Shown in pieces: positions 1 to 64,000 of a DNA stretch of 64,000 nucleotides. Numbering within the stretch: the first letter of the stretch is position 1; each line of letters opens with the position of its first letter. Location: contig NZ_CP064048.1 of NCBI RefSeq assembly GCF_020923495.1, positions 2,373,501 through 2,437,500 of the forward strand, in the 5' to 3' direction. The stretch is from Brevibacillus sedimenti (lineage in GTDB: Bacteria; Bacillota; Bacilli; Brevibacillales; Brevibacillaceae). Below the pieces are notes generated by a model. That model made no database searches, had not been told where the DNA came from, and saw only the letters and a list, made by a program, of their open reading frames with translations. The translations under genes were made by a program, and so were the position numbers.

Positions 1-2340
1 TCCCGCCACGATCTGGGTCGGGAGAAGTTTTTGGAAAAAGTCTGGGAGTGGAAGCACATCTACGCCCAACACATCCGCGACCAGTGGGAAAAGCTGGGGC
101 TGGCGCTGGACTATTCGCGTGAACGCTTTACCATGGACGAAGGACTGTCCCGGGCGGTGCGCGAGGTATTCGTCCGTCTCTACGAAAAAGGCCTGATCTA
201 CCGCGGCAACCGCATCATCAACTGGGACCCGGTCGCACGCACGGCGCTCTCCGACATCGAGGTGATCTACAAAGAGGTGAAGGGCGCGCTGCACCACATG
301 CGCTACCCGCTGGCTGACGGCAGCGGCTACATCGAAGTGGCGACCACCCGTCCGGAAACGATGCTGGGTGATACTGCTGTCGCTGTTCACCCGGATGACG
401 AACGATACAAGCACCTGATCGGCAAAACGGTGATTCTGCCGATTGTCGGCCGGGAAATTCCGATCGTAGCTGACGACTACGTCGACCCCGAGTTTGGTTC
501 CGGCGCCGTGAAAATCACGCCGGCCCACGATCCGAACGACTTTGAAATCGGCTTGAGACACAACCTGCCGCAGATCGTGGTCATGGACGAAACCGGCACG
601 ATGAACGAAAACGCCGGCAAGTATCAGGGCCTCGACCGCTTCGAGTGCCGCAAGCAGATCATCAAGGACCTGACCGAGCAGGGCGTCATGTTCAAAATCG
701 AGGAGCACATCCACCAGGTGGGTCACAGCGAGCGGAGCGACGCCGTCGTCGAGCCGTACCTGTCGACGCAGTGGTTCGTCAAAATGCAGCCTCTGGCCGA
801 TGCTGCCATCGCCAATGCGTACAGCGAGAACAGCGTCAAATTCGTTCCGGAACGCTTCAAGAACAACTATTTGCGCTGGATTGAAAACATTCGCGACTGG
901 TGCATTTCCCGTCAGCTCTGGTGGGGACACCGGATTCCGGCATGGTACTGCCAGGACTGCGGCGAGACGATTGTGTCCCGCGACGACGTGACCGAGTGCC
1001 CGCACTGCCACAGCCACAAGCTGGAGCAGGACCCGGACGTCCTTGACACCTGGTTCTCGTCCGCGCTCTGGCCGTTCTCCACGCTGGGCTGGCCGGACGA
1101 GACCGAGGACTTGAAGTACTTTTATCCGACCAACGTGCTGGTCACCGGCTACGACATCATCTTCTTCTGGGTCGCCCGGATGATTTTCAGCGGCCTGGAG
1201 TTTACCGGGAAAAATCCGTTTGAGACCGTGTTGATTCACGGCATTATTCGCGATTCCGAAGGGCGCAAGATGTCCAAGTCGCTGGGCAATGGCGTCGATC
1301 CGATGGAAGTAATTGAAAAATACGGGGCAGACGCGCTCCGCTTCACGCTGGCGACGGGCAACTCGCCGGGGAACGACCAGCGCTTCTACTGGGAGAAGGT
1401 GGAATCCAACCGCAACTTCGCCAACAAGATCTGGAACGCCTCCCGTTTTGCCCTGATGAACATGGCCGGCTTCCGCTACGAGGACATTGACCTGTCGGGC
1501 GAACTGTCCACGCCGGACAAGTGGATTCTCTCCCGTCTGCAGGCTACCATCGCCGACGTGACCCGCTTGATGGACGCGTTTGAATTTGGCGAAGCAGGAC
1601 GTGTGCTGTACAACTTCATCTGGGACGATCTCTGCGACTGGTACATCGAGATGGCCAAACTGCCGCTGTACGGCAGCGACGAGGCGGCGAAGAAGACGAC
1701 CCAGTCCGTGCTCGCCACCGTGCTGGATCAAACGCTGCGCCTCCTGCATCCGTTCATGCCGTTCATCACCGAGGAAATCTGGCAGGCGCTGCCTCACCAG
1801 GGCGAGAGCATCACGGTGGCGGCATGGCCGACTGTCAATGAACAGTGGAGCTTCCCGGATGCCGAGGCAGAGATGAACCTGCTCATGGAAGTGATCCGCA
1901 GCGTGCGCAACATTCGCGCCGAGGTCAACGTGCCGATGTCCAAAAAGATCGAGCTGCTGATCAAGCCGGGCGACGCCGTTGCGCTGGAACGCCTGAACCG
2001 GGGCAAAGAGTACATCGTCCGCTTCTGCAATCCTGAACGCCTGGAGATCAGTGAGCAGTTGGCGACGCCGGACAAGGCGATGTCCGCTGTGGTGACGGGT
2101 GCGGAGCTGTTCCTGCCGCTGGCCGGGCTGATCGATCTCGACCAGGAGATCAAACGCCTGGAAAAAGAACTGGCGACGCTGCACAAGGAAGTGGAGCGGA
2201 TCGAGAACAAGCTGAACAACCCGGGCTTTATGGCAAAAGCCCCGGCAAAAGTGATTGACGAAGAAAAGGCCAAACTGGCTGATTACATGGAGAAGCGGGA
2301 CAAAGTGATTGCCCGCCTGGCGGAACTGAAAAGCGAATGA
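1..2340 (+). CDS. valS: Valyl-tRNA synthetase, 5' end cut by window edge
   Basis: Class Ia aminoacyl-tRNA synthetase that charges tRNA-Val in the cytosol. The frame is open from the first base and starts mid-protein ([18 protein letters not shown]), so roughly the first 110 residues, including the HIGH motif, lie outside the window. Visible parts are the CP1 editing segment ([13 protein letters not shown]), the KMSKS catalytic loop at 1267-1281, the helical anticodon-binding domain, and the C-terminal coiled-coil arm ([19 protein letters not shown]) typical of bacterial ValRS. folC follows closely, as in Bacillus. Any valine T-box leader would be upstream and out of view. Confidence 0.97.
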
Positions 2341-2383
2341 ACCGCCGACCTTTCGCATACTTTTGAGAATGGAGCAATGCGGT

Positions 2384-3754
2384 ATGAACGTAAACCGTTT
2401 GGAAGGGTACAGTGAAACGCTTGACTGGCTGCACGGGCTGCTGAGATTCGGGCAGAAACCGGGTCTGGAGAGAATGCGGTGGATGCTGCAGGAATTGGAT
2501 CATCCCGAGCGCAGGCTGGCGTTTGTCCACGTCGCCGGCACGAACGGAAAAGGCTCCACCTGCGCCTATCTGACGCAGATGCTGCTGGAAGCCGGCTACA
2601 GCGTGGGCACGTTCACCTCTCCGTATCTGCTCGATTTTCGCGAGCGGATTCGGTTTAATGGCGTCATGATCCCCGAGGATGATCTGGTAGCGGTGGCCAA
2701 TGAGGTGAAGCCGCTCGTGGAGCGCTGCGCGGCGGAAACGGAGTACGGCTCGCCCACGGAGTTTGAGGTGATCACCATGATCGCCATCCTTTACTTTGCC
2801 AAGATTGCCAGACCCGCCGTCGTCGTGTGGGAAGCGGGATTGGGAGGACGGAACGACTCCACCAACGTCGTCTTTCCGCTCGTTTCGGTCATTACCAACA
2901 TCGGCATGGATCACACGGATGTCCTGGGAGGCACCCTGGAGGAGATTGCTCGGGAAAAAGCGGGGATTATCAAACCGGGTGTGCCTGTCGTGACCGGTGA
3001 ACGGCGGCCGGAAGTGCTCACCGTTTTCCGGGAACACGTCGAGAAAGCACGCGGCACACTGTACACAATCGGTCAACACTTTGACGTGGAGCAGCTGGAG
3101 GAGCGGATGGGTGAGCAGCTCATCCGCTACCGCAGCCTGCACCGCCGGCACGAGACGGATTACCGGCTGGCCATGAACGGCCCCCATCAGGCGGATAATG
3201 CTGCCGTTGCCCTGATGACGATCGACGTGCTGAAAAACTTCTTCTCCTTTTTGCTGGAAGACGAGGAAATTGCCCGCGGACTGCAACAAACTCGCTGGCC
3301 AGGACGTCTAGAAGTCGTCTCGTCAAGACCGATGGTCGTGTTGGACGGGGCACACAACCGGGAGGGAATAGAAGCGCTGGTGAGCAGTCTGGAGCGGTTG
3401 GTGACAGCAGACACCCGGCTGCACCTGCTGTTTGCCGGACTGGCGGATAAGCCGCTTGCTCAGATGGCCGAGGCGCTCAAACCGCTGCAAGAGCGTGTGA
3501 AGACCATACACCTTGCGACGTTTGACTTTCCTCGCGCCGCCGAGAGCCGGCAATTGTACGATGCGTTTTGCTCGGGAGGATGGCAGACAGAAAGTCTTGA
3601 GTCCGTCTCCGACTGGCAGGCGTTTCTTTCTTCTTGGGTGAAGGACAGCCGGAGGGTAAACGGCGACGATTGGTTGGTTGTCTGCGGTTCGCTCTACTTC
3701 ATCGCCCAAGTACGCGCGTTCTTTCCCACTACAGTAGAAGAGGCAGGTGAATAG
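2384..3754 (+). CDS. folC: Folylpolyglutamate synthase / dihydrofolate synthase
   Basis: Adds glutamate to dihydropteroate or folates in the cytosol (Mur ligase superfamily). The ATP-binding loop AGTNGKGS is at about residues 51-58, and the central domain carries [12 protein letters not shown] and the [15 protein letters not shown] segment typical of FolC. The ATG at 2384 is chosen because GGAG at 2371-2374 sits 9 nt upstream; TTG at 2363 and ATG at 2369 are in-frame alternatives with no comparable site. The product is about 456 aa, slightly long for the family. It lies between valS and murC, and its stop is one base before the chosen murC start, so the two are probably co-transcribed. Confidence 0.95.
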
Positions 3755-3755
3755 G

Positions 3756-5138
3756 GTGGATCAGGCCCAACGCGTCCACTTTGTGGGCATTGGCGGATAT
3801 GGCATGAGTGCCATCGCCCGCGTCTTGATCGACCTTGGCTACAAGGTAACCGGCTCAGATGTCGCAATGAACGATCTGGCCCAAAAACTGGTGGAACGGG
3901 GAGCTGTCGTGTATATCGGCCACGATGCCAAGCATGTCGCAGGCAGCGATCTGGTCGTATATTCCACCAGTATTCCAAAGGATAACCCGGAAGTCGTCGC
4001 GGCCCAGGCAAGCGGCATTCCTGTGCTGCACCGCTCCCAGATGCTGGCCCGTATTCTCAACGAGCGGACGGGCGTGGCCGTTGCAGGTGCACACGGCAAG
4101 ACGACGACGACTTCGATGATCGCCCACGTTCTGGAAGAGTGCGGAGTAGATCCAACGTTTATCATCGGTGGAGAACTGCTGAATGCGGGAACCAACGCAA
4201 AAGCGGGCAAAAGCGATATCGTCGTTGCGGAAGCGGACGAGAGCGACGGCTCCTTCCTGGAGTATCGGCCTGTGTACGAAGTCGTCACCAACATTGAACC
4301 GGACCACCTGGAACATTTTGGCGGCGATTTTAACAATCTCAAGCGGGCGTACGCGCAGTTCCTCAGTCACTTGAAACCGGGCGGAAAAGCGATTCTGTGT
4401 CTCGACGATCCGACTGTCCGGGAAATGTTGACAGCGGTATCCGAAACAGTGATTACGTACGCCATCCACCCGTCGTTTGTGGATCAGGCGGATTTTTGCG
4501 CACGGTCGATCGTCTGCGGCGACCGCCGCACCCAATGCGAGGTGTACCGACGTGGAGAGCTGCTCGGCGAGCTGACGCTGCACGTGCCGGGCAAGCACAA
4601 CGTGGCCAACGCACTGGCAGCGATTATCGTCTGTCTGGAAGCGGGGCTGAGCTTTGAAGCGGTTGCGCAGGCGCTGGGAACGTTCAGAGGAGCAAAACGT
4701 CGGTTCCAGATTATCGGAGAAGCGCGTGACATCCTCGTGGTGGACGACTACGCCCACCATCCGACGGAAATCATGGCCACGCTGAACGGCGCCCGGGCGT
4801 CGGGCAGACGCGTGATCGCCGTCTTTCAGCCGCAGCGATTCACCCGCACGTATTTTCTCATGGATGAGTTCAGCCGGGCGTTCAAGGAAGCGGACGAGGT
4901 GATCATCACCGACATCTACTCCCCGGCTGGCGAGGAGAAAATCGAAGGGGTGACCGCCGAAGCGCTGGTGGAAAAGATTCGCACCAACAGCCACCCGCGC
5001 GCGCAGTACATCCCGACGAAAGAACAGGTACAGGAGCATCTGGTCAACGCGCTGCGGCCCGGCGACATGGTCCTGACCATGGGAGCGGGCGACATTTGGA
5101 AGTCCGCTTACTGGCTGGTGGAAAAGCTGGTCAAGTAA
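3756..5138 (+). CDS. murC: UDP-N-acetylmuramate--L-alanine ligase
   Basis: Adds the first L-Ala to UDP-MurNAc in cytosolic peptidoglycan precursor synthesis. The N-terminal UDP-binding motif GIGGYGMS is at about residues 11-18, the Mur P-loop GAHGKTTT at 111-118, and the ADESDGSFL and [10 protein letters not shown] segments are conserved. At 460 aa it is normal length. The GTG at 3756 is preceded by AGGCAGGTGA; the upstream in-frame GTG at 3747 lies inside that Shine-Dalgarno and would overlap folC. In B. subtilis murC is elsewhere on the chromosome, so its place after folC is a local difference. A strong hairpin terminator follows. Confidence 0.96.
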
Positions 5139-5162
5139 CGGCAAGCACGTGTGAAAAACGGC

Positions 5163-5197
5163 AAAAAAACGTCCGGATGACGGTCCGGGCGTTTTTT
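5163..5197 (+). terminator. Rho-independent terminator after murC
   Basis: 10-bp stem AACGTCCGGA / TCCGGGCGTT (one G-U pair), 6-nt loop, then a T-tract. An A-run precedes the left arm. It ends the valS-folC-murC transcript. Confidence 0.85.
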
Positions 5198-5252
5198 GTG
5201 ATGAAAGCAATAGAATAAAACGGGAAAATTAGCATCAGGTAATAATACTTGG

Positions 5253-5261
5253 TGATATAAT
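5253..5261 (+). promoter_or_regulatory. Extended -10 promoter for the KAS III gene
   Basis: TGATATAAT is a perfect extended -10. No recognisable -35 lies 16-18 nt upstream, as is common for extended -10 promoters. It is 31 nt before the ATG, within an AT-rich gap after the murC terminator. Confidence 0.6.
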
Positions 5262-5291
5262 AGGGGTACAATACGAGCGAGGTGAGAAAAG

Positions 5292-6284
5292 ATGAGTATG
5301 AAAACGGCATCGAAAGCACGCATCACGGCCATTGGTACCTGCGTGCCGGCGCGTGTGCTGACCAACTTTGACCTGGAAAAGATGGTAGACACGTCGGATG
5401 AGTGGATCGTGCAGCGCACCGGCATACGGGAGCGGCGGATCGCCGACGAAAACCAGTTCACCAGCGATTTGGCAATCGCCGCCGTTGAGGATATGATCAA
5501 GGCGTATGGAAAAACGGTGGAGGATGTCGACCTCATTCTCGTCTCTACGACCACGCCGGATTACCCCTTTCCCAGCGTCGCCAGCCGCATTCAAGCCCGC
5601 TTTGGAATCGGGCAGGCGGGAGCGCTTGATGTAAACGCCACCTGTGCCGGGTTTGCCTACGCCCTGCACTTGGCCAACGGCATGATCAGTGCGGGGCTGC
5701 ATCGAAAAGTGCTGGTCGTGGCCGCGGAAACCTTGTCCAAGGTGACCGACTACACGGATCGGACCACCTGCATTCTGTTTGGCGACGGCGCCGGGGCGGT
5801 ACTGGTGGAGCGGGATGAGCAGCACCCGGGATTTCTTGCCGCCCATTTGGGAACAAAAGGAGAGGGAGGCATTCATCTGTACCGCACGGGGTTGTCGCGG
5901 CGAATGGGTGAGGCAGAACTGGCAGGAAACGGTTGTATCGTGCAAAACGGCCGGGAAGTGTACAAATGGGCGGTCACTACGGTTCCCGCAGGCATGGCGA
6001 AAGTGGTGGAGCAGGCCGGACTTACGCTTGGGGACGTGGATTGGTTCATTCCCCACAGCGCCAATCTGCGGATGATTGAGTCCATCTGCGAAAAAAGCGG
6101 ATTTCCGTTGGAGAAGACACTGTACAGCATGGAGTACTACGGGAATACGTCGGCGGCCACCATTCCGCTGGCGCTTTCACTGGGCATCCGCGACGGAAAG
6201 GTAAAGCCCGGGGATACGCTGCTCCTCTACGGCTTTGGCGGCGGGCTGGTGCACGCCGGTCTCTTGGTCAAATGGATGCCGTGA
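5292..6284 (+). CDS. fabH: Beta-ketoacyl-ACP synthase III (FabH-type)
   Basis: Condenses an acyl-CoA primer with malonyl-ACP to start fatty-acid synthesis. The Cys-His-Asn triad is visible: C118 in NATCAGF, H255 in IPHSANLRM and N285 in YYGNTSAA. The C-terminal glycine-rich FGGGLVHAGL is also typical. At 330 aa it is normal FabH length. ATG 5292 has GCGAGGTGAG about 8 nt upstream. It stands alone between the murC terminator and a convergent antiporter operon, away from other fab genes, so it could be a FabHB-like second copy (inference). Branched-chain or acetyl primer preference cannot be told from sequence. Confidence 0.92.
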   Translation: MSMKTASKARITAIGTCVPARVLTNFDLEKMVDTSDEWIVQRTGIRERRIADENQFTSDLAIAAVEDMIKAYGKTVEDVDLILVSTTTPDYPFPSVASRIQARFGIGQAGALDVNATCAGFAYALHLANGMISAGLHRKVLVVAAETLSKVTDYTDRTTCILFGDGAGAVLVERDEQHPGFLAAHLGTKGEGGIHLYRTGLSRRMGEAELAGNGCIVQNGREVYKWAVTTVPAGMAKVVEQAGLTLGDVDWFIPHSANLRMIESICEKSGFPLEKTLYSMEYYGNTSAATIPLALSLGIRDGKVKPGDTLLLYGFGGGLVHAGLLVKWMP

Positions 6285-6291
6285 GTGGTCG

Positions 6292-6328
6292 CCAGAGGCC
6301 GCGTGGAACACATCCGAGCGGCCTCTGG
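6292..6328. terminator. Perfect hairpin between convergent genes
   Basis: 11-bp perfect inverted repeat CCAGAGGCCGC / GCGGCCTCTGG with a 15-nt loop, between the ends of fabH (+) and khtU (-). There is no T-tract on either strand, so it may block read-through or protect 3' ends rather than act as a classic terminator. Confidence 0.5.
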
Positions 6329-6346
6329 CTGTGGCCTTGCCGGTTG

Positions 6347-7582
6347 TCAATGCTGGCCGGAGCTTTCCGCAGGCTTCTTCCGCCCCATCCGCTCTAATGG
6401 GATTACCCGGTTCAGCAGGTTGTAAATCCGCTTTGATTCCTTCGTCAGTAACGGGCCCGTAATCGCCAGAATTAACACGTAAAGGGCCGCAAACGGCTGG
6501 AGGATCTCAAGCAGGCCGCCGGATTTCCCCAGATTCGCGATGATGATGGAGAATTCACCGCGTGACATAATGGTGAGTCCGATGTTGGACGAAGCCTTGG
6601 GGGACAGGCCGACGCTTCGTCCGGCGAGCAGACCGGCGGAAAAGTTACCGATCATTGTGAGCAGTACGGCGATGATGGACAGCCACACGGCTCCGCTCAG
6701 CGCCAAGGGATCGATCGTCAGGCCAAAACTGAAGAAGAACATGGCGCCAAAAAAGTCGCGGAAAGGCAGAATCAGATGCTCGATTCGTTTCATATGCTCC
6801 GTTTCCGCGAGCACCAGGCCGACGAGCAGCGCTCCGATCGCCTCGGCGACGTGGATCTTCTCGGAGAAGCCGGCGACCAGAAAGAGGCCGGAAAACACGG
6901 CGAGCATGAACACTTCATTGGATTTGATCTGGAGCGCGCGGTTCAGCAAGGGGACCGCCTTTCGCCCAATGATGATGAACAGCAGCATGTAGCCGAGCGC
7001 GATCAGTGCGGAAGTAATGACGCCCGCAATCGATGAGGCCCCGCCCAGCACCAGGCCGGACATGATGGAGATGTAGAGGGCCAGGAAGATGTCCTCAAAC
7101 ATGATAATGCCGAGGATCATCTCCGTTTCCGGGTTGGCTGTCCGTTTCAGGTCGACCAGCACTTTTGCCACGATGGCGCTGGACGAACTGGTGGTAATGC
7201 CGGCAATCACCAGCGCTTCCTTTGTGGGAAACCCGGCGGCAAACCCGAACAAAAGTCCGAGCGTGAAATTGATGGCGATGTAGATGGTACCGCCTACGGC
7301 GATCGAGCGGCCTGCCTTGATCAGGCGGCCGACGGAGAATTCAAGTCCCAGGTAGAACAGCAGAAACAGCATGCCGATGCGGCCCATAAATTCGATGAGC
7401 GGCGCACTTTCAATGAAGCGGAGGTCAAACAGGCCGATATCAGGGGCGTGGGGCCCCACCGCCATGCCGACCAGAATGTAAAAGGGGACAATGGAGAAGC
7501 GAAGTTTCGTGGAAATGAAGCCGGCGATGGCAATCAACGCGATGGCCAGGCCTACTTCAAACACGATGTACTCCAATATCAT
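6347..7582 (-). CDS. khtU: CPA2-family K+(Na+)/H+ antiporter, KhtU-like
   Basis: Integral membrane cation/proton antiporter of the KefB/CPA2 family. The 411 aa are hydrophobic throughout, about 12 predicted helices, with the family segments [25 protein letters not shown] and [10 protein letters not shown] (conserved acidic residue in a helix). There is no C-terminal RCK domain in this chain; that role is supplied by the neighbouring KhtT-like protein, as in B. subtilis KhtTU. The start overlaps the khtT stop by 4 nt (ATGA), and GGAGGTG lies just upstream inside khtT. The inferred role is potassium efflux and pH homeostasis. Confidence 0.88.
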
Positions 7583-8076
7583 TCACCTCCCGTGCTAAGC
7601 GTGGTTTTTAACGCCTTCACCTGCTTTCTTTCCCCGGCAACCACCAGGGTTGAGCCGGCGGTAAGGACCTGCTCCGGCCCGGGACTGATAATCTGTTTGT
7701 GGTCTTTTTCAATGATGGCAATGACGATTGCCCCTGTTTTTTGGCGGATGTCCAGTTCGCCGATGGTTTTTCCGATGCAGCGAAAACCAGGTTCAATCTT
7801 GTACCATTCGATGACCAGCTGATCCAAGGCAATTTCAATGGTATCGAGGGCTTTCGGCTTATAGGTCATCCCGCCGATGATGCCGGCGACCTGACGCGCT
7901 TCGTCGTCATCCAGCGTGACCATGGAGATATTGTCATCCTGGTCGTCCTTGTCAAAGTGGTACAGCTCTCTTCGGCCGTCGTCGTGAACGACGACTACAA
8001 GCTTGTCTCCTCCCCTGGTATCGATTTGGTACTTTCGCCCGATACCAGGCAAGTCACACTCCCGAATATTGAACAC
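7579..8076 (-). CDS. khtT: Antiporter regulatory subunit with TrkA-C domain, KhtT-like
   Basis: Soluble 165-aa regulator of the adjacent antiporter. The C-terminal half (about residues 85-160) is a TrkA-C/RCK-C domain ([36 protein letters not shown]). The N-terminal half resembles the KhtT N domain. B. subtilis KhtT gates KhtU and binds c-di-AMP; that function is inferred from family and gene pairing. The GTG start has GGAGG 8 nt upstream on the minus strand. The third B. subtilis gene, khtS, is not next to it here. No c-di-AMP riboswitch was recognised upstream. Confidence 0.85.
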
Positions 8077-8102
8077 AACGATCGCCTCCTGTTTGGATGA
8101 AC

Positions 8103-8124
8103 TGACGTCAACTCTGACCTCAAC
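8103..8124. repeat. Direct repeat upstream of khtT
   Basis: TGACGTCAAC and TGACCTCAAC, 12 nt apart start to start, lie about 30 nt upstream of the khtT start. They could be an operator or chance. The rest of the 8077-8293 gap is AT-rich and holds no other gene I can support. Confidence 0.3.
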
Positions 8125-8293
8125 GAAGGGGAGGGAATTCTTTCATGCTAGTATGCATTCATTCCTTCCTTGTAAATTCGTCTATATAAACATATTCAAA
8201 TATAATTATATAAATTGCGACGTCAAAAAGTCCATGTTTTGAAACGAAAGTATTAAAATTTGACACATTTTACAATAAAGAAGGGATCACTTC

Positions 8294-8548
8294 GTGGCAA
8301 ACAAACAATATCGGCTGACGGAAGCGGGATGGCAGTTTATTCAGCGAATCCGGCAGATGAATATGGACACATTTGTGGATATCATCATCGCGCTGCGAAA
8401 CGAAATCAAGACGCTGGAAAAGAAGGCGGAAGTCGTGCAGGAATCGAAGCAGCAGGGGTGGCAGGAGGATTTCCAGTTCGTCAACGAGCGCATAGACCAG
8501 CTGCACCAGTTTGAGCATGGCCTCAGAAAAATGAGGCCGCTGGATTAG
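8294..8548 (+). CDS. Small helical protein of unknown function
   Basis: 84-aa soluble protein I do not recognise. The sequence is largely helical with a heptad-like stretch (about residues 32-80: IALRNEIKTLEKKAEVVQES, then FVNERIDQLHQFEHGLRKM), so a coiled-coil dimer or adaptor is likely. It has no signal peptide, membrane segment or cysteine. The GTG start is preceded by AAGAAGGGA at good spacing. It follows an AT-rich intergenic region divergent from khtT and precedes the prepilin peptidase gene. The clear Shine-Dalgarno and charged, non-random composition support a real gene. Confidence 0.7.
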   Translation: MANKQYRLTEAGWQFIQRIRQMNMDTFVDIIIALRNEIKTLEKKAEVVQESKQQGWQEDFQFVNERIDQLHQFEHGLRKMRPLD

Positions 8549-8561
8549 GCAGATACGGCTC

Positions 8562-8617
8562 CCCTGTTTTTGTCCCGCTGTGAAGAGGCAGAATCATTGC
8601 AGCGAAGAAAAACAGGG
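8562..8617 (+). repeat. Inverted repeat reaching into the prepilin peptidase SD
   Basis: CCCTGTTTTT (8562-8571) and AAAAACAGGG (8608-8617) are perfect 10-bp complements, with CGCTG/CAGCG as an inner stem. The right arm overlaps the GGGAGGG Shine-Dalgarno at 8615-8621, so the structure could limit ribosome access. Confidence 0.45.
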
Positions 8618-8630
8618 AGGGAGCATTGCT

Positions 8631-9245
8631 GTGGAGATGTGGGGAGCGATCGGTGCGGGAGTTCTTGGCACTGCTGCCGGCTGGTATGTATGCGGACTGG
8701 CCTGTCGTTTTGGGCCGTCTGCTTTCCGTGCTCCTGCGCTTTTTTGCCGGCTGGTCGTGTCGCTTCTCTGCGGCACCCTGTTTGCCGTCGTACGAATGCA
8801 GGACGGGAGGGACATCGCAGAGCAGCTTTCCGCTCTCCTACTCATTGTATTCAGTCTCCTGGTTTCTCTGACCGATGTTTTGTTCCGGCGCATCCCCAAT
8901 GCCGTCCTGCTGGCGGCCCTGCCCGTCCTGTCGGCCCTGCATTGGCTGAAGCATCCGGACGCCTGGCTTTCCTCGCTGTTGGCAGGGGGTTTTGGCTTGC
9001 TGCTGTTCGGGACGATCTCCGCGGTTCGACCTGATGTGGTGGGGATGGGGGACGCCAAACTGGCGGGTGTGCTGGCGGCAGCGGTCGGCTGGCGGACGTT
9101 TGCCGCTGGGCTTACCGTCGGCAGTGCGCTGGCGCTGGCGGCAGGTGTCCTGATGCTGCTGGATGGGCAGGCAAGGCGTGGGGCATCGCTGCCGTTTGCT
9201 CCGTTTCTCTGTGCGGGCATCCTCGCTGTCCACATGCTGTCATAA
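8631..9245 (+). CDS. comC: Type IV prepilin peptidase-like protease (ComC-type), short form
   Basis: Membrane aspartic protease of family A24 that cleaves prepilin-like leaders. Both catalytic Asp motifs are present: SLTDVLFRRIPN (first Asp) and the GMGDAKLAG signature (second Asp). The 204-aa chain has about 7 hydrophobic helices but lacks the N-terminal cytoplasmic Cys-rich methyltransferase domain of full-length enzymes. GTG 8631 is chosen because GGGAGGG lies 8 nt upstream; an in-frame GTG at 8580 lacks such a site. Position after valS-folC and before the SPOR gene matches B. subtilis comC, so a competence role is likely, but the enzyme may only cleave and not methylate. Confidence 0.82.
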   Translation: MEMWGAIGAGVLGTAAGWYVCGLACRFGPSAFRAPALFCRLVVSLLCGTLFAVVRMQDGRDIAEQLSALLLIVFSLLVSLTDVLFRRIPNAVLLAALPVLSALHWLKHPDAWLSSLLAGGFGLLLFGTISAVRPDVVGMGDAKLAGVLAAAVGWRTFAAGLTVGSALALAAGVLMLLDGQARRGASLPFAPFLCAGILAVHMLS

Positions 9246-9305
9246 CCTGTCCCCACACGACGTAGACTGGTACAAACAGAGCCTGTTTTTGAGGAGGGCG
9301 TTGTC

Positions 9306-10550
9306 ATGAGCGGACAGAGAAAAACGCAGGTGACGGTAAAATTGAACGGCGAGCGGTGGGATGGAAGCAGGACGGAGAAAAAAACAGGGCAGACGGACGG
9401 CGGGCAGCCCCCGATCGAGTGGCGGAAAGCAGAGGGGATCCCTCTCGTCCCGACCGTCAAAACGTCGCGGGAAGAGGATGCCTGGTCGCTGTTAAAAGAG
9501 CTTCACAAAAAGCACCCGCAGGTGACGGCAGTGCGGGATAGCGGCGTTGAGCCGCAGCGGGAGGCGGAGTTCTCCCCGGATGAGGAGGAAAGCGGCCGTT
9601 TCAGACGCAGCCGGGTTGTCCTGTCGAAATGGGTGCGTCAAGGCACCGTGACAAAAAATCTGTTTGCCACCGGCGGCGCGGTGGCGATCGGGCTGGTGTT
9701 CGGACTGCTGGTGCTGAGCGTTTTCGGCGAAGAACAACTGTCCCGGTCGTATCAAAGTGTATTGAGCGATACCGTGACGACGTTTTCGGCCGGGGGGAAG
9801 GATGATAAGGCAGACGGGATGAAAGCGGCCGGACCGGTCACACCCGAAGCCGCAGGGACTGACGCGGACGGCACAAAGCAAATGGTGGAGCTGCAACTGC
9901 CGGAGGAGCGTTTGTACGTGGCCCAGATCGGAGTGTTCCAACCCGAGACGTCAACAGTCGAGGCGATCAAGCCGTTGGACGCAGCGGGCATCCCGCACTT
10001 CCTGTACAAAGGAGAGGACAAACAGTATCTGTTTGCTGCTGCGGCGCCTGCCCGCGACGCCGTGCTCGGGTTTGCCAGCAATCTGAAGGCAAAGGGAATG
10101 GACGTCTACGTCAAGGAATGGGTCCTGCCGGGTGTCTCCGGAAGCGTTTCCGTTACAGGAGCGGCGGGGACGGCAACACCGGAGGATTTGAATGCGTTTT
10201 TCCAAACCGGGCTGGAGATGGCCCGCACCCTGGCCAGCCAATCGGGTCACGTGATCAGTTCGGCCCAGCCGGTGCTGTCTAAGGAAGAAGCGTCCGCGAT
10301 CAAAGAACAGCACCGCCGTTTTCTGGAGCAGGGCCGATCCGTTTCCGCGCAAGAGTCGGGGCAGTCTCTGTTCGCCGGAATGGTCAACGGCATGAACCAG
10401 GCTGTGCAGGCCCGCGACAAAATGGCGGAGGCAATTGTCGGCGGCAAGACGGCCAGCGCGGAATCGTATGCTTGGCAGGTGCAGGCCGGCGTGCTGACGT
10501 TCTGGGAGAACTACGCCAACTGGGTCCGGCAGGTGAAAGCGGCGGAATAA
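9306..10550 (+). CDS. spoIIB: SPOR-domain membrane protein, SpoIIB-like
   Basis: 414-aa single-pass protein: charged cytoplasmic N-terminus, one transmembrane helix at about 119-140 (NLFATGGAVAIGLVFGLLVL), then an extracytoplasmic part with a SPOR-like domain at about 200-275 (LYVAQIGVFQPETSTVEAI). SPOR domains bind denuded septal peptidoglycan. B. subtilis SpoIIB has the same layout and the same position (comC-spoIIB-maf), and helps septal peptidoglycan thinning at the start of engulfment; orthology here rests on synteny and architecture. ATG 9306 has GAGGAGGG upstream. A hairpin terminator follows directly. Confidence 0.7.
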   Translation: MSGQRKTQVTVKLNGERWDGSRTEKKTGQTDGGQPPIEWRKAEGIPLVPTVKTSREEDAWSLLKELHKKHPQVTAVRDSGVEPQREAEFSPDEEESGRFRRSRVVLSKWVRQGTVTKNLFATGGAVAIGLVFGLLVLSVFGEEQLSRSYQSVLSDTVTTFSAGGKDDKADGMKAAGPVTPEAAGTDADGTKQMVELQLPEERLYVAQIGVFQPETSTVEAIKPLDAAGIPHFLYKGEDKQYLFAAAAPARDAVLGFASNLKAKGMDVYVKEWVLPGVSGSVSVTGAAGTATPEDLNAFFQTGLEMARTLASQSGHVISSAQPVLSKEEASAIKEQHRRFLEQGRSVSAQESGQSLFAGMVNGMNQAVQARDKMAEAIVGGKTASAESYAWQVQAGVLTFWENYANWVRQVKAAE

Positions 10551-10566
10551 CGGTACATGACCAAGA

Positions 10567-10599
10567 CTTCCATGCAGGTTTTCTTGCAGGAAGTTTTTT
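10567..10599 (+). terminator. Terminator after the SpoIIB-like gene
   Basis: Stem CTTCC-TGCA / TGCA-GGAAG with one bulged A, 8-nt loop, then six Ts. Confidence 0.7.
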
Positions 10600-10624
10600 C
10601 TTTACATACAGTAAGTATCGGGGA

Positions 10625-10653
10625 TTGTTTCACCTTGTCCCATTTGCTACACT
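10625..10653 (+). promoter_or_regulatory. Possible sigma-A promoter for DUF4321-like gene/maf
   Basis: TTGTTT, 17-nt spacer, TACACT. It lies just after the preceding terminator and about 180 nt before the next gene, in a gap of some 270 nt where I see no other gene. Confidence 0.45.
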
Positions 10654-10832
10654 TATGGTTGGCAAAAAAGAAATCCCTTGAGAGATATAGATGTTCGAAC
10701 GGCTTCGTTCCGGTATTGCCGGGCTGCCGCACGGCACCGGTCGGGCAGCCGCCATTGGCTGCACCGCACCTCTGCGGGACGGATGCGGGGAATAGTGGTT
10801 CGGACGCAGAGACAAAAAGGGAGATGAGGGAT

Positions 10833-11075
10833 TTGAAGGGGAAAGAAACACTTACGCTTCTGCTTCTTTTACTTTCCGGGATGTTATGCGGCAGTATCCT
10901 GGGAGAGATTTTGGGACCGTGGATCCCGTTTCTCGCAAAGAGTAAAGAGATTTCATGGACCCCGGCGGCCGATTTGGAAATCCTGAAGTATAACATAAAC
11001 ATTCAGGTAAAACTAAATCTGGCCAGTATCGGAGGGCTTGCTCTCGCCTTTTGGATATATCGCAGAATGAAGTAG
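10833..11075 (+). CDS. Small two-helix membrane protein (DUF4321-like)
   Basis: About 80 aa with two hydrophobic segments (TLTLLLLLLSGMLCGSILG near the N-terminus and LASIGGLALAFWIY near the C-terminus), matching the pattern of the uncharacterised DUF4321 family that sits next to maf in many Firmicutes. TTG 10833 is chosen because GGGAG at 10819-10823 is 9 nt upstream; ATG 10824 is in frame but abuts that site. Function is unknown. It is probably co-transcribed with maf, 12 nt downstream. The residues between the helices (KSKEISWTPAADLEILKYN) would face outside or inside as a single loop. Confidence 0.7.
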   Translation: MKGKETLTLLLLLLSGMLCGSILGEILGPWIPFLAKSKEISWTPAADLEILKYNINIQVKLNLASIGGLALAFWIYRRMK

Positions 11076-11087
11076 GTCGAACGTGAC

Positions 11088-11672
11088 ATGAAAGCAGAAA
11101 CATCACTCATTTTGGCTTCCTCGTCGCCGAGGAGGCGGGAACTTTTGCAGACGTTGGGTCTGCCGTTTACCGTCATGACCAGTGAAGTGGACGAGACGAC
11201 ACAGCCGGGAATGTCCCCGGAAGCGGTAGTGGAAGAATTGGCCCTTCGCAAGGCGCAGGCCGTCGCTTCCCGCCTCGATGCCGGCGTCGTGCTCGGCTCT
11301 GATACCATCGTGGTCCTGGACGGACGCATTTTGGGCAAGCCGGCTGACGAGCCGGACGCTTTTCGCATGCTCTCGGAGCTCCAGGGCCGTGAGCATACCG
11401 TGTACAGCGGCGTCGCTCTGACGGATGCCGCTACCGGCCGTTTCGAGGTTGCACACTGCAAGACCACGGTGCGGATTCGCCCGCTGACCGAGCGGGAAAT
11501 TCGCTCCTATATCGCGACCAAGGAACCGATGGACAAGGCCGGTTCGTACGCCATTCAAGGCATTGGCTCCACCCTTGTGGAAAGCATCGAAGGCGACTAC
11601 TTTACGGTGGTCGGACTGCCGCTGTGCTTGACGGCCCGCATGCTTTCCCGCTTCGGAATCACCCTGCTGTAA
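11088..11672 (+). CDS. maf: Maf-family nucleoside triphosphate pyrophosphatase
   Basis: Cytosolic house-cleaning pyrophosphatase (typically dTTP/UTP) also linked to septum formation. The Maf signature is at the N-terminus (LILASSSPRRRELL), followed by the SEVDETT loop, GSDTIVVLDG, the GKPADEPDAFRML motif and a KAGSYAIQGIG segment. At 194 aa it is standard. The Shine-Dalgarno is weak. Its place immediately upstream of radC and mreB matches B. subtilis. The C-terminal GDYFTVVGLPL is also diagnostic. About 105 nt with no visible gene separate it from radC. Confidence 0.95.
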   Translation: MKAETSLILASSSPRRRELLQTLGLPFTVMTSEVDETTQPGMSPEAVVEELALRKAQAVASRLDAGVVLGSDTIVVLDGRILGKPADEPDAFRMLSELQGREHTVYSGVALTDAATGRFEVAHCKTTVRIRPLTEREIRSYIATKEPMDKAGSYAIQGIGSTLVESIEGDYFTVVGLPLCLTARMLSRFGITLL

Positions 11673-11777
11673 CGCATCAGTGCTGCGCATTCCGCGGCAA
11701 CGGCCTCTGCCCGCTCATGACGCTTCTGATGCCAGCCGTTTCCGCAAACCGATCACGATTTGCTGGAGGCGGTAAAA

Positions 11778-12476
11778 ATGTCGGCAACCACCTGTAACGA
11801 AATGCGTAAGAAAAACGTCCCTTACTATGACCGCCCAAGAGAAAGACTGCTGCGCGAAGGAGCGGGCCATCTGTCCGATGCCGAGCTTCTCGCGATTCTG
11901 CTGCGAACGGGCAGTGAACAGGAGACGGCGTTTGAACTTGCCCAGCGCCTGCTGGCTACGTTTGGCGACTTGCGCAGCCTGGCTCAAGCCTCTCACACCG
12001 AACTCACCAGCTTGAAGGGAATCGGACAGGTGAAAGCGATCGAGTTGCATGCTGCATTCGAGTTGGGGCGCAGACTGCTTGGAGGTTCGGGGCAGCGCCG
12101 CGCGTCCATCCGTCTGCCGCGCGATGTGGCGGAACTGATGATGCCAGAGCTTGGCCATCTGACGCAGGAGCATTTTGTCTGTCTGTTTCTCAACACCAAA
12201 AATCACGTCATCGGCAAAAAAACGATTTTTGTCGGGAGTCTGGACACCTCCATTGTGCATCCGCGGGAAGTATTCAAAGAAGCGATTCGCTCCAGCAGCG
12301 CATCGGTCATTTGCATACATAACCATCCCAGCGGCGACCCAACACCCAGCAGGGAAGACCTCGCCATTACCCGCACCTTGCGGGAAGCCGGCGAACTGCT
12401 TGGCATTACCCTGCTGGACCACATTATCATCGGTGACGCCAGGTACGTGAGCTTGAAAGAGCAGGGCTACCTGTAA
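11778..12476 (+). CDS. radC: RadC/YsxA-family JAB domain protein
   Basis: 232-aa protein with an N-terminal helix-hairpin-helix-like region (about residues 25-95, including LKGIGQVKAIEL) and a C-terminal JAB/MPN domain with the metalloprotease-like motif HNHPSGDPTPSRED. Despite the name, a role in DNA repair is not established; related proteins act in DNA processing. ATG 11778 has GGAGG 8 nt upstream; TTG at 11760 is an in-frame alternative inside that region. It sits between maf and mreB as in B. subtilis. Confidence 0.93.
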   Translation: MSATTCNEMRKKNVPYYDRPRERLLREGAGHLSDAELLAILLRTGSEQETAFELAQRLLATFGDLRSLAQASHTELTSLKGIGQVKAIELHAAFELGRRLLGGSGQRRASIRLPRDVAELMMPELGHLTQEHFVCLFLNTKNHVIGKKTIFVGSLDTSIVHPREVFKEAIRSSSASVICIHNHPSGDPTPSREDLAITRTLREAGELLGITLLDHIIIGDARYVSLKEQGYL

Positions 12477-12583
12477 CGGGTATGCGTTGGCTCCGCATAA
12501 TGGACCGGTGTTACCGAGCATGTTTTACCAGAGTTTATTACATCATTGATTTGTAACCGGACAACAGCGGAAGGAGTTTTTTT

Positions 12584-13627
12584 ATGTTTGGTGGATTTTC
12601 TCGTGACATGGGGATTGACCTTGGCACTGCCAATACACTGGTCTATGTAAAAGGAAAAGGGATTGTCGTACGCGAACCGTCCGTCGTGGCGATTCGCACC
12701 GACACCAATACGATCGAAGCAGTCGGGAATGCTGCCAAGAGCATGATTGGCCGTACCCCCGGCAATATCGTCGCCGTTCGCCCGATGAAGGACGGCGTGA
12801 TTGCCGATTTTGACACGACGGCAACAATGATGCGCTACTTCATCAACCAGGCGCAGAAAAACCAGGGACTGTTCAGCCGCCGTCCAAACGTGATGGTTTG
12901 CGTTCCGTCCGGCATTACCGCGGTGGAAAAACGGGCCGTGGAAGACGCCACCAAACAGGCCGGCGCGAAGGAAGCGTACACCATCGAAGAACCGTTTGCC
13001 GCAGCGATTGGCGCTGACCTGCCGGTGTGGGAACCGACCGGCAGCATGGTCGTGGACATCGGCGGGGGGACGACGGAAGTGGCGATCATTTCGCTCGGCG
13101 GCATCGTGACCTCCCGTTCCATTCGCGTCGCGGGCGACGAAATGGACGAAGCCATCATTCAATACATCAAACGTAAGTACAACCTGATGATCGGCGAGCG
13201 CACCGCGGAAACGCTGAAACTGGAGATCGGCTCCGCCATCGCTCCCGACGAGTTGGAGACCGTCGAGATTCGCGGGCGCGACCTGGTGACCGGGCTGCCG
13301 AAAACTCTGTCCGTCAGCAGCGAGGAAATTGCCGAAGCGCTGGCGGAAACGGTGGCAGCCATCGTCGAAGCCGTGAAAGTAACACTGGAGAAAAGTCCGC
13401 CGGAGCTGGCAGCTGACATCATGGACCGCGGCATCGTGCTGACCGGCGGCGGAGCGCTGCTGCGTAATATCGATCGCCTGCTGAGCAAGGAGACCGGCAT
13501 GCCGGTGCACGTGGCGGAAAACGCCCTGGATTGTGTCGCGATCGGAACCGGCCGCGCGCTGGAAAACCTCCATCTGTTCAAATCGAAACACGGAATCACC
13601 TCTTCCAGACAAAAGCGCGGTAAATAA
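12584..13627 (+). CDS. mreB: Rod-shape determining actin homologue MreB
   Basis: Bacterial actin that forms membrane-associated filaments guiding lateral cell-wall synthesis. The 347-aa chain has the actin ATPase motifs: phosphate 1 ([11 protein letters not shown]), phosphate 2 ([18 protein letters not shown]) and the adenosine motif ([14 protein letters not shown]). [15 protein letters not shown] segment typical of MreB follows phosphate 1. A strong GGAAGGAG precedes ATG 12584. It heads the mreB-mreC-mreD-PBP2 cluster, all on one strand with short gaps, so these probably form one elongasome operon. The gap from radC (107 nt) shows nothing else clear. Confidence 0.97.
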
Positions 13628-13641
13628 TCGGAGGTTGCGGC

Positions 13642-14616
13642 ATGTCGTTTTTCGGGAACAAGCGGCTGATTATTGTGCTTGTGGGCCTGGTCCTGTTGAT
13701 TTCCATCGTGGGCTTTACGTCCCGGGAACGGGCTCGCCTGACCTGGCCGGAAATGTTTTTCAAGGATGTGTTCAGCGTGGTGCAGGGGATCTTTTACCGC
13801 CCTGCCCAGGCTGTTTCCACCTTCTTTCAAGAAATTGGCGACGCGTACAACGTATACGAAGAAAACCGGGCGCTCAAGGCAAGCCTGGACCAGTACGCCC
13901 GGATAACGGCGGAGCTGCACTCGCTCCAGGCGGAAAACGACCGTCTTCGCAAGCTGTTGCAAGCAGAGGAATCGTTGAAAAAGTCCTACCAGCTTCGCTA
14001 CGCAGAAGTGGTGGCCAGAAATCCGGACACGTGGAACAACGTCATCACGATCGACAAGGGATTGAAACACGGCATCAAGAAAGACATGGCGGTCATGACC
14101 GCCAAGGGATTGATCGGCCGGGTGCAGAGCGTGGCCAACTTTTCCGCCACCGTGGAACTGTTGACCAGCTATGAGCGGCGTAATAACGTCTCGGCCTCGA
14201 TTCAAACCGTGCGCAACGTCAACGGCACCGTTACCCACCATCCCGTCAGCGGTGTCATTGAAGAATACGATCCGCAAGAACGCCTGCTTGTCATGCGCAA
14301 AATCCCTTTGGGAGAGAAAATCGAACCAAAGCAGCAGGTGATCACCTCCGGATTTGGTGGAGTGATTCCGCCCAATCTGCCGATTGGATACGTTGTTCGT
14401 GTACAGCCTGACGATTACGGATTGACGCAGACCGCCTATATCCAGCCGAGCGCCGACTTTTCCCAATTGAACGAAGTGATGGTGGTAGAGCGCAACTTCA
14501 CCTTCTCGCCCACGGGTGAGCTGATACCCAATCAGCCGCAGGGACAACAGTCAACTCAGCCTGGACAGAACACGCAGTCGCAAGCGTCTGCAGGATCGGG
14601 CGGAGGTGGAAGGTAA
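13642..14616 (+). CDS. mreC: Rod-shape determining protein MreC
   Basis: Bitopic membrane protein that links MreB to extracytoplasmic cell-wall synthases. It has one N-terminal transmembrane helix (about residues 9-26), a coiled coil at about 70-115 (ENRALKASLDQYARITAEL and onward), then the MreC beta domain with VITIDKGLKHGIKKDMAV and GVIPPNLPIGYV. The C-terminal tail is Q/S/G-rich and probably disordered. The 324 aa are normal. GGAGG precedes the ATG. The stop overlaps the mreD start (TAATG). Confidence 0.95.
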   Translation: MSFFGNKRLIIVLVGLVLLISIVGFTSRERARLTWPEMFFKDVFSVVQGIFYRPAQAVSTFFQEIGDAYNVYEENRALKASLDQYARITAELHSLQAENDRLRKLLQAEESLKKSYQLRYAEVVARNPDTWNNVITIDKGLKHGIKKDMAVMTAKGLIGRVQSVANFSATVELLTSYERRNNVSASIQTVRNVNGTVTHHPVSGVIEEYDPQERLLVMRKIPLGEKIEPKQQVITSGFGGVIPPNLPIGYVVRVQPDDYGLTQTAYIQPSADFSQLNEVMVVERNFTFSPTGELIPNQPQGQQSTQPGQNTQSQASAGSGGGGR

Positions 14617-15140
14617 TGCCACGGTTTCTGCTCGCTGCGACGCTGCTCTTGCTGTTTGTTCTGGAAGGTACGCTGGTTCAGGTCTTTTTGCCTGACAAAT
14701 GGGGTCTGTCTCTGATGACAGTACCCCGCTTTGCGCTTGTCGGCACCATTCTCGTCTCGATGTTTTTGGGGCGGCGGGAAGGACTTTATTACGGGCTGGC
14801 ACTCGGATTTTTGCAAGATGTGCTGTACGGACAGGTGATCGGTCTGTACATGATAACGATGATGGTGGCCAGCTATTTTGCAGGATTAATCGTTTTGTTG
14901 TTTCAGCGGGGCTTCGGGATGGTGTTTGTCACGTGCAGCCTGATCCTGTTTGCCCACGAGTGGCTGCTGTACAGCCTCCATCTGCTTCTCACCAAAGCCC
15001 CTGTTGACGTGCAGTGGATGCTCAACTGGCAGATTCTGCCAACGGTCGTATTAAATATGTTGAGTGCCCTGGTGATTTACTCCCCGATCAAGCGTCTGTG
15101 CGAATCCGTTATGTTCAAACGCGACCTCCCGTTGGAGTAG
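14616..15140 (+). CDS. mreD: Rod-shape determining protein MreD
   Basis: Polytopic membrane protein of the elongasome, 174 aa with about 5-6 hydrophobic helices. The N-terminal PRFLLAATLLLLFVLEGTL, a central GLALGFLQDVLYGQ segment typical of MreD, and the basic C-terminus are seen. Its ATG shares one base with the mreC stop, and GGAGGTGGAAGG lies just upstream within mreC, so translation is coupled. Identification rests on hydropathy, the FLQDVLYG motif and its fixed place after mreC. Confidence 0.93.
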   Translation: MPRFLLAATLLLLFVLEGTLVQVFLPDKWGLSLMTVPRFALVGTILVSMFLGRREGLYYGLALGFLQDVLYGQVIGLYMITMMVASYFAGLIVLLFQRGFGMVFVTCSLILFAHEWLLYSLHLLLTKAPVDVQWMLNWQILPTVVLNMLSALVIYSPIKRLCESVMFKRDLPLE

Positions 15141-15195
15141 CGGCACAAGCAGCCGGGTCATCCCGGCGGGGGCACTGGAAAGGAGGAGAGGGGTC

Positions 15196-17649
15196 GTGGA
15201 CGAAAAGAATGAGCAGAAGTCGGACATACCGGTTCGATTAAACATCCTGTTTTTGCTTGTGTTCCTGTTTTTTGCCGCCATCATCCTGCGTCTCGCCTAC
15301 GTCCAGCTAGTGCAAGGAGAGCAGTACCGACATGAACTGGAGAAATACAGCATCCGCGAGCTGCCGATTTCGGCTCCCCGCGGCCGCATCCTTGACCGAA
15401 ACGGCGAGGTGCTGGTCTCCAACAAGCCGGTTTATACCGTTACCTACGTGGAGGAGCTGGGGCAGGAGATCGACGAGGATAAGGTGGCCGATCTTTTGGC
15501 CCGCATCCTGTCGATGGATGGCGTGAAAATGGGGACGGACAAGGAACTTCTGAAAAAGACGGTCGAACTGGAATCCAAGCTGCCGGTTGCGTTTGGCCCC
15601 GAGGAGACAAACAAATTGATCGAGCAGATCGAGCACAAGCTGCGGCAGGTGCCGAAGGTAAGTGAGATCGACAGCATGTCCGACTACCAACTGATCAAGA
15701 CGGCGCTGTACGTCGGGTTGTATGTGCGCTCCCCGTTTGACGACACCTCGCGAAAGCAGGCACTGAGTCTGCTCAAGGCAAAGCTGAACGACCCGGGGCA
15801 GCGCGCAGAGCTGGATGAAATGTCCGATGCGGAGCTGTTGAAATACGCCGTCTCCAGCAACGCGGAACTGAAGTTGACGCTGGACAAGGAGTACCGGGAC
15901 GACCTGATCGGCCAGATCAAATACCGGATCAACAAGCTTCCCAATCCCGAGGAGTTGAAGGGGAAATCGGATACGGAACTGCTGGGCTACGCGGCCATTT
16001 TTGACCTGGACGTAAGTCTGCCGCTCAACGACCAGCAGCGCCAGTTCCAGTGGCACAAGCTTTCCCTGCTGCAGGAAATGCGCTCTTCACATATGCCGAG
16101 CTACATTCCGCGCCGCGTAAAAGTGAACATCTCGGATGCGGAGCGGTATCAAATCGAGGAACGTCTGTCCGAATTGCCCGGTATTTCCGTTGTGCTGGAA
16201 CCGGTGCGACAAATTATTCAGGACCCGGACGGAACGCCGTTTGGCACCAACTTCCTTGGCTATATCAACGCCATCAAGCCGGAGCAGTTAAAGGAGTACC
16301 AGGCGCAGGGATACAATCCGTTTGACCGCGTCGGCGTGACCGGTCTGGAGGCGTATTACGAGCGTTATTTGCGCGGCAAGGACGGCGTGATGGAAGTGCA
16401 CGTCAACAAGGACTCGCAGACGGTTGAAAAGCGGATGAGCCGGGAACCGGAACCGGGCAACGATCTGGTGCTGGCGATGGATTGGCGCTTCCAAAGCAAG
16501 GTGGAAGCCATTTTGAAAGAGGAGTTTCTCAAGTTCAAGAGCAAGCCGACCACGCCAAAGGAATTCAAGGAGGCCCATGTTCTGGTGATGAATCCGAACA
16601 CGGGGGAAATCCTGGCGATGGCCAGCTATCCGGATTACGATGTGAACTGGTACTACGACCGCAAGAAATTTAACGAGGTGTATACGTCGGTCATCCTGCC
16701 CAACGAGGCAAACCGATTCATCTATACGCCGTTTCCTCCGGCGTCCACCTACAAGCCCATGTCGGTGATGATCGCCCTGAACGAGGGGCTTACCACTCCC
16801 AACGAAACCATCATCGACCGCGGCGGCCTCAAGGTGGGCAACATGTACAAACGGAACTGGAAACCGAGCGGACACGGTCCGGTCAACGCCCGTCGCGCGC
16901 TGGCCGTGTCCAACAACACCTACATGTACGAGATGGCGATCCGCCTGGCAGGACGGGCGAAGAATCACTGGTCCGAACAGTTTTCCGTGCTGGACTACTA
17001 CAATGCGCAGTTTGGACTGGGGGTGAAGACGGGCATCGATCTTCCCGGCGAGAAGATGGGATGGGAAAACCCCTATTCACACTACGGCAACCTGGCCGAC
17101 GCCATGATCGGCCAATATGATTTGTTCACGCCGATTCAGATCGCCCAGTACGTCTCGACTATCGCCAACGGCGGATACCGGGTGCGCCCGCATCTGGTCA
17201 ATGAAATCCGCCGCGGCACGACGGACCCGAAACAGCCTGGACAGACGTTGACCGTAATCGAACCGGAAGTGCTGAACCGGGTCAACGTCAATCCGAAATA
17301 CATTCAGGTGGTCAAGGAAGGGATGCTGGCCGTGACGAAGCCAGGCGGTACGGCGGCAAGCACGTTCAAGGGCCTGCCGTTCAACGTCGGGGCCAAGACG
17401 GGGACGGCGCAGACCGGGCGCAAGGCAGAAAACGCCCTGCTGGTCGGCTTTGCCCCCTACGAAAACCCGCAACTGGTGTTTGTCGTGCTCGCTCCCGACA
17501 GCTTGCGCAGCGGCACGTCCAGTTCGGACGCCACCGGTCCGATTGCCCGCAGACTGCTGGAGGCATACAACGAAATGTATCCGGGCGTGCTGACCCCCGC
17601 CGCGAACACTGCTTCGCAGCAGCAGCCGACCCAGGCTGAACAGCAATGA
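15196..17649 (+). CDS. mrdA: Class B penicillin-binding protein 2 (elongation transpeptidase), long form
   Basis: Cell-wall DD-transpeptidase partnering a SEDS protein in lateral growth. One N-terminal membrane anchor (about 16-38) is followed by the class B motif RGRILDRNGEVLVSNKP. The transpeptidase active-site motifs are S517-T-Y-K520, S572-N-N574 and K734-T-G736. At 817 aa it is longer than typical 600-720-aa homologues. The extra length is mainly residues 113-295, which hold four degenerate repeats. GTG 15196 has AGGAGGAG 7 nt upstream. Context (mreBCD before, minCD and rodA after) fits an elongasome PBP2. The tail is Q/A-rich. Confidence 0.93.
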   Translation: MDEKNEQKSDIPVRLNILFLLVFLFFAAIILRLAYVQLVQGEQYRHELEKYSIRELPISAPRGRILDRNGEVLVSNKPVYTVTYVEELGQEIDEDKVADLLARILSMDGVKMGTDKELLKKTVELESKLPVAFGPEETNKLIEQIEHKLRQVPKVSEIDSMSDYQLIKTALYVGLYVRSPFDDTSRKQALSLLKAKLNDPGQRAELDEMSDAELLKYAVSSNAELKLTLDKEYRDDLIGQIKYRINKLPNPEELKGKSDTELLGYAAIFDLDVSLPLNDQQRQFQWHKLSLLQEMRSSHMPSYIPRRVKVNISDAERYQIEERLSELPGISVVLEPVRQIIQDPDGTPFGTNFLGYINAIKPEQLKEYQAQGYNPFDRVGVTGLEAYYERYLRGKDGVMEVHVNKDSQTVEKRMSREPEPGNDLVLAMDWRFQSKVEAILKEEFLKFKSKPTTPKEFKEAHVLVMNPNTGEILAMASYPDYDVNWYYDRKKFNEVYTSVILPNEANRFIYTPFPPASTYKPMSVMIALNEGLTTPNETIIDRGGLKVGNMYKRNWKPSGHGPVNARRALAVSNNTYMYEMAIRLAGRAKNHWSEQFSVLDYYNAQFGLGVKTGIDLPGEKMGWENPYSHYGNLADAMIGQYDLFTPIQIAQYVSTIANGGYRVRPHLVNEIRRGTTDPKQPGQTLTVIEPEVLNRVNVNPKYIQVVKEGMLAVTKPGGTAASTFKGLPFNVGAKTGTAQTGRKAENALLVGFAPYENPQLVFVVLAPDSLRSGTSSSDATGPIARRLLEAYNEMYPGVLTPAANTASQQQPTQAEQQ
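15532..16080 (+). repeat. Four degenerate ~48-residue repeats inside PBP2
   Basis: Units begin at about residues 113, 161, 209 and 257 with a [GMK][TS]D.[EQ]LL/I pattern (GTDKELLKKTV, MSDYQLIKTAL, MSDAELLKYAV, KSDTELLGYAA), followed by L-[PT]-[FL] and a helix ending in a conserved K/R-rich segment. Spacing is a regular 48 residues (144 nt). DNA similarity is low, so the duplication is old. Confidence 0.7.
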
Positions 17650-17737
17650 GCTGCGACCGACTGCATTCGGCAATTTTTTTCAATGGAGCAGGAATCTTTT
17701 GTAATCGTGGCGAATGGTATCGCTCGAGGTGAAACAG

Positions 17738-18406
17738 GTGACGACTGTGAAAAACAAGGTCACGATCAAGGGAACAAAAGATGGTCTCGTCTTTTTCATG
17801 GATGACGCCTGTTCCTTCGACGAACTTCTGGCCGATTTGCGTGAAAAGATAGAGCACAGCCATCAACAGATCTTGTCGGGTCCGTTGATTCGCGTTTCGA
17901 TTAAATTGGGAAAGCGATACTGCACTCCTGAACAACAGGAGCAGTTGACGCAAATTATCCGGCAAAAAGGCAATCTGGTGATCCACACGATCGAAGCGGA
18001 CGTGATCACCAAGGAAGAAGCGTTTGCCGAACGTCTCAAATCGACGTTTTCCATCCAGGTACACACGGTTCGCGCCGGGCAGGTGCTGGAGTTCGACGGT
18101 GACTTGCTGCTTCTGGGAGACGTCAACCCGGGAGGCATCGTGCGGACGACGGGCAGCATTTACGTGCTGGGTCATTTGCGCGGGTACGCCCACGCCGGGA
18201 TCAACGGGGATACGCAGGTGATCATCGCCGCCGCGGTCATGAATCCCACCCAACTGCGCATCGCGGAAGTGATCAGCAGGCCGGGAGAAGAGTGGGCGAA
18301 AAACGGCGGCACGGAATTCGCCTATTTGGAGAACGGCACCATGCTGGTAGCCAAAATGAATTATCTGCCCCGGATTCGCCCCGAATTGGGCGCGAAAAAA
18401 GTGTGA
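17738..18406 (+). CDS. minC: Septum site-determining protein MinC
   Basis: Inhibitor of FtsZ ring assembly away from midcell. The N-terminal FtsZ-binding domain starts with VTIKGTKDGLVFF and DDACSFDELL, both shared with B. subtilis MinC. The C-terminal beta-helix domain, which binds MinD and dimerises, has GDLLLLGDVNPGGIVRTTGS and GHLRGYAHAGINGD. GTG 17738 is favoured by GAGGTGA just upstream; GTG 17747 and ATG 17714 are in-frame alternatives. The product is about 222 aa. minD follows 27 nt later with its own strong SD. Confidence 0.95.
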   Translation: MTTVKNKVTIKGTKDGLVFFMDDACSFDELLADLREKIEHSHQQILSGPLIRVSIKLGKRYCTPEQQEQLTQIIRQKGNLVIHTIEADVITKEEAFAERLKSTFSIQVHTVRAGQVLEFDGDLLLLGDVNPGGIVRTTGSIYVLGHLRGYAHAGINGDTQVIIAAAVMNPTQLRIAEVISRPGEEWAKNGGTEFAYLENGTMLVAKMNYLPRIRPELGAKKV

Positions 18407-18433
18407 GGCGTTAGGGTAAGAGGAGGAACGGAC

Positions 18434-19228
18434 GTGGGTATTGGAATTGTCGTAACATCAGGAAAAGGCGGCGTGGGCAAGACGACCACTTCCGCCAATT
18501 TGGGAACGGCGCTCGCTCTCCTGGGCCAGAAAGTCTGCATGGTCGATACGGATATCGGACTGCGCAATCTGGATGTCGTCATGGGACTGGAGAACCGCAT
18601 CATTTACGACCTGGTGGATGTGGCGGAAGGGACTTGCCGCCTGCAGCAGGCGCTGATCAAAGACAAGCGGTTCGAAACCCTGTCCCTGCTGCCGGCTGCA
18701 CAGACCAAGGACAAGTCGGCGGTTTCCCCCGAGCAGATGGAGGAAATCGTCACACAGTTGAAGCGGGAGTTTGACTATGTCCTGATCGACTGCCCGGCCG
18801 GGATCGAGCAGGGATTCCGCAACGCGGTGGCAGGCGCGGATCAGGCGATCGTAGTCACGACGCCAGAGAAAGCCGCTGTCCGTGACGCGGACCGGATCAT
18901 CGGTCTGTTGGAACGGGAACAGGTCGGCATGCCCAAGCTGGTGATCAATCGTGTGCGGTCGCACCTGGTGAAAAACGGCGACATGCTCGATGTGGAAGAT
19001 ATTCTGGATTTGTTAGCCATTGACTTGATTGGCGTTGTGCCGGATGATGATCATGTCATCAAATCGGCTAACCAGGGTGAGCCGGTGGTGATGAACCACG
19101 AGTCCCGTGCGTCCATCGCCTACCGCAACATCGCCCGCCGCCTGTTGGGCGAAGCCGTGCCGCTTCAGCCGCTGCAGGAAAAGACGGGCGTGCTGCAAAA
19201 GGTGCGCAGGTTTTTCGGATTGAAATAA
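18434..19228 (+). CDS. minD: Septum site-determining ATPase MinD
   Basis: ParA/MinD-family ATPase that recruits MinC to the membrane. The deviant Walker A SGKGGVGKTT is at residues 9-18, the switch segment DTDIGLRNLD follows, and DCPAGIEQGF is the MinD-type switch II/Walker B region. The C-terminus (GVLQKVRRFFGLK) is an amphipathic membrane-targeting helix. At 264 aa it is standard. GTG 18434 has AGGAGG 7 nt upstream. No minJ or divIVA is in the window. A terminator follows directly. Confidence 0.97.
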   Translation: MGIGIVVTSGKGGVGKTTTSANLGTALALLGQKVCMVDTDIGLRNLDVVMGLENRIIYDLVDVAEGTCRLQQALIKDKRFETLSLLPAAQTKDKSAVSPEQMEEIVTQLKREFDYVLIDCPAGIEQGFRNAVAGADQAIVVTTPEKAAVRDADRIIGLLEREQVGMPKLVINRVRSHLVKNGDMLDVEDILDLLAIDLIGVVPDDDHVIKSANQGEPVVMNHESRASIAYRNIARRLLGEAVPLQPLQEKTGVLQKVRRFFGLK

Positions 19229-19247
19229 AGCGACGTTAGCCGAACCA

Positions 19248-19275
19248 AAAGAACAGGAGTTTTCCTGTTCTTTCA
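19248..19275 (+). terminator. Terminator after minD
   Basis: Perfect 10-bp stem AAAGAACAGG / CCTGTTCTTT with a 6-nt loop. The following T-tract is short and interrupted. Confidence 0.7.
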
Positions 19276-19360
19276 TTCTTATCGGCGCAGATGCGCAAGC
19301 GGATCCCAGGAAGCCGCGTCCCTCGTGAGAATGGGAGCCAGGGAGGGCGAAGAAACTACT

Positions 19361-20497
19361 ATGTTTGACCTTGAAAAACGACATCTGAAATCGATCGACT
19401 GGCCAATTGTGATCATCCTGTTTGGCTTGGCCGTGTACAGCTACAGTGGTATTTCCGGATCGGACAAAGGTATCCACATGGCCAACCAGCAGATGATCTG
19501 GTACGCGATCGGATTTATGGTGCTTTTCGCTACGCTGCTGTTCGACTATCGGCTGTATTACTCCATGTCTTACGTCTTGTACGCCATCGGCATCATCCTT
19601 TTGATCGGCGTATTCCAGACGACGCCGATCAACAACGCCACGAGTTGGTACCGCCTGCCGGGGGGCGTTTTGTTTCAGCCGTCTGAGCCGATGAAACTGT
19701 TTACGATTTTGACGGTGGCCCGTTACCTGGCCAACAAGGCTGACGATCCCGAGCGGTTCCGGTATTTCTATCAGCTCATTCCCGTCGGGCTCATCGTCGC
19801 CGTGCCCTTGCTGTTGATTTTGGTGCAGCCCGATTTGGGAAGCGCGCTGGTGTACTGCAGCATTTTGGCCACCATGCTGCTTGTGGGGGGCATCCGGTTG
19901 AAACACGTGCTCTACCTGGGCACGCTCGTCGGCAGCTTTTTCGGGTTTATGACGTATCTGTACTTTTTCCATCAGTCGATTTTCTTCAAGATCTTCAAAC
20001 CGTATCAGTTTGATCGGATCAAGTTTTGGCTCAACCCCGATCTGGAACCGATGGGGCGCGGTTTTCAATTGAAGCAATCGCTGATTGCGATCGGCTCCGG
20101 CCAACTGTTTGGCAAAGGCATTAACACGCCGACCCAGGCCAGTTTCGGCTGGGTCCCCGTCGGCGAAAGCGACTTCATCTTTACCGTCATTGCGGAAAAG
20201 CTCGGTTTCGTCGGCGCGGGTGTGCTGATGATCCTGTTCTTCTTCCTGATTTACCGGATGATCCGCATCGCGATGGAGGTTAAAGATCCGTTTGGTTCCT
20301 ATGTAGTGGCAGGGGTGGTCGGCATGTTCACGTTCCAGATTTTTGAGAACATCGGCATGACCATCCAGTTGATGCCCATCACCGGGCTTCCACTGCCCTT
20401 TATCAGCTACGGCGGCAGCTCGCTGTTGACCAATTTTCTGATCATCGGCGTCGTCCTGAACATCGGGATGCGCAAGGACAGACTGCGTTTTGATTAA
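19361..20497 (+). CDS. rodA: SEDS-family peptidoglycan polymerase, RodA-type
   Basis: Polytopic membrane glycosyltransferase of the FtsW/RodA/SpoVE family, about 378 aa and 10 helices. SEDS hallmarks are VLFQPSEPMKL, LVQPDLGSALVY and the C-terminal LPLPFISYGGSSLLTNF signature. RodA rather than FtsW/SpoVE is preferred from its place in an mre/PBP2/min cluster and the N-terminal RHLKSIDW, a common RodA opening. ATG 19361 is chosen because the protein then starts like other RodAs; GGGAGGG is about 13 nt upstream, longer than ideal. Probable partner of the PBP2 encoded upstream. Confidence 0.88.
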   Translation: MFDLEKRHLKSIDWPIVIILFGLAVYSYSGISGSDKGIHMANQQMIWYAIGFMVLFATLLFDYRLYYSMSYVLYAIGIILLIGVFQTTPINNATSWYRLPGGVLFQPSEPMKLFTILTVARYLANKADDPERFRYFYQLIPVGLIVAVPLLLILVQPDLGSALVYCSILATMLLVGGIRLKHVLYLGTLVGSFFGFMTYLYFFHQSIFFKIFKPYQFDRIKFWLNPDLEPMGRGFQLKQSLIAIGSGQLFGKGINTPTQASFGWVPVGESDFIFTVIAEKLGFVGAGVLMILFFFLIYRMIRIAMEVKDPFGSYVVAGVVGMFTFQIFENIGMTIQLMPITGLPLPFISYGGSSLLTNFLIIGVVLNIGMRKDRLRFD

Positions 20498-20501
20498 ATG
20501 C

Positions 20502-20530
20502 GTGACAAACCGATCCGGATGTGATACACT
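20502..20530 (+). promoter_or_regulatory. Promoter of the cold-shock gene leader
   Basis: GTGACA, 17-nt spacer, TACACT with an extended -10 (TGATACACT). The start would fall near 20537, giving a leader of about 194 nt before the csp ATG. Confidence 0.65.
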
Positions 20531-20536
20531 CAATCT

Positions 20537-20730
20537 AAGTTAACCCGTTTTACTAGCTGTAGTGATTTGATATAGGTTGTGGAGTCGTACCTTGTTGAGA
20601 GACGCCACCATGTGGTCAAATCTCGGCTCGGTACGACTTTTTCCATACCGGCAAAAACTCCTCTGTAAAAACAGGTTAACGGATCACTCTTTCGCCCCGA
20701 TGCGGGCGCATGTTTAGGAGGTTTTGTTTC
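20537..20730 (+). promoter_or_regulatory. Structured 5' leader of csp
   Basis: Three elements are seen. (1) GTTAACCCGTTTTAC at 20539-20553 can pair with 20665-20680 (14 bp, one mismatch, one bulge). (2) Between them, GTCGTACC / GGTACGAC at 20584-20637 forms a hairpin with an inner GAGA/TCTC stem, followed by five Ts. (3) AAAACTCCT at 20654-20662 is complementary to the AGGAGGTTTT Shine-Dalgarno region at 20716-20725. Long structured leaders are known for cold-shock mRNAs; this arrangement I do not recognise. Confidence 0.55.
20584..20642 (+). terminator. Terminator-like hairpin inside the csp leader
   Basis: 8-bp stem GTCGTACC / GGTACGAC closing a 38-nt loop with its own GAGA/TCTC and CCAC/GTGG pairing, then TTTTT. 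It could end a ~105-nt small RNA from the csp promoter, or serve as attenuator or rodA terminator. Confidence 0.5.
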
Positions 20731-20931
20731 ATGCAACAAGGTATTGTTAAATGGTTCAACGCGGAGAAAGGATACGGTTTCATCCAGGTTGAAGGCGGAG
20801 ATGACGTATTCGTACACTACAGCGCTATCCAGGCAGAGGGTTTTAAAACGCTGGAAGAAGGTCAAAAGGTTGAGTTCGAAATCGTTCAAGGCAGCCGCGG
20901 ACCGCAAGCTGCGAACGTTGTGAAACTGTAA
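20731..20931 (+). CDS. csp: Cold-shock protein (CspB/CspD family)
   Basis: 66-aa single OB-fold RNA chaperone. RNP1 (KGYGFIQV) and RNP2 (DVFVHYSAI) are both intact, and the N-terminal [11 protein letters not shown] is canonical. The ATG is chosen because AGGAGGT is 8 nt upstream and the family starts with M-x-x-G-x-V-K-W-F. It is monocistronic: its own promoter, long leader and a strong terminator flank it. It probably destabilises mRNA secondary structure at low temperature and may act on its own leader (inference). Confidence 0.96.
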
Positions 20932-20946
20932 ACAATGGCCCATATC

Positions 20947-20980
20947 AAAAGCAGTCTCTCGATGGAGAGGCTGCTTTTTT
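20947..20980 (+). terminator. Terminator after csp
   Basis: 14-bp stem AAAAGCAGTCTCTC / GAGAGGCTGCTTTT, GATG loop, then a T-run. Confidence 0.85.
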
Positions 20981-21053
20981 GCATGTCGGGGCAGTCCCCA
21001 GCTGCCCAGGTCAACAGCCGTCATCCGTTCCTTACGGCTGTATGCCGCGCGGT

Positions 21054-21059
21054 TATAAT
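21054..21059 (+). promoter_or_regulatory. -10 element upstream of spoIVFA
   Basis: Perfect TATAAT about 56 nt before the spoIVFA start. The -35 region (CTTACG at 17-nt spacing) is weak, so it may need an activator or be a chance match. Confidence 0.4.
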
Positions 21060-21114
21060 GCGGACAGACAGGTCATAAGATGGTACAAAAGCTTGGCCAT
21101 CGGAGGGATGGGAC

Positions 21115-21891
21115 ATGTTCGACGAAGTGGATCGTGTCAAAGAGAGGAGGCGGGCGCGGATGGAGCGGATTCGCTCACAGTCGCGCGACAGTCTGGCCCC
21201 GTTTGTCGACGACTGGAAAGATCCGATCGACCCCGACGACGCTCTGTTTCCATACGTTTCCCGCCGGAACAGCACCATGCCCCAACTGCCTGACCGGGAG
21301 CAATGGGGCATCCGGATCTTCGCGTCCGCGCTATTGGTGGGTCTGGCCTATCTGATTTTCCAAACGTCCGTCGTTCCGTTGGACTGGAAACATTCGGCGC
21401 GCGAAGTGATGACGCGCGATTTTAATTTTGCCGGCGTGGCCGACTGGTACGAAGCGCGCTTCGGTGCATTGCCGACGCTGTTGCCGTCCCTGTCGGGCAA
21501 GAAAGCGGTTCCGGTGGACGGGCACAGCACACAGACCGTCTGGAAATGGCCGGTTTCGTGGAAAGTGGTGAAGCCCTTTGACCATGCCAGCGGCAAGGTT
21601 GTGCTGAGCACCGGGACAGACGGTGCGGTCACGATGGGCGAGGCCGGGTGGGTGACGTTTGTGGGGGAAAAGCCTGGTTTTGGCACGACGGTGGTTGTCC
21701 GTCTGGCCCAGGGACGGGAGATGTGGTTTGGCAATTTGGAGAAAATTCAGGTCGCGGTAAACGACTTTCTCCAGCCGGGACAGGTGGTGGGCATCCCGCG
21801 AGCCATCAATGAAACGGCCCGGTATCTGTACCTGGGGGCACGGGCGCAGGAGCAGGCGATCGATCCGCTGGATGTGATTTCCTTTGAATGA
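21115..21891 (+). CDS. spoIVFA: Stage IV sporulation protein FA (SpoIVFA)
   Basis: Mother-cell membrane protein of the outer forespore membrane that holds SpoIVFB inactive with BofA until the forespore signal arrives. 258 aa: a basic N-terminus (VKERRRARMERIRS), one transmembrane helix near residues 68-84 (RIFASALLVGLAYLIFQTSV), and a C-terminal LytM/M23-like domain without the zinc-binding residues (VTMGEAGWVTFVGEKPGFG; VVRLAQGREMWFGNLEKI). GGAGGG precedes the ATG. It overlaps spoIVFB by 8 nt, as expected for the stoichiometric pair. Confidence 0.9.
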   Translation: MFDEVDRVKERRRARMERIRSQSRDSLAPFVDDWKDPIDPDDALFPYVSRRNSTMPQLPDREQWGIRIFASALLVGLAYLIFQTSVVPLDWKHSAREVMTRDFNFAGVADWYEARFGALPTLLPSLSGKKAVPVDGHSTQTVWKWPVSWKVVKPFDHASGKVVLSTGTDGAVTMGEAGWVTFVGEKPGFGTTVVVRLAQGREMWFGNLEKIQVAVNDFLQPGQVVGIPRAINETARYLYLGARAQEQAIDPLDVISFE

Positions 21892-22720
21892 GTGGCGCCC
21901 GTTCGGCATCCGCCTGCGCATTCACCTGCTGTTTTGGATTGTGATCGGCATGTCGATCCTGTTGGGAAAGTTTTGGGAGATTATCACCCTGTTTGTGATC
22001 GTGCTGATTCACGAGATGGGGCATATCGCGGTCGCCAGGGAGCTGGGCTGGACGGTCACGGAAGTGGAATTGCTGCCGTTTGGCGGCGTGGCGACGATGG
22101 AGGAAGCCTACGCAGTCGATCCGCTTGACGAGATTGTGGTGGCCCTGGCCGGCCCGTTTCTCAACGTGGTCATGATCGCGGTCTCCCTGGTATGCTGGTA
22201 TGCCGGCATCTGGACGGATGAGTGGGCCCGCTTTTTCCTGGCCGGCAACGTGGCGGTCGCCGGCTTCAACCTGCTGCCGATCTGGCCGCTGGATGGGGGG
22301 CGGATCGTTCAAGCTGTCCTCTGCTGGTGCATGCCATACCGCCGGGCAGCCATCGCGTCGCTGACACTGAGCGCCATGCTGTCTGCACTGATGCTGGGTG
22401 TGTCTGTCCTGTCTCTGCAGACGAATGTCGCCGTGGTGGCCGTGTATCTGCTGGCCGTCAACATTCAGGCCTTTTTGCGTTTTCCCTACCAATTCATCCG
22501 CTTTCTGATGGAAAAATACGCGCGCCAGCCGGAAGAGTACGGTGTGCGGGCCTTGACCGTTCCGCCCGAGTCGACGGCGATGGAGGTGTCTCATCTGCTG
22601 CGGCGCGGCTGTTCCCACCTGGTCTACGTGCAGGGGAGCGGTCTGCTGGCTGAGGAGCGGCTGCTGCATGCGCTTCTGTTTGAAAACAAACACGATACCG
22701 CCGTCGGGCAGTTGGTGTGA
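21884..22720 (+). CDS. spoIVFB: Sigma-K-processing intramembrane metalloprotease SpoIVFB
   Basis: Site-2-type zinc protease that cleaves pro-sigma-K in the mother cell. The HEMGH zinc motif falls at H43-E44-x-x-H47 and the third ligand at D137 in PIWPLDGGR. These numbers match the known B. subtilis catalytic residues and support the TTG start at 21884. About six membrane helices are followed by a C-terminal CBS-like domain (about 195-275) that senses nucleotide in the homologue. The TTG lies inside the end of spoIVFA, so translation is coupled. Confidence 0.93.
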   Translation: MNEWRPFGIRLRIHLLFWIVIGMSILLGKFWEIITLFVIVLIHEMGHIAVARELGWTVTEVELLPFGGVATMEEAYAVDPLDEIVVALAGPFLNVVMIAVSLVCWYAGIWTDEWARFFLAGNVAVAGFNLLPIWPLDGGRIVQAVLCWCMPYRRAAIASLTLSAMLSALMLGVSVLSLQTNVAVVAVYLLAVNIQAFLRFPYQFIRFLMEKYARQPEEYGVRALTVPPESTAMEVSHLLRRGCSHLVYVQGSGLLAEERLLHALLFENKHDTAVGQLV

Positions 22721-22722
22721 GC

Positions 22723-22747
22723 GCGGCCCCGCCGCTTTTCTTTTTTT
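22723..22747 (+). terminator. Weak terminator after spoIVFB
   Basis: 5-bp GC stem GCGGC / GCCGC with a CCC loop, then TTTTCTTTTTTT. Short stem but long T-tract. The rest of the gap to 22888 shows no supportable gene. Confidence 0.45.
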
Positions 22748-22888
22748 CACCGCTGTGGTAGAGTACGTGGTGCGAGTGATGATGCGGACCCCGCCCAAGC
22801 GATGGTGGGCATGGCGTGGACGTGCGGGACGTCAAGCCGGCCCGTCCGTCTTACATGCGCGGGAAGAGGGAAAAAGGAGAGGAACGGC

Positions 22889-24421
22889 GTGAAACAGGTG
22901 GCTATCAGCGGGTCTGGCGGCAGGCTCTGGGCGGCGCTGCTTGAACAGGGGCGACTGGTCGAATGGCGCAGCGAACAGGCGGAGACGGAACCGCAGGCGG
23001 GTTGTGTCTACCGGGGCAGGGTGACGGATGTGCTGCCGGGGATACAGGCCGCCTTTGTCGACATCGGCCAGGGAAAAAACGCCTTTTTGTACGTGGACGA
23101 TGCCCTGCCGCCGTTTCATGGAACGGAAAAGCGCCTGATCAACGAGCTGGTGCGAGTAGGTGAAACACTGCTGGTGCAGGTGAGCAAGGAAGCGGCGGAA
23201 GGGAAGGCGCCAAAAGTGACGACGCGCGTCAGCATCCCCGGCCGACTGCTGGTGTACCTGCCTCCGGAGGGACGAGCCGTCGGGACGGTGGAAAACGGCC
23301 TGCCGGTCGCAAGCGTGCCGGCCGAGCCGACTGCCCGCGTCTCGGTTTCGCGCAAGATTGCGGACGAGGCAAAACGGCGGAAGCTGCGGGAGCGGGCCGC
23401 CGGACTGCTGGAGGACGGCGAAGGAGTGATCGTGCGGACGGAAGCCGAACATGTCGACGATGAAGCAGTGGCCCGCGAGCTAACCTTTTTGCGAAAGCGC
23501 TGGCGGGAAGCGCTCGCCTCGGCCGCCGGGCGGAAAACGCCGTGCCTGATCTGCCGCGATGTCGGACTGATTGAGGCGGCACTGCGCGACTTTGGAGCGG
23601 AGGACGCGGAGGAGATCATCGTCGAAGAGACGGCCGCCTTTCAGCGCGTCAAGGAACTGACGGAGGTGCTGTATCCCGACGCGGCGGACAAGATTCGCCG
23701 CTATCAGGGCAGGGAACCGCTGTTTGAGCGGCTCGGCTTGGAGGCCCAACTGGACCGGGCGCTGCAGCGGCGCATCCCCCTGCCGAGCGGCGTCCATCTC
23801 GTGTTTGACCGCACGGAAGCGATGACGGTGATCGACGTCAACACGGGAGCCTTTAGCGGCAAAGGGGGACAGCAGCGCGAACAGGCGATAACTGCCGCCA
23901 ACCTGGAAGCGGCCCGGGAGATTGCCCGTCAACTGCGGCTGCGCGACATCGGTGGGATTGTCCTGATCGATTTTGTAAACATGCAGGAAGCGGCCAATCG
24001 GGAGCGGGTGTTGGCTGCCCTGCGCGCCGAAGCGGCCAAGGATACGGCGCCGGTGGCGGTGTTAGGCATGACCGCGCTCGGCCTGGTTGAGCTGACTCGC
24101 AAGCGGGTGCGGGCCAGCCTGGCCGAACGGATGACGGAGCCGTGCTCCTGCTGTGGCGGAACGGGACGAGTCCTCTCCGTCGACGAGCTGGAGCGCCGAC
24201 TGTTTGACGAGCTGGGCGGGCTTGTCCTCAGCCAGGAGGCGGAAGCGGCGCTGGTCGAGGTGCCGGCCCGGATGTACGAACGCTTGGCGGCTGATAGTCC
24301 AGAGGGGCGGCCGCTGCATCTGTACGTGCTGCGCGCTGACCATCTTCCGCCCGAGCGATACCGCATCCTGTACGCCGGCCGCAGAGAGGAAGCGGACCGG
24401 CTGTATCGGGAAAAAGCATAA
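22889..24421 (+). CDS. rng: Ribonuclease G/E family protein
   Basis: Single-strand endoribonuclease of the RNase E/G family, about 510 aa. An S1 RNA-binding domain spans about residues 37-115 (YRGRVTDVLPGIQAAFVDIG), followed by the RNase-H-like/DNase I-like catalytic core with metal-binding D316 (VIDVNTG) and D361 (LIDFVNMQEA). The zinc-link motif CSCCGGTGR follows near residue 425. It is shorter than RNase E and lacks its scaffold tail. GTG 22889 is chosen because AAGGAGAGGA lies 5-8 nt upstream and the protein then opens KQVAISGSGG. It precedes rplU, a common arrangement outside Bacillus subtilis. Confidence 0.92.
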   Translation: MKQVAISGSGGRLWAALLEQGRLVEWRSEQAETEPQAGCVYRGRVTDVLPGIQAAFVDIGQGKNAFLYVDDALPPFHGTEKRLINELVRVGETLLVQVSKEAAEGKAPKVTTRVSIPGRLLVYLPPEGRAVGTVENGLPVASVPAEPTARVSVSRKIADEAKRRKLRERAAGLLEDGEGVIVRTEAEHVDDEAVARELTFLRKRWREALASAAGRKTPCLICRDVGLIEAALRDFGAEDAEEIIVEETAAFQRVKELTEVLYPDAADKIRRYQGREPLFERLGLEAQLDRALQRRIPLPSGVHLVFDRTEAMTVIDVNTGAFSGKGGQQREQAITAANLEAAREIARQLRLRDIGGIVLIDFVNMQEAANRERVLAALRAEAAKDTAPVAVLGMTALGLVELTRKRVRASLAERMTEPCSCCGGTGRVLSVDELERRLFDELGGLVLSQEAEAALVEVPARMYERLAADSPEGRPLHLYVLRADHLPPERYRILYAGRREEADRLYREKA

Positions 24422-24427
24422 AATGCC

Positions 24428-24456
24428 TTGACTGTACAGTACAGGTATGGTAACCT
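24428..24456 (+). promoter_or_regulatory. Promoter of the rplU operon
   Basis: TTGACT, 17-nt spacer, TAACCT with TGG just before it (extended -10). It leaves a leader of about 110 nt before rplU. Confidence 0.55.
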
Positions 24457-24512
24457 AATGTCTGTCATGCAGCTATGCCTCGCGCATACTGTAACCGCTC
24501 GAATCAGGTTGG

Positions 24513-24571
24513 ACAAGACGCCGTTCGCGGCGCACCTGCACAGGCGAGTCTGAGTATAGGAGGTGCACAAC
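24513..24571 (+). promoter_or_regulatory. L21-type ribosomal leader of rplU
   Basis: A CGCCG-UUCG-CGGCG hairpin at 24519-24532 is followed by CCTG-CA-CAGG, and AGAC/GTCT (24516/24548) can close around them. Competing with these, GCACCT at 24532-24537 is fully complementary to AGGTGC (24561-24566) in the Shine-Dalgarno. An L21 leader upstream of rplU is known in Firmicutes; assignment here is by position and structure. Confidence 0.55.
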
Positions 24572-24883
24572 ATGTACGCAATTATCGAAACCGGCGGCAA
24601 GCAATACAAAGTAGAAGAAGGCTCTGTTCTCTACATCGAGAAACTGGCTGCAGGCGAAGGTGACGTAGTTACTTTCGACAAAGTTCTCTTTGTAAGCAAA
24701 GACGGCAAAGTTACGGCAGGTACTCCTACCGTAGCAGGCGCAACGGTAACCGGCAAAGTAGAAAAACACGGTAAAGGTCAAAAAATTATCGTGTACAAAT
24801 ACAAAGCCAAGAAAAACTACCGTCGCAAACAAGGTCACCGTCAACCGTTCACCAAAGTTGTGATCGAAAAGATCAATGCGTAA
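24572..24883 (+). CDS. rplU: 50S ribosomal protein L21
   Basis: 23S rRNA-binding protein of the large subunit. 103 aa starting [17 protein letters not shown], the standard L21 opening, and ending with the basic [19 protein letters not shown] signature. AGGAGGTG lies 6 nt before ATG 24572; an upstream in-frame GTG at 24563 is inside that site. It leads rplU-prp-rpmA. Codons are visibly more biased and less GC-rich than in neighbours, as expected for a highly expressed gene. Confidence 0.98.
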
Positions 24884-24901
24884 TTTTGGTGACGTACCGA
24901 G

Positions 24902-25255
24902 ATGATTACCGTAACTGTTCAGCGCAATGCGCACTGTGAAATTGAAGAGATTGCGATTTCGGGACATGCCAACGCCGGCAGGCATGGCGAGGACATCGTC
25001 TGTGCAGCCGTGTCCGCGGTCAGTCTCGGGATCGTCAATTCGATTCAGCCACTGCTCGGATTTGTTCCGGACGTTGAGCACGCAGCAGAAGAGGGCGGGT
25101 TTCTCCGCTGGAGAGTGGGCCGTCTCGACGACGCTCGCCTTCATGAGAAACAACAGCTCTTGGCTGAGAGCATGGTTGTTGCCCTGTTTGTTGTAGCTGA
25201 AACGAACGGAAAATACGTGGCGATTCACGATTCAAAATGGCAAGGAGGTGCCTGA
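24902..25255 (+). CDS. prp: Ribosomal-processing cysteine protease Prp
   Basis: 117-aa cysteine protease that removes the N-terminal extension of L27. The catalytic pair H22 (SGHANAG) and C34 (EDIVCAAVS) is at the same positions as in characterised Prp. It lies between rplU and rpmA as in all L27-cleaving Firmicutes (YsxB in B. subtilis). The start is an ATG 18 nt after rplU with a weak SD, consistent with lower expression than the ribosomal proteins on the same mRNA. Its last codons overlap the rpmA ribosome-binding region. Confidence 0.95.
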
Positions 25256-25257
25256 CT

Positions 25258-25557
25258 ATGAAATTCCTGTTCCCAGTTGACCTGCAGTTCTTCGCCTCCA
25301 AAAAAGGGGTAGGTTCTACCAAGAACGGTCGCGACTCCATCTCCAAACGTCTGGGTGTGAAGCGCGGCGACGGTCAATTCGTGAAAGCTGGCAACATCCT
25401 CGTACGCCAACGCGGTACGAAGATCTACCCGGGTGCTAACGTCATGAGAGGCGGCGACGACACGCTGTTTGCAACGGCTGACGGCATCGTTCGCTTCAAG
25501 CGTCTGGGCCGCGATCGCAAACAAGTGGTGATCGAACCGGTCGCTTCTCAAGCGTAA
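25258..25557 (+). CDS. rpmA: 50S ribosomal protein L27 with cleavable extension
   Basis: 99-aa precursor. The N-terminus [20 protein letters not shown] carries the Prp cleavage motif, with cutting expected between FF and ASKKG, exposing the N-terminus that reaches the peptidyl-transferase centre. The body ([33 protein letters not shown]) is canonical. GGAGGTG lies 10 nt before ATG 25258, inside the end of prp. The extension is somewhat longer than in Staphylococcus. A strong terminator follows. Confidence 0.98.
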
Positions 25558-25571
25558 ATAGTTCGGAGACG

Positions 25572-25604
25572 AAAACCCAGCCTTGTCGCTGGGTTTTCTT
25601 TTTA
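25572..25604 (+). terminator. Terminator after rpmA
   Basis: Perfect 10-bp stem AAAACCCAGC / GCTGGGTTTT, 6-nt loop, then CTTTTT. Confidence 0.9.
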
Positions 25605-25642
25605 TCCGGCATGGAGGATTTCTTTTAGTCGTTACGCAGGTA

Positions 25643-25651
25643 TGGTACAAT
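25643..25651 (+). promoter_or_regulatory. Extended -10 promoter for spo0B-obg
   Basis: TGGTACAAT after the rpmA terminator. It overlaps an upstream in-frame ATG at 25650, which argues that spo0B starts further downstream. Confidence 0.5.
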
Positions 25652-25688
25652 GGTAGAAGAAAGAAATTTATCGGTTTGGGTGGGGAAG

Positions 25689-27564
<1,876 letters not shown>

Positions 27565-27571
27565 TAACAGT

Positions 27572-28231
27572 ATGGCGGATATCCCCTCCCTTTCTCCGTT
27601 TATTGCGGACAAGCGGTTGCAGCGGGGCGGAGCGGTCGAACTGGTGACGCCCTTGGCAGCAAATCGGCCGCTTCATGCCATCGTCGAACATGTTCATTCG
27701 GGCTATCTGATCCTTTCGTACGTGGAGAGCGACACGAACACCTCCCTGTTGGGAACCATCGTCCATCTGCGCTGGGAAACGGATGAAGCCATTACCTGGC
27801 TGAGTCTGCAGGTGGTGCAGGAACAGGCGGTGTGGCCCGTGAAGCTGGCGCGCCTGGTGCCGACCAGCATCGAACAGGAAGCCAAAGGAGAGCGGCCGCT
27901 CCTGCAGCCTGATTTTGTCATCAATGTTCCGTACAAAATCATGGGAGCCCGACCCATAGAAGAAAGCGGGGAGGGCGTCCTGCTTCGGTTTTCCCCGACG
28001 CATCTGATTGTCGGCACGGACGGATTCGTCTCCGTAGGCGATTTTTTGCACTTGTCCTTTTTTCTTCCGCATTACAAGCAGGAACTGGTGGCGATGACAA
28101 AAGTGGTGGAGAAGACGTTTCGGGACGGTTCGGCGGTGTTAAAGCTGGTCATCACCGATCTGGAGGAAAGATATCGTCACGTGCTGCAGCGTTATTACGA
28201 AAAATTGGCACAATCCGGACGCAACGCATAA
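27572..28231 (+). CDS. PilZ-like domain protein, tentative
   Basis: 219-aa soluble protein. The overall pattern is a YcgR-N-like N-terminal beta domain (about 20-105: GTIVHLRWETDEAITWLSLQ) and a C-terminal PilZ-like barrel (about 110-210: FVINVPYKIMG; LIVGTDGFVSVGDFLHLSFF). The canonical c-di-GMP residues (RxxxR and [D/N]xSxxG) are not evident, so nucleotide binding is doubtful. It starts 7 nt after obg with TGGAGTGA upstream. B. subtilis has no such gene here. Function is unknown; the PilZ assignment rests only on fold-like pattern. Confidence 0.5.
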   Translation: MADIPSLSPFIADKRLQRGGAVELVTPLAANRPLHAIVEHVHSGYLILSYVESDTNTSLLGTIVHLRWETDEAITWLSLQVVQEQAVWPVKLARLVPTSIEQEAKGERPLLQPDFVINVPYKIMGARPIEESGEGVLLRFSPTHLIVGTDGFVSVGDFLHLSFFLPHYKQELVAMTKVVEKTFRDGSAVLKLVITDLEERYRHVLQRYYEKLAQSGRNA

Positions 28232-28304
28232 GTCTTGCAATTCCTTGCAACGAGCAGGAATGCGTGAACGTCTCAGGAAGAAAGCGTTCGTCCGGAGGAA
28301 ATAA

Positions 28305-28337
28305 ATGGAATATTTTGGGAGCAAAAAGTATGCCTGA
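28305..28337 (+). CDS. Possible 10-codon peptide ORF
   Basis: ATG with GGAGG 6 nt upstream starts a frame reading MEYFGSKKYA and stopping inside the left arm of the terminator at 28323-28357. The SD is textbook. It may be a leader or chance. Nothing else is seen between 28232 and 28304. Confidence 0.25.
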   Translation: MEYFGSKKYA

Positions 28338-28357
28338 CCACAGGCATACTTTTTTTG
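28323..28357. terminator. Bidirectional terminator
   Basis: 14-bp perfect stem AAAAAGTATGCCTG / CAGGCATACTTTTT with ACCA loop. It has T-tracts on both strands, serving the obg-side transcript and the small minus-strand gene. Confidence 0.88.
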
Positions 28358-28367
28358 CTGTGCCCGT

Positions 28368-28520
28368 TTACTTGTTGCCGCTCGGATCTTCCACTGCGTG
28401 GGGAGACTGGGCCATTTTTTTCCCCCGCGTGTTGTCGCCGAACTGGTCCAAATCGCTCGGCTTGGCGGCGGGGTGGTTGTTCCGGCGCTCCGACTTGTCC
28501 GTCTTGCCGCGTCCAGCCAT
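28368..28520 (-). CDS. Small hydrophilic 50-aa protein, unknown
   Basis: Read directly on the minus strand: starts MAGRGKTDKSERRNNHPAAK and ends HAVEDPSGNK. It is rich in G, K, N, D, S and P with no hydrophobic core, resembling the composition of minor small acid-soluble spore proteins, though I cannot match it to a named family. GAGGTGA lies 7 nt upstream of its ATG, an excellent ribosome-binding site, and a bidirectional terminator follows its stop by 10 nt. It is convergent with obg and divergent from pheB. Being short, it could be missed by length-based gene calls. Confidence 0.65.
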   Translation of the reverse strand: MAGRGKTDKSERRNNHPAAKPSDLDQFGDNTRGKKMAQSPHAVEDPSGNK

Positions 28521-28620
28521 TGGTCACTCACCTCGCTTTGCTCTGGGTCCGTTATAGTCTGTGCCAAGGGAAATTCGCTCATGTACGAGCAGGCGAGCAC
28601 AAAAAAATTGCATAGAAGGA

Positions 28621-28649
28621 TTGTCAGGGGAAAAGGGATCAGCTATAAT
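28621..28649 (+). promoter_or_regulatory. Promoter of pheB-hom-thrC-thrB-pheA
   Basis: TTGTCA, 17-nt spacer, perfect TATAAT, about 45 nt before the pheB start. No T-box or other amino-acid riboswitch fits in the short leader. Confidence 0.8.
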
Positions 28650-28694
28650 GTCCTCTAGGCAAAAACAACTGTTTTTCTCAGGAGGACACAACGT

Positions 28695-29138
28695 GTGAAA
28701 CGGGAAGAAAAGTTTTACTTGATTCGCTCCGACATTTTACCGGAGTCGATCGCCAAGACCATCGAGGCGAAAAAACTGCTGGAGGCCGGAGAAGTGGATA
28801 CGGTAAACGAGGCGGTGGAACGGGTGGGATTAAGCCGCAGTGCTTTTTACAAGTACAAGGACGGCATTTTTCCGTTCAACGCGATGATGAGTGAGAAGAT
28901 CATGACCATCACGTTTTCGCTGGAACACCGCTCCGGGTACTTGTCCAAGGTGCTGCAGTACATAGCGGAGCAAGGGGGCAACGTGCTGACGATCAACCAG
29001 ACGATCCCGCTCCAGGGTATTGCCAACATTTCCATGTCGGTGGACATGGCTCATCTGAAGGTGTCCAGCACGGAGTTTCTGGAAGGACTGCAAGAGATAA
29101 ACGGTGTGCGCAAAGCGATGATTGTCGGTCGCGGATAG
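28695..29138 (+). CDS. pheB: ACT-domain protein PheB
   Basis: 147-aa regulatory protein of unknown exact role. The N-terminal half has a helix-turn-helix-like segment (TVNEAVERVGLSRSAFYKYK), and the C-terminal ACT domain (about 70-145: MTITFSLEHRSGYLSKVLQY) probably binds an amino acid. B. subtilis pheB lies between obg and pheA and was once thought a chorismate mutase subunit, which is not supported. GTG 28695 has AGGAGG 9 nt upstream. It heads an amino-acid operon here and may regulate it (inference). Confidence 0.9.
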   Translation: MKREEKFYLIRSDILPESIAKTIEAKKLLEAGEVDTVNEAVERVGLSRSAFYKYKDGIFPFNAMMSEKIMTITFSLEHRSGYLSKVLQYIAEQGGNVLTINQTIPLQGIANISMSVDMAHLKVSSTEFLEGLQEINGVRKAMIVGRG

Positions 29139-29164
29139 CGGCTGCCGGATAGGAGGAGAGAGAC

Positions 29165-30469
29165 ATGGACAAGCAAACGGTAAAACTGGGGTTGATGGGG
29201 TTTGGCACAGTAGGCACTGGCGTCGTTCGCATCATCCAGGCCCATCAGGAGGATTTGCAAAAACAGACGGGGCTGGGCATCGAGATCAAGCGGATTCTGG
29301 TGCAGGATGCAGAGAAGACCCGGAGCATCCCGTCGATGAACAGCGTGCTTACGACCAATGCGTCCGATCTGCTGGACGACCCGGAGATCGACGTGATCGT
29401 GGAAGTGATCGGCGGCATCTCGCCGGCGAGAGAATATATTCTGGCAGCGCTGGAACGGGGCAAGCACGTCGTCACCGCCAACAAGGATCTGATGGCCCTG
29501 CACGGCGGCGAAATCCTGCAAAAAGCGCAGGAGAAAGGTTGCGACGTCTATTACGAAGCCAGTGTCGCCGGCGGTATTCCGATTCTGAGAGCGTTGGTGG
29601 AAGGTTTTTCGTCTGACCGTATCACCAAAATGATGGGGATCGTCAACGGCACGACCAACTACATCCTCACCAAAATGAGCCAGGACGGTGCCGATTACAG
29701 CGACGTGCTGAAGGAAGCGCAGGCGCTCGGGTACGCCGAAGCAGATCCCACCTCCGACGTCGAAGGCTATGACGCTGCCCGCAAGATGGCGATTCTGGCG
29801 ACGTTGGGCTTCCGTGTGCCGATGAAGCTGGAGGATGTGGACGTCAAAGGCATCAGCGGGGTGACCAAGGAAGATATCGCCTACGGCAAAAAGCTGGGCT
29901 ACGAGGTGAAGCTACTGGGTCTGGCCCGCCGGGACGGCGAAGCAATCGAGGTAAGCGTACAGCCGACAATGGTCGCCAAGAGTCACCCGCTGGCATCGGT
30001 CAACGGAGTGTTCAACGCCGTCTACGTGCACGGGGAAGCAGTGGGCGAGACCATGTTTTACGGTCCGGGTGCAGGCGAACTTCCGACGGCAACGGCCGTC
30101 GTGTCGGACTTGGTGACGGTGGTGAAAAACATGAAGCTGGGTGTAAACGGACGGGGCATGGTCGCTCCATACAAAGAAAAGATTCTCAAGGATGACAAGC
30201 AGAAATTGTCAAAATATTTCCTCCGCATCGTCGTGGCCGACAAGCGCGGTGTACTGGCGCAGATTACGCAGCTGTTGGCGGACAAGAACATCTCGCTGGA
30301 GCAGGTGCTGCAGCAGCCGTACAACAACGGTGAACAGGCGGAAATCATCATCGTGACGCATCTGGCGTCGAAGGGAGACATGGACGAGGTGCTGCAGGGC
30401 ATGGAAGAACTGGAGATCGTGAGCGAAGTGAAAAGCTGCTACCGCGTGGAAGGAGGCGAGCAGGCATGA
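29165..30469 (+). CDS. hom: Homoserine dehydrogenase
   Basis: Reduces aspartate semialdehyde to homoserine, the branch to threonine and methionine. The Rossmann motif GFGTVG is at residues 12-17, the catalytic domain has [16 protein letters not shown] and [14 protein letters not shown], and a C-terminal ACT domain (about 355-430) suggests feedback control by threonine. The 434 aa are standard for Gram-positives. GGAGGAGAG precedes ATG 29165. The stop overlaps the thrC start (ATGA). In B. subtilis hom-thrC-thrB is elsewhere; here it sits between pheB and pheA. Confidence 0.97.
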
Positions 30470-31566
30470 GCCAATGGCAATCGTCTGTTCAGGCCGACCG
30501 GCAATCAGGCATCATCGCCCGGTACCGCCAGTTTCTGCCGGTGACGGAAAAGACTCCGCATGTCAGCCTTCACGAGGGCAACACGCCACTGATATACGCT
30601 CCGTCTCTCTCCCGGCAATTGGGTGTAGAGCTGTACTTCAAGTATGAGGGGCTGAATCCGACCGGCTCGTTTAAAGACCGCGGCATGGTGATGGCCGTCG
30701 CCAAAGCGCTGGAAGAAGGCAGCACCACCATCATGTGCGCCTCCACCGGCAATACCTCTGCTGCTGCCGCTGCCTACGCCGCCCGCGCCGGGCTGCGCTG
30801 CATCGTGCTGATCCCGAGCGGCAACATCGCGCTGGGCAAACTGGCGCAGGCGATCGCCTACGGAGCGGAGGTTATCGCCATCGACGGGAACTTTGACGAA
30901 GCGCTGCGCATCGTCCGCGACATCACCGCTGCTGAGCCGATCACGCTGGTCAACTCGGTCAACCCGTACCGGATCGAGGGGCAAAAAACCGCCGCGTTTG
31001 AAATTTGCGACGCGCTCGGCACCTCCCCGGACATTCTCGCCATTCCGGTGGGCAACGCCGGCAACATCACGGCATACTGGAAGGGCTTCAAGGAGTACCA
31101 CGCAGCCGGAAAAACGGCACAACTGCCGCGCATGTTCGGCTTTCAGGCGGCGGGAGCGGCGCCGCTGGTCCTCGGCCATCCCGTGCCCAATCCGGAGACG
31201 ATTGCCACGGCGATTCGCATCGGCAACCCGGCGAGCAAGGATGGAGCGCTGGCGGCTATCGCCGAATCGGACGGTCTGGTGGACAGCGTGACCGACGAGG
31301 AAATTCTGCACGCCTACCATTTGCTCGCGAAAAGCGAAGGCATCTTCTGCGAACCGGCATCGGCCGCTTCCCTGGCCGGCGTGATCAAGCTGCGCGAGGC
31401 GGGTAGATTGGAGCAGGGCCTGACGATCGCATGCGTGCTGACGGGCAACGGACTGAAAGATCCCAATACCGCCCTCAAGCTGGTAGGGGAAGAACCGCGC
31501 TCCGTGCCGGCGACGCGTGACGCGGTGATGGCGTTGATTCGCGAAAATGCGGGAGGCGTTTCGTGA
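30466..31566 (+). CDS. thrC: Threonine synthase
   Basis: PLP enzyme converting O-phosphohomoserine to threonine. The PLP lysine is K70 in TGSFKDRGM. The phosphate-binding loop [17 protein letters not shown] and the C-terminal [11 protein letters not shown]-like segment ([13 protein letters not shown]) are typical. 366 aa matches the short Bacillus-type enzyme. The start overlaps hom by 4 nt and GGAGGCGAG lies upstream within hom, so translation is coupled. Confidence 0.97.
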
Positions 31567-32495
31567 TGAACCGTCCTCTCGTGCGGGTCACCGTCCCCGC
31601 CAGCACCGCCAACCTGGGACCGGGCTTCGATGCCGTGGGCATGGCCTTTCAATTGTACTCCACAGTGGAGATGGCGCTCAGCGAGACGACGGAAATCGTG
31701 CTGATCGGCGAGGAACTGGAGGGGCTGCCCGCGGACAAGGGGAACCTGCTGTACCAGGTGGCCGCAGGACTGTTTGCGGAAGCGGGGCTGCCCGTCCCCG
31801 AACTGTATATCCGCGCAACGACGGAAGCGCCGCTGACGCGGGGGCTTGGCAGCAGCGCCGCGGCGATCGTCGGCGCACTCGTCGCCGCCAACAAGCTGGC
31901 CGGAGAGCCGTTTGACCGGGAGCGGCTGTTTGCCATCGCCACCCGGCTGGAAGGCCATCCGGACAACGTGGGGGCGTCGCTGTTCGGCGGCATTGTGGTG
32001 GCGACGATGCCGGAGCGGGACGAGGAGCCGATCCCTTACGTCCGCCTTGCTCCCCCGGAGGGGCTGCATACGCTCGTAATCATCCCTGACTATCCGCTGT
32101 CGACGGAAAAGGCGCGCCATGTCCTGCCTGATGTGTACAGCAAACCGGATGTCATATATAATGTTGGTCATAGCAGTTTGCTGGTGGCCGCTTTGGCCCA
32201 AGGCAGATTGGACCTGTTGGGTCAGGCGATGGGGGATCGGCTGCATCAGCCGTACCGGGCTGCGCTTGTCCCCGGCCTGCGTGAAATCCTGGACGGGGCG
32301 TCTCGCAACGGCGCACTGGGTGCGGCGCTGAGCGGCGCGGGACCGACGATGCTCTGCTTCTACTCGACGGACGCGGAGCGGGAAAAGCTGCAGGCGTTTG
32401 TCGACAGTGTGATGCAAAAGCACGGCGTTTCCTACCGGACGATGCGGTTAAGACCCGATGAGCATGGCGCACAGGTGACAATCTCGACCAGATAG
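31566..32495 (+). CDS. thrB: Homoserine kinase
   Basis: GHMP-family kinase phosphorylating homoserine, supplying the ThrC substrate. The ATP loop PLTRGLGSSAAAIVGAL starts at residue 89, motif 1 is VPASTANLGPGFD, and motif 3 LSGAGPTMLCF is near the C-terminus. ATG 31566 overlaps the thrC stop by one base, with GGAGG 9 nt upstream; GTG 31563 is an equally placed alternative. The length of 309 aa is normal. Confidence 0.97.
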   Translation: MNRPLVRVTVPASTANLGPGFDAVGMAFQLYSTVEMALSETTEIVLIGEELEGLPADKGNLLYQVAAGLFAEAGLPVPELYIRATTEAPLTRGLGSSAAAIVGALVAANKLAGEPFDRERLFAIATRLEGHPDNVGASLFGGIVVATMPERDEEPIPYVRLAPPEGLHTLVIIPDYPLSTEKARHVLPDVYSKPDVIYNVGHSSLLVAALAQGRLDLLGQAMGDRLHQPYRAALVPGLREILDGASRNGALGAALSGAGPTMLCFYSTDAEREKLQAFVDSVMQKHGVSYRTMRLRPDEHGAQVTISTR

Positions 32496-32518
32496 AGAAT
32501 GCGGATAGGAGTATTGTC

Positions 32519-33385
32519 ATGGAGAAACGATTGGCTTTTCTCGGACCGCGCGGAACATTTTCAGAAGAAGCGGCCCGCGCGTTGACGGCGCGTCGGCCGT
32601 TTCGTTACTTGGCGTGTCCGAGCATCATCGACGTTCTGAACGCCGCTGCCACAGGAGAGGCAGACTACGGCGTGGTGCCGGTGGAAAACACGATTGAAGG
32701 CACCGTCAACGCGGCCATGGACTGGTTGATTCACGAGGTGGACCTGCCGATTTTGGCCGAACTGGCGCTGCCAATATCACAGCACTTGCTGGTGGCCAAG
32801 CGGGACGACATCCTGCCGCTCGAAGCCATTACCCGGATTTTGTCGCACCCGCACGCCATCGCCCAGTGTCACAATTTTCTCCGCAAGCACCTGCCCCACG
32901 CTGAAATTGAGTACACCAACAGCACGGCGCAGGCGGCACAGATCGTCAGCGAGCATCCGGAGGAACCGTGGGCGGCGATCGGGACGCGGCTCAATCCGGA
33001 AATCTACCCGCTGTCGTTTGCTCAGCAGGAGATTCAAGACTATTCCAACAACTATACCCGCTTTGTCCTCGTCGGTCGCGAACCGCTGGAGATGCCCCCG
33101 TCTGACAGGGAAAAGACGACCATCCTGGTCACGCTTCCAGAAGATTTTCCGGGCGCCCTCTACCAGGTGCTGGCCGCGTTTGCCTGGCGCAAGATCAACC
33201 TGTCCCGCATCGAATCCCGCCCGACCAAAAAGGGATTGGGCAGCTACCTGTTCGTGATTGACATTGAACAAAGAATGGACGATGTGCTGCTTCCCGGCGC
33301 GTTTGCCGAGATTGAGGCACTTGGCTGCCAGGTCCGCCAGCTCGGCACGTATCCGTTTTATCTGAAGGCCATTTACAAGGAGTAA
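32519..33385 (+). CDS. pheA: Prephenate dehydratase
   Basis: Converts prephenate to phenylpyruvate for phenylalanine synthesis. It opens with FLGPRGTFSEEAA, contains VPVENTIEGTVNAAMDWL and the catalytic TRF motif (NNYTRFVLVG), and ends in a regulatory ACT domain with the Phe-binding ESRPTKKGLGSYLF signature. 288 aa, monofunctional with no chorismate mutase domain. AGGAG lies 7 nt before the ATG. Last gene of the operon, followed by a long terminator. Confidence 0.97.
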   Translation: MEKRLAFLGPRGTFSEEAARALTARRPFRYLACPSIIDVLNAAATGEADYGVVPVENTIEGTVNAAMDWLIHEVDLPILAELALPISQHLLVAKRDDILPLEAITRILSHPHAIAQCHNFLRKHLPHAEIEYTNSTAQAAQIVSEHPEEPWAAIGTRLNPEIYPLSFAQQEIQDYSNNYTRFVLVGREPLEMPPSDREKTTILVTLPEDFPGALYQVLAAFAWRKINLSRIESRPTKKGLGSYLFVIDIEQRMDDVLLPGAFAEIEALGCQVRQLGTYPFYLKAIYKE

Positions 33386-33528
33386 GCCATATGTAGAAGA
33401 GGAAAATGCCGGGGACCTTCTGAGCGGTTCAAGCATGGTGTCCGCGTTGGAGAAAAAAGGTGAAAGCGTGGCAAGTGCGTGGAGGAAAGCGGCAGTTTCA
33501 CTGCACTGCTGCAGAAAACTCCCATCGG

Positions 33529-33565
33529 AACGGTTGTTTGACGACACGTCAAACAGCCGTTTTTT
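33529..33565 (+). terminator. Terminator after pheA
   Basis: 15-bp stem AACGGTTGTTTGACG / CGTCAAACAGCCGTT (one G-U), ACA loop, six Ts. A second, weaker hairpin (GGGC-GAAC-GCCC plus T6) follows at 33583-33600. The gap 33386-33528 shows no supportable gene. Confidence 0.88.
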
Positions 33566-33667
33566 CGTGCGCTCCGCAAGATGGGCGAACGCCCTTTTTT
33601 GCCGGGGTGAGCAAAACGCCCATGGGTGCATACCATGAAAAGGAGTTTCCGAGAGGGAGGAGAAACT

Positions 33668-35404
33668 GTGAAAATCCACGTAGTTCAACGAGGCGACACC
33701 ATGTGGAAAATCGCCAAAAAATACGGCGTCGATTTTAAAGAACTGCTTCGCCTGAACAGCCAGATAAAAAACCCTGACTTGATTTATCCCGGCATGCGGG
33801 TAAAAATCCCGTCCAAGCGCGTGCCGGTACGGCCGCAGAAAAACAGGACGTCATCATCGCAGGAATCTCCCCGGGTTAAAGAAAAGCCGATCAAGGAAGA
33901 ACAAATGGAGCCGGAGGTGCCGCAGCAAATCGAGATGCGGCCGATGGAGCCGCCGGAGGAAGACACGGATCAGGAGCTGAAACCGGAAACAGAACCGGAA
34001 ACGGAACTGGGAACCGAACCGGGAGCGGAACCAGGAACAGAACCAGAGATGGACACAGACATCGGGCAAGAGCGCGAAGTGGAAATCGAAGCAGAACAAG
34101 AAGCGCCGCAGGCCCTGCCTTCCGAGCCGTCTGAACTGCCCGCGCCGTTCGGCGATATTGGACCGTATGGACCGAATGTGCCGCCAATGCCGCCCGGCCA
34201 AGTAAGACCATACGGGCCGAATGTTCCGCCAATGCCGCCCGGCCAAGTAAGACCATACGGGCCGGGAGTGCCGCCAATGCCGCCCGGTCAGGTAAGACCA
34301 TACGGGCCGGGAGTGCCGCCAATGCCGCCCGGCCAGGTAAGACCATATGGGCCGAATGTTCCGCCAATGCCGCCCGGTCAGGTAAGACCATACGGACCAG
34401 GAGTGCCGCCAATGCCGCCCGGCCAGGTAAGACCATATGGGCCGAATGTTCCGCCTGCGCCCCCCGGCCAAGTGCGTCCGTTCGTGCCGTACGCTGCGCC
34501 GACACCGCCTACCAGGTTATCGCCGCAGGTTGTGCCTTCGCCCACTCGTCCGGTCACTCCACAGCCGCCGATTCAACCGATTCGGCCGCCTGTGCCGCCT
34601 CAACTGAGGCCGGTTCCGCCGACGGCTCCACCGGCCAAGGTGAGTCCGACGCAGCCGATCTGCCCGCCTTGCGGAAGACCGCCGTGGGTAAGCCCGCAGA
34701 CGCAGCAGCCGAACGCGATGCCGCCGCGCGTAAGCCCGGAAATGCTGCCGCCGAACGCGATGCCGCCGCGCGTAAGCCCGGAAATGCTGCCGCCGAATGC
34801 GATGCCGCCGCGCGTAAGCCCGGAAATGCTGCCGCCGAACGCGATGCCGCCGCGCGTAAGCCCGGAGATGCTGCCGCCACACGCGATGCCGCCGTGGGCA
34901 GGCCCGGAAATGCTGCCGCCACACGCGATGCCGCCGTGGGCAGGCCCGGAAATGCTGCCGCCGAACGTGATGCCGCCGTGGGCGGGTCCGGAAATGATTT
35001 CGCCGAACATGATGCCGCCGTGGGCGGGTCCGGAAATGATTTCGCCGAACATGATGCCGCCGTGGACAGGTCCGGAAATGCTGCCGCCACACGCGATGCC
35101 GCCGGATTACCTGTATGAAGACAGTCCGTCGAGATGGCGGCGTCCGCCGGGCCGTACCCGCCGCAAGAAAAAGCGGCATCATCGGGAGTGCTGCGATTCG
35201 ACGTCCAGCTCTTGCTCGTGTCGGGACAGCGGTCACGATGGTCCATATGATGACTTGCCCTATCAAGATTGTCAGTGTGACAGCGGCACACAGGAGAACG
35301 CGACCCCGTTGACGTACTCTGCTTCCCAATCCATTCCGGCCCTGCCCGCTCAGGAAGTGTGGCCAAATTGGGAACAGGGGCACGATGAATCTTCTTCTTC
35401 CTGA
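33668..35404 (+). CDS. safA: LysM spore coat morphogenetic protein, SafA-like, with two repeat arrays
   Basis: About 578 aa. The N-terminal LysM domain (residues 1-45: IHVVQRGDTMWKIAKKYGV, PDLIYPGMRVKIP) targets cortex peptidoglycan. A Glu-rich linker is followed by seven 15-residue PYGP[NG]VPPMPPGQVR repeats, a Pro-rich stretch, then nine 14-residue PPNAMPPRVSPEML-type repeats, and a basic, Cys-rich C-terminus (HHRECCDSTSSSCSCR). LysM plus a long low-complexity body and its place after pheA match SafA, which nucleates inner-coat assembly. GTG 33668 has GGGAGGAG 5 nt upstream; the LysM domain begins right there. The Cys cluster could support cross-linking. Confidence 0.8.
   Translation: MKIHVVQRGDTMWKIAKKYGVDFKELLRLNSQIKNPDLIYPGMRVKIPSKRVPVRPQKNRTSSSQESPRVKEKPIKEEQMEPEVPQQIEMRPMEPPEEDTDQELKPETEPETELGTEPGAEPGTEPEMDTDIGQEREVEIEAEQEAPQALPSEPSELPAPFGDIGPYGPNVPPMPPGQVRPYGPNVPPMPPGQVRPYGPGVPPMPPGQVRPYGPGVPPMPPGQVRPYGPNVPPMPPGQVRPYGPGVPPMPPGQVRPYGPNVPPAPPGQVRPFVPYAAPTPPTRLSPQVVPSPTRPVTPQPPIQPIRPPVPPQLRPVPPTAPPAKVSPTQPICPPCGRPPWVSPQTQQPNAMPPRVSPEMLPPNAMPPRVSPEMLPPNAMPPRVSPEMLPPNAMPPRVSPEMLPPHAMPPWAGPEMLPPHAMPPWAGPEMLPPNVMPPWAGPEMISPNMMPPWAGPEMISPNMMPPWTGPEMLPPHAMPPDYLYEDSPSRWRRPPGRTRRKKKRHHRECCDSTSSSCSCRDSGHDGPYDDLPYQDCQCDSGTQENATPLTYSASQSIPALPAQEVWPNWEQGHDESSSS
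34163..34477 (+). repeat. Seven tandem 45-nt repeats in the SafA-like gene
   Basis: Exact 45-nt period, each unit encoding PYGP[N/G]VPPMPPGQVR (one PPAPP variant in the last). Units are nearly identical at DNA level, so copy number is likely to vary between strains. Confidence 0.95.
34706..35104 (+). repeat. Nine and a half tandem 42-nt repeats in the SafA-like gene
   Basis: 42-nt period encoding [PS]PN/H-A/V/M-MPP-R/W-V/A-S/G-PEM-L/I. Three sub-types run in blocks: RVSPEML (units 1-4), WAGPEML (5-6), then WAGPEMI/WTGPEML variants, indicating successive local duplications. Confidence 0.95.
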
Positions 35405-36443
35405 GTGTCAGGACATGAGCAGATCCTTTGTTCTTTCTCTTGAAAAAGCGTTCCGCTGCCGCATCTATGGGATAAAGCCCCGACGCAATGTTCATCTTCT
35501 CAAGACGGATCGGGGCCATTGGATCATCAAGGGCTACAAAGATCGGGAGAAGGCGGAGTGGGTGACCCGACTCTCCGATACCCTGCAAGAGAAAGGATTT
35601 TACCAAACGGTTCAGTACGTCTCCGATGAGCGCGGAGAGAAAATCTTTCCGTTTCAGAACCGTTACTACACCGTGATGAAAATGATCGATGGCCGGGAAG
35701 CCGACAACACCTCGCTATCCGACGTAAAAAAATCGGCCGCGACGCTGGCCAGATTTCACCAGGCGGCCAGCGGCTTCCCCGTCCCTTATCCCTATGCATT
35801 TGAAGGCAAACCGGCTTTGCTGGACAAATGGGAAAGCCGATTGGAGCATTTCGAGCGGATCATCTGGCACGTGGAACAGCATGGCCCGCAAAACCGGCTG
35901 GAACAGATCATCCTGGAGATGGCGGATGAAGTCATCCGTGACAGCCGCGAGATTTTGCAGACGGCGTACAAACTGCCGCTGGCGTCGGAGCTGTTTGCCG
36001 TGGTCAAACAGGGTACGCTCGCCCACCGGGACGTGGCCAGCCACAATTTTCTGATCACGCCGCAAGGAAGATGCTATTTGATCGACCTGGACACCGTGAG
36101 CCACGACATGCAGCTCAGCGATCTGGTCCAGCTCATGGGGCGCATGCTGCTGATGCAGGGGTACCGCGTCGAATCGTTTGTGGAAGCGATTGAGGCGTAC
36201 AGCCGGGTAAATGTGCTCAGCGACACCCAAGTCTGGATGATCCACCAGCTTCTGCGCTACCCGGACAATTTCCTGCGCGAAGTGACGGGCGTGTACGCCA
36301 ACCGGCCGGGTTACACCATGCGCGGTGTGCTGCAGCTCGTACAGATGGAAGCGCGGCTGCGCCGGTCGCGCCGAATGTTTCTGGAAGCGGGCCCGGCGAT
36401 TTTTCAGCGCTCTCCCTGGGGGTCCTATCTATTTGTCGGGTAA
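35385..36443 (+). CDS. CotS/YsxE-family spore coat kinase-like protein
   Basis: 352-aa protein of the aminoglycoside-phosphotransferase/CotS fold. Kinase-like elements are the lysine of GHWIIKGYKD, a catalytic-loop equivalent LAHRDVASHNFLI, and the metal-site-like YLIDLDTVSHD. The catalytic Asp (HRD) and the DLD are present, so it may be an active kinase like CotH/CotS relatives. ATG 35385 overlaps the end of the SafA-like gene by 20 nt with CAGGGG just upstream; ATG 35415 is a weaker alternative. YsxE pairs with SpoVID in B. subtilis, and here it pairs with the LysM coat protein. Confidence 0.8.
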   Translation: MNLLLPECQDMSRSFVLSLEKAFRCRIYGIKPRRNVHLLKTDRGHWIIKGYKDREKAEWVTRLSDTLQEKGFYQTVQYVSDERGEKIFPFQNRYYTVMKMIDGREADNTSLSDVKKSAATLARFHQAASGFPVPYPYAFEGKPALLDKWESRLEHFERIIWHVEQHGPQNRLEQIILEMADEVIRDSREILQTAYKLPLASELFAVVKQGTLAHRDVASHNFLITPQGRCYLIDLDTVSHDMQLSDLVQLMGRMLLMQGYRVESFVEAIEAYSRVNVLSDTQVWMIHQLLRYPDNFLREVTGVYANRPGYTMRGVLQLVQMEARLRRSRRMFLEAGPAIFQRSPWGSYLFVG

Positions 36444-36447
36444 AAGA

Positions 36448-36482
36448 AAAAAGCTGACGGCACGGATGCCATCAGCTTTTTT
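36448..36482. terminator. Terminator between convergent genes
   Basis: Stem AAAAAGCTGA-GGCA / TGCC-TCAGCTTTTT with one opposed C/A, CGGA loop. A/T tracts on both sides allow use by both strands. Confidence 0.85.
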
Positions 36483-36486
36483 CGCG

Positions 36487-38475
36487 TTACTTGGAGGCTG
36501 CCTTGGACAGGTCGATGCTGTATTTGACAAAGCCGTTTTCCAGCGTAGTCAGGTACTTGAGATGCGGCATCTGTTCGGCATAAGGTTTGGCGTCCGGGGA
36601 CGTGGTGAAGGTCACGTTTACCTTCTTGGTGATCGGAGCGAACGACCAGTTGTTGTCGGCTGCCGGGTTGATTGTCTTTTGGCTGAGGATGTAATCGATC
36701 ACGACCTGGCGGTTTTCGTCCGGCGAGTCGATGACGATGTTGCTGCCGTCCAGACCCGGGAAGTTGCCGCCGCCGCTGGCCCGGTAGTTGTTGGTCACGA
36801 CGATGAACTTGTCCTCCGCCTTGACCGGTTTGCCGTTGTACGAGAGGTTCTTGATCCGGTTCGCGTTCGGGTTGACCAACTTACCCTCCCTGTCGTACCT
36901 GGACGGCTGGGTGACGTCGATCTGGTAAGTGACCCCGTCGATGACGTCAAAGTTGTAAGTCGGGAAGGCTTCGTTGATCAGCGGCTGCTCCTCCGTCTTG
37001 TTCACGTCGATCTGATTGAACTGGCCGGCGGAGCGTTCCAGCCACTCTTTCAATTGCGCGCCGTTCACCAGCACCGCTTTCAACGTGTTGGGGTAAATGT
37101 ACAGATCGGACACGTTCTTGATCGCGATGGTGCCGGCCGGAATGTTGGTGTAGTAGCTTGCCCCGTTGCGGCCGCCCGCCTTGAACGGAGCGCCTGCAGA
37201 CAGCACCGGAATGCCCTCATATTCCGTGCCCTTGATGTTTTTCTCCACGTACCACTTTTGAGCGTTGGTGACGATTTGGATGGACGGATCGTCCTGGACC
37301 AGCGCAAAATAGCTGTGGATTGGCGAGGTGGTTGTGCCTACTGCAGAACGCACCCACTCGACGGTTTTGTCGTGATCCTCCTTCACGGCATTGACGATGG
37401 AGGTGTCCACGTCAGCCAGAGCTTTTTTGTTCGCAGTATCGTAGATCGGGATCGCCCGGGATTCCGCTTCGACGACCTTCCATTTGCCGTTTTCCTGTTT
37501 CAGCGTCAGGTCGACCACGCCCAGATGGTTGCCCCAGTAGCCCGGCATGACGGCCGGCTTGCCGTTGATCAGCCCTTTTTTTGCGTCGATGCCCGGGATG
37601 TTCTCATAGCCGGGGCCCGGGAAGACAGAGTGGGAGTGGCCAAACAAGATGGCGTCGATGCCGTCCACTTTGCTCAGTTGATAGCTGGCGTTCTCCAGAG
37701 TGGTGCCCGCTTCGACGGGGCCAAGTCCGGAGTGGGGAATGGCGACGATGATGTCGGCTCCCTTTTTCTTCATTTCCGGCACGTATTTCTTCGCCGTCTC
37801 CACGATGTCCTTGGCGATCACCTTGCCTTCCAGGTTGGACTTGTCCCACACCATGATCTGCGGCGGAACAAAGCCGATCACACCCACTTTCAGCTTGACG
37901 TCCTTGCCGCGCTCATCCTTGAACGTGCGCTCCAGGATCAGATAAGGCGTGAACTTGTTCTTGTCGTTGTCCGGGTTGTTGTCTTTGTCGTCCACGTACA
38001 CGTTGGCGTTGACGTAGGGGAATTTCGCCCCCTTGAGGCTGCGATCCAGATGCTCCAGGCCGAAGTTGAACTCGTGGTTGCCGATGTTGCCGGCATCGTA
38101 GTTCAACAGGTTCATCGCCTTGTAAACGGGATGAATCTCGCCGTCCTTGAGCGGTTTTACCCTTGCCACGTAATCGCCCAGCGGATTGCCCTGGATCAGG
38201 TCGCCGTTGTCAAACAGCATTGAGTTTTTCACTTCTTCGCGGGCTTTTTTGATCAGCGAAGCAGTCTTGGCCAGGCCGAACTCGTCCGTTTCCTTGTCTT
38301 GATAGTAATCGTAGTTGACGATGTGCGTATGGAGGTCGGTCGTCTCCAAGAGGCGCAGTTTCAGTGTGGAGTCCCCGTTGGCGCTTGCCGGTACGAGCGG
38401 GAACGAAAGCGCCGCCACAACCAGGGAAGCAGACAGGAGACAGCTGGCCAGCCTGTGTACGCGTGCCTTTTTCAT
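36487..38475 (-). CDS. Secreted 2',3'-cyclic phosphodiesterase / 5'(3')-nucleotidase
   Basis: 662-aa exported metallophosphoesterase (UshA/CpdB type) that releases nucleoside and phosphate from extracellular nucleotides. A signal peptide (MKKARVHRLASCLLSASLV, cleavage likely after PASA) precedes the metal-site motifs LLETTDLHTHI, DNGDLIQGNP, NIGNHEFNFG and LFGHSHSVFPG. The C-terminal 5'-nucleotidase domain has YRASGGGNFPGL and substrate-binding aromatic residues. There is no LPxTG, SLH or lipobox, so it is probably free or loosely wall-bound. GGAGG lies 11 nt upstream of ATG 38475. B. subtilis has no such gene at this site. Confidence 0.9.
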   Translation of the reverse strand: MKKARVHRLASCLLSASLVVAALSFPLVPASANGDSTLKLRLLETTDLHTHIVNYDYYQDKETDEFGLAKTASLIKKAREEVKNSMLFDNGDLIQGNPLGDYVARVKPLKDGEIHPVYKAMNLLNYDAGNIGNHEFNFGLEHLDRSLKGAKFPYVNANVYVDDKDNNPDNDKNKFTPYLILERTFKDERGKDVKLKVGVIGFVPPQIMVWDKSNLEGKVIAKDIVETAKKYVPEMKKKGADIIVAIPHSGLGPVEAGTTLENASYQLSKVDGIDAILFGHSHSVFPGPGYENIPGIDAKKGLINGKPAVMPGYWGNHLGVVDLTLKQENGKWKVVEAESRAIPIYDTANKKALADVDTSIVNAVKEDHDKTVEWVRSAVGTTTSPIHSYFALVQDDPSIQIVTNAQKWYVEKNIKGTEYEGIPVLSAGAPFKAGGRNGASYYTNIPAGTIAIKNVSDLYIYPNTLKAVLVNGAQLKEWLERSAGQFNQIDVNKTEEQPLINEAFPTYNFDVIDGVTYQIDVTQPSRYDREGKLVNPNANRIKNLSYNGKPVKAEDKFIVVTNNYRASGGGNFPGLDGSNIVIDSPDENRQVVIDYILSQKTINPAADNNWSFAPITKKVNVTFTTSPDAKPYAEQMPHLKYLTTLENGFVKYSIDLSKAASK

Positions 38476-38652
38476 AGGATTGCATTCCTCCCGTGAAAGA
38501 TAGATTACGTGCAATCATAGTGTATCACGTCTGTAGGGGATTGGGTATATTTTCCACGGGTAGTTGTCGCAAAGATAAGAATTTTGGCGATTCCCGGGTA
38601 TTTCCTATTAGAAAATTGGCAATGCTAGTTGGAAACAGGTACAAAGGAGTAC

Positions 38653-39240
38653 ATGGGTATCATGAGGCGGCATTGGTTGTTTTTCATGTCGTGGACAGCC
38701 GTGTTTGCCGTTGGTTTGGCCGGCGGCATTGCGGCAGGAGAATTGATCCGGGACCAAAACGGGAGCGGACTATCCTGGCTGGCTGTGGAGACAGGCGGAT
38801 CACAGGAGACCGTGAACAAGCCGTACCAGCTGGTGCTGGCTCGCACCTACCTGTGCGGCGTAAAGGATGAAGAAATCAAACAGGTTCCGCACGAGCAACT
38901 GGCCCAAGCCCTGGTGGCGTACAGCGGGTGGGAGATTATCGCGTCCGATCCTGCCAAGCTGATCCTGTACAAGCGGGAGAACGATCTGGCTCCGTCGTGC
39001 AAGGCAAACGGATACTTCGGCTTGTCGCCCGATGGCGTGCTGACGTTGTTCAATGGCCTGCCGGCGGAGCAGCAGGTGGTGCAGACGTTTTACCGGATTG
39101 ACACCGCAAAAATGGAAACAAAACTGACCAAGGATAAGCTGGAATCGTTGAAACGGGGCATCCGTGTCCGCGATCTGGCGGAGTACAACAGCGTGCTGTC
39201 CACGTACAGTGAGTTTCAGACAGACGAAGAAGAAAGTTGA
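38653..39240 (+). CDS. bofC: Bypass-of-forespore protein BofC
   Basis: Forespore-made intermembrane-space protein that restrains SpoIVB and so times SpoIVFB activation. It has an N-terminal membrane/signal segment (HWLFFMSWTAVFAVGLAGG), then the BofC domain with LVLARTYLCGVKDEE, ALVAYSGWEIIASD, KANGYFGLSPDGVLTLFNG and FYRIDTAKME, all aligning with B. subtilis BofC. ATG 38653 follows AAAGGAG closely (3 nt); ATG 38662 at 12 nt is an alternative. It functionally links with spoIVFA/spoIVFB in this window. Confidence 0.88.
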   Translation: MGIMRRHWLFFMSWTAVFAVGLAGGIAAGELIRDQNGSGLSWLAVETGGSQETVNKPYQLVLARTYLCGVKDEEIKQVPHEQLAQALVAYSGWEIIASDPAKLILYKRENDLAPSCKANGYFGLSPDGVLTLFNGLPAEQQVVQTFYRIDTAKMETKLTKDKLESLKRGIRVRDLAEYNSVLSTYSEFQTDEEES

Positions 39241-39270
39241 GATGGGAGGCTGACCCGTTGCGGGCAGCCT

Positions 39271-40356
39271 TTACTCGTCGGCACATATATCCGTGATTTT
39301 CCACGGGGTCCAGGGGGCGGTTCGGCACAAGTGAAACACCCAGCGCCCCTCTTTTTTCTTACCCTCGCTGTTCACGTAGTCGAGGCGCACCGGAATCTCC
39401 ACAGCGAGGATGTCGTGGGTATCGCCGGGCCGGATCTCCTCGGTTCGTTTGACAGAGTCAATCCCCTGAAGGAACGGGGGCAGCGCAAAGCCGTCCGTGG
39501 TCATGCGCAGCGTCTGCGAATCGTGTTCGTGTAAGGAAGTGAGGAAGTAGTCCACGAGTTGGTACGGCGAGGCGGCCATCACCGTTTCCGGCAGTTTTCC
39601 CGACGCCTTCAATATCATCAGGCTGTGACTGGGGTCCGGCTCCTTGCGCCGGTGCGTGGAACTGCCCGTAAAGTGGATGCAGAAATGACCGGGGAACTGG
39701 TTGCCGCGGATCGCGCCTGCCCCGTGCGGCATGCCGTGCATCGAGGCGGCGAGGTACGTGCCGTTCACCTTCACCAGGATCGCCCGACGCTTCCAGCTCC
39801 ATTTGCCCTGGTAGATCTCTTTCATGATCCGGGTGTCCTCTTTGGTGAGCGGCTGCACGTCGGCGTGACGGCTGCCCGCCCGCCGCTGCACGCGAAACTG
39901 TTTTCCCGTCTCCAAGTCGATGACGGTGGCGTACCCCATTCGTTTGAACATGCGGCGCACTTCGCTCCAGTCAAGCGGTTTGCCGAAGTGGACCTGTTCC
40001 AGCCGGTTCACGTACCGATCCAGCTCAGCAGCCGCATCGTTGGGCAAGTGCACGGCAGCATGCCGGTTTTGGTCGTACAGGCGGCCGTCATACCCGTACA
40101 AAAACGTGCGGGAGCCGATGGAGACCGTTGCCCTGACGGGTTCGGGAGGGTGGCTGGCAGGGCCGATCGGGCTGCGCAGGATGATTTGAGCCAGCCCGTT
40201 TTTTTGACGGATGGACAGCGTGGACAAAAAGTCGGCATTCGGTCCGACGCTGACGACAATCAGCAGTTCGGACGGGGGTGCGGCCGCTGCGGTATGGAGG
40301 GGCTGCCACAGCAGCGCAGAGCAGAGGAATAATGTGACGATCAGGACATTACGCAC
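39271..40356 (-). CDS. Secreted protein with divergent YkuD-like Cys/His motif
   Basis: 361-aa exported protein I cannot name. A signal peptide (about residues 1-25, VLIVTLFLCSALLWQ core) is followed by two parts. Residues 155-250 hold SRHADVQPLTKEDT, YLAASMHGMPHGAGAIRG and GHFCIHFTGSSTH. The order HG-x11-H-x-C-I-H resembles the HG...SHGC[IV]R signature of L,D-transpeptidases, with Cys226 as candidate nucleophile. The C-terminal part (about 255-361) is an NTF2-like beta domain by pattern (DYFLTSLHEHDSQTLRM to WTPWKITDI). GTG has GGAGGTG 7 nt upstream on the minus strand. Convergent with bofC. Confidence 0.75.
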   Translation of the reverse strand: MRNVLIVTLFLCSALLWQPLHTAAAAPPSELLIVVSVGPNADFLSTLSIRQKNGLAQIILRSPIGPASHPPEPVRATVSIGSRTFLYGYDGRLYDQNRHAAVHLPNDAAAELDRYVNRLEQVHFGKPLDWSEVRRMFKRMGYATVIDLETGKQFRVQRRAGSRHADVQPLTKEDTRIMKEIYQGKWSWKRRAILVKVNGTYLAASMHGMPHGAGAIRGNQFPGHFCIHFTGSSTHRRKEPDPSHSLMILKASGKLPETVMAASPYQLVDYFLTSLHEHDSQTLRMTTDGFALPPFLQGIDSVKRTEEIRPGDTHDILAVEIPVRLDYVNSEGKKKEGRWVFHLCRTAPWTPWKITDICADE

Positions 40357-40403
40357 GTCAGGACACCTCCGCGTAATAGTGTGCGCTGCCGGGCGCATCC
40401 CGC

Positions 40404-40432
40404 TTGCGAAGCAAATCTTGCCATCATATCAT
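40404..40432 (+). promoter_or_regulatory. Promoter for the 63-aa gene
   Basis: TTGCGA, 17-nt spacer, TATCAT, about 58 nt upstream of the ATG. Confidence 0.6.
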
Positions 40433-40489
40433 GCTGATGCTCACGCCAAACTGTTCTCATACGGCGCTTTAAGGAGGGGTCTTGCCAGC

Positions 40490-40681
40490 ATGTCTTCGAT
40501 GCCTCGAGGAAGCTACAAAGACCAGTTTCACCAGCGTTTGTATGTTCAATTGAACCAGGGGCACAACAAGCTCGACTATCGCCGGATCAACCAGATCCGC
40601 GAACAGATGCGTGAAAGCGTGGACGAATACGCGCACATGCTGCACGACGAAGCGGATGCACTGGGATTGAACAAGCACTAG
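40490..40681 (+). CDS. Small conserved-looking helical protein, unknown
   Basis: 63 aa, strongly charged and predicted helical (RRINQIREQMRESVDEYAHM), with no membrane segment. I do not recognise the family. AAGGAGGGG lies 10 nt before the ATG, a promoter is 60 nt upstream and a hairpin terminator follows, so it is a self-contained transcription unit. It lies just upstream of ruvC. Confidence 0.7.
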   Translation: MSSMPRGSYKDQFHQRLYVQLNQGHNKLDYRRINQIREQMRESVDEYAHMLHDEADALGLNKH

Positions 40682-40698
40682 GTGACGCCGTATGCAGT

Positions 40699-40729
40699 CC
40701 GATCCTGTGAAAGGGTCGGGCTTTTTCTT
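40699..40729 (+). terminator. Terminator after the 63-aa gene
   Basis: 7-bp stem CCGATCC / GGGTCGG, 7-nt loop, then GCTTTTTCTTTT. Confidence 0.65.
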
Positions 40730-40768
40730 TTGCCGATGGAAATGCACGTTCGCTTTTTCTCCGCTTTG

Positions 40769-40777
40769 TGGTACAGT
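40769..40777 (+). promoter_or_regulatory. Extended -10 promoter for ruvCAB
   Basis: TGGTACAGT about 34 nt before ruvC, just after the preceding terminator; the -35 is poor. Confidence 0.45.
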
Positions 40778-40810
40778 AGGAACAGAAACTTGAACGCGGA
40801 GAGTGGGCCC

Positions 40811-41311
40811 ATGCGCATCATCGGTATCGACCCCGGCATTGCCATCGTCGGGTTTGGCATCTTGGAAAAACAGGGCAGTAAACTGCGCCCTGTACAGTAC
40901 GGCAGCATTCAGACGGAGGCGGGCCTGCCGGTGCCGCTAAGGCTGAAACAGATCTTTGAAGCGATGCAGAGCCTGCTTGATACATACCGGCCGGATGAGA
41001 TGGCCGTTGAGAAGCTGTTTTTCAACAAAAACGTCACGACCGCTTTTACGGTCGGGCAAGCGAGGGGAGTCATCCTGCTGGCCGCCGAGATGGCCGGCAT
41101 TCCCGTCTACGAATACACGCCCATGCAGGTGAAGCAGGCGGTTACCGGCTATGGCGGAGCAGAAAAAAGGCAGATTCAGGAGATGACGCGAATGCTGCTC
41201 CGGTTGAAGGAGACGCCCAAGCCGGATGACGTCGCCGACGCACTGGGCATCGCCATCACCCACGCGCAGTTCCGCGCCTTTATTTCCCTTTCGGAAGGAG
41301 CACAACGATGA
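40811..41311 (+). CDS. ruvC: Holliday junction resolvase RuvC
   Basis: Endonuclease resolving four-way junctions with RuvAB. The four acidic metal ligands are visible: D7 (IGIDPG), E67 (AVEKLFF), D140 and D143 (DDVADALGIAITH). At 166 aa it is standard. ATG 40811 is chosen because GGAGAGTG is 5 nt upstream and the protein then starts MRIIGIDPG. B. subtilis lacks ruvC and uses RecU, so its presence separates this organism from Bacillus. Overlaps ruvA by 4 nt. Confidence 0.97.
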   Translation: MRIIGIDPGIAIVGFGILEKQGSKLRPVQYGSIQTEAGLPVPLRLKQIFEAMQSLLDTYRPDEMAVEKLFFNKNVTTAFTVGQARGVILLAAEMAGIPVYEYTPMQVKQAVTGYGGAEKRQIQEMTRMLLRLKETPKPDDVADALGIAITHAQFRAFISLSEGAQR

Positions 41312-41925
41312 TTGATTTTGTGGAAGGCACGCTGGCTTACCTGGATGCCGAGTACATCGTCATCGAAGCCGGCGGCATCGGCTATCGCCTCTTTTGTCCC
41401 AATCCGTACCAGTTCGTCCGGTACGAAGGGACGAAAACCAGGCTGTACACCCATCACCACGTCAGGGAAGACGCGATCCTGCTCTACGGGTTTGCCACGC
41501 GGGAGGAGCGCGACTTGTACCGCAAGCTGCTGGACGTCAACGGCATCGGCCCCAAAGGAGCGCTGTCCATCCTGGCCGCCGCGACGCCGGAACAGATCGT
41601 GATGGCTGTTCAACAGGAGAATGTCTCCTATCTGACGAAGTTCCCCGGAATCGGGAAAAAGACCGCGCAGCGGATGATCCTTGACTTGAAAGACAAGCTG
41701 ACCGGCTACACGCCGTCGGCGGTCATGGCTGTTGCCGCGACGGAACTGGCGGCAGGCGAAAAGGCGGCGTCCGCGCTACAGGAGGCGCAGGAGGCGTTGA
41801 CGGCGTTGGGCTATTCCGACGCCGAGCTGCAGTCGATTCGCGGCGCCCTGTCCGAAGCGGCCAAGGGTGGCGCGCCGGTTGAGCAGTTGATCAAGCAGGG
41901 GCTTGCGCTGTTAATGAGGGGGTGA
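41308..41925 (+). CDS. ruvA: Holliday junction branch-migration protein RuvA
   Basis: Junction-binding tetramer that loads RuvB. 205 aa: OB-fold domain I ([20 protein letters not shown]), helix-hairpin-helix domain II ([16 protein letters not shown] and [21 protein letters not shown], both HhH motifs clear), and a C-terminal RuvB-binding domain III ([16 protein letters not shown]). AAGGAG precedes the ATG, which overlaps the ruvC stop as ATGA. Confidence 0.97.
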
Positions 41926-41929
41926 GGAG

Positions 41930-42928
41930 TTGGATCATCGCATCATTACGACGCAGATGCATGTGGAGGAGGATGCGGCGGAACTGAGCCTGCGTCCCCG
42001 CTATCTGAATGAATACATCGGACAGCAGCAGGTAAAGGATAATCTGAAGGTGTTCATCGAGGCGGCCAAAATGCGCAAGGAAGCGCTGGACCACGTCCTG
42101 CTGTACGGTCCCCCCGGCCTCGGCAAAACCACCTTGTCGCAAATCATCGCCAACGAGCTGGGGGTAAACATCCGCACCACCTCCGGTCCGGCGATCGAAC
42201 GGCCCGGCGATCTGGCCGCGCTGCTCACCAATCTGCAGGAGGGCGATGTGCTCTTCATCGACGAGATCCATCGGCTCAACCGCAGCGTGGAAGAAGTGCT
42301 GTACCCGGCGATGGAGGACTTTGCCCTGGACATCGTCATCGGCAAAGGGCCGAGCGCACGCAGTGTCCGGTTGGATCTGCCGCCGTTCACGCTGGTCGGG
42401 GCCACCACCCGGGCGGGGATGCTGTCGTCTCCGCTGCGGGACCGCTTCGGCGTGGTCAACCGGCTGGAGTTCTACACCGTTCCCGAACTGACGTTTATTG
42501 TTACGCGGGCCGCCGACATATTGCAGATCGGCATCACCGAGGGCGGCGCCGAAGAGATTGCCAAACGCTCGCGCGGAACACCCCGCGTAGCCAACCGGCT
42601 GTTAAAACGGGTCCGCGATTTCGCCCAGGTGCAGGGTGAGGGCGTGATTACCGCGGAGATAGCCCGGGAAGCGCTGGAGCGCTTGCAGGTGGATGCCTGC
42701 GGGCTGGACCACATTGACCACAAACTGTTGCTGGCGATCATCGACCGGTTTGACGGGGGGCCGGTCGGCTTGGACACAATCGCCGCTACCATCGGAGAGG
42801 AAGGGCAGACGATTGAGGACGTCTGTGAGCCGTACCTGCTGCAAATCGGCTTCATGCAGCGGACCCCCCGCGGCCGTGTGGTGACGCCGTTGGCTTATCA
42901 ACACTTTGGTCGGGAGATGAAAGCGTGA
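41930..42928 (+). CDS. ruvB: Holliday junction helicase RuvB
   Basis: AAA+ motor driving branch migration. Walker [10 protein letters not shown] is at residues 60-68, Walker B LFIDEIHR with DE at 111-112, the sensor region [18 protein letters not shown] and the C-terminal winged helix ([15 protein letters not shown]) are intact. TTG 41930 is chosen: GAGGGGGTGAGGAG is immediately upstream; ATG 41957 would also leave the AAA+ core whole. Its last 4 nt overlap the next gene (GTGA). Confidence 0.97.
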
Positions 42929-43143
42929 ATCCGGTAGCCAAACTGCTGATTATTGGAGGAGCCGTGCTGATCGCAATCGGTCTGTTGTGGCAGGTGGGCG
43001 GCCGCTTTCTGCCGCTCGGACGCCTGCCCGGAGACATCGAGGTGGAAAAGGAAAACGTCAAGTTTTACTTTCCGATCGTCACCTGCATCGTGATCAGTAT
43101 TCTGCTGTCGTTGGCCGGATACTTGTTCCGCCTGTTCAAATAG
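42925..43143 (+). CDS. DUF2905-like two-helix membrane protein
   Basis: 72 aa with two membrane helices flanking a short conserved loop: [16 protein letters not shown], then [20 protein letters not shown], then a second hydrophobic segment. The RLPGDI loop is the DUF2905 hallmark. The GTG start overlaps the ruvB stop. Function is unknown; association with ruvB is common in Firmicutes. Confidence 0.88.
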
Positions 43144-43155
43144 CCATGAAAGACG

Positions 43156-43192
43156 GAGCCTGCCCTTCAATTGAAGAGCAGGCTCTTTGTTT
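43156..43192 (+). terminator. Terminator of the ruv operon
   Basis: 8-bp stem GAGCCTGC / GCAGGCTC with a larger loop containing TTCAATTGAA (itself palindromic), then TTTGTTT. Confidence 0.7.
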
Positions 43193-43203
43193 GATATAGC
43201 AGT

Positions 43204-43239
43204 AAAAATTCAACAAAATTAACAAAATATTTACAAAAA
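43204..43239. other. Phased A-tracts upstream of the HTH/TPR regulator
   Basis: Four A-tracts begin at 43204, 43215, 43224 and 43235 (steps of 11, 9 and 11 nt), a spacing expected to bend DNA. The sequence ACAAAAT recurs three times. The region is much more AT-rich than its surroundings. Confidence 0.4.
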
Positions 43240-43285
43240 TTATTTTTCATGGTACTCTGGCAACAGTATTTACAGATAATGGTTA

Positions 43286-43291
43286 TATACT
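43286..43291 (+). promoter_or_regulatory. -10 element of the HTH/TPR regulator
   Basis: TATACT 17 nt before the ATG. No good -35 lies at normal spacing, so the promoter may need activation, perhaps by the regulator itself (inference). Confidence 0.4.
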
Positions 43292-43308
43292 GTTTGGGGG
43301 GCGTACCA

Positions 43309-44511
43309 ATGTCGTTTGCAGAGATGGTAAAGGAACATCGATCTAAAAAGAAGATGACATTAAGCGAATTAGCTGAGAAAACCGGCATTAACAAAAGCGT
43401 GCTGTCTCGCATTGAGTCGGGAGCGATTAAGCGTCCGGAATTTTCCAAGTGTCAGAAAATTTCTTCAGTATTGCATATTCCGCATGAGAGTCTAATCTCT
43501 TTTTACCTGGACATCTCAGAACGAGCTGACATCATCAAGCGGTTGTTGAAGGAAGCCATCGCCTGCTCGGACAGATACCTCGTCCGCAAAGCGGCTAACA
43601 AGCTACTGGAAGCCCCAAAAATGAACGAATTCCTCGCGCTCGATCACTTGCTTCAGGCGGCGAATGCTTCAGACGCAGAGGAAATTAAACTGACGCTTTA
43701 CGACGTGATGATCGCCCATACAAAAAAGCGCGGCATCCCGTTTTACTTGGCAAAGGCTCTTTTTGAACGCTACCTGATTGAACGTTACGACTTTTACAGG
43801 ATGGAGGAGTCGTATCGCAGAGGGAAGGAGCTTTTGGTGTATATGGAATACTTGCAGCCCGCGGATCGCATTGAAGCTTACTATCGATTGGGCTTGCAGG
43901 CTTACGCGCTAAAATACTTTGACGAGTGCATCAGCCTGTGCAAGGAAGCGGTTGAAAAAGACAGTTCGGTAAACGAATTGCAATCATCAGCGCTTTTAGC
44001 CATTACAAACGCGTACATAAATGTGGGCGATTGCATTCTCGCCGAGCTTTACCTGAAGAGGTACGAAAAACATCCCTATTCGCAAGCCAACCGCGCCAGA
44101 TATCTGCGCGCCCAGCTTTACGTCAAAAATTCGGAATTCGACAAGGCAATTGCAGAACTGAAAGCGTGTCTCGCTGACTCTGCTCACGAAGGTCGTATTG
44201 CTATTGCGGTAGATCTTATGGAAGTGTATTTGCAGACCGGAGACAATGACGGGGTAAACGAACTGGTGAAACAGGAAAGCCAATTCATGCCGAAGGTCCT
44301 AAATACCCCCAAAAAACTGGAGCATGTGGCGCTGTATTATAAGCTAAAAGGCATGCACGAGTTGGTTGGTAAACAGATCGACGAGGGGTTGGAAAGTCTA
44401 ACGAAAAGCATCTCGTATTACCAGCTGTTAGGCGCTCATATGGAAATCCATGAGTGCAGCGGGATTGTGCAGGGGTTTCTTTTAGGTTCACATTCATTTT
44501 ACAAAAAGTAG
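43309..44511 (+). CDS. HTH plus TPR transcriptional regulator (RRNPP-type)
   Basis: 400 aa. An N-terminal XRE-type helix-turn-helix (about 5-60: KKMTLSELAEKTGINKSVLS, then RIESGAIKRP) is followed by some 300 residues of helical TPR-like repeats (IEAYYRLGLQAYALKYFDEC; SALLAITNAYINVGDCILAE; FDKAIAELKACLADSAHEGR). This is the layout of peptide-responsive PlcR/NprR-type regulators. I looked for a small export-signal ORF beside it and saw none convincing. Codon use is visibly AT-richer than in flanking genes and it interrupts the ruvAB-queA order, suggesting acquisition. ATG 43309 has GGGGGGCG upstream. Confidence 0.75.
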   Translation: MSFAEMVKEHRSKKKMTLSELAEKTGINKSVLSRIESGAIKRPEFSKCQKISSVLHIPHESLISFYLDISERADIIKRLLKEAIACSDRYLVRKAANKLLEAPKMNEFLALDHLLQAANASDAEEIKLTLYDVMIAHTKKRGIPFYLAKALFERYLIERYDFYRMEESYRRGKELLVYMEYLQPADRIEAYYRLGLQAYALKYFDECISLCKEAVEKDSSVNELQSSALLAITNAYINVGDCILAELYLKRYEKHPYSQANRARYLRAQLYVKNSEFDKAIAELKACLADSAHEGRIAIAVDLMEVYLQTGDNDGVNELVKQESQFMPKVLNTPKKLEHVALYYKLKGMHELVGKQIDEGLESLTKSISYYQLLGAHMEIHECSGIVQGFLLGSHSFYKK

Positions 44512-44610
44512 CTGTTTACATACGTCCTTCTTGCCGACGTCGGCTTCTTTTTGTCTCCAGCAGAAATCTCCCCGGTTCCAAATTCGCAAACGGGGCAGGA
44601 AAAATCGCGA

Positions 44611-44623
44611 TTTTGTCGAAAAA
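44611..44623 (+). promoter_or_regulatory. Spo0A box upstream of the SpoIID-like gene
   Basis: TTTTGTCGAAAAA contains the 0A-box core TGTCGAA. It is 62 nt before the next start codon. A second GTCGAAAAA lies on the opposite strand at 44641-44649, making an inverted pair. The palindrome AAAATCGCGATTTT (44601-44614) abuts it. Confidence 0.5.
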
Positions 44624-44684
44624 CATGGGAGTTGATGCCATTTTTCGACGCGCAACAAAACATCGGAGAGGAAGGACGAGCGGC

Positions 44685-46766
44685 ATGTGCAAGCGTTGGA
44701 TGGGGAAAATCCTTACGGCCGGCCTGCTGTCGGCGACGCTTCTGACGGGACAGGTTCCCGTGGAAGCAGCCGACTCCAACATCAGGGTCGCGCTGTTTAT
44801 TGATACTGGACAAGGATACCGCGGTGTGGTGCCGGCAGTGACGCTGACCAGCGGCACTGGATTGGAAGTAACGCTCAGTGGCAGCGAGGGAGCGGTAAAA
44901 CTGCCTGCCTTGGGGGGAAATGCGGCGCGTTTTCGCACCGACGAATATCACCTGCTGGTGACGGAAACGAGTGACCTCAACCGGGCTCAGCAAGTGGCGC
45001 AGCAGCTCAGCCAGCGCAAGTGGGACGCTTCCATTCAGGCGGTCCAGCGGGGCGGACAGACGATGTACCAGGTGGTCAGCGGCACGTATGACACGTATCA
45101 GGCGGCGGCAGCCCAGGCCCAAACAGTCGCTCAGGCAACCGGGCAGCAGCCGGCGGTCAAAGGACCGATGAGACTGGAAGCGGGCCGCTTCGGCAGTTGG
45201 CAGCAGGCGTTGGATGCACAGCAGGCGCTGGCTGGCGCAGGTCTTCCGGCGTACCCGGTGCTGGTGGCGGACAATGGCAAGCTGGAATACGCCGTGTGGA
45301 TCGGAGACGAAGTGAGCCAAGACTCTGTCCAGAGCCTGGCGCAAAAAGCGGCGGCGGCCAGACCCGGCTATTCCTACCGGGCAGCGGCGAGCCGTGCGTA
45401 TGCGGTGCTGAAAAAGGACGTGTACGGTTCCGAGACCATATGGAAATACGCGTTCTCGCCGCAAGCCAGGCTGATCGTGGAGCCGAAAAAGGGAGGTGCC
45501 CTGCCGCTGATCGGCGTGGAGGAGCGGGACCAGCGCAAGTATCGGGGAAAAATCGAGCTGTCCGAGTACAACGGGCATCTGACGGTCGTGAATGAACTGC
45601 CGCTGGAGCAGTACTTGTACGGCGTGGTCGGATCAGAAATGGCTGCGGGCTGGCCGCTGGAAGCGCTCAAGACGCAGGCTGTCCTGGCCCGTACGAGGGC
45701 GATCAGCCAAGGGAACAAATACGGCGTGGCCAACGTATCTGACACTGTGTACGAGCAGGCGTACTACGGGTACGGGCGCGAGTCTGCCGACATCCGCCAG
45801 GCCGTCGACGAGACGGCAGGCGAAGTAATCAGGTACAGAGGAAAACTGGTTGAATCCCTGTACTATTCCAACGCAGGCGGCATGACCGCCGACGGCACGG
45901 AAGCGTGGGGCAATCCTGTTCCCTACCTTCGTCCCGTGCCCAGTGAAGACCGCGGACCGCTGGAAACGGCCAACCGCTGGTACTACGTGGCGCTGACGGA
46001 CGGCACCCTGGGATATGTGCGCAGCGACCTCATCCGGCTGAACGGGGGCGTCAATCCTGTGGGATTGAAGCAGGCCGTGATCGCGACGGAGGGGACCAAC
46101 CTGCGGTCCGGTCCCAGCACCACTTACCACCGCGTGCTCACCACGCTGCCCGCAGGGACGCAGGTGACGATCATCCGGGAGGAAGCGGAAGAAAATGCCT
46201 ACGCTTGGACGCGCGGACCGTTTACAGGGCAAGAAGTGGCGGCGATGGTCAACGCCAGTCAGGACCGCAACAAAGCGCAGCGGGTCGGCGAAACAGTGGA
46301 GTCGCTTGTCGTCACCGAACGGGGGCCGTCGGGTCGTGTGCTGGAAATGGAGGCGAACGGCGTGACGCTCAAGGTGTCGTCGCCGGACGCGCACCGCTCC
46401 ATATTCACACAGGGCGGCGGCAGTTTGCGCAGCACCAAGTTTGACGTGGAGGAAATGGGGACGTTTACGGTGTTGGGCGCGGACGGCAAACGGCGCGAGT
46501 ACACGCGTGGCGGCAGCGTGGCGGTGCTCGGGGCTGACGGTTGGGAGTCGCCCTCGGCCAACGGCTACAGCGACCAGTTCCTGATTTACAGCGGTGATGG
46601 CGATTGGCGCACGCTCAGCAAGCAGCCGATGTTCCTGTTCCGCGGCTACGGCTTTGGCCACGGCCTCGGCGTATCTCAATACGGGGCGAAAGCGATGGCG
46701 GAAAACGGGTATGACTATAAACAAATCTTGCAACACTACTACCAGGATGTGACAATTGAGCGGTGA
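44685..46766 (+). CDS. Exported SpoIID/LytB-domain protein with SPOR-like and SH3 segments
   Basis: 693-aa secreted protein. A signal peptide (residues 1-28) is followed by two SPOR-like segments (about 85-155 and 158-230), then a SpoIID/LytB domain. The SpoIID domain begins at ELPLEQYLYGVVGSEMAAGW and contains SLYYSNAGGMTADGTEAWG, is interrupted at about 425-500 by an SH3b-like segment (ATEGTNLRSGPSTTYHRVL), and resumes to end at YGFGHGLGVSQYGAKAMA. SpoIID proteins are lytic transglycosylases acting on denuded glycan; SPOR and SH3 segments would bind wall. ATG 44685 follows GGAGAGGAAGG. It is not the canonical SpoIID, which is shorter. Confidence 0.82.
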   Translation: MCKRWMGKILTAGLLSATLLTGQVPVEAADSNIRVALFIDTGQGYRGVVPAVTLTSGTGLEVTLSGSEGAVKLPALGGNAARFRTDEYHLLVTETSDLNRAQQVAQQLSQRKWDASIQAVQRGGQTMYQVVSGTYDTYQAAAAQAQTVAQATGQQPAVKGPMRLEAGRFGSWQQALDAQQALAGAGLPAYPVLVADNGKLEYAVWIGDEVSQDSVQSLAQKAAAARPGYSYRAAASRAYAVLKKDVYGSETIWKYAFSPQARLIVEPKKGGALPLIGVEERDQRKYRGKIELSEYNGHLTVVNELPLEQYLYGVVGSEMAAGWPLEALKTQAVLARTRAISQGNKYGVANVSDTVYEQAYYGYGRESADIRQAVDETAGEVIRYRGKLVESLYYSNAGGMTADGTEAWGNPVPYLRPVPSEDRGPLETANRWYYVALTDGTLGYVRSDLIRLNGGVNPVGLKQAVIATEGTNLRSGPSTTYHRVLTTLPAGTQVTIIREEAEENAYAWTRGPFTGQEVAAMVNASQDRNKAQRVGETVESLVVTERGPSGRVLEMEANGVTLKVSSPDAHRSIFTQGGGSLRSTKFDVEEMGTFTVLGADGKRREYTRGGSVAVLGADGWESPSANGYSDQFLIYSGDGDWRTLSKQPMFLFRGYGFGHGLGVSQYGAKAMAENGYDYKQILQHYYQDVTIER

Positions 46767-46808
46767 TCCCGTCACGGCTCGTTGGACTGCAGATGAGGAG
46801 TCGGAATT

Positions 46809-47837
46809 GTGGACGTACAACTTTTTGATTTTGAACTGCCAGAGCGGCTGATTGCACAGCATCCCCTGAAGGATCGCACGGCGTCGCGACTGCTTGTCCT
46901 CGACAAGCGGACAGGGGAGCTGACACACCGCCGCTTTACGGATTTGGTGGAGTACCTGCGGCCGGGCGACGTGCTGGTGCTAAATGACAGCCGCGTGCTG
47001 CCCGCGCGCCTGATCGGCGAAAAGAGCGGAACGGGAGCGAAAATAGAAGTGCTCCTGCTCAAGTCGCTTGGCGGCGACCGCTGGGAGACACTGGTCAAGC
47101 CGGGCAAGCGGGTAAAGCCGGGGACGGAAGTGGTCTTTGGCGATGGACTGCTGCGCTGTGTCTGCGAAGAAGTGACGGAGACCGGCGGGCGCATTGTCCG
47201 TTTTCACTACGACGGGATTTTTTACGAGATACTGGACCAACTCGGCACCATGCCGCTGCCGCCGTACATCCACGAGCAGCTGGAAGACCAGGAGCGCTAC
47301 CAGACCGTGTATGCCCGTGAACGGGGGTCGGCGGCCGCACCGACGGCAGGCCTTCATTTTACCGAGGAGTACCTGCGCCAGATCGCGGAAAAGGGCGTCG
47401 AGATTGCGTATGTCACGCTGCACGTCGGATTGGGCACGTTCCGCCCGGTCACCGCTGATGTCGTGGAAGAGCATGTGATGCACGCCGAGTATTACGAGAT
47501 TCCGCCGGAGACCGCCGAGACGGTCAACCGGGCCAAGGCGGAAGGCAGGCGTGTGATTGCGGTCGGCACCACCGCCTGCCGGACGCTGGAGACGGTGGGC
47601 GGCATGCATGACGGCAGGCTGGCGGCCGGATCGGGCTGGACGGACATCTTCATCTATCCGGGTTACGAGTTCCGGATTATCGACGGCCTGTTGACCAACT
47701 TCCACCTGCCCAAGTCAACGCTGGTCATGCTGGTCAGCGCGCTGGCCGGCAGGGAAAACGTGCTGCGGGCATATCGGACTGCGATTGCCGAGGAATACCG
47801 CTTTTTCAGTTTCGGAGATGCCATGCTGATTTTGTAA
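46809..47837 (+). CDS. queA: S-adenosylmethionine:tRNA ribosyltransferase-isomerase QueA
   Basis: Transfers the ribosyl of SAM to preQ1 in tRNA, the penultimate queuosine step. It opens with [18 protein letters not shown], contains [16 protein letters not shown] and ends with [10 protein letters not shown]-type [19 protein letters not shown], all QueA signatures. 342 aa is normal. GAGGAGTCGG precedes the GTG. It pairs with tgt downstream as in B. subtilis, although a terminator and a promoter lie between them. Confidence 0.97.
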
Positions 47838-47839
47838 TG

Positions 47840-47862
47840 CCGGGGCTTGTCCCCCGGTTTTT
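47840..47862 (+). terminator. Terminator after queA
   Basis: 6-bp GC stem CCGGGG / CCCCGG, 6-nt loop, five Ts. Confidence 0.7.
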
Positions 47863-47864
47863 CC

Positions 47865-49064
<1,200 letters not shown>

Positions 49065-49082
49065 GAAAAAAGGAGGACAATC

Positions 49083-49379
49083 ATGCAACAACTGCAAGGC
49101 TTTTTGCCCATCATCATCATGTTTGTGATCTTCTATTTTCTGCTGATCCGCCCGCAGCAGAAGCGGCAGAAACAGCGCAATGCCATGCTGGCTTCGCTGA
49201 AAAAAGGTGATAAAGTCGTAACCATCGGCGGTATCCACGGCACGATTCAGGATTTGACGGATGATACCGTTACGCTGCGAATTGCCCACAACGTCCACGT
49301 TACGTTTGACCGCGGTGCCGTTAACAACGTGGTCTCCGCCAGCGAACCGGCTGCGGAATCGAAGGAAGAGTCGAAATAA
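49083..49379 (+). CDS. yajC: Sec translocon accessory protein YajC
   Basis: 98-aa single-pass membrane protein associated with SecDF. The hydrophobic N-terminus (FLPIIIMFVIFYFLLI) is followed by the diagnostic RPQQKRQKQRNAMLASLKKGDKV start and the VVTIGGIHGTI loop. AAAGGAGG precedes the ATG. Same order as in B. subtilis (tgt-yrbF). A strong terminator follows. Confidence 0.96.
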   Translation: MQQLQGFLPIIIMFVIFYFLLIRPQQKRQKQRNAMLASLKKGDKVVTIGGIHGTIQDLTDDTVTLRIAHNVHVTFDRGAVNNVVSASEPAAESKEESK

Positions 49380-49394
49380 GTTTTCATCCACGCG

Positions 49395-49432
49395 AAAACA
49401 TCCGGCTACCTCAATGGTGCCGGATGTTTTTT
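49395..49432 (+). terminator. Terminator after yajC
   Basis: 12-bp stem AAAACATCCGGC / GCCGGATGTTTT, 12-nt loop, extra Ts. Confidence 0.9.
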
Positions 49433-49513
49433 ACGTTTGCTGCCTGTCGCATGCGGGGGAAAGACCGGGTGATGCCCGCGGCTTCGGTCACGTAAAACCC
49501 TTCCGTAAATTGC

Positions 49514-49888
49514 TTAGTACTGCTTGGAAACGGAGTTGACGCCGAATATGCCGCCGACAGCCGCTGTCACAAACGCGCCCAGCAGGTACAACAGGGTGCT
49601 CCACTGCATGGTCGCATCAAAGCCCAAAAACCCGATCAACAGCACGAGCAGGAAGTAAGACAGACCGGTCAGCCCGCCGTAGTACCAGCCTTTTCCTCCG
49701 CAGCGCCGTCCTGTCACATAGCCGCCCAACAAGAGGCCCAGCGCGTTGATGGTGTAGGTGAAATACGGCAGGGTGCTTTCGCGTATGTTGGTAAAGGACA
49801 GCAGCAGGGCGGCCAGGAGAGCGCCCGTCAGCACCAGACCGAGCGTGTATAAGAGACCTGTAAATACCGAGGTGGTAGCACTCCGCAC
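49514..49888 (-). CDS. yrzE: YrzE-type four-helix membrane protein (TIGR04086-like)
   Basis: 124 aa with four hydrophobic helices. GGYVTGRRCGGKGWYYGGLT between helices 2 and 3 is the signature of the TIGR04086/YrzE family. It lies between yajC and the DUF421 gene as in B. subtilis. The GTG start has GAGGAGGG just upstream on the minus strand. Function is unknown. Confidence 0.85.
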   Translation of the reverse strand: MRSATTSVFTGLLYTLGLVLTGALLAALLLSFTNIRESTLPYFTYTINALGLLLGGYVTGRRCGGKGWYYGGLTGLSYFLLVLLIGFLGFDATMQWSTLLYLLGAFVTAAVGGIFGVNSVSKQY

Positions 49889-49958
49889 GGTTAACCCTCC
49901 TCACTGGTCAGTTTGTACCATCTATATGAGGGGCTTGGGCGGCGTATTCATCTTCGCG

Positions 49959-49987
49959 TTGAACATCGGAAGGAATTTTCGTATGAT
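49959..49987 (+). promoter_or_regulatory. Promoter of corA
   Basis: TTGAAC, 17-nt spacer, TATGAT, about 33 nt before the start codon. Confidence 0.7.
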
Positions 49988-50019
49988 GGATGAGGAACCA
50001 GACGGGGGGTGAGGAATGC

Positions 50020-50997
50020 GTGATCAAGACTTACTTTTACAACCACTCGGAGCAGAAGATGTACCACGATGTCGACCTGAGCAAAAAGGACGAATGGCTG
50101 AAGTCACCGGAAGATTTGCTTTGGATTGACCTGTACGATGTGGGGAACAATGAACTTCAGTACATTGCCAAGATCTTTGATTTCCACCCGCTGGCGATTG
50201 AAGACTGTCTGCACGTCAGCCCGCGTGCCAAGGTAGACAAGTACGACGACTACTACTTTTTCGTGTTTCATGCGCTGCGCTACAACGAAGAGAGCGACGA
50301 CGAAATCACCACGGTGGAACTGAACGTTTTTCTCGGTCCCAACTACATCGTGACGATTCACAAATCGCCAATGAACACGATCGGCCGAATCGCGGCCATG
50401 TGCCACCGGAACATCTCCTATCTGAACCGCGGCCCCGACTACCTGCTGTACGCGATCGTGGACGGCATCACCGACGAGTACTTCCCGATCATGGACAGGA
50501 TCAGCGTGCGGATCGACGAGCTGGAAGACGAGATCTTCGAGCACAGGATGGAGGAGATCACGGAAGAGTTTCTGGCGCTGAAGCGAACGATTATTTTGAT
50601 TCGTCGCGTGATATTGCCACAAAAGCGGATTTTCGCCAATGTCAATGGACGCTATTCATTTGACATATCCGAGGAAAACGTTCCGTTCTACAGCGACCTG
50701 ACGGATCACCTGGAGCGGATTGCCGACTCCACGGAGACGTTCCGCGACCTGGTCAACGGCGCGCTGGACACGTACTACACGATCATCAGCGCCAAGACTA
50801 CCGAGACGATGCGCGTGCTGACGATCATCTCCACGATCATTCTGCCGCTGACGTTCATCACCGGCCTGTTTGGAATGAACACATTCAGTTGGCTGGGCCC
50901 GGGGGCGGAGCCGTACATGTTGATCATCGCCCTCGTCGTCATGATCGGCATGACCTTTGCCATGCTGCACATTTTCCGCAAGCGAAAGTGGCTGTAG
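50020..50997 (+). CDS. corA: CorA-family magnesium transporter
   Basis: Homopentameric Mg2+ (Co2+) channel, 325 aa. A soluble N-terminal domain with PLAIEDCLHVSPRAKVDKYD and the long stalk helix is followed by two C-terminal membrane helices; the GMN selectivity motif is in TGLFGMNTFSW. A basic tail (RKRKWL) follows. GTG 50020 is preceded by GGGGGGTGAGG; ATG 49990 is in frame but lies at the -10/transcript start. It is an insertion relative to B. subtilis order. Confidence 0.93.
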   Translation: MIKTYFYNHSEQKMYHDVDLSKKDEWLKSPEDLLWIDLYDVGNNELQYIAKIFDFHPLAIEDCLHVSPRAKVDKYDDYYFFVFHALRYNEESDDEITTVELNVFLGPNYIVTIHKSPMNTIGRIAAMCHRNISYLNRGPDYLLYAIVDGITDEYFPIMDRISVRIDELEDEIFEHRMEEITEEFLALKRTIILIRRVILPQKRIFANVNGRYSFDISEENVPFYSDLTDHLERIADSTETFRDLVNGALDTYYTIISAKTTETMRVLTIISTIILPLTFITGLFGMNTFSWLGPGAEPYMLIIALVVMIGMTFAMLHIFRKRKWL

Positions 50998-51092
50998 CAC
51001 AGCCGGGGTGCGTTTAGTCAAAATTGGCGCTTATACACGTACGGCCTCTCGCGGAGACTAACCACAAACTCTGCGTGGGGAGGCCGACGGAA

Positions 51093-51806
51093 ATGGAAGA
51101 TCTGACAATCGCGCTGATGCGCACCCTGTTTTCCTACTTCTTCCTTTTGGTTCTGCTGCGCCTCATGGGCAAGCGGGAATTGGGGAAACTGTCCGTATTT
51201 GACATCGTCATCTCCATCATGTTGGCAGAGATGGCAGTACTGGCGATTGAAGAGATCGACAAACAGGCGTTCCTGTTCTACGTCCCGATGCTGCTGATCG
51301 GACTGCTGGAAATCGGCATGGCGTATCTGTCGATGAAAAACAAGAAGTTTCGCGACGTGGTTGGCGGTTCGGCCGACTTGATCATAGAAAATGGCCAGAT
51401 TCGTGAAGACGCGATGCGGCGCAACCGGCTCTCTTTTGACGACCTGATGGTTCACCTGCGGCAGAAGAACATCAAGAACCTGGCGGACGTGGAATTTGCC
51501 CTCATGGAACCGACCGGGCAGATGAGCGTCTTTCTCAAACAGTCGAAGCAGCCGCTGACCCGGGAAGACCTGAATCTACCGGACCCAAAGCCGCTGGGTG
51601 AGGTGACGTTTTCGGGCCTGCCGATCCCGCTGATCCTGGACGGACAGGTGCGGGAGGAGGCGCTGCGAAAAATCGGCCAGAACAAGCTGTGGCTGAAACG
51701 GGAAATCCGCAAGTACGGCATCAAGGACATCCGCGATGTCTCATTCTGCAGCATTGACGAGCGCGGGATCATCTATCTGGACACCAAGGACAAACGGCAG
51801 CGTTAA
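51093..51806 (+). CDS. DUF421 (YetF-type) membrane protein
   Basis: 237 aa: three N-terminal membrane helices (TLFSYFFLLVLLRLMGKREL is the family start), then a cytoplasmic alpha/beta domain with GGSADLIIENGQIREDAMRRN and a second copy-like segment SGLPIPLILDGQVREEALRK. The MGKRELGKLSVFDIV motif is diagnostic. ATG 51093 has GGGAGG 9 nt upstream. YrbG holds this position in B. subtilis. Role unknown, with some relatives spore-associated. Confidence 0.88.
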   Translation: MEDLTIALMRTLFSYFFLLVLLRLMGKRELGKLSVFDIVISIMLAEMAVLAIEEIDKQAFLFYVPMLLIGLLEIGMAYLSMKNKKFRDVVGGSADLIIENGQIREDAMRRNRLSFDDLMVHLRQKNIKNLADVEFALMEPTGQMSVFLKQSKQPLTREDLNLPDPKPLGEVTFSGLPIPLILDGQVREEALRKIGQNKLWLKREIRKYGIKDIRDVSFCSIDERGIIYLDTKDKRQR

Positions 51807-51833
51807 CGTACCAAGGCGTCAGCGCCGTGGCAA

Positions 51834-53417
51834 TCAGCGCCGCGGGAAAAAGATGGCCAATTGCTCGCCGATCCAGGGAATGCGCTGGACGTCCTGTTTG
51901 CCGAGAATCCGCATCGCCACGAGCAGCACCATGTACAAAAGCGTGCTGGCGGCAGAGCAGACGAGCAGCGGCAAGATGACCGTCGCGGTGTCGGCAAACC
52001 AGTGAGCAGCCATGTACGAACCGGCGTATCCCATCGCCACCATCGCCGCGCCGATCTTGCACAGCTCCAGCACGTTCACGGTAAAACCGATCACCTTGAC
52101 CAGGCTGGCGAGGTGCAGGAGCGTGACCAACGTGATGTTGATGTTAAGCGCGATCACCGCTCCGTGAATGCCGAACGGGGGCTGAATCGTGAAGACAAAC
52201 ATCGCAACCGTCTTGACAACAGCGCCGATCAGCGTGTTGCGAAACACCACCTGTGCGTAATCAAGCCCTTGCAGCGCAGCCGCCAGCGGCGCCTGAAAAA
52301 AGAGGAAGACGGAAAACGGCGCCATCTCCTTCAACAGCAGTCCCACGTCCGGGTTTTTGTAAAGCAGCCCGCAGAGCGGTTCGGCAAAAATGTACAGCAG
52401 GACGGTACACGGTGCTCCGATGACGAGTGTAATCCGCATCGCCTGATAGATGCGCCGATGCACGAGTGGGGCATTTTTTTGATAGGACGCTTCCGCCACG
52501 GCAGGAACGAGCGAAACGGACAAGGAATAGGTTAAAAACGTAGGAAACAAGAGCAAAGGGACGGCCATCCCGGCGAATTGACCGTACTGGCTGGTCGCCA
52601 CCGTCGTCGAGAGTCCGGACATCACCAGGGCAAACGGCACGATCATCGGCTCCAGCACATAGGCGATCGAGCCGACGATCCTGCTCAGGGTGACGGGCAG
52701 CGATACGCTGAACAACTGGCGCAGGCTTTCGCGGCTCTGAGAAAAAACAGTCAGCAGCGGCTGTTCCCAGATGCGGGCCGCCGTGTTGCGGCTGGAACGC
52801 CGGTACTGCCATAGAATGTACATGAGGCCGGCCGCTTCGCCGAACACGATGCTGCCGACGGCGCCTGCGGTGGCGTATTGAATACCAAACGGCAGGAAGG
52901 CGAGCGTCATAACGACCACTGTCCCCATGCGGACCACTTGCTCCACCAACTGCGAGACGGCTGTCGGCGTCATGTTGTGTTTGCCTTGAAAATAGCCGCG
53001 CAGCACCAGCGAAATGCTGGCGATCGGGATGACCGGCACCGCGGCCAAGAGGACGATATCGGCCCGGGCATCGGCAAACAGCATTTGTGAGATGCGCCCG
53101 GACAGCGCAAGCAACAGCGCGCACAGGATCAGGCTGATACCCCCGGCGACCCCCAGCGCCAGCAGCAGGAACCGGCGGCTCTGCCGGCTGTCCTGAGCCG
53201 CCTCCGTTTCTGCTACCTGTTTGGCGATGGCGACGGGCAGTCCAAATGTGGTCACTGTGATGAGAAAGTACAGCAGGGGAACCACCATCTGGTACAAGCC
53301 CATCCCTTCCGCGCCGATCAATCGCGACAGGACGATGCGGTTGGCAAAGCCGAGCACCTTGGTCACGCCGCCCGCGATGATGAGGATGACCGTTCCGTAA
53401 AAGAAAGACTGTCTCAT
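51834..53417 (-). CDS. spoVB: Stage V sporulation protein B, MATE/MurJ-like flippase
   Basis: 527-aa membrane protein with about 14 helices from the polysaccharide-exporter (MVF/MATE) superfamily, needed for spore cortex synthesis, probably flipping lipid II in the mother cell. It opens with FFYGTVILIIAGGVTKVLGF and contains RLIGAEGMGLYQMVVPLLYF, the SpoVB signature. AAAGGAG precedes the ATG on the minus strand. Convergent with the DUF421 gene, as in B. subtilis. A sigma-E promoter is expected but I could not fix one. Confidence 0.93.
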   Translation of the reverse strand: MRQSFFYGTVILIIAGGVTKVLGFANRIVLSRLIGAEGMGLYQMVVPLLYFLITVTTFGLPVAIAKQVAETEAAQDSRQSRRFLLLALGVAGGISLILCALLLALSGRISQMLFADARADIVLLAAVPVIPIASISLVLRGYFQGKHNMTPTAVSQLVEQVVRMGTVVVMTLAFLPFGIQYATAGAVGSIVFGEAAGLMYILWQYRRSSRNTAARIWEQPLLTVFSQSRESLRQLFSVSLPVTLSRIVGSIAYVLEPMIVPFALVMSGLSTTVATSQYGQFAGMAVPLLLFPTFLTYSLSVSLVPAVAEASYQKNAPLVHRRIYQAMRITLVIGAPCTVLLYIFAEPLCGLLYKNPDVGLLLKEMAPFSVFLFFQAPLAAALQGLDYAQVVFRNTLIGAVVKTVAMFVFTIQPPFGIHGAVIALNINITLVTLLHLASLVKVIGFTVNVLELCKIGAAMVAMGYAGSYMAAHWFADTATVILPLLVCSAASTLLYMVLLVAMRILGKQDVQRIPWIGEQLAIFFPRR

Positions 53418-53513
53418 GGCAGGCTCCTTTACCGCCCAAATTTCGTGAACAGTTCGTACTATAAGAATATGGACGTGCCGCTTGCGGCATGACTACTTTG
53501 AGGGGGAGAGCAG

Positions 53514-53753
53514 ATGGACGAGCAGCGCAAACGGGAATGGTACGTACAGGTGGCCGGCCTGTGCGAAAGCAAGGCAGAGGAATTCGCCCTGCTCGGCTAC
53601 GAAAACGTCACGGCGGAGGACGTCTGGGAGTGCGTCACAGCTGCATACAAGGACATTCCGCCCCTGCATCGCCTGGTCAACGACATCCTGTCGCTGAAAC
53701 CGACCAAGTACATGAACTGGTTGATGCTGCAAATGTACAAGCAATCCCAGTGA
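53514..53753 (+). CDS. comN: Post-transcriptional regulator ComN
   Basis: 79-aa cytosolic helical protein. EEFALLGYENVTAEDVWECV and the C-terminal KYMNWLMLQMYKQSQ resemble the ComN (YrzD) family, which controls comE mRNA and binds DivIVA in B. subtilis. GAGGGGGAGAG is close before the ATG. Position between spoVB and secD is conserved. The following gap (53754-53835) has an unexplained hairpin with no T-tract. Confidence 0.88.
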   Translation: MDEQRKREWYVQVAGLCESKAEEFALLGYENVTAEDVWECVTAAYKDIPPLHRLVNDILSLKPTKYMNWLMLQMYKQSQ

Positions 53754-53835
53754 AACTTTTCCCCTTGCCATTCGTAACAGTTGGCTGATGCGAAGAAAAG
53801 GGGATGGTTGCCATGGTGTTACTTTCCAGCAAAAA

Positions 53836-53865
53836 TTGACACGTTTTTTTCCACTTCGCTATAAT
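53836..53865 (+). promoter_or_regulatory. Promoter of secD-secF
   Basis: Perfect TTGACA and perfect TATAAT with an 18-nt spacer, about 58 nt before secD. The strongest promoter match in the window. Confidence 0.88.
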
Positions 53866-53923
53866 GGGCATATTGGTTTGCGTCTTCTGACCGAACCCTG
53901 GAAGGAAAGAGGGGTATTACTAC

Positions 53924-55162
53924 ATGATCAAATGGGGAAGATTCCTCCTGTTTTTGGTCGTTGTGGGCATGTTGGCCACGCTCATCACCACGACGACCCA
54001 GCAGGTGGCAGGCAACATCCGGCTTGGTTTGGACCTGCAGGGCGGCTTTGAGATTCTCTACGTCGTAGAGCCGCTGGAGCCAAACCAACAAGTGGATATG
54101 GAATTGTTGAAAGCGACCGCGGGCATGGTCGAAAAGCGGGTCAACATCGGGGGAGTGACGGAACCCGTGATTGAGACCGAGTTGCCCAACCGCATCCGCG
54201 TCAAGATTGCGTCGGAAAAGGCCAATCAGGACGAACTGCGCGAGTTGATCGGCAAACCGGCGGTGCTGGAGTTCCGCGACGAAAACGGCAACGTTCTGCT
54301 GCGCGGAAGCGACCTCGCCTCGGGCGGTGCGGGCGTCGGATACGACGATCTGAAACGTCCCGTCGTGACGTTGAAAATTTCCGACCCGAAAAAGCTGGAA
54401 GACATTACCCGGGCCAATCTGGGCAAACCGATGGCCATTTACCTGGACGACAACATGCTGACCAATCCGGTCATTCAAAACGTGATTACCGGCGGAAACG
54501 CCCAGATTTCCGGCAACTTCACCCAGGAGTCGGCGCAGGAACTGGCTGACATTCTCAACTCGGGTGCCCTGCCGGCAAAACTGATCGAGAAGCAGGTGAC
54601 ATCGGTCGGGGCGTCGCTCGGTACGCTGGCGCTGCAAAAAACGATTTACGCCGGCTACGTGGGTGCCGCGCTGATCATCGTGTTCATGCTGGTGGTGTAC
54701 CGATTGCCCGGTCTGATCGCCAACATCACACTTGTCGCGTTTACCTACTTCTGTCTCGTCGTGCTTGACTGGATGGACGCGACGCTCACCCTGCCGGGGA
54801 TCGCCGGTTTCATCCTCTCCGTCGGGATGGCGGTAGACGCCAACATTATTACCTACGAACGCATTCAGGAAGAAATTCGCTCCGGAAAGACGATCCTGTC
54901 TGCATTCCGTGCGGGGGAACGCCGTTCGTTGATCACGATCATCGACGCGCACGTGACCACGCTGATCGCGACAGCGGTGCTGTTCTACTTCGGGACAAGC
55001 TCCATCCAAGGGTTTGCGATCGTGCTGGCCATGACGCTGATCGTCAGCGTCATCACCAACGTGTTTGGTTCCCGCTTCCTGCTGTGGCTGCTCGTTCGTT
55101 CCAACATGATCAAGAAGCCGTTCTGGTTCGGGGTAAAGGAGAGTGAGATCGGTGAGCTCTAA
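53924..55162 (+). CDS. secD: Protein translocase subunit SecD
   Basis: Proton-driven RND-type component that pulls proteins out of SecYEG. One N-terminal helix, then the LGLDLQGGFEIL (D1) motif, a short P1 domain, and five helices with the GMAVDANIITYERIQEEIRSG signature. At 412 aa it lacks the long periplasmic insert of proteobacterial SecD. It overlaps secF by a few codons. B. subtilis fuses both into SecDF; here they are separate genes. Confidence 0.96.
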   Translation: MIKWGRFLLFLVVVGMLATLITTTTQQVAGNIRLGLDLQGGFEILYVVEPLEPNQQVDMELLKATAGMVEKRVNIGGVTEPVIETELPNRIRVKIASEKANQDELRELIGKPAVLEFRDENGNVLLRGSDLASGGAGVGYDDLKRPVVTLKISDPKKLEDITRANLGKPMAIYLDDNMLTNPVIQNVITGGNAQISGNFTQESAQELADILNSGALPAKLIEKQVTSVGASLGTLALQKTIYAGYVGAALIIVFMLVVYRLPGLIANITLVAFTYFCLVVLDWMDATLTLPGIAGFILSVGMAVDANIITYERIQEEIRSGKTILSAFRAGERRSLITIIDAHVTTLIATAVLFYFGTSSIQGFAIVLAMTLIVSVITNVFGSRFLLWLLVRSNMIKKPFWFGVKESEIGEL

Positions 55163-56084
55163 ACGACACGAAGATATTGTCAAGTTTGACATCGTCAAAA
55201 ACCGGCGGAAATTTTTCCTCTTTTCCGGTATCATTCTCGTCCTGGGCCTGCTCGTCACACTGTTTATGGGCTTGAACCTGGGTGTCGACTTCAAAGCGGG
55301 GACCCGACTCGACATCTACATTGGGAAGGAGTTTAATCCATCCGACGTGGAACAGCTGATCAAGCAGCACGTGCCGGATACCGTCTTCACCCCTGTGACG
55401 CCCTATGGCGATCATCAGGCACAGACCCGTTTTGACCAGACAGTGGACGCCGAAAAGCTGAAATCGTTGGAAAAGGCGCTGAAGGAAAAGTACGGGCCGC
55501 AGGTAACCAAGCAGGAAGCGACGGTTGATCCGAGCATCGCCCGTGAACTGGTGCGAAAGGCGGCGATTGCCGTGTCGATTGCCGGCGTCGGGATCATCGT
55601 ATACATCGCGATCCGTTTCCAACTGCTGTTTGGCATCGCCTGCATCATCGGTCTGATCCACGACGTGCTGGTTCCGATCGCGCTGTTCTCCGTGTTCCGG
55701 CTGGAAGTTGATTTGACGTTCATTGCGGCGATTTTGACAATTGTTGGTTATTCAATCAACGACACGATCGTAATTTTTGACCGGATTCGGGAAAACCTAA
55801 GAACGATGAAGTCCAAAACCGTGGAAGACCTGGAGCACCTGGTCAACGTCTCCCTGTGGCAGACGATGCGCCGCTCCATCTTTACGGTGGCGACGGTGTT
55901 CTTCACCGCCCTGGCGCTTGCCGCTCTGGGCAGTGAAAGCATCCGCAACTTCTCGCTGGCCCTGATTTTTGGTCTAGTGAGCGGGACGTATTCGTCCATC
56001 TTCATTTCCGCTCAGGTATGGGTGGCCCTGAAAGAACGGGAAATGAAAAAGAAGCGTTTTTCTCCGGCTCCGAATGAGGGCTGA
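55152..56084 (+). CDS. secF: Protein translocase subunit SecF
   Basis: Partner of SecD, about 310 aa and six helices. It opens FDIVKNRRKFFLFSGIILVL, has MGLNLGVDFKAGTRLDI (SecF D1 equivalent) and the TIVGYSINDTIVIFDRIREN signature. GTG 55152 is chosen because AAAGGAGAG is 8-10 nt upstream; GTG 55143 overlaps that site. The start lies within the end of secD. A strong terminator follows. Confidence 0.96.
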   Translation: MSSKRHEDIVKFDIVKNRRKFFLFSGIILVLGLLVTLFMGLNLGVDFKAGTRLDIYIGKEFNPSDVEQLIKQHVPDTVFTPVTPYGDHQAQTRFDQTVDAEKLKSLEKALKEKYGPQVTKQEATVDPSIARELVRKAAIAVSIAGVGIIVYIAIRFQLLFGIACIIGLIHDVLVPIALFSVFRLEVDLTFIAAILTIVGYSINDTIVIFDRIRENLRTMKSKTVEDLEHLVNVSLWQTMRRSIFTVATVFFTALALAALGSESIRNFSLALIFGLVSGTYSSIFISAQVWVALKEREMKKKRFSPAPNEG

Positions 56085-56090
56085 GTGACG

Positions 56091-56122
56091 AAACCGCGGG
56101 GGAGCTTCCCCGCGGTTTTTTT
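56091..56122 (+). terminator. Terminator after secF
   Basis: 11-bp perfect GC-rich stem AAACCGCGGGG / CCCCGCGGTTT, 6-nt loop, seven Ts. Confidence 0.92.
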
Positions 56123-56152
56123 CTCTCCACCATACTTCCCGCGAAAGGGGCG

Positions 56153-57097
56153 ATGGCTGTGGATAACCGTTTGGCCAAGGCGCAGTTTGGCGCTTGGGTG
56201 GGAATTGTTGGCAACCTGGCGCTGGCCGCAGTCAAGCTGCTGATCGGCTGGCTGGCCAAATCGCAGGCGCTGATTGCCGATGCAGTCCATTCCGCCTCCG
56301 ATGTGGTCGGGTCGGTGGCTGTCCTGATTGGACTAAGGGCCGCGGAGCGTCCGCCCGACGAAGATCACCCGTACGGACATGGAAAGGCGGAATCCGTGGC
56401 GGCGATCATCGTCTCCGTTCTGTTGGCGCTGGTCGGCGTAGAAATCGGCTCAGCGTCGGTCAAATCACTGTTCGCTCCGTTGGAACCGCCGGGCATGGCG
56501 GCCGCCTGGGCGGCTGTCGGCTCGATGATTGTCAAGGAGTGGATGTTTCGCTACAAGTATAATCTGGGCAAAAAGCTGAACAGCGCGTCGCTGATCGCCA
56601 ACGCCTGGGAACACCGTTCCGACGTCTATTCCTCGTTCGCCGCGTTGATCGGGATTGGCGGTGCAATCCTCGGCGGCCGCTTTGAGATCTCCTGGCTTTT
56701 GTACCTGGACCCGATCGCCGGCATTTTCGTCTCTGCGCTGGTGTTGAAGATGGCCTACCGCATTTTGATGGAATCGATTCACAGCACGCTCGATCACGTG
56801 CTTCACGAAGAGGAGACGGTAGAGCTGCGCCGAGTCATCGAGGCAGTGCCCGGCGTGAAGCGGATTGATTCGTTTCGCGCGCGTGAACACGGCCACTACC
56901 AGATTGTCGACGTAAAGATCGGCGTCGATCCCCACATCACCGTGGAAGCGGGCCACCGGATCGCCAAACAGGTCAAGCGGGAACTGATGGATCAATTCTC
57001 TGCCGTACGCGACGTGTTTGTGCACGTCAACCCGTACGATCCCCGCCCCGAGGAAACACCGGTGAATGATCAGCCGCCACCGGACGATCAGGCGTAA
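56153..57097 (+). CDS. Cation diffusion facilitator (CDF) transporter
   Basis: 314-aa divalent-metal/proton antiporter. Six helices with the transport-site acids in LIADAVHSASDVVGS and the EDHPYGHGKAESVAA motif, then a C-terminal cytoplasmic ferredoxin-like dimerisation domain (about 210-295: VPGVKRIDSFRAREHGHYQI). Metal specificity (Zn, Mn or Fe) cannot be read. ATG 56153 is very near AAAGGGG; GTG 56159, 8 nt from it, may be the true start. Corresponds in place to B. subtilis yrv genes before recJ. Confidence 0.9.
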   Translation: MAVDNRLAKAQFGAWVGIVGNLALAAVKLLIGWLAKSQALIADAVHSASDVVGSVAVLIGLRAAERPPDEDHPYGHGKAESVAAIIVSVLLALVGVEIGSASVKSLFAPLEPPGMAAAWAAVGSMIVKEWMFRYKYNLGKKLNSASLIANAWEHRSDVYSSFAALIGIGGAILGGRFEISWLLYLDPIAGIFVSALVLKMAYRILMESIHSTLDHVLHEEETVELRRVIEAVPGVKRIDSFRAREHGHYQIVDVKIGVDPHITVEAGHRIAKQVKRELMDQFSAVRDVFVHVNPYDPRPEETPVNDQPPPDDQA

Positions 57098-57108
57098 GTG
57101 TTCGCCAG

Positions 57109-57138
57109 TTGTCAGTCTCCCGTCCTTTCCTCTATAAT
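57109..57138 (+). promoter_or_regulatory. Promoter of recJ-apt
   Basis: TTGTCA, 18-nt spacer, perfect TATAAT, 24 nt before the recJ start. Confidence 0.78.
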
Positions 57139-57162
57139 GAATGAGGATTGGAGGAAAGGCCT

Positions 57163-59520
57163 ATGCTCAAAGCGAAAACACGCTGGCAACTGGCCGCGTA
57201 TGACGAGATATTGGCGGACGAAATTGCCCGGGAATGCGGATTGTCTCCGCTGATCGCCAGGCTCCTGGTCATCCGTGGTATCGATTCGCCGCAGCGGGCG
57301 CGTGCCTTTCTCGAGCCAGGGCCGGAGTTGTTTCACCCCCCGTTTCTGCTTGACGGGATGGAAGAGAGCGTGCACCGGATTCGCCAGGCAATTGAGCGGA
57401 ACGAACCGATTTGCATTTACGGCGACTACGACGCAGACGGTGTCAGTTCCACGTCGTTGATGGTTCATGTCATGCGCCAATTGGGCGCAGTGTTTGACTG
57501 CTACATTCCCAACCGCTTTACGGAAGGGTACGGTTTACATAAAGACGCACTGGCCCACCTCAAGGAAAGCGGTTTCAAGTTGATTGTCACCGTTGACACC
57601 GGCAACAGCGCGGTGGAGCAGGTGGCATTTGCCAACCAACTGGGTCTGGATGTTATCGTGACGGATCACCACGAACCTCCGGCAGTGTTACCGGAGGCAT
57701 TTGCCGTGATCAACCCGAAAAAGCCGGGCTGCCCGTATCCGTTTGACATGCTGGCCGGCGTTGGGGTGGCGTTCAAGCTGGCCCATGCACTGCTGGGAGA
57801 GCCGCCGCTGCATCTGGCTGATCTCGCCGCGCTGGGCACGATCGCCGACCTCGTCCCGTTGGTGGATGAAAATCGGGTTCTCGCCCGTATCGGGCTGCAG
57901 CGGCTCAATCATACACGCAACATCGGACTGCAGGCGTTGATTCGCGTTTGCGGCCTGACGGACAGCGAATTGACCGCGGGCCACGTCGGCTTTGCCCTCG
58001 GACCTCGTCTCAACGCAGGCGGGCGGCTGGAGACGGCCGAAGCGGCCGTGAAATTGTTGACGACGCAGGACCCTGAGGAAGCAGAGCAATGTGCCCGAAT
58101 TCTGGATAACCTTAACCGTGAGCGGCAGGAACTGGTGCAGGCCATCACCGACGAGGCCGTGCAGATGGTGAGCGAGCAGTTTCCCCTGGAGGAAAATCGC
58201 GTGCTCGTTCTCGCCAAGGAAGGCTGGAACGTCGGGGTGGTCGGCATCGTCGCTTCCCGGCTGGTGGAGATGTTTTACCGGCCGACAATCGTGCTTGGAA
58301 TTGATCGGGAAAAAGGAACGGCCAAAGGTTCCGCCCGCAGCATTGCCGGTTTCGACATGTACGAAGCGCTGACGGCGTGCAAAGAGTGGCTGCCCCACTA
58401 CGGCGGTCACACAATGGCGGCTGGCATGACACTGCCGATCGAGAATCTCGAACCGCTGCGCCAACAGCTTAACCGGCTGGCCGCCGAGTGGTTGACGGAC
58501 GAAGACTTCGTGCCGCTGACCAAGGCGGATGTCACCTTGGACCTCGCGGAAATCAGTCTCGACACGGCGGAGCAGTTGGAACAGCTGGCGCCGTTTGGGA
58601 TGGGCAACCCCACGCCGCTGGTGCTGGTGCGGGATGTGGAGACGTCCGGCATGCGCACGATCGGCCGAGACGACAGCCATTTGAAATGCTCGCTCTGCAA
58701 GGATGGCGGCAGCGTGGATGCCATTGGCTTCAACTGGGCCCATGTCGTCAGCGAAGTGACGCCAAAAGCGCGGTTTGACGTATTGGCGGAGCTGTCTGTC
58801 AACGAGTGGAACGGCCATCGCAAGCCGCAGCTGACGATTCGCGATCTCGCCGTGCCGCACAGACAGGTTTTTGACTGGAGGGGGTGCCGCGACAAACAGG
58901 AACGGTGGCGGCAGTTGGCCGCCCGGCATGAGATGCTGACCATTCTGTTCCGGCGGGAAAGCTACGATGAGCTGGCCGCTGGATTGGCCGCGGCGGGGCA
59001 GCCGGAAAGGCTCCTCGTTGTCGCAGATGAGGCGTGGGACGGTCATCTGCCGGCCGTGCCGACAGTCGTGCTCTACGATCTGCCGAAGCGGCGATACGAT
59101 CTGACCAGAGTGCTGGCCCGCCTCGAACAGGCGGAGCGGATCTACTGTCTGTTCGGCGATCCCGATCTGGGGGCGGAGCGGCTGTCCTGTCCGGGACGTG
59201 AGCAGTTCAAGGCGCTGTACCAGTTTTTGCTGCAGGTCCCCTGCGTCCAGCGGATACATCTGGACGCCCTGGCCCGTCGGTTGAAGCTGAAGCGGGATGT
59301 CTTGGACGGCATGCTGGCCGTGTTTGCGGAGCTGGAGTTTATCCGCTCGGACGAAGAGAGCTTCCGCCTGCAGCCGGATGCGGCGAAACGGCCGCTGGAT
59401 GACTCCCGCTACTATGCGGAGTGGAAGGAAGAGGCGGAACTGGCGACAGAACTCCTGCTTTCCTCATATGACTCTTTGATTCACCATTTTCAACAACAGG
59501 TGGAGACTGTCACCTGGTAG
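57163..59520 (+). CDS. recJ: Single-stranded-DNA exonuclease RecJ
   Basis: 5'-3' ssDNA exonuclease of the DHH family acting in recombination and repair. Metal-binding motifs are GDYDADG (D88, D90, D92) and VTDHHEPP (D168-H169-H170). A DHHA1 domain with the [11 protein letters not shown] motif follows, then an OB fold and a ~200-residue C-terminal extension typical of Firmicute RecJ. 785 aa. ATG 57163 has GGAGGAAAGG upstream. Followed 13 nt later by apt, as in B. subtilis. Confidence 0.96.
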
Positions 59521-59533
59521 GAGGAATTGTTTC

Positions 59534-60046
59534 ATGGACTTTAGATCATACATTCGCGTGATTCCTGATTTCCCGCAGCCGGGCATCCGCTTCAAGGATA
59601 TTACCACCCTGCTGAAAGACGGGGCTGCCTACAAGGCGGCGATTGACGAATTGGCCCAATTTGCCCGCGAATTGCAGGCAGACGTGATTGCCGGACCGGA
59701 AGCGCGCGGTTTTGTCGTGGGCGCTCCGCTCGCCTATACGCTGGGCCTGGGCTTTGTGCCGATTCGCAAATCCGGCAAGCTGCCGTACAAGTCGATCAAG
59801 GCGGACTACAGCCTGGAGTACGGCAAGGACGCGCTGGCTGTACACGTCGATGCCATTCAGCCCGGGCAGCGCGTGCTGATTGCAGACGACCTGCTGGCAA
59901 CCGGCGGAACGATTACTACCACGATCAACCTGGTTGAACAGTTGGGCGGCAAAGTTGTCGGCGCTGCCTTCTTCATCGAGCTGACCTATCTGGACGGACG
60001 CCAAAAACTGGGCGACATCCCTGTCAAGTCACTGGTTCAATACTAG
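59534..60046 (+). CDS. apt: Adenine phosphoribosyltransferase
   Basis: Salvages adenine to AMP using PRPP. The PRPP loop [13 protein letters not shown] is at 114-126 and the AGPEARGF motif near residue 53. 170 aa, dimeric by family. TAGGAGG precedes the ATG. It lies between recJ and relA, as in B. subtilis; the link to purine nucleotide balance and (p)ppGpp is plausible but inferred. Confidence 0.97.
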
Positions 60047-60054
60047 CAAGCGTG

Positions 60055-60090
60055 GCTCTCTGTCCCTCGCAGCGGACGGAGAGCTTTTTT
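60055..60090 (+). terminator. Terminator after apt
   Basis: 11-bp stem GCTCTCTGTCC / GGACGGAGAGC (one G-U), 8-nt loop, six Ts. Confidence 0.88.
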
Positions 60091-60170
60091 CTTGGCGACA
60101 AGGGCGCAACAGCTGTGCTGTCCAATTGTGACCCTTTTCACGGTTCCTTCATACTTTGCGGGGAAATCAC

Positions 60171-60199
60171 TTTACAAGGCAAACGACATACAAGATAAT
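60171..60199 (+). promoter_or_regulatory. Promoter of relA
   Basis: TTTACA, 17-nt spacer, GATAAT. Leaves a leader of about 100 nt. Nothing else is seen between the apt terminator and relA. Confidence 0.65.
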
Positions 60200-60304
60200 A
60201 GTATGAAATAGACATGTTGTATTAATTCCACCCTTACAACGAGATGGAACAGGTGAACCGGCTTCGTGGGAAGTTTCTGTATGAGAGGATAAGGGAAGGG
60301 AACT

Positions 60305-62476
60305 ATGAGCACCGGCGTGGAAGAAGTACTGAATAAAGCAAGCAGCTATTTGTCCCAAACCGATATGGATCTGATTACGCGCGCCTACCGCCTGGCGGAG
60401 AAAGCGCATGAAGGTCAGGTGCGCAAATCGGGTGTCCCCTACATCATGCATCCGATAGCCGTCGCGGGGATTCTCGCCAACCTGCACATGGACGCAGTGA
60501 CGATCGCCGCCGGCTTTTTGCATGACGTCGTGGAAGATACCGACGTTACGCTGGATCGCATTCGTGAAGAGTTCGGTTCGGAAGTAGCGCTGTTGGTCGA
60601 CGGCGTGACCAAGTTGGAGAAAATCAAATACAAGTCCAAAGAGGAACAGTTGGCGGAAAACCACCGCAAGATGCTGGTCGCAATGGCCCAGGACATCCGG
60701 GTCATCATGATCAAGCTGGCCGACCGCCTGCACAACATGCGGACACTGCGCCACATGTCCGAGGAAAAACAGCGGGAAATTTCCGACGAAACACTGGAAA
60801 TCTTTGCACCGCTGGCTCACCGGCTGGGGATTGCTTCGGTCAAGTGGGAGCTGGAGGATACGGCCCTGCGCTACCTGAATCCGCAGCAGTATTACCGCAT
60901 CGTCAACCTGATGCAGAAAAAGCGGGCCGAGCGGGAGGCGTACATCAACGAGGCCGCCGAGATGATCAAGGAGAAGCTGAAAGAGCTGAACATCGAGGCG
61001 GAGATTTCCGGCCGGCCGAAGCACATTTACAGCATCTACAAGAAGATGACCAAGAAAAACAAGCAGTTTAACGAGATTTACGACCTGCTTGCGCTGCGTA
61101 TCATCGTCAACGACATCCGCGACTGCTACGCGGTGCTGGGCATCGTTCACACGCTGTGGAAGCCGATGCCGGGCCGCTTCAAGGACTATATCGCGATGCC
61201 CAAGGCCAACATGTACCAATCCCTGCACACCACTGTGATTGGGCCAAAAGGGGAACCGCTGGAAGTGCAGATCCGCACCTGGGAGATGCACCGGACGGCG
61301 GAGATCGGGATCGCCGCCCACTGGGCTTACAAGGAAGGCAAAAGCATCGTGCAGGGCTCGTTTGCCGAAAAGCTGGGCAATCTGCGCGAGATCATCCAGG
61401 GGGGGTCCGAGGAGGCGCCCAACGCTCAGGAATTCATGGAGTCGCTGAAGCAGGACTTGTTCTCCGACACGGTGTTCGTCTTTACACCAAAAGGAGACGT
61501 AGTGGAACTGCCCAAAGGGTCCGTGCCGCTGGACTTTGCCTACCGGATTCACTCGGCGGTCGGCAACCGCACTATCGGCGCCAAGGTCAACGGCAAGATC
61601 GTCCCGTTGGACTACGCGCTGAAAACGGGTGACATCGTCGAAATTCTCACCTCCAAGCATTCCTACGGCCCCAGCCAGGATTGGCTGAAAATTGCCAAGT
61701 CAGCCCACGCTCGCAACAAGATCAAGCAGTGGTTTAAAAAGGAGAAGCGGGAAGAAAACGTCGCCAAAGGGCAGCAGATGGTGGAGGCGGAGATCAAGGC
61801 ACGCGGTTACGACGTAAAAGAGGTGATGACCGAAGCCAACCTGAAAGAGGCGGCGGCACGCTTCAACTTCCAGGGGCACGAGGACATGTTCGCTGCGGTC
61901 GGCTACGGAGGCATCACCGCCGCACAGATCGTCACCCGGCTGATCGACAAGGTGCGGCGGGAGCGGGAGGAACAGAACCCGCCCGCACCGGAGTACAAAC
62001 CGAGTCCGTCCCCGCAGATCGCACGCAGCGAATCGGGCGTAAAAGTGCGCGGCGTAGACAACCTGCTGGTGCGGATATCGCGATGTTGCACGCCCATTCC
62101 GGGCGATCAGATCATCGGCTTCGTCACTCGCGGCCGGGGCGTATCGGTTCACCGGCGTGACTGTCCCAACGTATTGACGGAAGAGTGCCTGGAGCGGCTG
62201 ATCGACGTGGAGTGGGATGCCGACGCCAAGCACAACTACAACGTGGACATCGAAATCACCGGTCAGGATCGCAGCGGCCTGCTCAATGATGTGCTGCAGG
62301 TCGTGGCGGAGACCAAGACCAACATCGCCGCAGTCAGCGGCAAAGCGGACAAAAACCGTCTCGCTACCATCCACATGACGATTACGATAAGCAATGTGGC
62401 CCACCTGCAAAAAGTGGTGGAGCGAATCAAAAGCATCAAAGACATTTATTCCGTGCGGCGGATTTTAAGCACCTGA
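60305..62476 (+). CDS. relA: Bifunctional (p)ppGpp synthetase/hydrolase (Rel)
   Basis: Stringent-response enzyme, 723 aa. The hydrolase HD domain is intact (H73-D74 in [11 protein letters not shown]), the synthetase domain contains [20 protein letters not shown], followed by TGS ([20 protein letters not shown]), a Cys-containing zinc-finger region ([17 protein letters not shown]) and a C-terminal ACT domain. Both activities should be present, as in Gram-positive Rel. GGATAAGGGAAGGG precedes ATG 60305. dtd follows. Confidence 0.97.
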
Positions 62477-62525
62477 TCGCGAGAGATTGGGTGCTCTTCA
62501 TTTGAGAGAGAAGGGAGAATCATGC

Positions 62526-62963
62526 ATGCGCGTAGTGGTACAGCGCTCCAAGGAAGCAAGCGTTACAGTAGGGGGAGAGATCGTCGGACAGATTGAGCAC
62601 GGGCTTGTGCTCCTGGTCGGCATTACCCATGAGGATACCGAACAGGACGTGGAGTTTGTCGCCGAAAAAATCGCCCACCTGCGCATTTTTGAAGACAGCG
62701 AGGGAAAAATGAACCACTCTGTACTGGAGCAAAAGGGACAGATTTTGTCCGTCTCCCAGTTTACCCTCTATGGAGATTGCCGCAAGGGCAGGCGGCCCAA
62801 CTTCATGGCGGCGGCCCGCCCCGAACAGGCGGAACCGCTGTACGAACTGTTCAACGACAAGCTGCGGGAAAAAGGGCTGCATGTGGAGACAGGCCGGTTT
62901 GGTGCGATGATGGAAGTGCGGCTGGTCAACGACGGCCCCGTCACGCTGATCGTGGAGTCGTGA
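62526..62963 (+). CDS. dtd: D-aminoacyl-tRNA deacylase
   Basis: Removes D-amino acids from mischarged tRNA. 145 aa starting [20 protein letters not shown], with the [17 protein letters not shown] and [11 protein letters not shown] catalytic motifs. ATG 62526 follows AAGGGAG; an upstream in-frame TTG at 62487 has no site. relA-dtd order is conserved in B. subtilis. Confidence 0.97.
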
Positions 62964-63027
62964 CAATTCCACGGCGGAAGGTGCGGGTTAATCGCGAAGC
63001 GTACGGGAATCGGAGAGGGGGATGGCG

Positions 63028-63576
63028 ATGGGACGTGAAGCGTTGGTAATCGGCGGAAGCGGCATGCTGGCCGGGGTCTCGCTGTGGCTGCAGGAAGCGG
63101 GATACCATGTGGCCGTGATTGGGCGAGACCGGAAGAAGCTGCAGGCCCTGGTGGAGCGATCCGGCAGGCCGGAGGGGTTCTCCCTGCTGCCGGTCGATTA
63201 TCACCAGACGGACCGGTTTCGGGAAGTGGTCGCGTCATTGGTTCGCGAGCGGGGCGGAATCGATCTGGTGGTAGCCTGGATTCACTCGACCGCTCCCCAC
63301 GCGCTCCCGGCGGTTCAGCAGGAACTGTCGGCGCAACGCAGGACATGGCGGCTGTTTCACGTCTGCGGCAGCCGTGCCTACAAGGAACCGCCCCGCGTCG
63401 CCGACGTGCCCAACTGTTTGTACCGGCGGATTCTGCTCGGGTTTCGGCTGCAGGGAGACGATTCCCGCTGGCTGACCAACGAGGAGATCACCGTTGGCGT
63501 CCGTGCGGCGATCCAGGACGACCGGCCGTTCACGGTCGTCGGCCAGGTGGAGCCGTGGGACAGGCGGCCGGTCTGA
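63028..63576 (+). CDS. Short Rossmann/SDR-like protein
   Basis: 182 aa. The N-terminal GGSGMLAGVSLWLQEAGYHV is a dinucleotide-binding loop, and VAVIGRDRKKLQAL fits NADP-type SDRs. The catalytic Tyr-x-x-x-Lys reads only as SRAYKEPP, so activity as a dehydrogenase is doubtful, and it is shorter than classical SDRs (about 250 aa). ATG 63028 is favoured by GAGAGGGGG 6 nt upstream; ATG 63022 is an alternative. Not part of the B. subtilis block. Substrate unknown. Confidence 0.75.
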   Translation: MGREALVIGGSGMLAGVSLWLQEAGYHVAVIGRDRKKLQALVERSGRPEGFSLLPVDYHQTDRFREVVASLVRERGGIDLVVAWIHSTAPHALPAVQQELSAQRRTWRLFHVCGSRAYKEPPRVADVPNCLYRRILLGFRLQGDDSRWLTNEEITVGVRAAIQDDRPFTVVGQVEPWDRRPV

Positions 63577-63584
63577 GAAAACGA

Positions 63585-63610
63585 AGCCGAGCCTAGCTCG
63601 GCTGTTTGTG
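63585..63610. terminator. Hairpin between convergent genes
   Basis: 8-bp stem AGCCGAGC / GCTCGGCT around the hydrolase stop codon, followed by GTTTGTGTTT. A-rich on the other side. Probable shared terminator. Confidence 0.6.
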
Positions 63611-64000
63611 TTTCAATACCATGTGCACAGCTTCCACCACGGCATCCGGACGCACATCCGGGATCATGTGGCCGGTGCCGGGGAGCACCACCAACCGGGA
63701 GTGGCCGATCTCCCGATGCAGGCGGCCGGCTTGCAGCTCGGGGTGGAACGGATCGGCATCGCCGACGACGATCACGACCGGCGTGCGAATCTCGGCGTAT
63801 TGCGGCTCCCACTGCGGGACCGTACGGACGTAGGCCAAAATGTCTTCGCGGTTGGCCCTCAACTGACCCGGTCTCGACCACAAGGCTCGGGCCTGTTCCA
63901 GGTAGCCCGGCGGCACTGGGTCAGGAGAAAATGTCGCCGTGACCATCGGTTTGGTGAGCAGCCGTGCCAACGGCGGAAGCACGGTGTTGGCCAGCAATTC
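63593..64000 (-). CDS. Alpha/beta hydrolase, C-terminal part
   Basis: The frame is open through the right window edge, so the N-terminus with the nucleophile elbow lies outside. What is visible is the C-terminal 136 residues: the catalytic-acid strand TPVVIVVGDADPFHP (Asp) and the catalytic-histidine loop LVVLPGTGHMIPDVRPDAVV. This is the common pattern of the alpha/beta hydrolase_1 family (esterase, lipase or haloperoxidase-like). Substrate cannot be told. Confidence 0.85.
   Translation of the reverse strand, partial: ELLANTVLPPLARLLTKPMVTATFSPDPVPPGYLEQARALWSRPGQLRANREDILAYVRTVPQWEPQYAEIRTPVVIVVGDADPFHPELQAGRLHREIGHSRLVVLPGTGHMIPDVRPDAVVEAVHMVLKHKQPS

Follow-up and report, generated by a model that had tools for sequence, protein, structure and literature searches.

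A conserved cold-shock gene leader in Brevibacillaceae with a long-range closing helix and, in many relatives, a 5' arm complementary to the coding start

The csp locus and its predicted leader

A gene for a 66-amino-acid cold-shock protein (csp; PF00313, 108 bits) occupies positions 20731 to 20931 of the window, the 64,000-nucleotide stretch of Brevibacillus sedimenti DNA analysed here. The gene lies downstream of two frames identified by eye, one minD-like (18434-19228) and one rodA/ftsW-like in its translation (19325-20497), and is followed by an intrinsic terminator of ordinary type (20945-20980; -22.3 kcal/mol); these and all leader features described below are on the forward strand. The leaders of csp genes are textbook cold-responsive RNAs, but among Gram-positive bacteria detailed dissection has been confined to a small number of species.

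A putative promoter (GTGACA, a 17-nucleotide spacer, and TACACT) spans positions 20502 to 20530, and its spacing places the predicted transcript start, AAGUUAACC, at position 20537. In the window sequence alone, the promoter pattern occurs at chance level (1 found versus 0.9 expected). Among relatives, GTGACA and TAnnnT stand at a near-fixed distance in all 38 family leaders examined (the leader L144 was omitted), 5 to 7 nucleotides upstream of an invariant AAGUUAAC as parsed. The spacer was parsed as 17 nucleotides in 37 of the 38; in the exception, L147, it was parsed as 19 and reads by eye as 17 with TATAAT. Because the promoter is conserved, transcription is predicted to begin at about A20537, which would give a leader of about 194 nucleotides and make its closing helix, P1, begin at +3. 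The original prediction had named a start downstream of 20553 as the outcome that would undo this helix; the conserved promoter counts against such a start, itself as a prediction.

The two arms of P1 (20539-20553 and 20665-20680) enclose element E (GAUUUGA, 20564-20570), which is conserved in the leader alignment and reads AGUGAUUUGAUGGAUUGG in many relatives, and the larger hairpin P2 (20584-20637). A further hairpin, P3 (CGCCC/GGGCG, 20693-20708), stands 5' of the Shine-Dalgarno (SD) sequence AGGAGG (20716-20721). GGAGG is present in 33 of 33 leaders, and a hairpin is predicted between P1 and the SD in all 33. An anti-SD stretch picked out by eye (CUCCUC, 20659-20664) was rejected as a candidate element, since it lacks conservation in the leader alignment.

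Membership in the Rfam cspA family (RF01766) was likewise rejected: positions 20450-20950 score 41.8 bits against a gathering threshold of 78, and the match (20601-20887) reaches deep into the coding sequence (CDS). The leader alone (20530-20735) gives no RF01766 match up to an E value of 10; its only matches, two on the minus strand to other families, are at chance level. The sole Rfam match at gathering threshold in the window is a ribosomal protein L21 leader (24483-24561, forward strand; 53.7 bits).

The closing helix P1 and the enclosed hairpin P2

P1 contains 14 pairs, one C/A mismatch, and one bulged A, exactly as originally described. By direct reading, GUUAACC (20539-20545) forms seven pairs with GGUUAAC (20674-20680), C20546 and A20673 face each other as the single mismatch, and GUUUUAC (20547-20553) forms seven more pairs with 20665-20672 around the bulged A20667. 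The minimum free energy (MFE) of the leader is -66 kcal/mol (z -3.16; 0 of 200 shuffles equally stable), and the MFE structure includes P1. Taken by itself, P1 lies within chance: of 2000 dinucleotide shuffles, 367 gave an equal duplex between the first 18 nucleotides and nucleotides 81-194, and the fold loses only 3.1 kcal/mol when the GUUAACC/GGUUAAC half is disallowed. P1 is credible through conservation and not through the window sequence alone, because the leader and the inner pairs of the helix are conserved across the family.

A query made of the leader and gene start matches 39 of 39 Brevibacillaceae genomes, the nearest named relatives being Brevibacillus, and csp lies downstream of every one of the 39 leaders examined. 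A covariance model built from 16 leaders finds one coding-strand match per genome in the same 39 (three also have a weak opposite-strand match at the same place). When applied to a class sample of 398 genomes under strict filters, which lose weak matches, the model matches 36, all Brevibacillaceae; among 80 named csp loci it finds four Brevibacillus loci and that of Bacillus taeanensis (L041, 34.6 bits), whereas the remaining eight model rows lie on the opposite strand or are at chance level (E values no better than 0.017). An exact pattern of arm, gap, and CDS matches 2 of the 398 class genomes but has no match within the family, because it allows no mismatch and a single gap range. A looser pattern is found in 2 of 41 genomes in the family of G369, where the leader is not seen as general. 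With csp leaders conserved throughout the family, promoters in 38 of 38, and P1 conserved, the proposal of a csp leader with its own predicted start and a closing helix is supported.

The alignment is guided by the model, and leans toward the structure; it comprises 33 leaders in 31 distinct rows. The leaders left out were L144 (genome G062), which has an insertion before the SD, the identical leaders L021, L022, L023, L028, and L143, L218 (its arm was mislocated by the pattern), and a match in G438 to part of the CDS only. The L144 insertion (about 813-989) is about 175 nucleotides long and separates the P1 3' arm from the SD in a csp leader that is intact in other respects; it is MITE-like, with a perfect 52-nucleotide inverted repeat and 19 nucleotides between its arms.

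The inner half of P1 is nearly invariant, its seven pairs being formed in 99.5% of cells over the 31 distinct rows; the standard variants are U-A to U-G wobbles only (5 cells at two positions), and one cell is unpaired in L145. In the outer half, both sides have changed at three of five positions. The sequence GTTAAC is its own reverse complement and hardly varies at either site, and the two copies might be DNA operators of a looping repressor, with the RNA pairing a by-product of the palindrome. This explanation is highly improbable, and the operator was rejected as a candidate: each of the five standard inner-half variants destroys the 3'-arm palindrome yet keeps the RNA pair, although they represent few events and the L145 change breaks its pair. 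By eye, no palindrome is seen in the outer half of P1 or in the arms of other families, which also argues against operators.

The mutual fit of the P1 arms was assessed by an alignment-free comparison of own arms with swapped arms, with no correction for shared descent. A first test gave p=0.054 for whole arms and 0.12 for the outer half. Wider windows gave p=0.0445 for 16 family representatives and p=0.36 without L031; the within-family fit rests largely on this one leader. With about one leader per genus, p was 0.087, and 0.0016 when two outgroups were added to the same set. The family without L031 plus the two outgroups gave p=0.0053, and all 19 representatives gave p=0.0002. Within the Sporolactobacillaceae, p was 0.0001 for 23 distinct leaders and 0.006 for 9 chosen for distinct arms. 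P1 also exceeds shuffled sequence in 19 of 19 representatives (p <=0.018), values that are optimistic because the 3' windows were picked around the known partner; against the whole unselected tail in two other families, p was <=0.013 in 11 of 12 leaders (L191, 0.073). Compensatory changes, which the original prediction had proposed to look for in related leaders, do exist in relatives, as seen in the outer P1 pairs, the arm-swap tests, and the Sporolactobacillaceae.

Enclosed by P1, as the original prediction had stated, is a stable hairpin: P2 has a predicted energy of -26.2 kcal/mol and a base stem pairing 20584-20591 with 20630-20637, in which both sides have changed at four of nine pairs. 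What had been missed is the terminator-like run of U directly 3' of P2 (20638-20642), four U of which are invariant in 33 leaders. P2 is about as stable as the terminator of csp itself, and a stable hairpin followed by a U-run is the trait of intrinsic-terminator attenuators; in these features, P2 with its U-run looks like an intrinsic terminator. Element E is complementary to element H (UCAAAUC, 20616-20622) within P2, and the two may pair to form a pseudoknot or an antiterminator. L041 has GAGAUUUAA/UUAAAUCUC at the E and H positions.

An attenuator built on P2 and the U-run would end most transcripts near 20643 unless the cell is cold or Csp is scarce; pairing of E with H, or Csp bound to the U-run, would then permit read-through, and P1 would form only in the read-through mRNA. 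Compensatory changes in the stem, the invariant U directly after it, and the stability of P2 all fit such a mechanism, as do hairpins with a stem of at least 8 pairs and five U, which precede 17 of the 76 other csp genes (shuffles predict 0.2, and the antisense strand has 0) and raise the question of csp control by premature termination. On the other side, P2 is absent from the list of a standard terminator scan with a loop limit of 8, its own loop being long and structured, and the U-run could be a Csp binding site instead. The E:H complementarity gave a swap p of 0.20 and shuffle p <=0.05 in only 5 of 18 representatives, and E:H as a proven antiterminator was rejected on these values. Three named Sporolactobacillus loci, moreover, have the arm but failed the hairpin test. 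Attenuation as the explanation of this leader is unlikely in our estimate; the stability of P2, its U-run, and the like hairpins before other csp genes nonetheless make it a serious rival or companion to a switch based on the P1 arm, with which it can coexist.

A second partner for the 5' arm

In many relatives, the 5' arm of P1 is antisense to the V-K-W-F codons of csp, a relation that the original prediction did not include. The CDS segment concerned (V-K-W-F-N codons, 20746-20760 in the window) was compared with shuffled arms, and the arm:CDS duplex gave p <=0.005 in 11 of 19 representatives and p <=0.05 in 13 of 19. The duplex is weak in L011, L013, and L017 (p 0.07-0.09) and unsupported in the window leader L001 (-9.0 kcal/mol, p=0.38), L031 (0.32), and L145 (0.45). 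In two other families, p was <=0.010 in 12 of 12 leaders. Swap tests were non-significant for arm:CDS pairing (p=0.22 and 0.19), and are weak in power because the CDS barely varies.

Contiguous Watson-Crick matches were counted between the first 24 nucleotides of the leader and the first 45 nucleotides of the CDS. Of the 33 family leaders, 7 have such a match of 11-13 nucleotides, 20 have one of 8-9, and 6 reach 6 or fewer; the window species, which has no match of 6 or more, belongs to the last group. L041 has 17 contiguous pairs, the same 17 occur in L191 and L193, and the matches in 24 Sporolactobacillaceae leaders range from 7 to 16. Four of the 76 other csp loci have a match of at least 11 nucleotides (L041, L039, L040, and L087; antisense control, 1), and these are the loci with a Brevibacillaceae-like leader 5' end. 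For 10 of 19 representatives, the in-leader 3' arm is in turn similar to the stretch GUAAAAUGGUUUAAC of the CDS (shuffle p <=0.05; window, p 0.16). Arm:CDS pairing uses the 5' arm of P1 and so excludes the closing helix; the two exclusive pairings are supported in 13 of 19 representatives and in 12 of 12 leaders of the two other families, and are unsupported in the window species.

Competition between the two pairings was modelled by ensemble folding (Vienna) of the 33 leaders with 60 nucleotides of CDS. From 15 to 55 C, mean P1 probability is predicted to fall from 0.48 to 0.13 and arm:CDS probability to rise from 0.35 to 0.52, and 26 leaders of the two other families follow a like trend (P1 from 0.62 to 0.38; arm:CDS from 0.29 to 0.53). 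Arm:CDS exceeds P1 in 14, 12, 18, 22, and 26 of the 33 leaders at 15, 25, 37, 45, and 55 C, and in 7, 9, 10, 10, and 14 of the 26. With the CDS included, P1a lies above 0.5 in 14, 15, 11, 7, 5, 3, and 2 of 33 leaders at 15, 25, 37, 45, 50, 55, and 60 C; P1 is thus predicted to dominate at 37 C in fewer than half of the family leaders (11/33), and in 6 of 33 neither pairing exceeds 0.5 at that temperature. Between 15 and 45 C, P1 is lost in 19 and the arm:CDS lock gained in 14 of the 33. At every temperature, L087 is predicted to be locked and L041 to be mostly open. The window leader stays in P1 (P1a 0.91 at 37 C), with arm:CDS at 0.01. As its arm:CDS pairing is also unsupported, a switch reading of these models is weakest for the window leader and strongest for its relatives.

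Sister genomes carrying L001 and L004 provide a natural test pair. They are 97% identical over leader and gene, with AACCCG in the arm of the window leader and AACCAG in L004, and folding predicts a flip at 37 C from P1 0.91 and lock 0.01 in L001 to P1 0.12 and lock 0.70 in L004.

A simple melting thermometer, taken here as the picture behind the original prediction, would have warming open P1 and directly alter access to the SD. The fall of P1a in the window to 0.24 at 50 C agrees with melting, but the SD lies outside P1 and its predicted unpaired probability does not track P1, for which reason SD control through P1 melting was rejected and the thermometer is very unlikely. In the window, the SD is unpaired with probabilities of 0.06, 0.12, 0.30, 0.33, 0.29, 0.28, and 0.30 at 15, 25, 37, 45, 50, 55, and 60 C. 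Mean predicted SD exposure over the 33 leaders does not rise in the cold (0.26, 0.25, and 0.34 at 15, 37, and 60 C; folding is a weak test), a result that argues against a plain cold-ON switch working at equilibrium via the SD. Of the proposed temperature switch, then, the helix and its conservation stand, whereas control of the SD finds no counterpart in the folding predictions for the window.

Known csp leaders and a possible cold switch

Several csp leaders with long-range structure have been published. In E. coli cspA mRNA, the 5'UTR is paired to a portion of the coding region at 37 C, and the structure adopted in the cold is open (PMC9947658). In Listeria cspA, a distal hairpin arises at temperatures of 30 C and lower, where the SD becomes available (PMC8079631). 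S. aureus cspB and cspC are cited as thermoswitches (PMC8155936), and in the long cspA leader of the same species RNase III cleaves a nearly perfect 5' helix of 32 bp, a cut that stabilises the mRNA and raises translation (PMC3386247). The B. subtilis cspB and cspC leaders contain cold-shock boxes, and a 5'UTR mutation raised cspC expression (PMC8307031). Because the E. coli, Listeria, and S. aureus leaders show comparable pairings, a closing helix in a csp leader is not unprecedented, and the earlier remark that no such architecture was known is partly wrong: a distal hairpin, a long 5' helix, and 5'UTR:CDS pairing have each been described.

The Brevibacillaceae leader shares features with each of these systems. 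The trait of Listeria- and S. aureus-type thermoswitches, a long-range hairpin in the open form, is present as the conserved P1, and the cspA thermosensor of Listeria monocytogenes is likewise a csp leader with a distal, long-range hairpin in its open form. The Listeria leader, however, is 101 nucleotides long and its closed form is a hairpin at the SD, whereas the competitor in Brevibacillaceae, where present, is the CDS; the terminator-like hairpin inside the leader is a further difference. E. coli cspA (RF01766) is alike in its 5'UTR:CDS pairing, and B. subtilis cspB and cspC are alike, by their description, in having conserved elements in the 5'UTR. In the open-licence literature searched, no description was found of an anti-CDS arm with an in-leader competitor and a nested terminator-like hairpin, and no work on such csp leaders of Brevibacillus and Sporolactobacillus was found.

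S. aureus cspA suggests another reading, in which P1 and P2 together form a 5'-terminal double strand that either shields the mRNA against 5' decay or serves as an RNase III substrate, with no sensing of temperature. P1 starts at +3, and both leaders have a long 5' helix upstream of the SD. Compared with the 32-bp helix (PMC3386247), however, the window leader has two shorter looped helices: its predicted fold contains no uninterrupted helix near 20 bp, and stems much shorter and more interrupted than the roughly 32 near-perfect 5' pairs of the S. aureus type. Nor does this reading account for the complementarity between arm and CDS that other members show, and it is rather improbable.

The reading we prefer, in which doubt still somewhat outweighs confidence, is that the 5' arm of the leader swings between two partners, the in-leader segment in an open form and the coding start in a locked one, possibly in combination with attenuation. 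A conserved cis-regulatory RNA would then occupy the csp leader. In the open form, the 5' arm (+3 to +17) would pair just upstream of P3, enclosing E and P2 and leaving the coding start free. In the locked form, available to many relatives, the arm would lie antisense to csp codons about 6-9 (V-K-W-F), spanning the initiation region, and the two pairings would be mutually exclusive. Since the P1 partner is transcribed ahead of the CDS, P1 should form first. Slower exchange of P1 in the cold would favour P1, and in warmth the lock would take over, giving a cold-ON translational switch. In the window species, where the lock is unsupported, P1 may be mainly a stable open form or a means of 5'-end protection. 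The S. aureus cspB and cspC leaders, in work attributed to Catalan-Moreno and dated 2021, reportedly adopt two exclusive forms, the long hairpin of the open form hiding an anti-RBS sequence; in Brevibacillaceae-type leaders, the hidden sequence would be anti-CDS instead.

A broader proposal extends the swinging arm to three or more Bacilli families (Brevibacillaceae; the family of L191 and L193, with a like leader in L041; and Sporolactobacillaceae). In each, an arm antisense to the gene's own V-K-W-F codons would face an in-leader competitor, in some leaders a recognisable copy of the coding stretch, in a cold-ON competition of decoy versus start with a nested attenuator hairpin. This generalisation is distinctly possible yet doubtful. 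If true, the V-K-W-F codons would double as the target of a regulatory RNA, with a decoy competing against the real coding start. The near-invariant 5' end would be explained, a simple cold switch would result, and the evolution of the leader would be tied to that of the CDS.

Other csp leaders surveyed alongside these have structures of their own. Folding of 23 of the other csp loci showed, by eye, further leaders whose 5' end pairs near the SD around a hairpin similar to P2 (e.g., L049, L067, L079, and L107). In L043, L049, L052, L066, L067, L079, and L107, a GCAAAG..AAGAT-like 5' end pairs with a CTTTGT-like stretch before the SD; this pairing surrounds a hairpin with a U-run, GGAATCAT may by eye pair with TGATCC in the loop, and six of the seven leaders, L052 being the exception, passed the hairpin test. 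Another class, in Paenibacillus, Lysinibacillus, and others (L046, L051, L054, L055, L056, L060, L070, and L091), has a long hairpin at about -120 to -58 that starts with (A)ATTCACATATT and ends in a U-run. In the Sporolactobacillus leaders L039, L040, and L087, the arm TTACTAC can pair with GTAGTAG in mid-leader (about -165 to -107), forming a 7-bp stem followed by five U, a possible third state.
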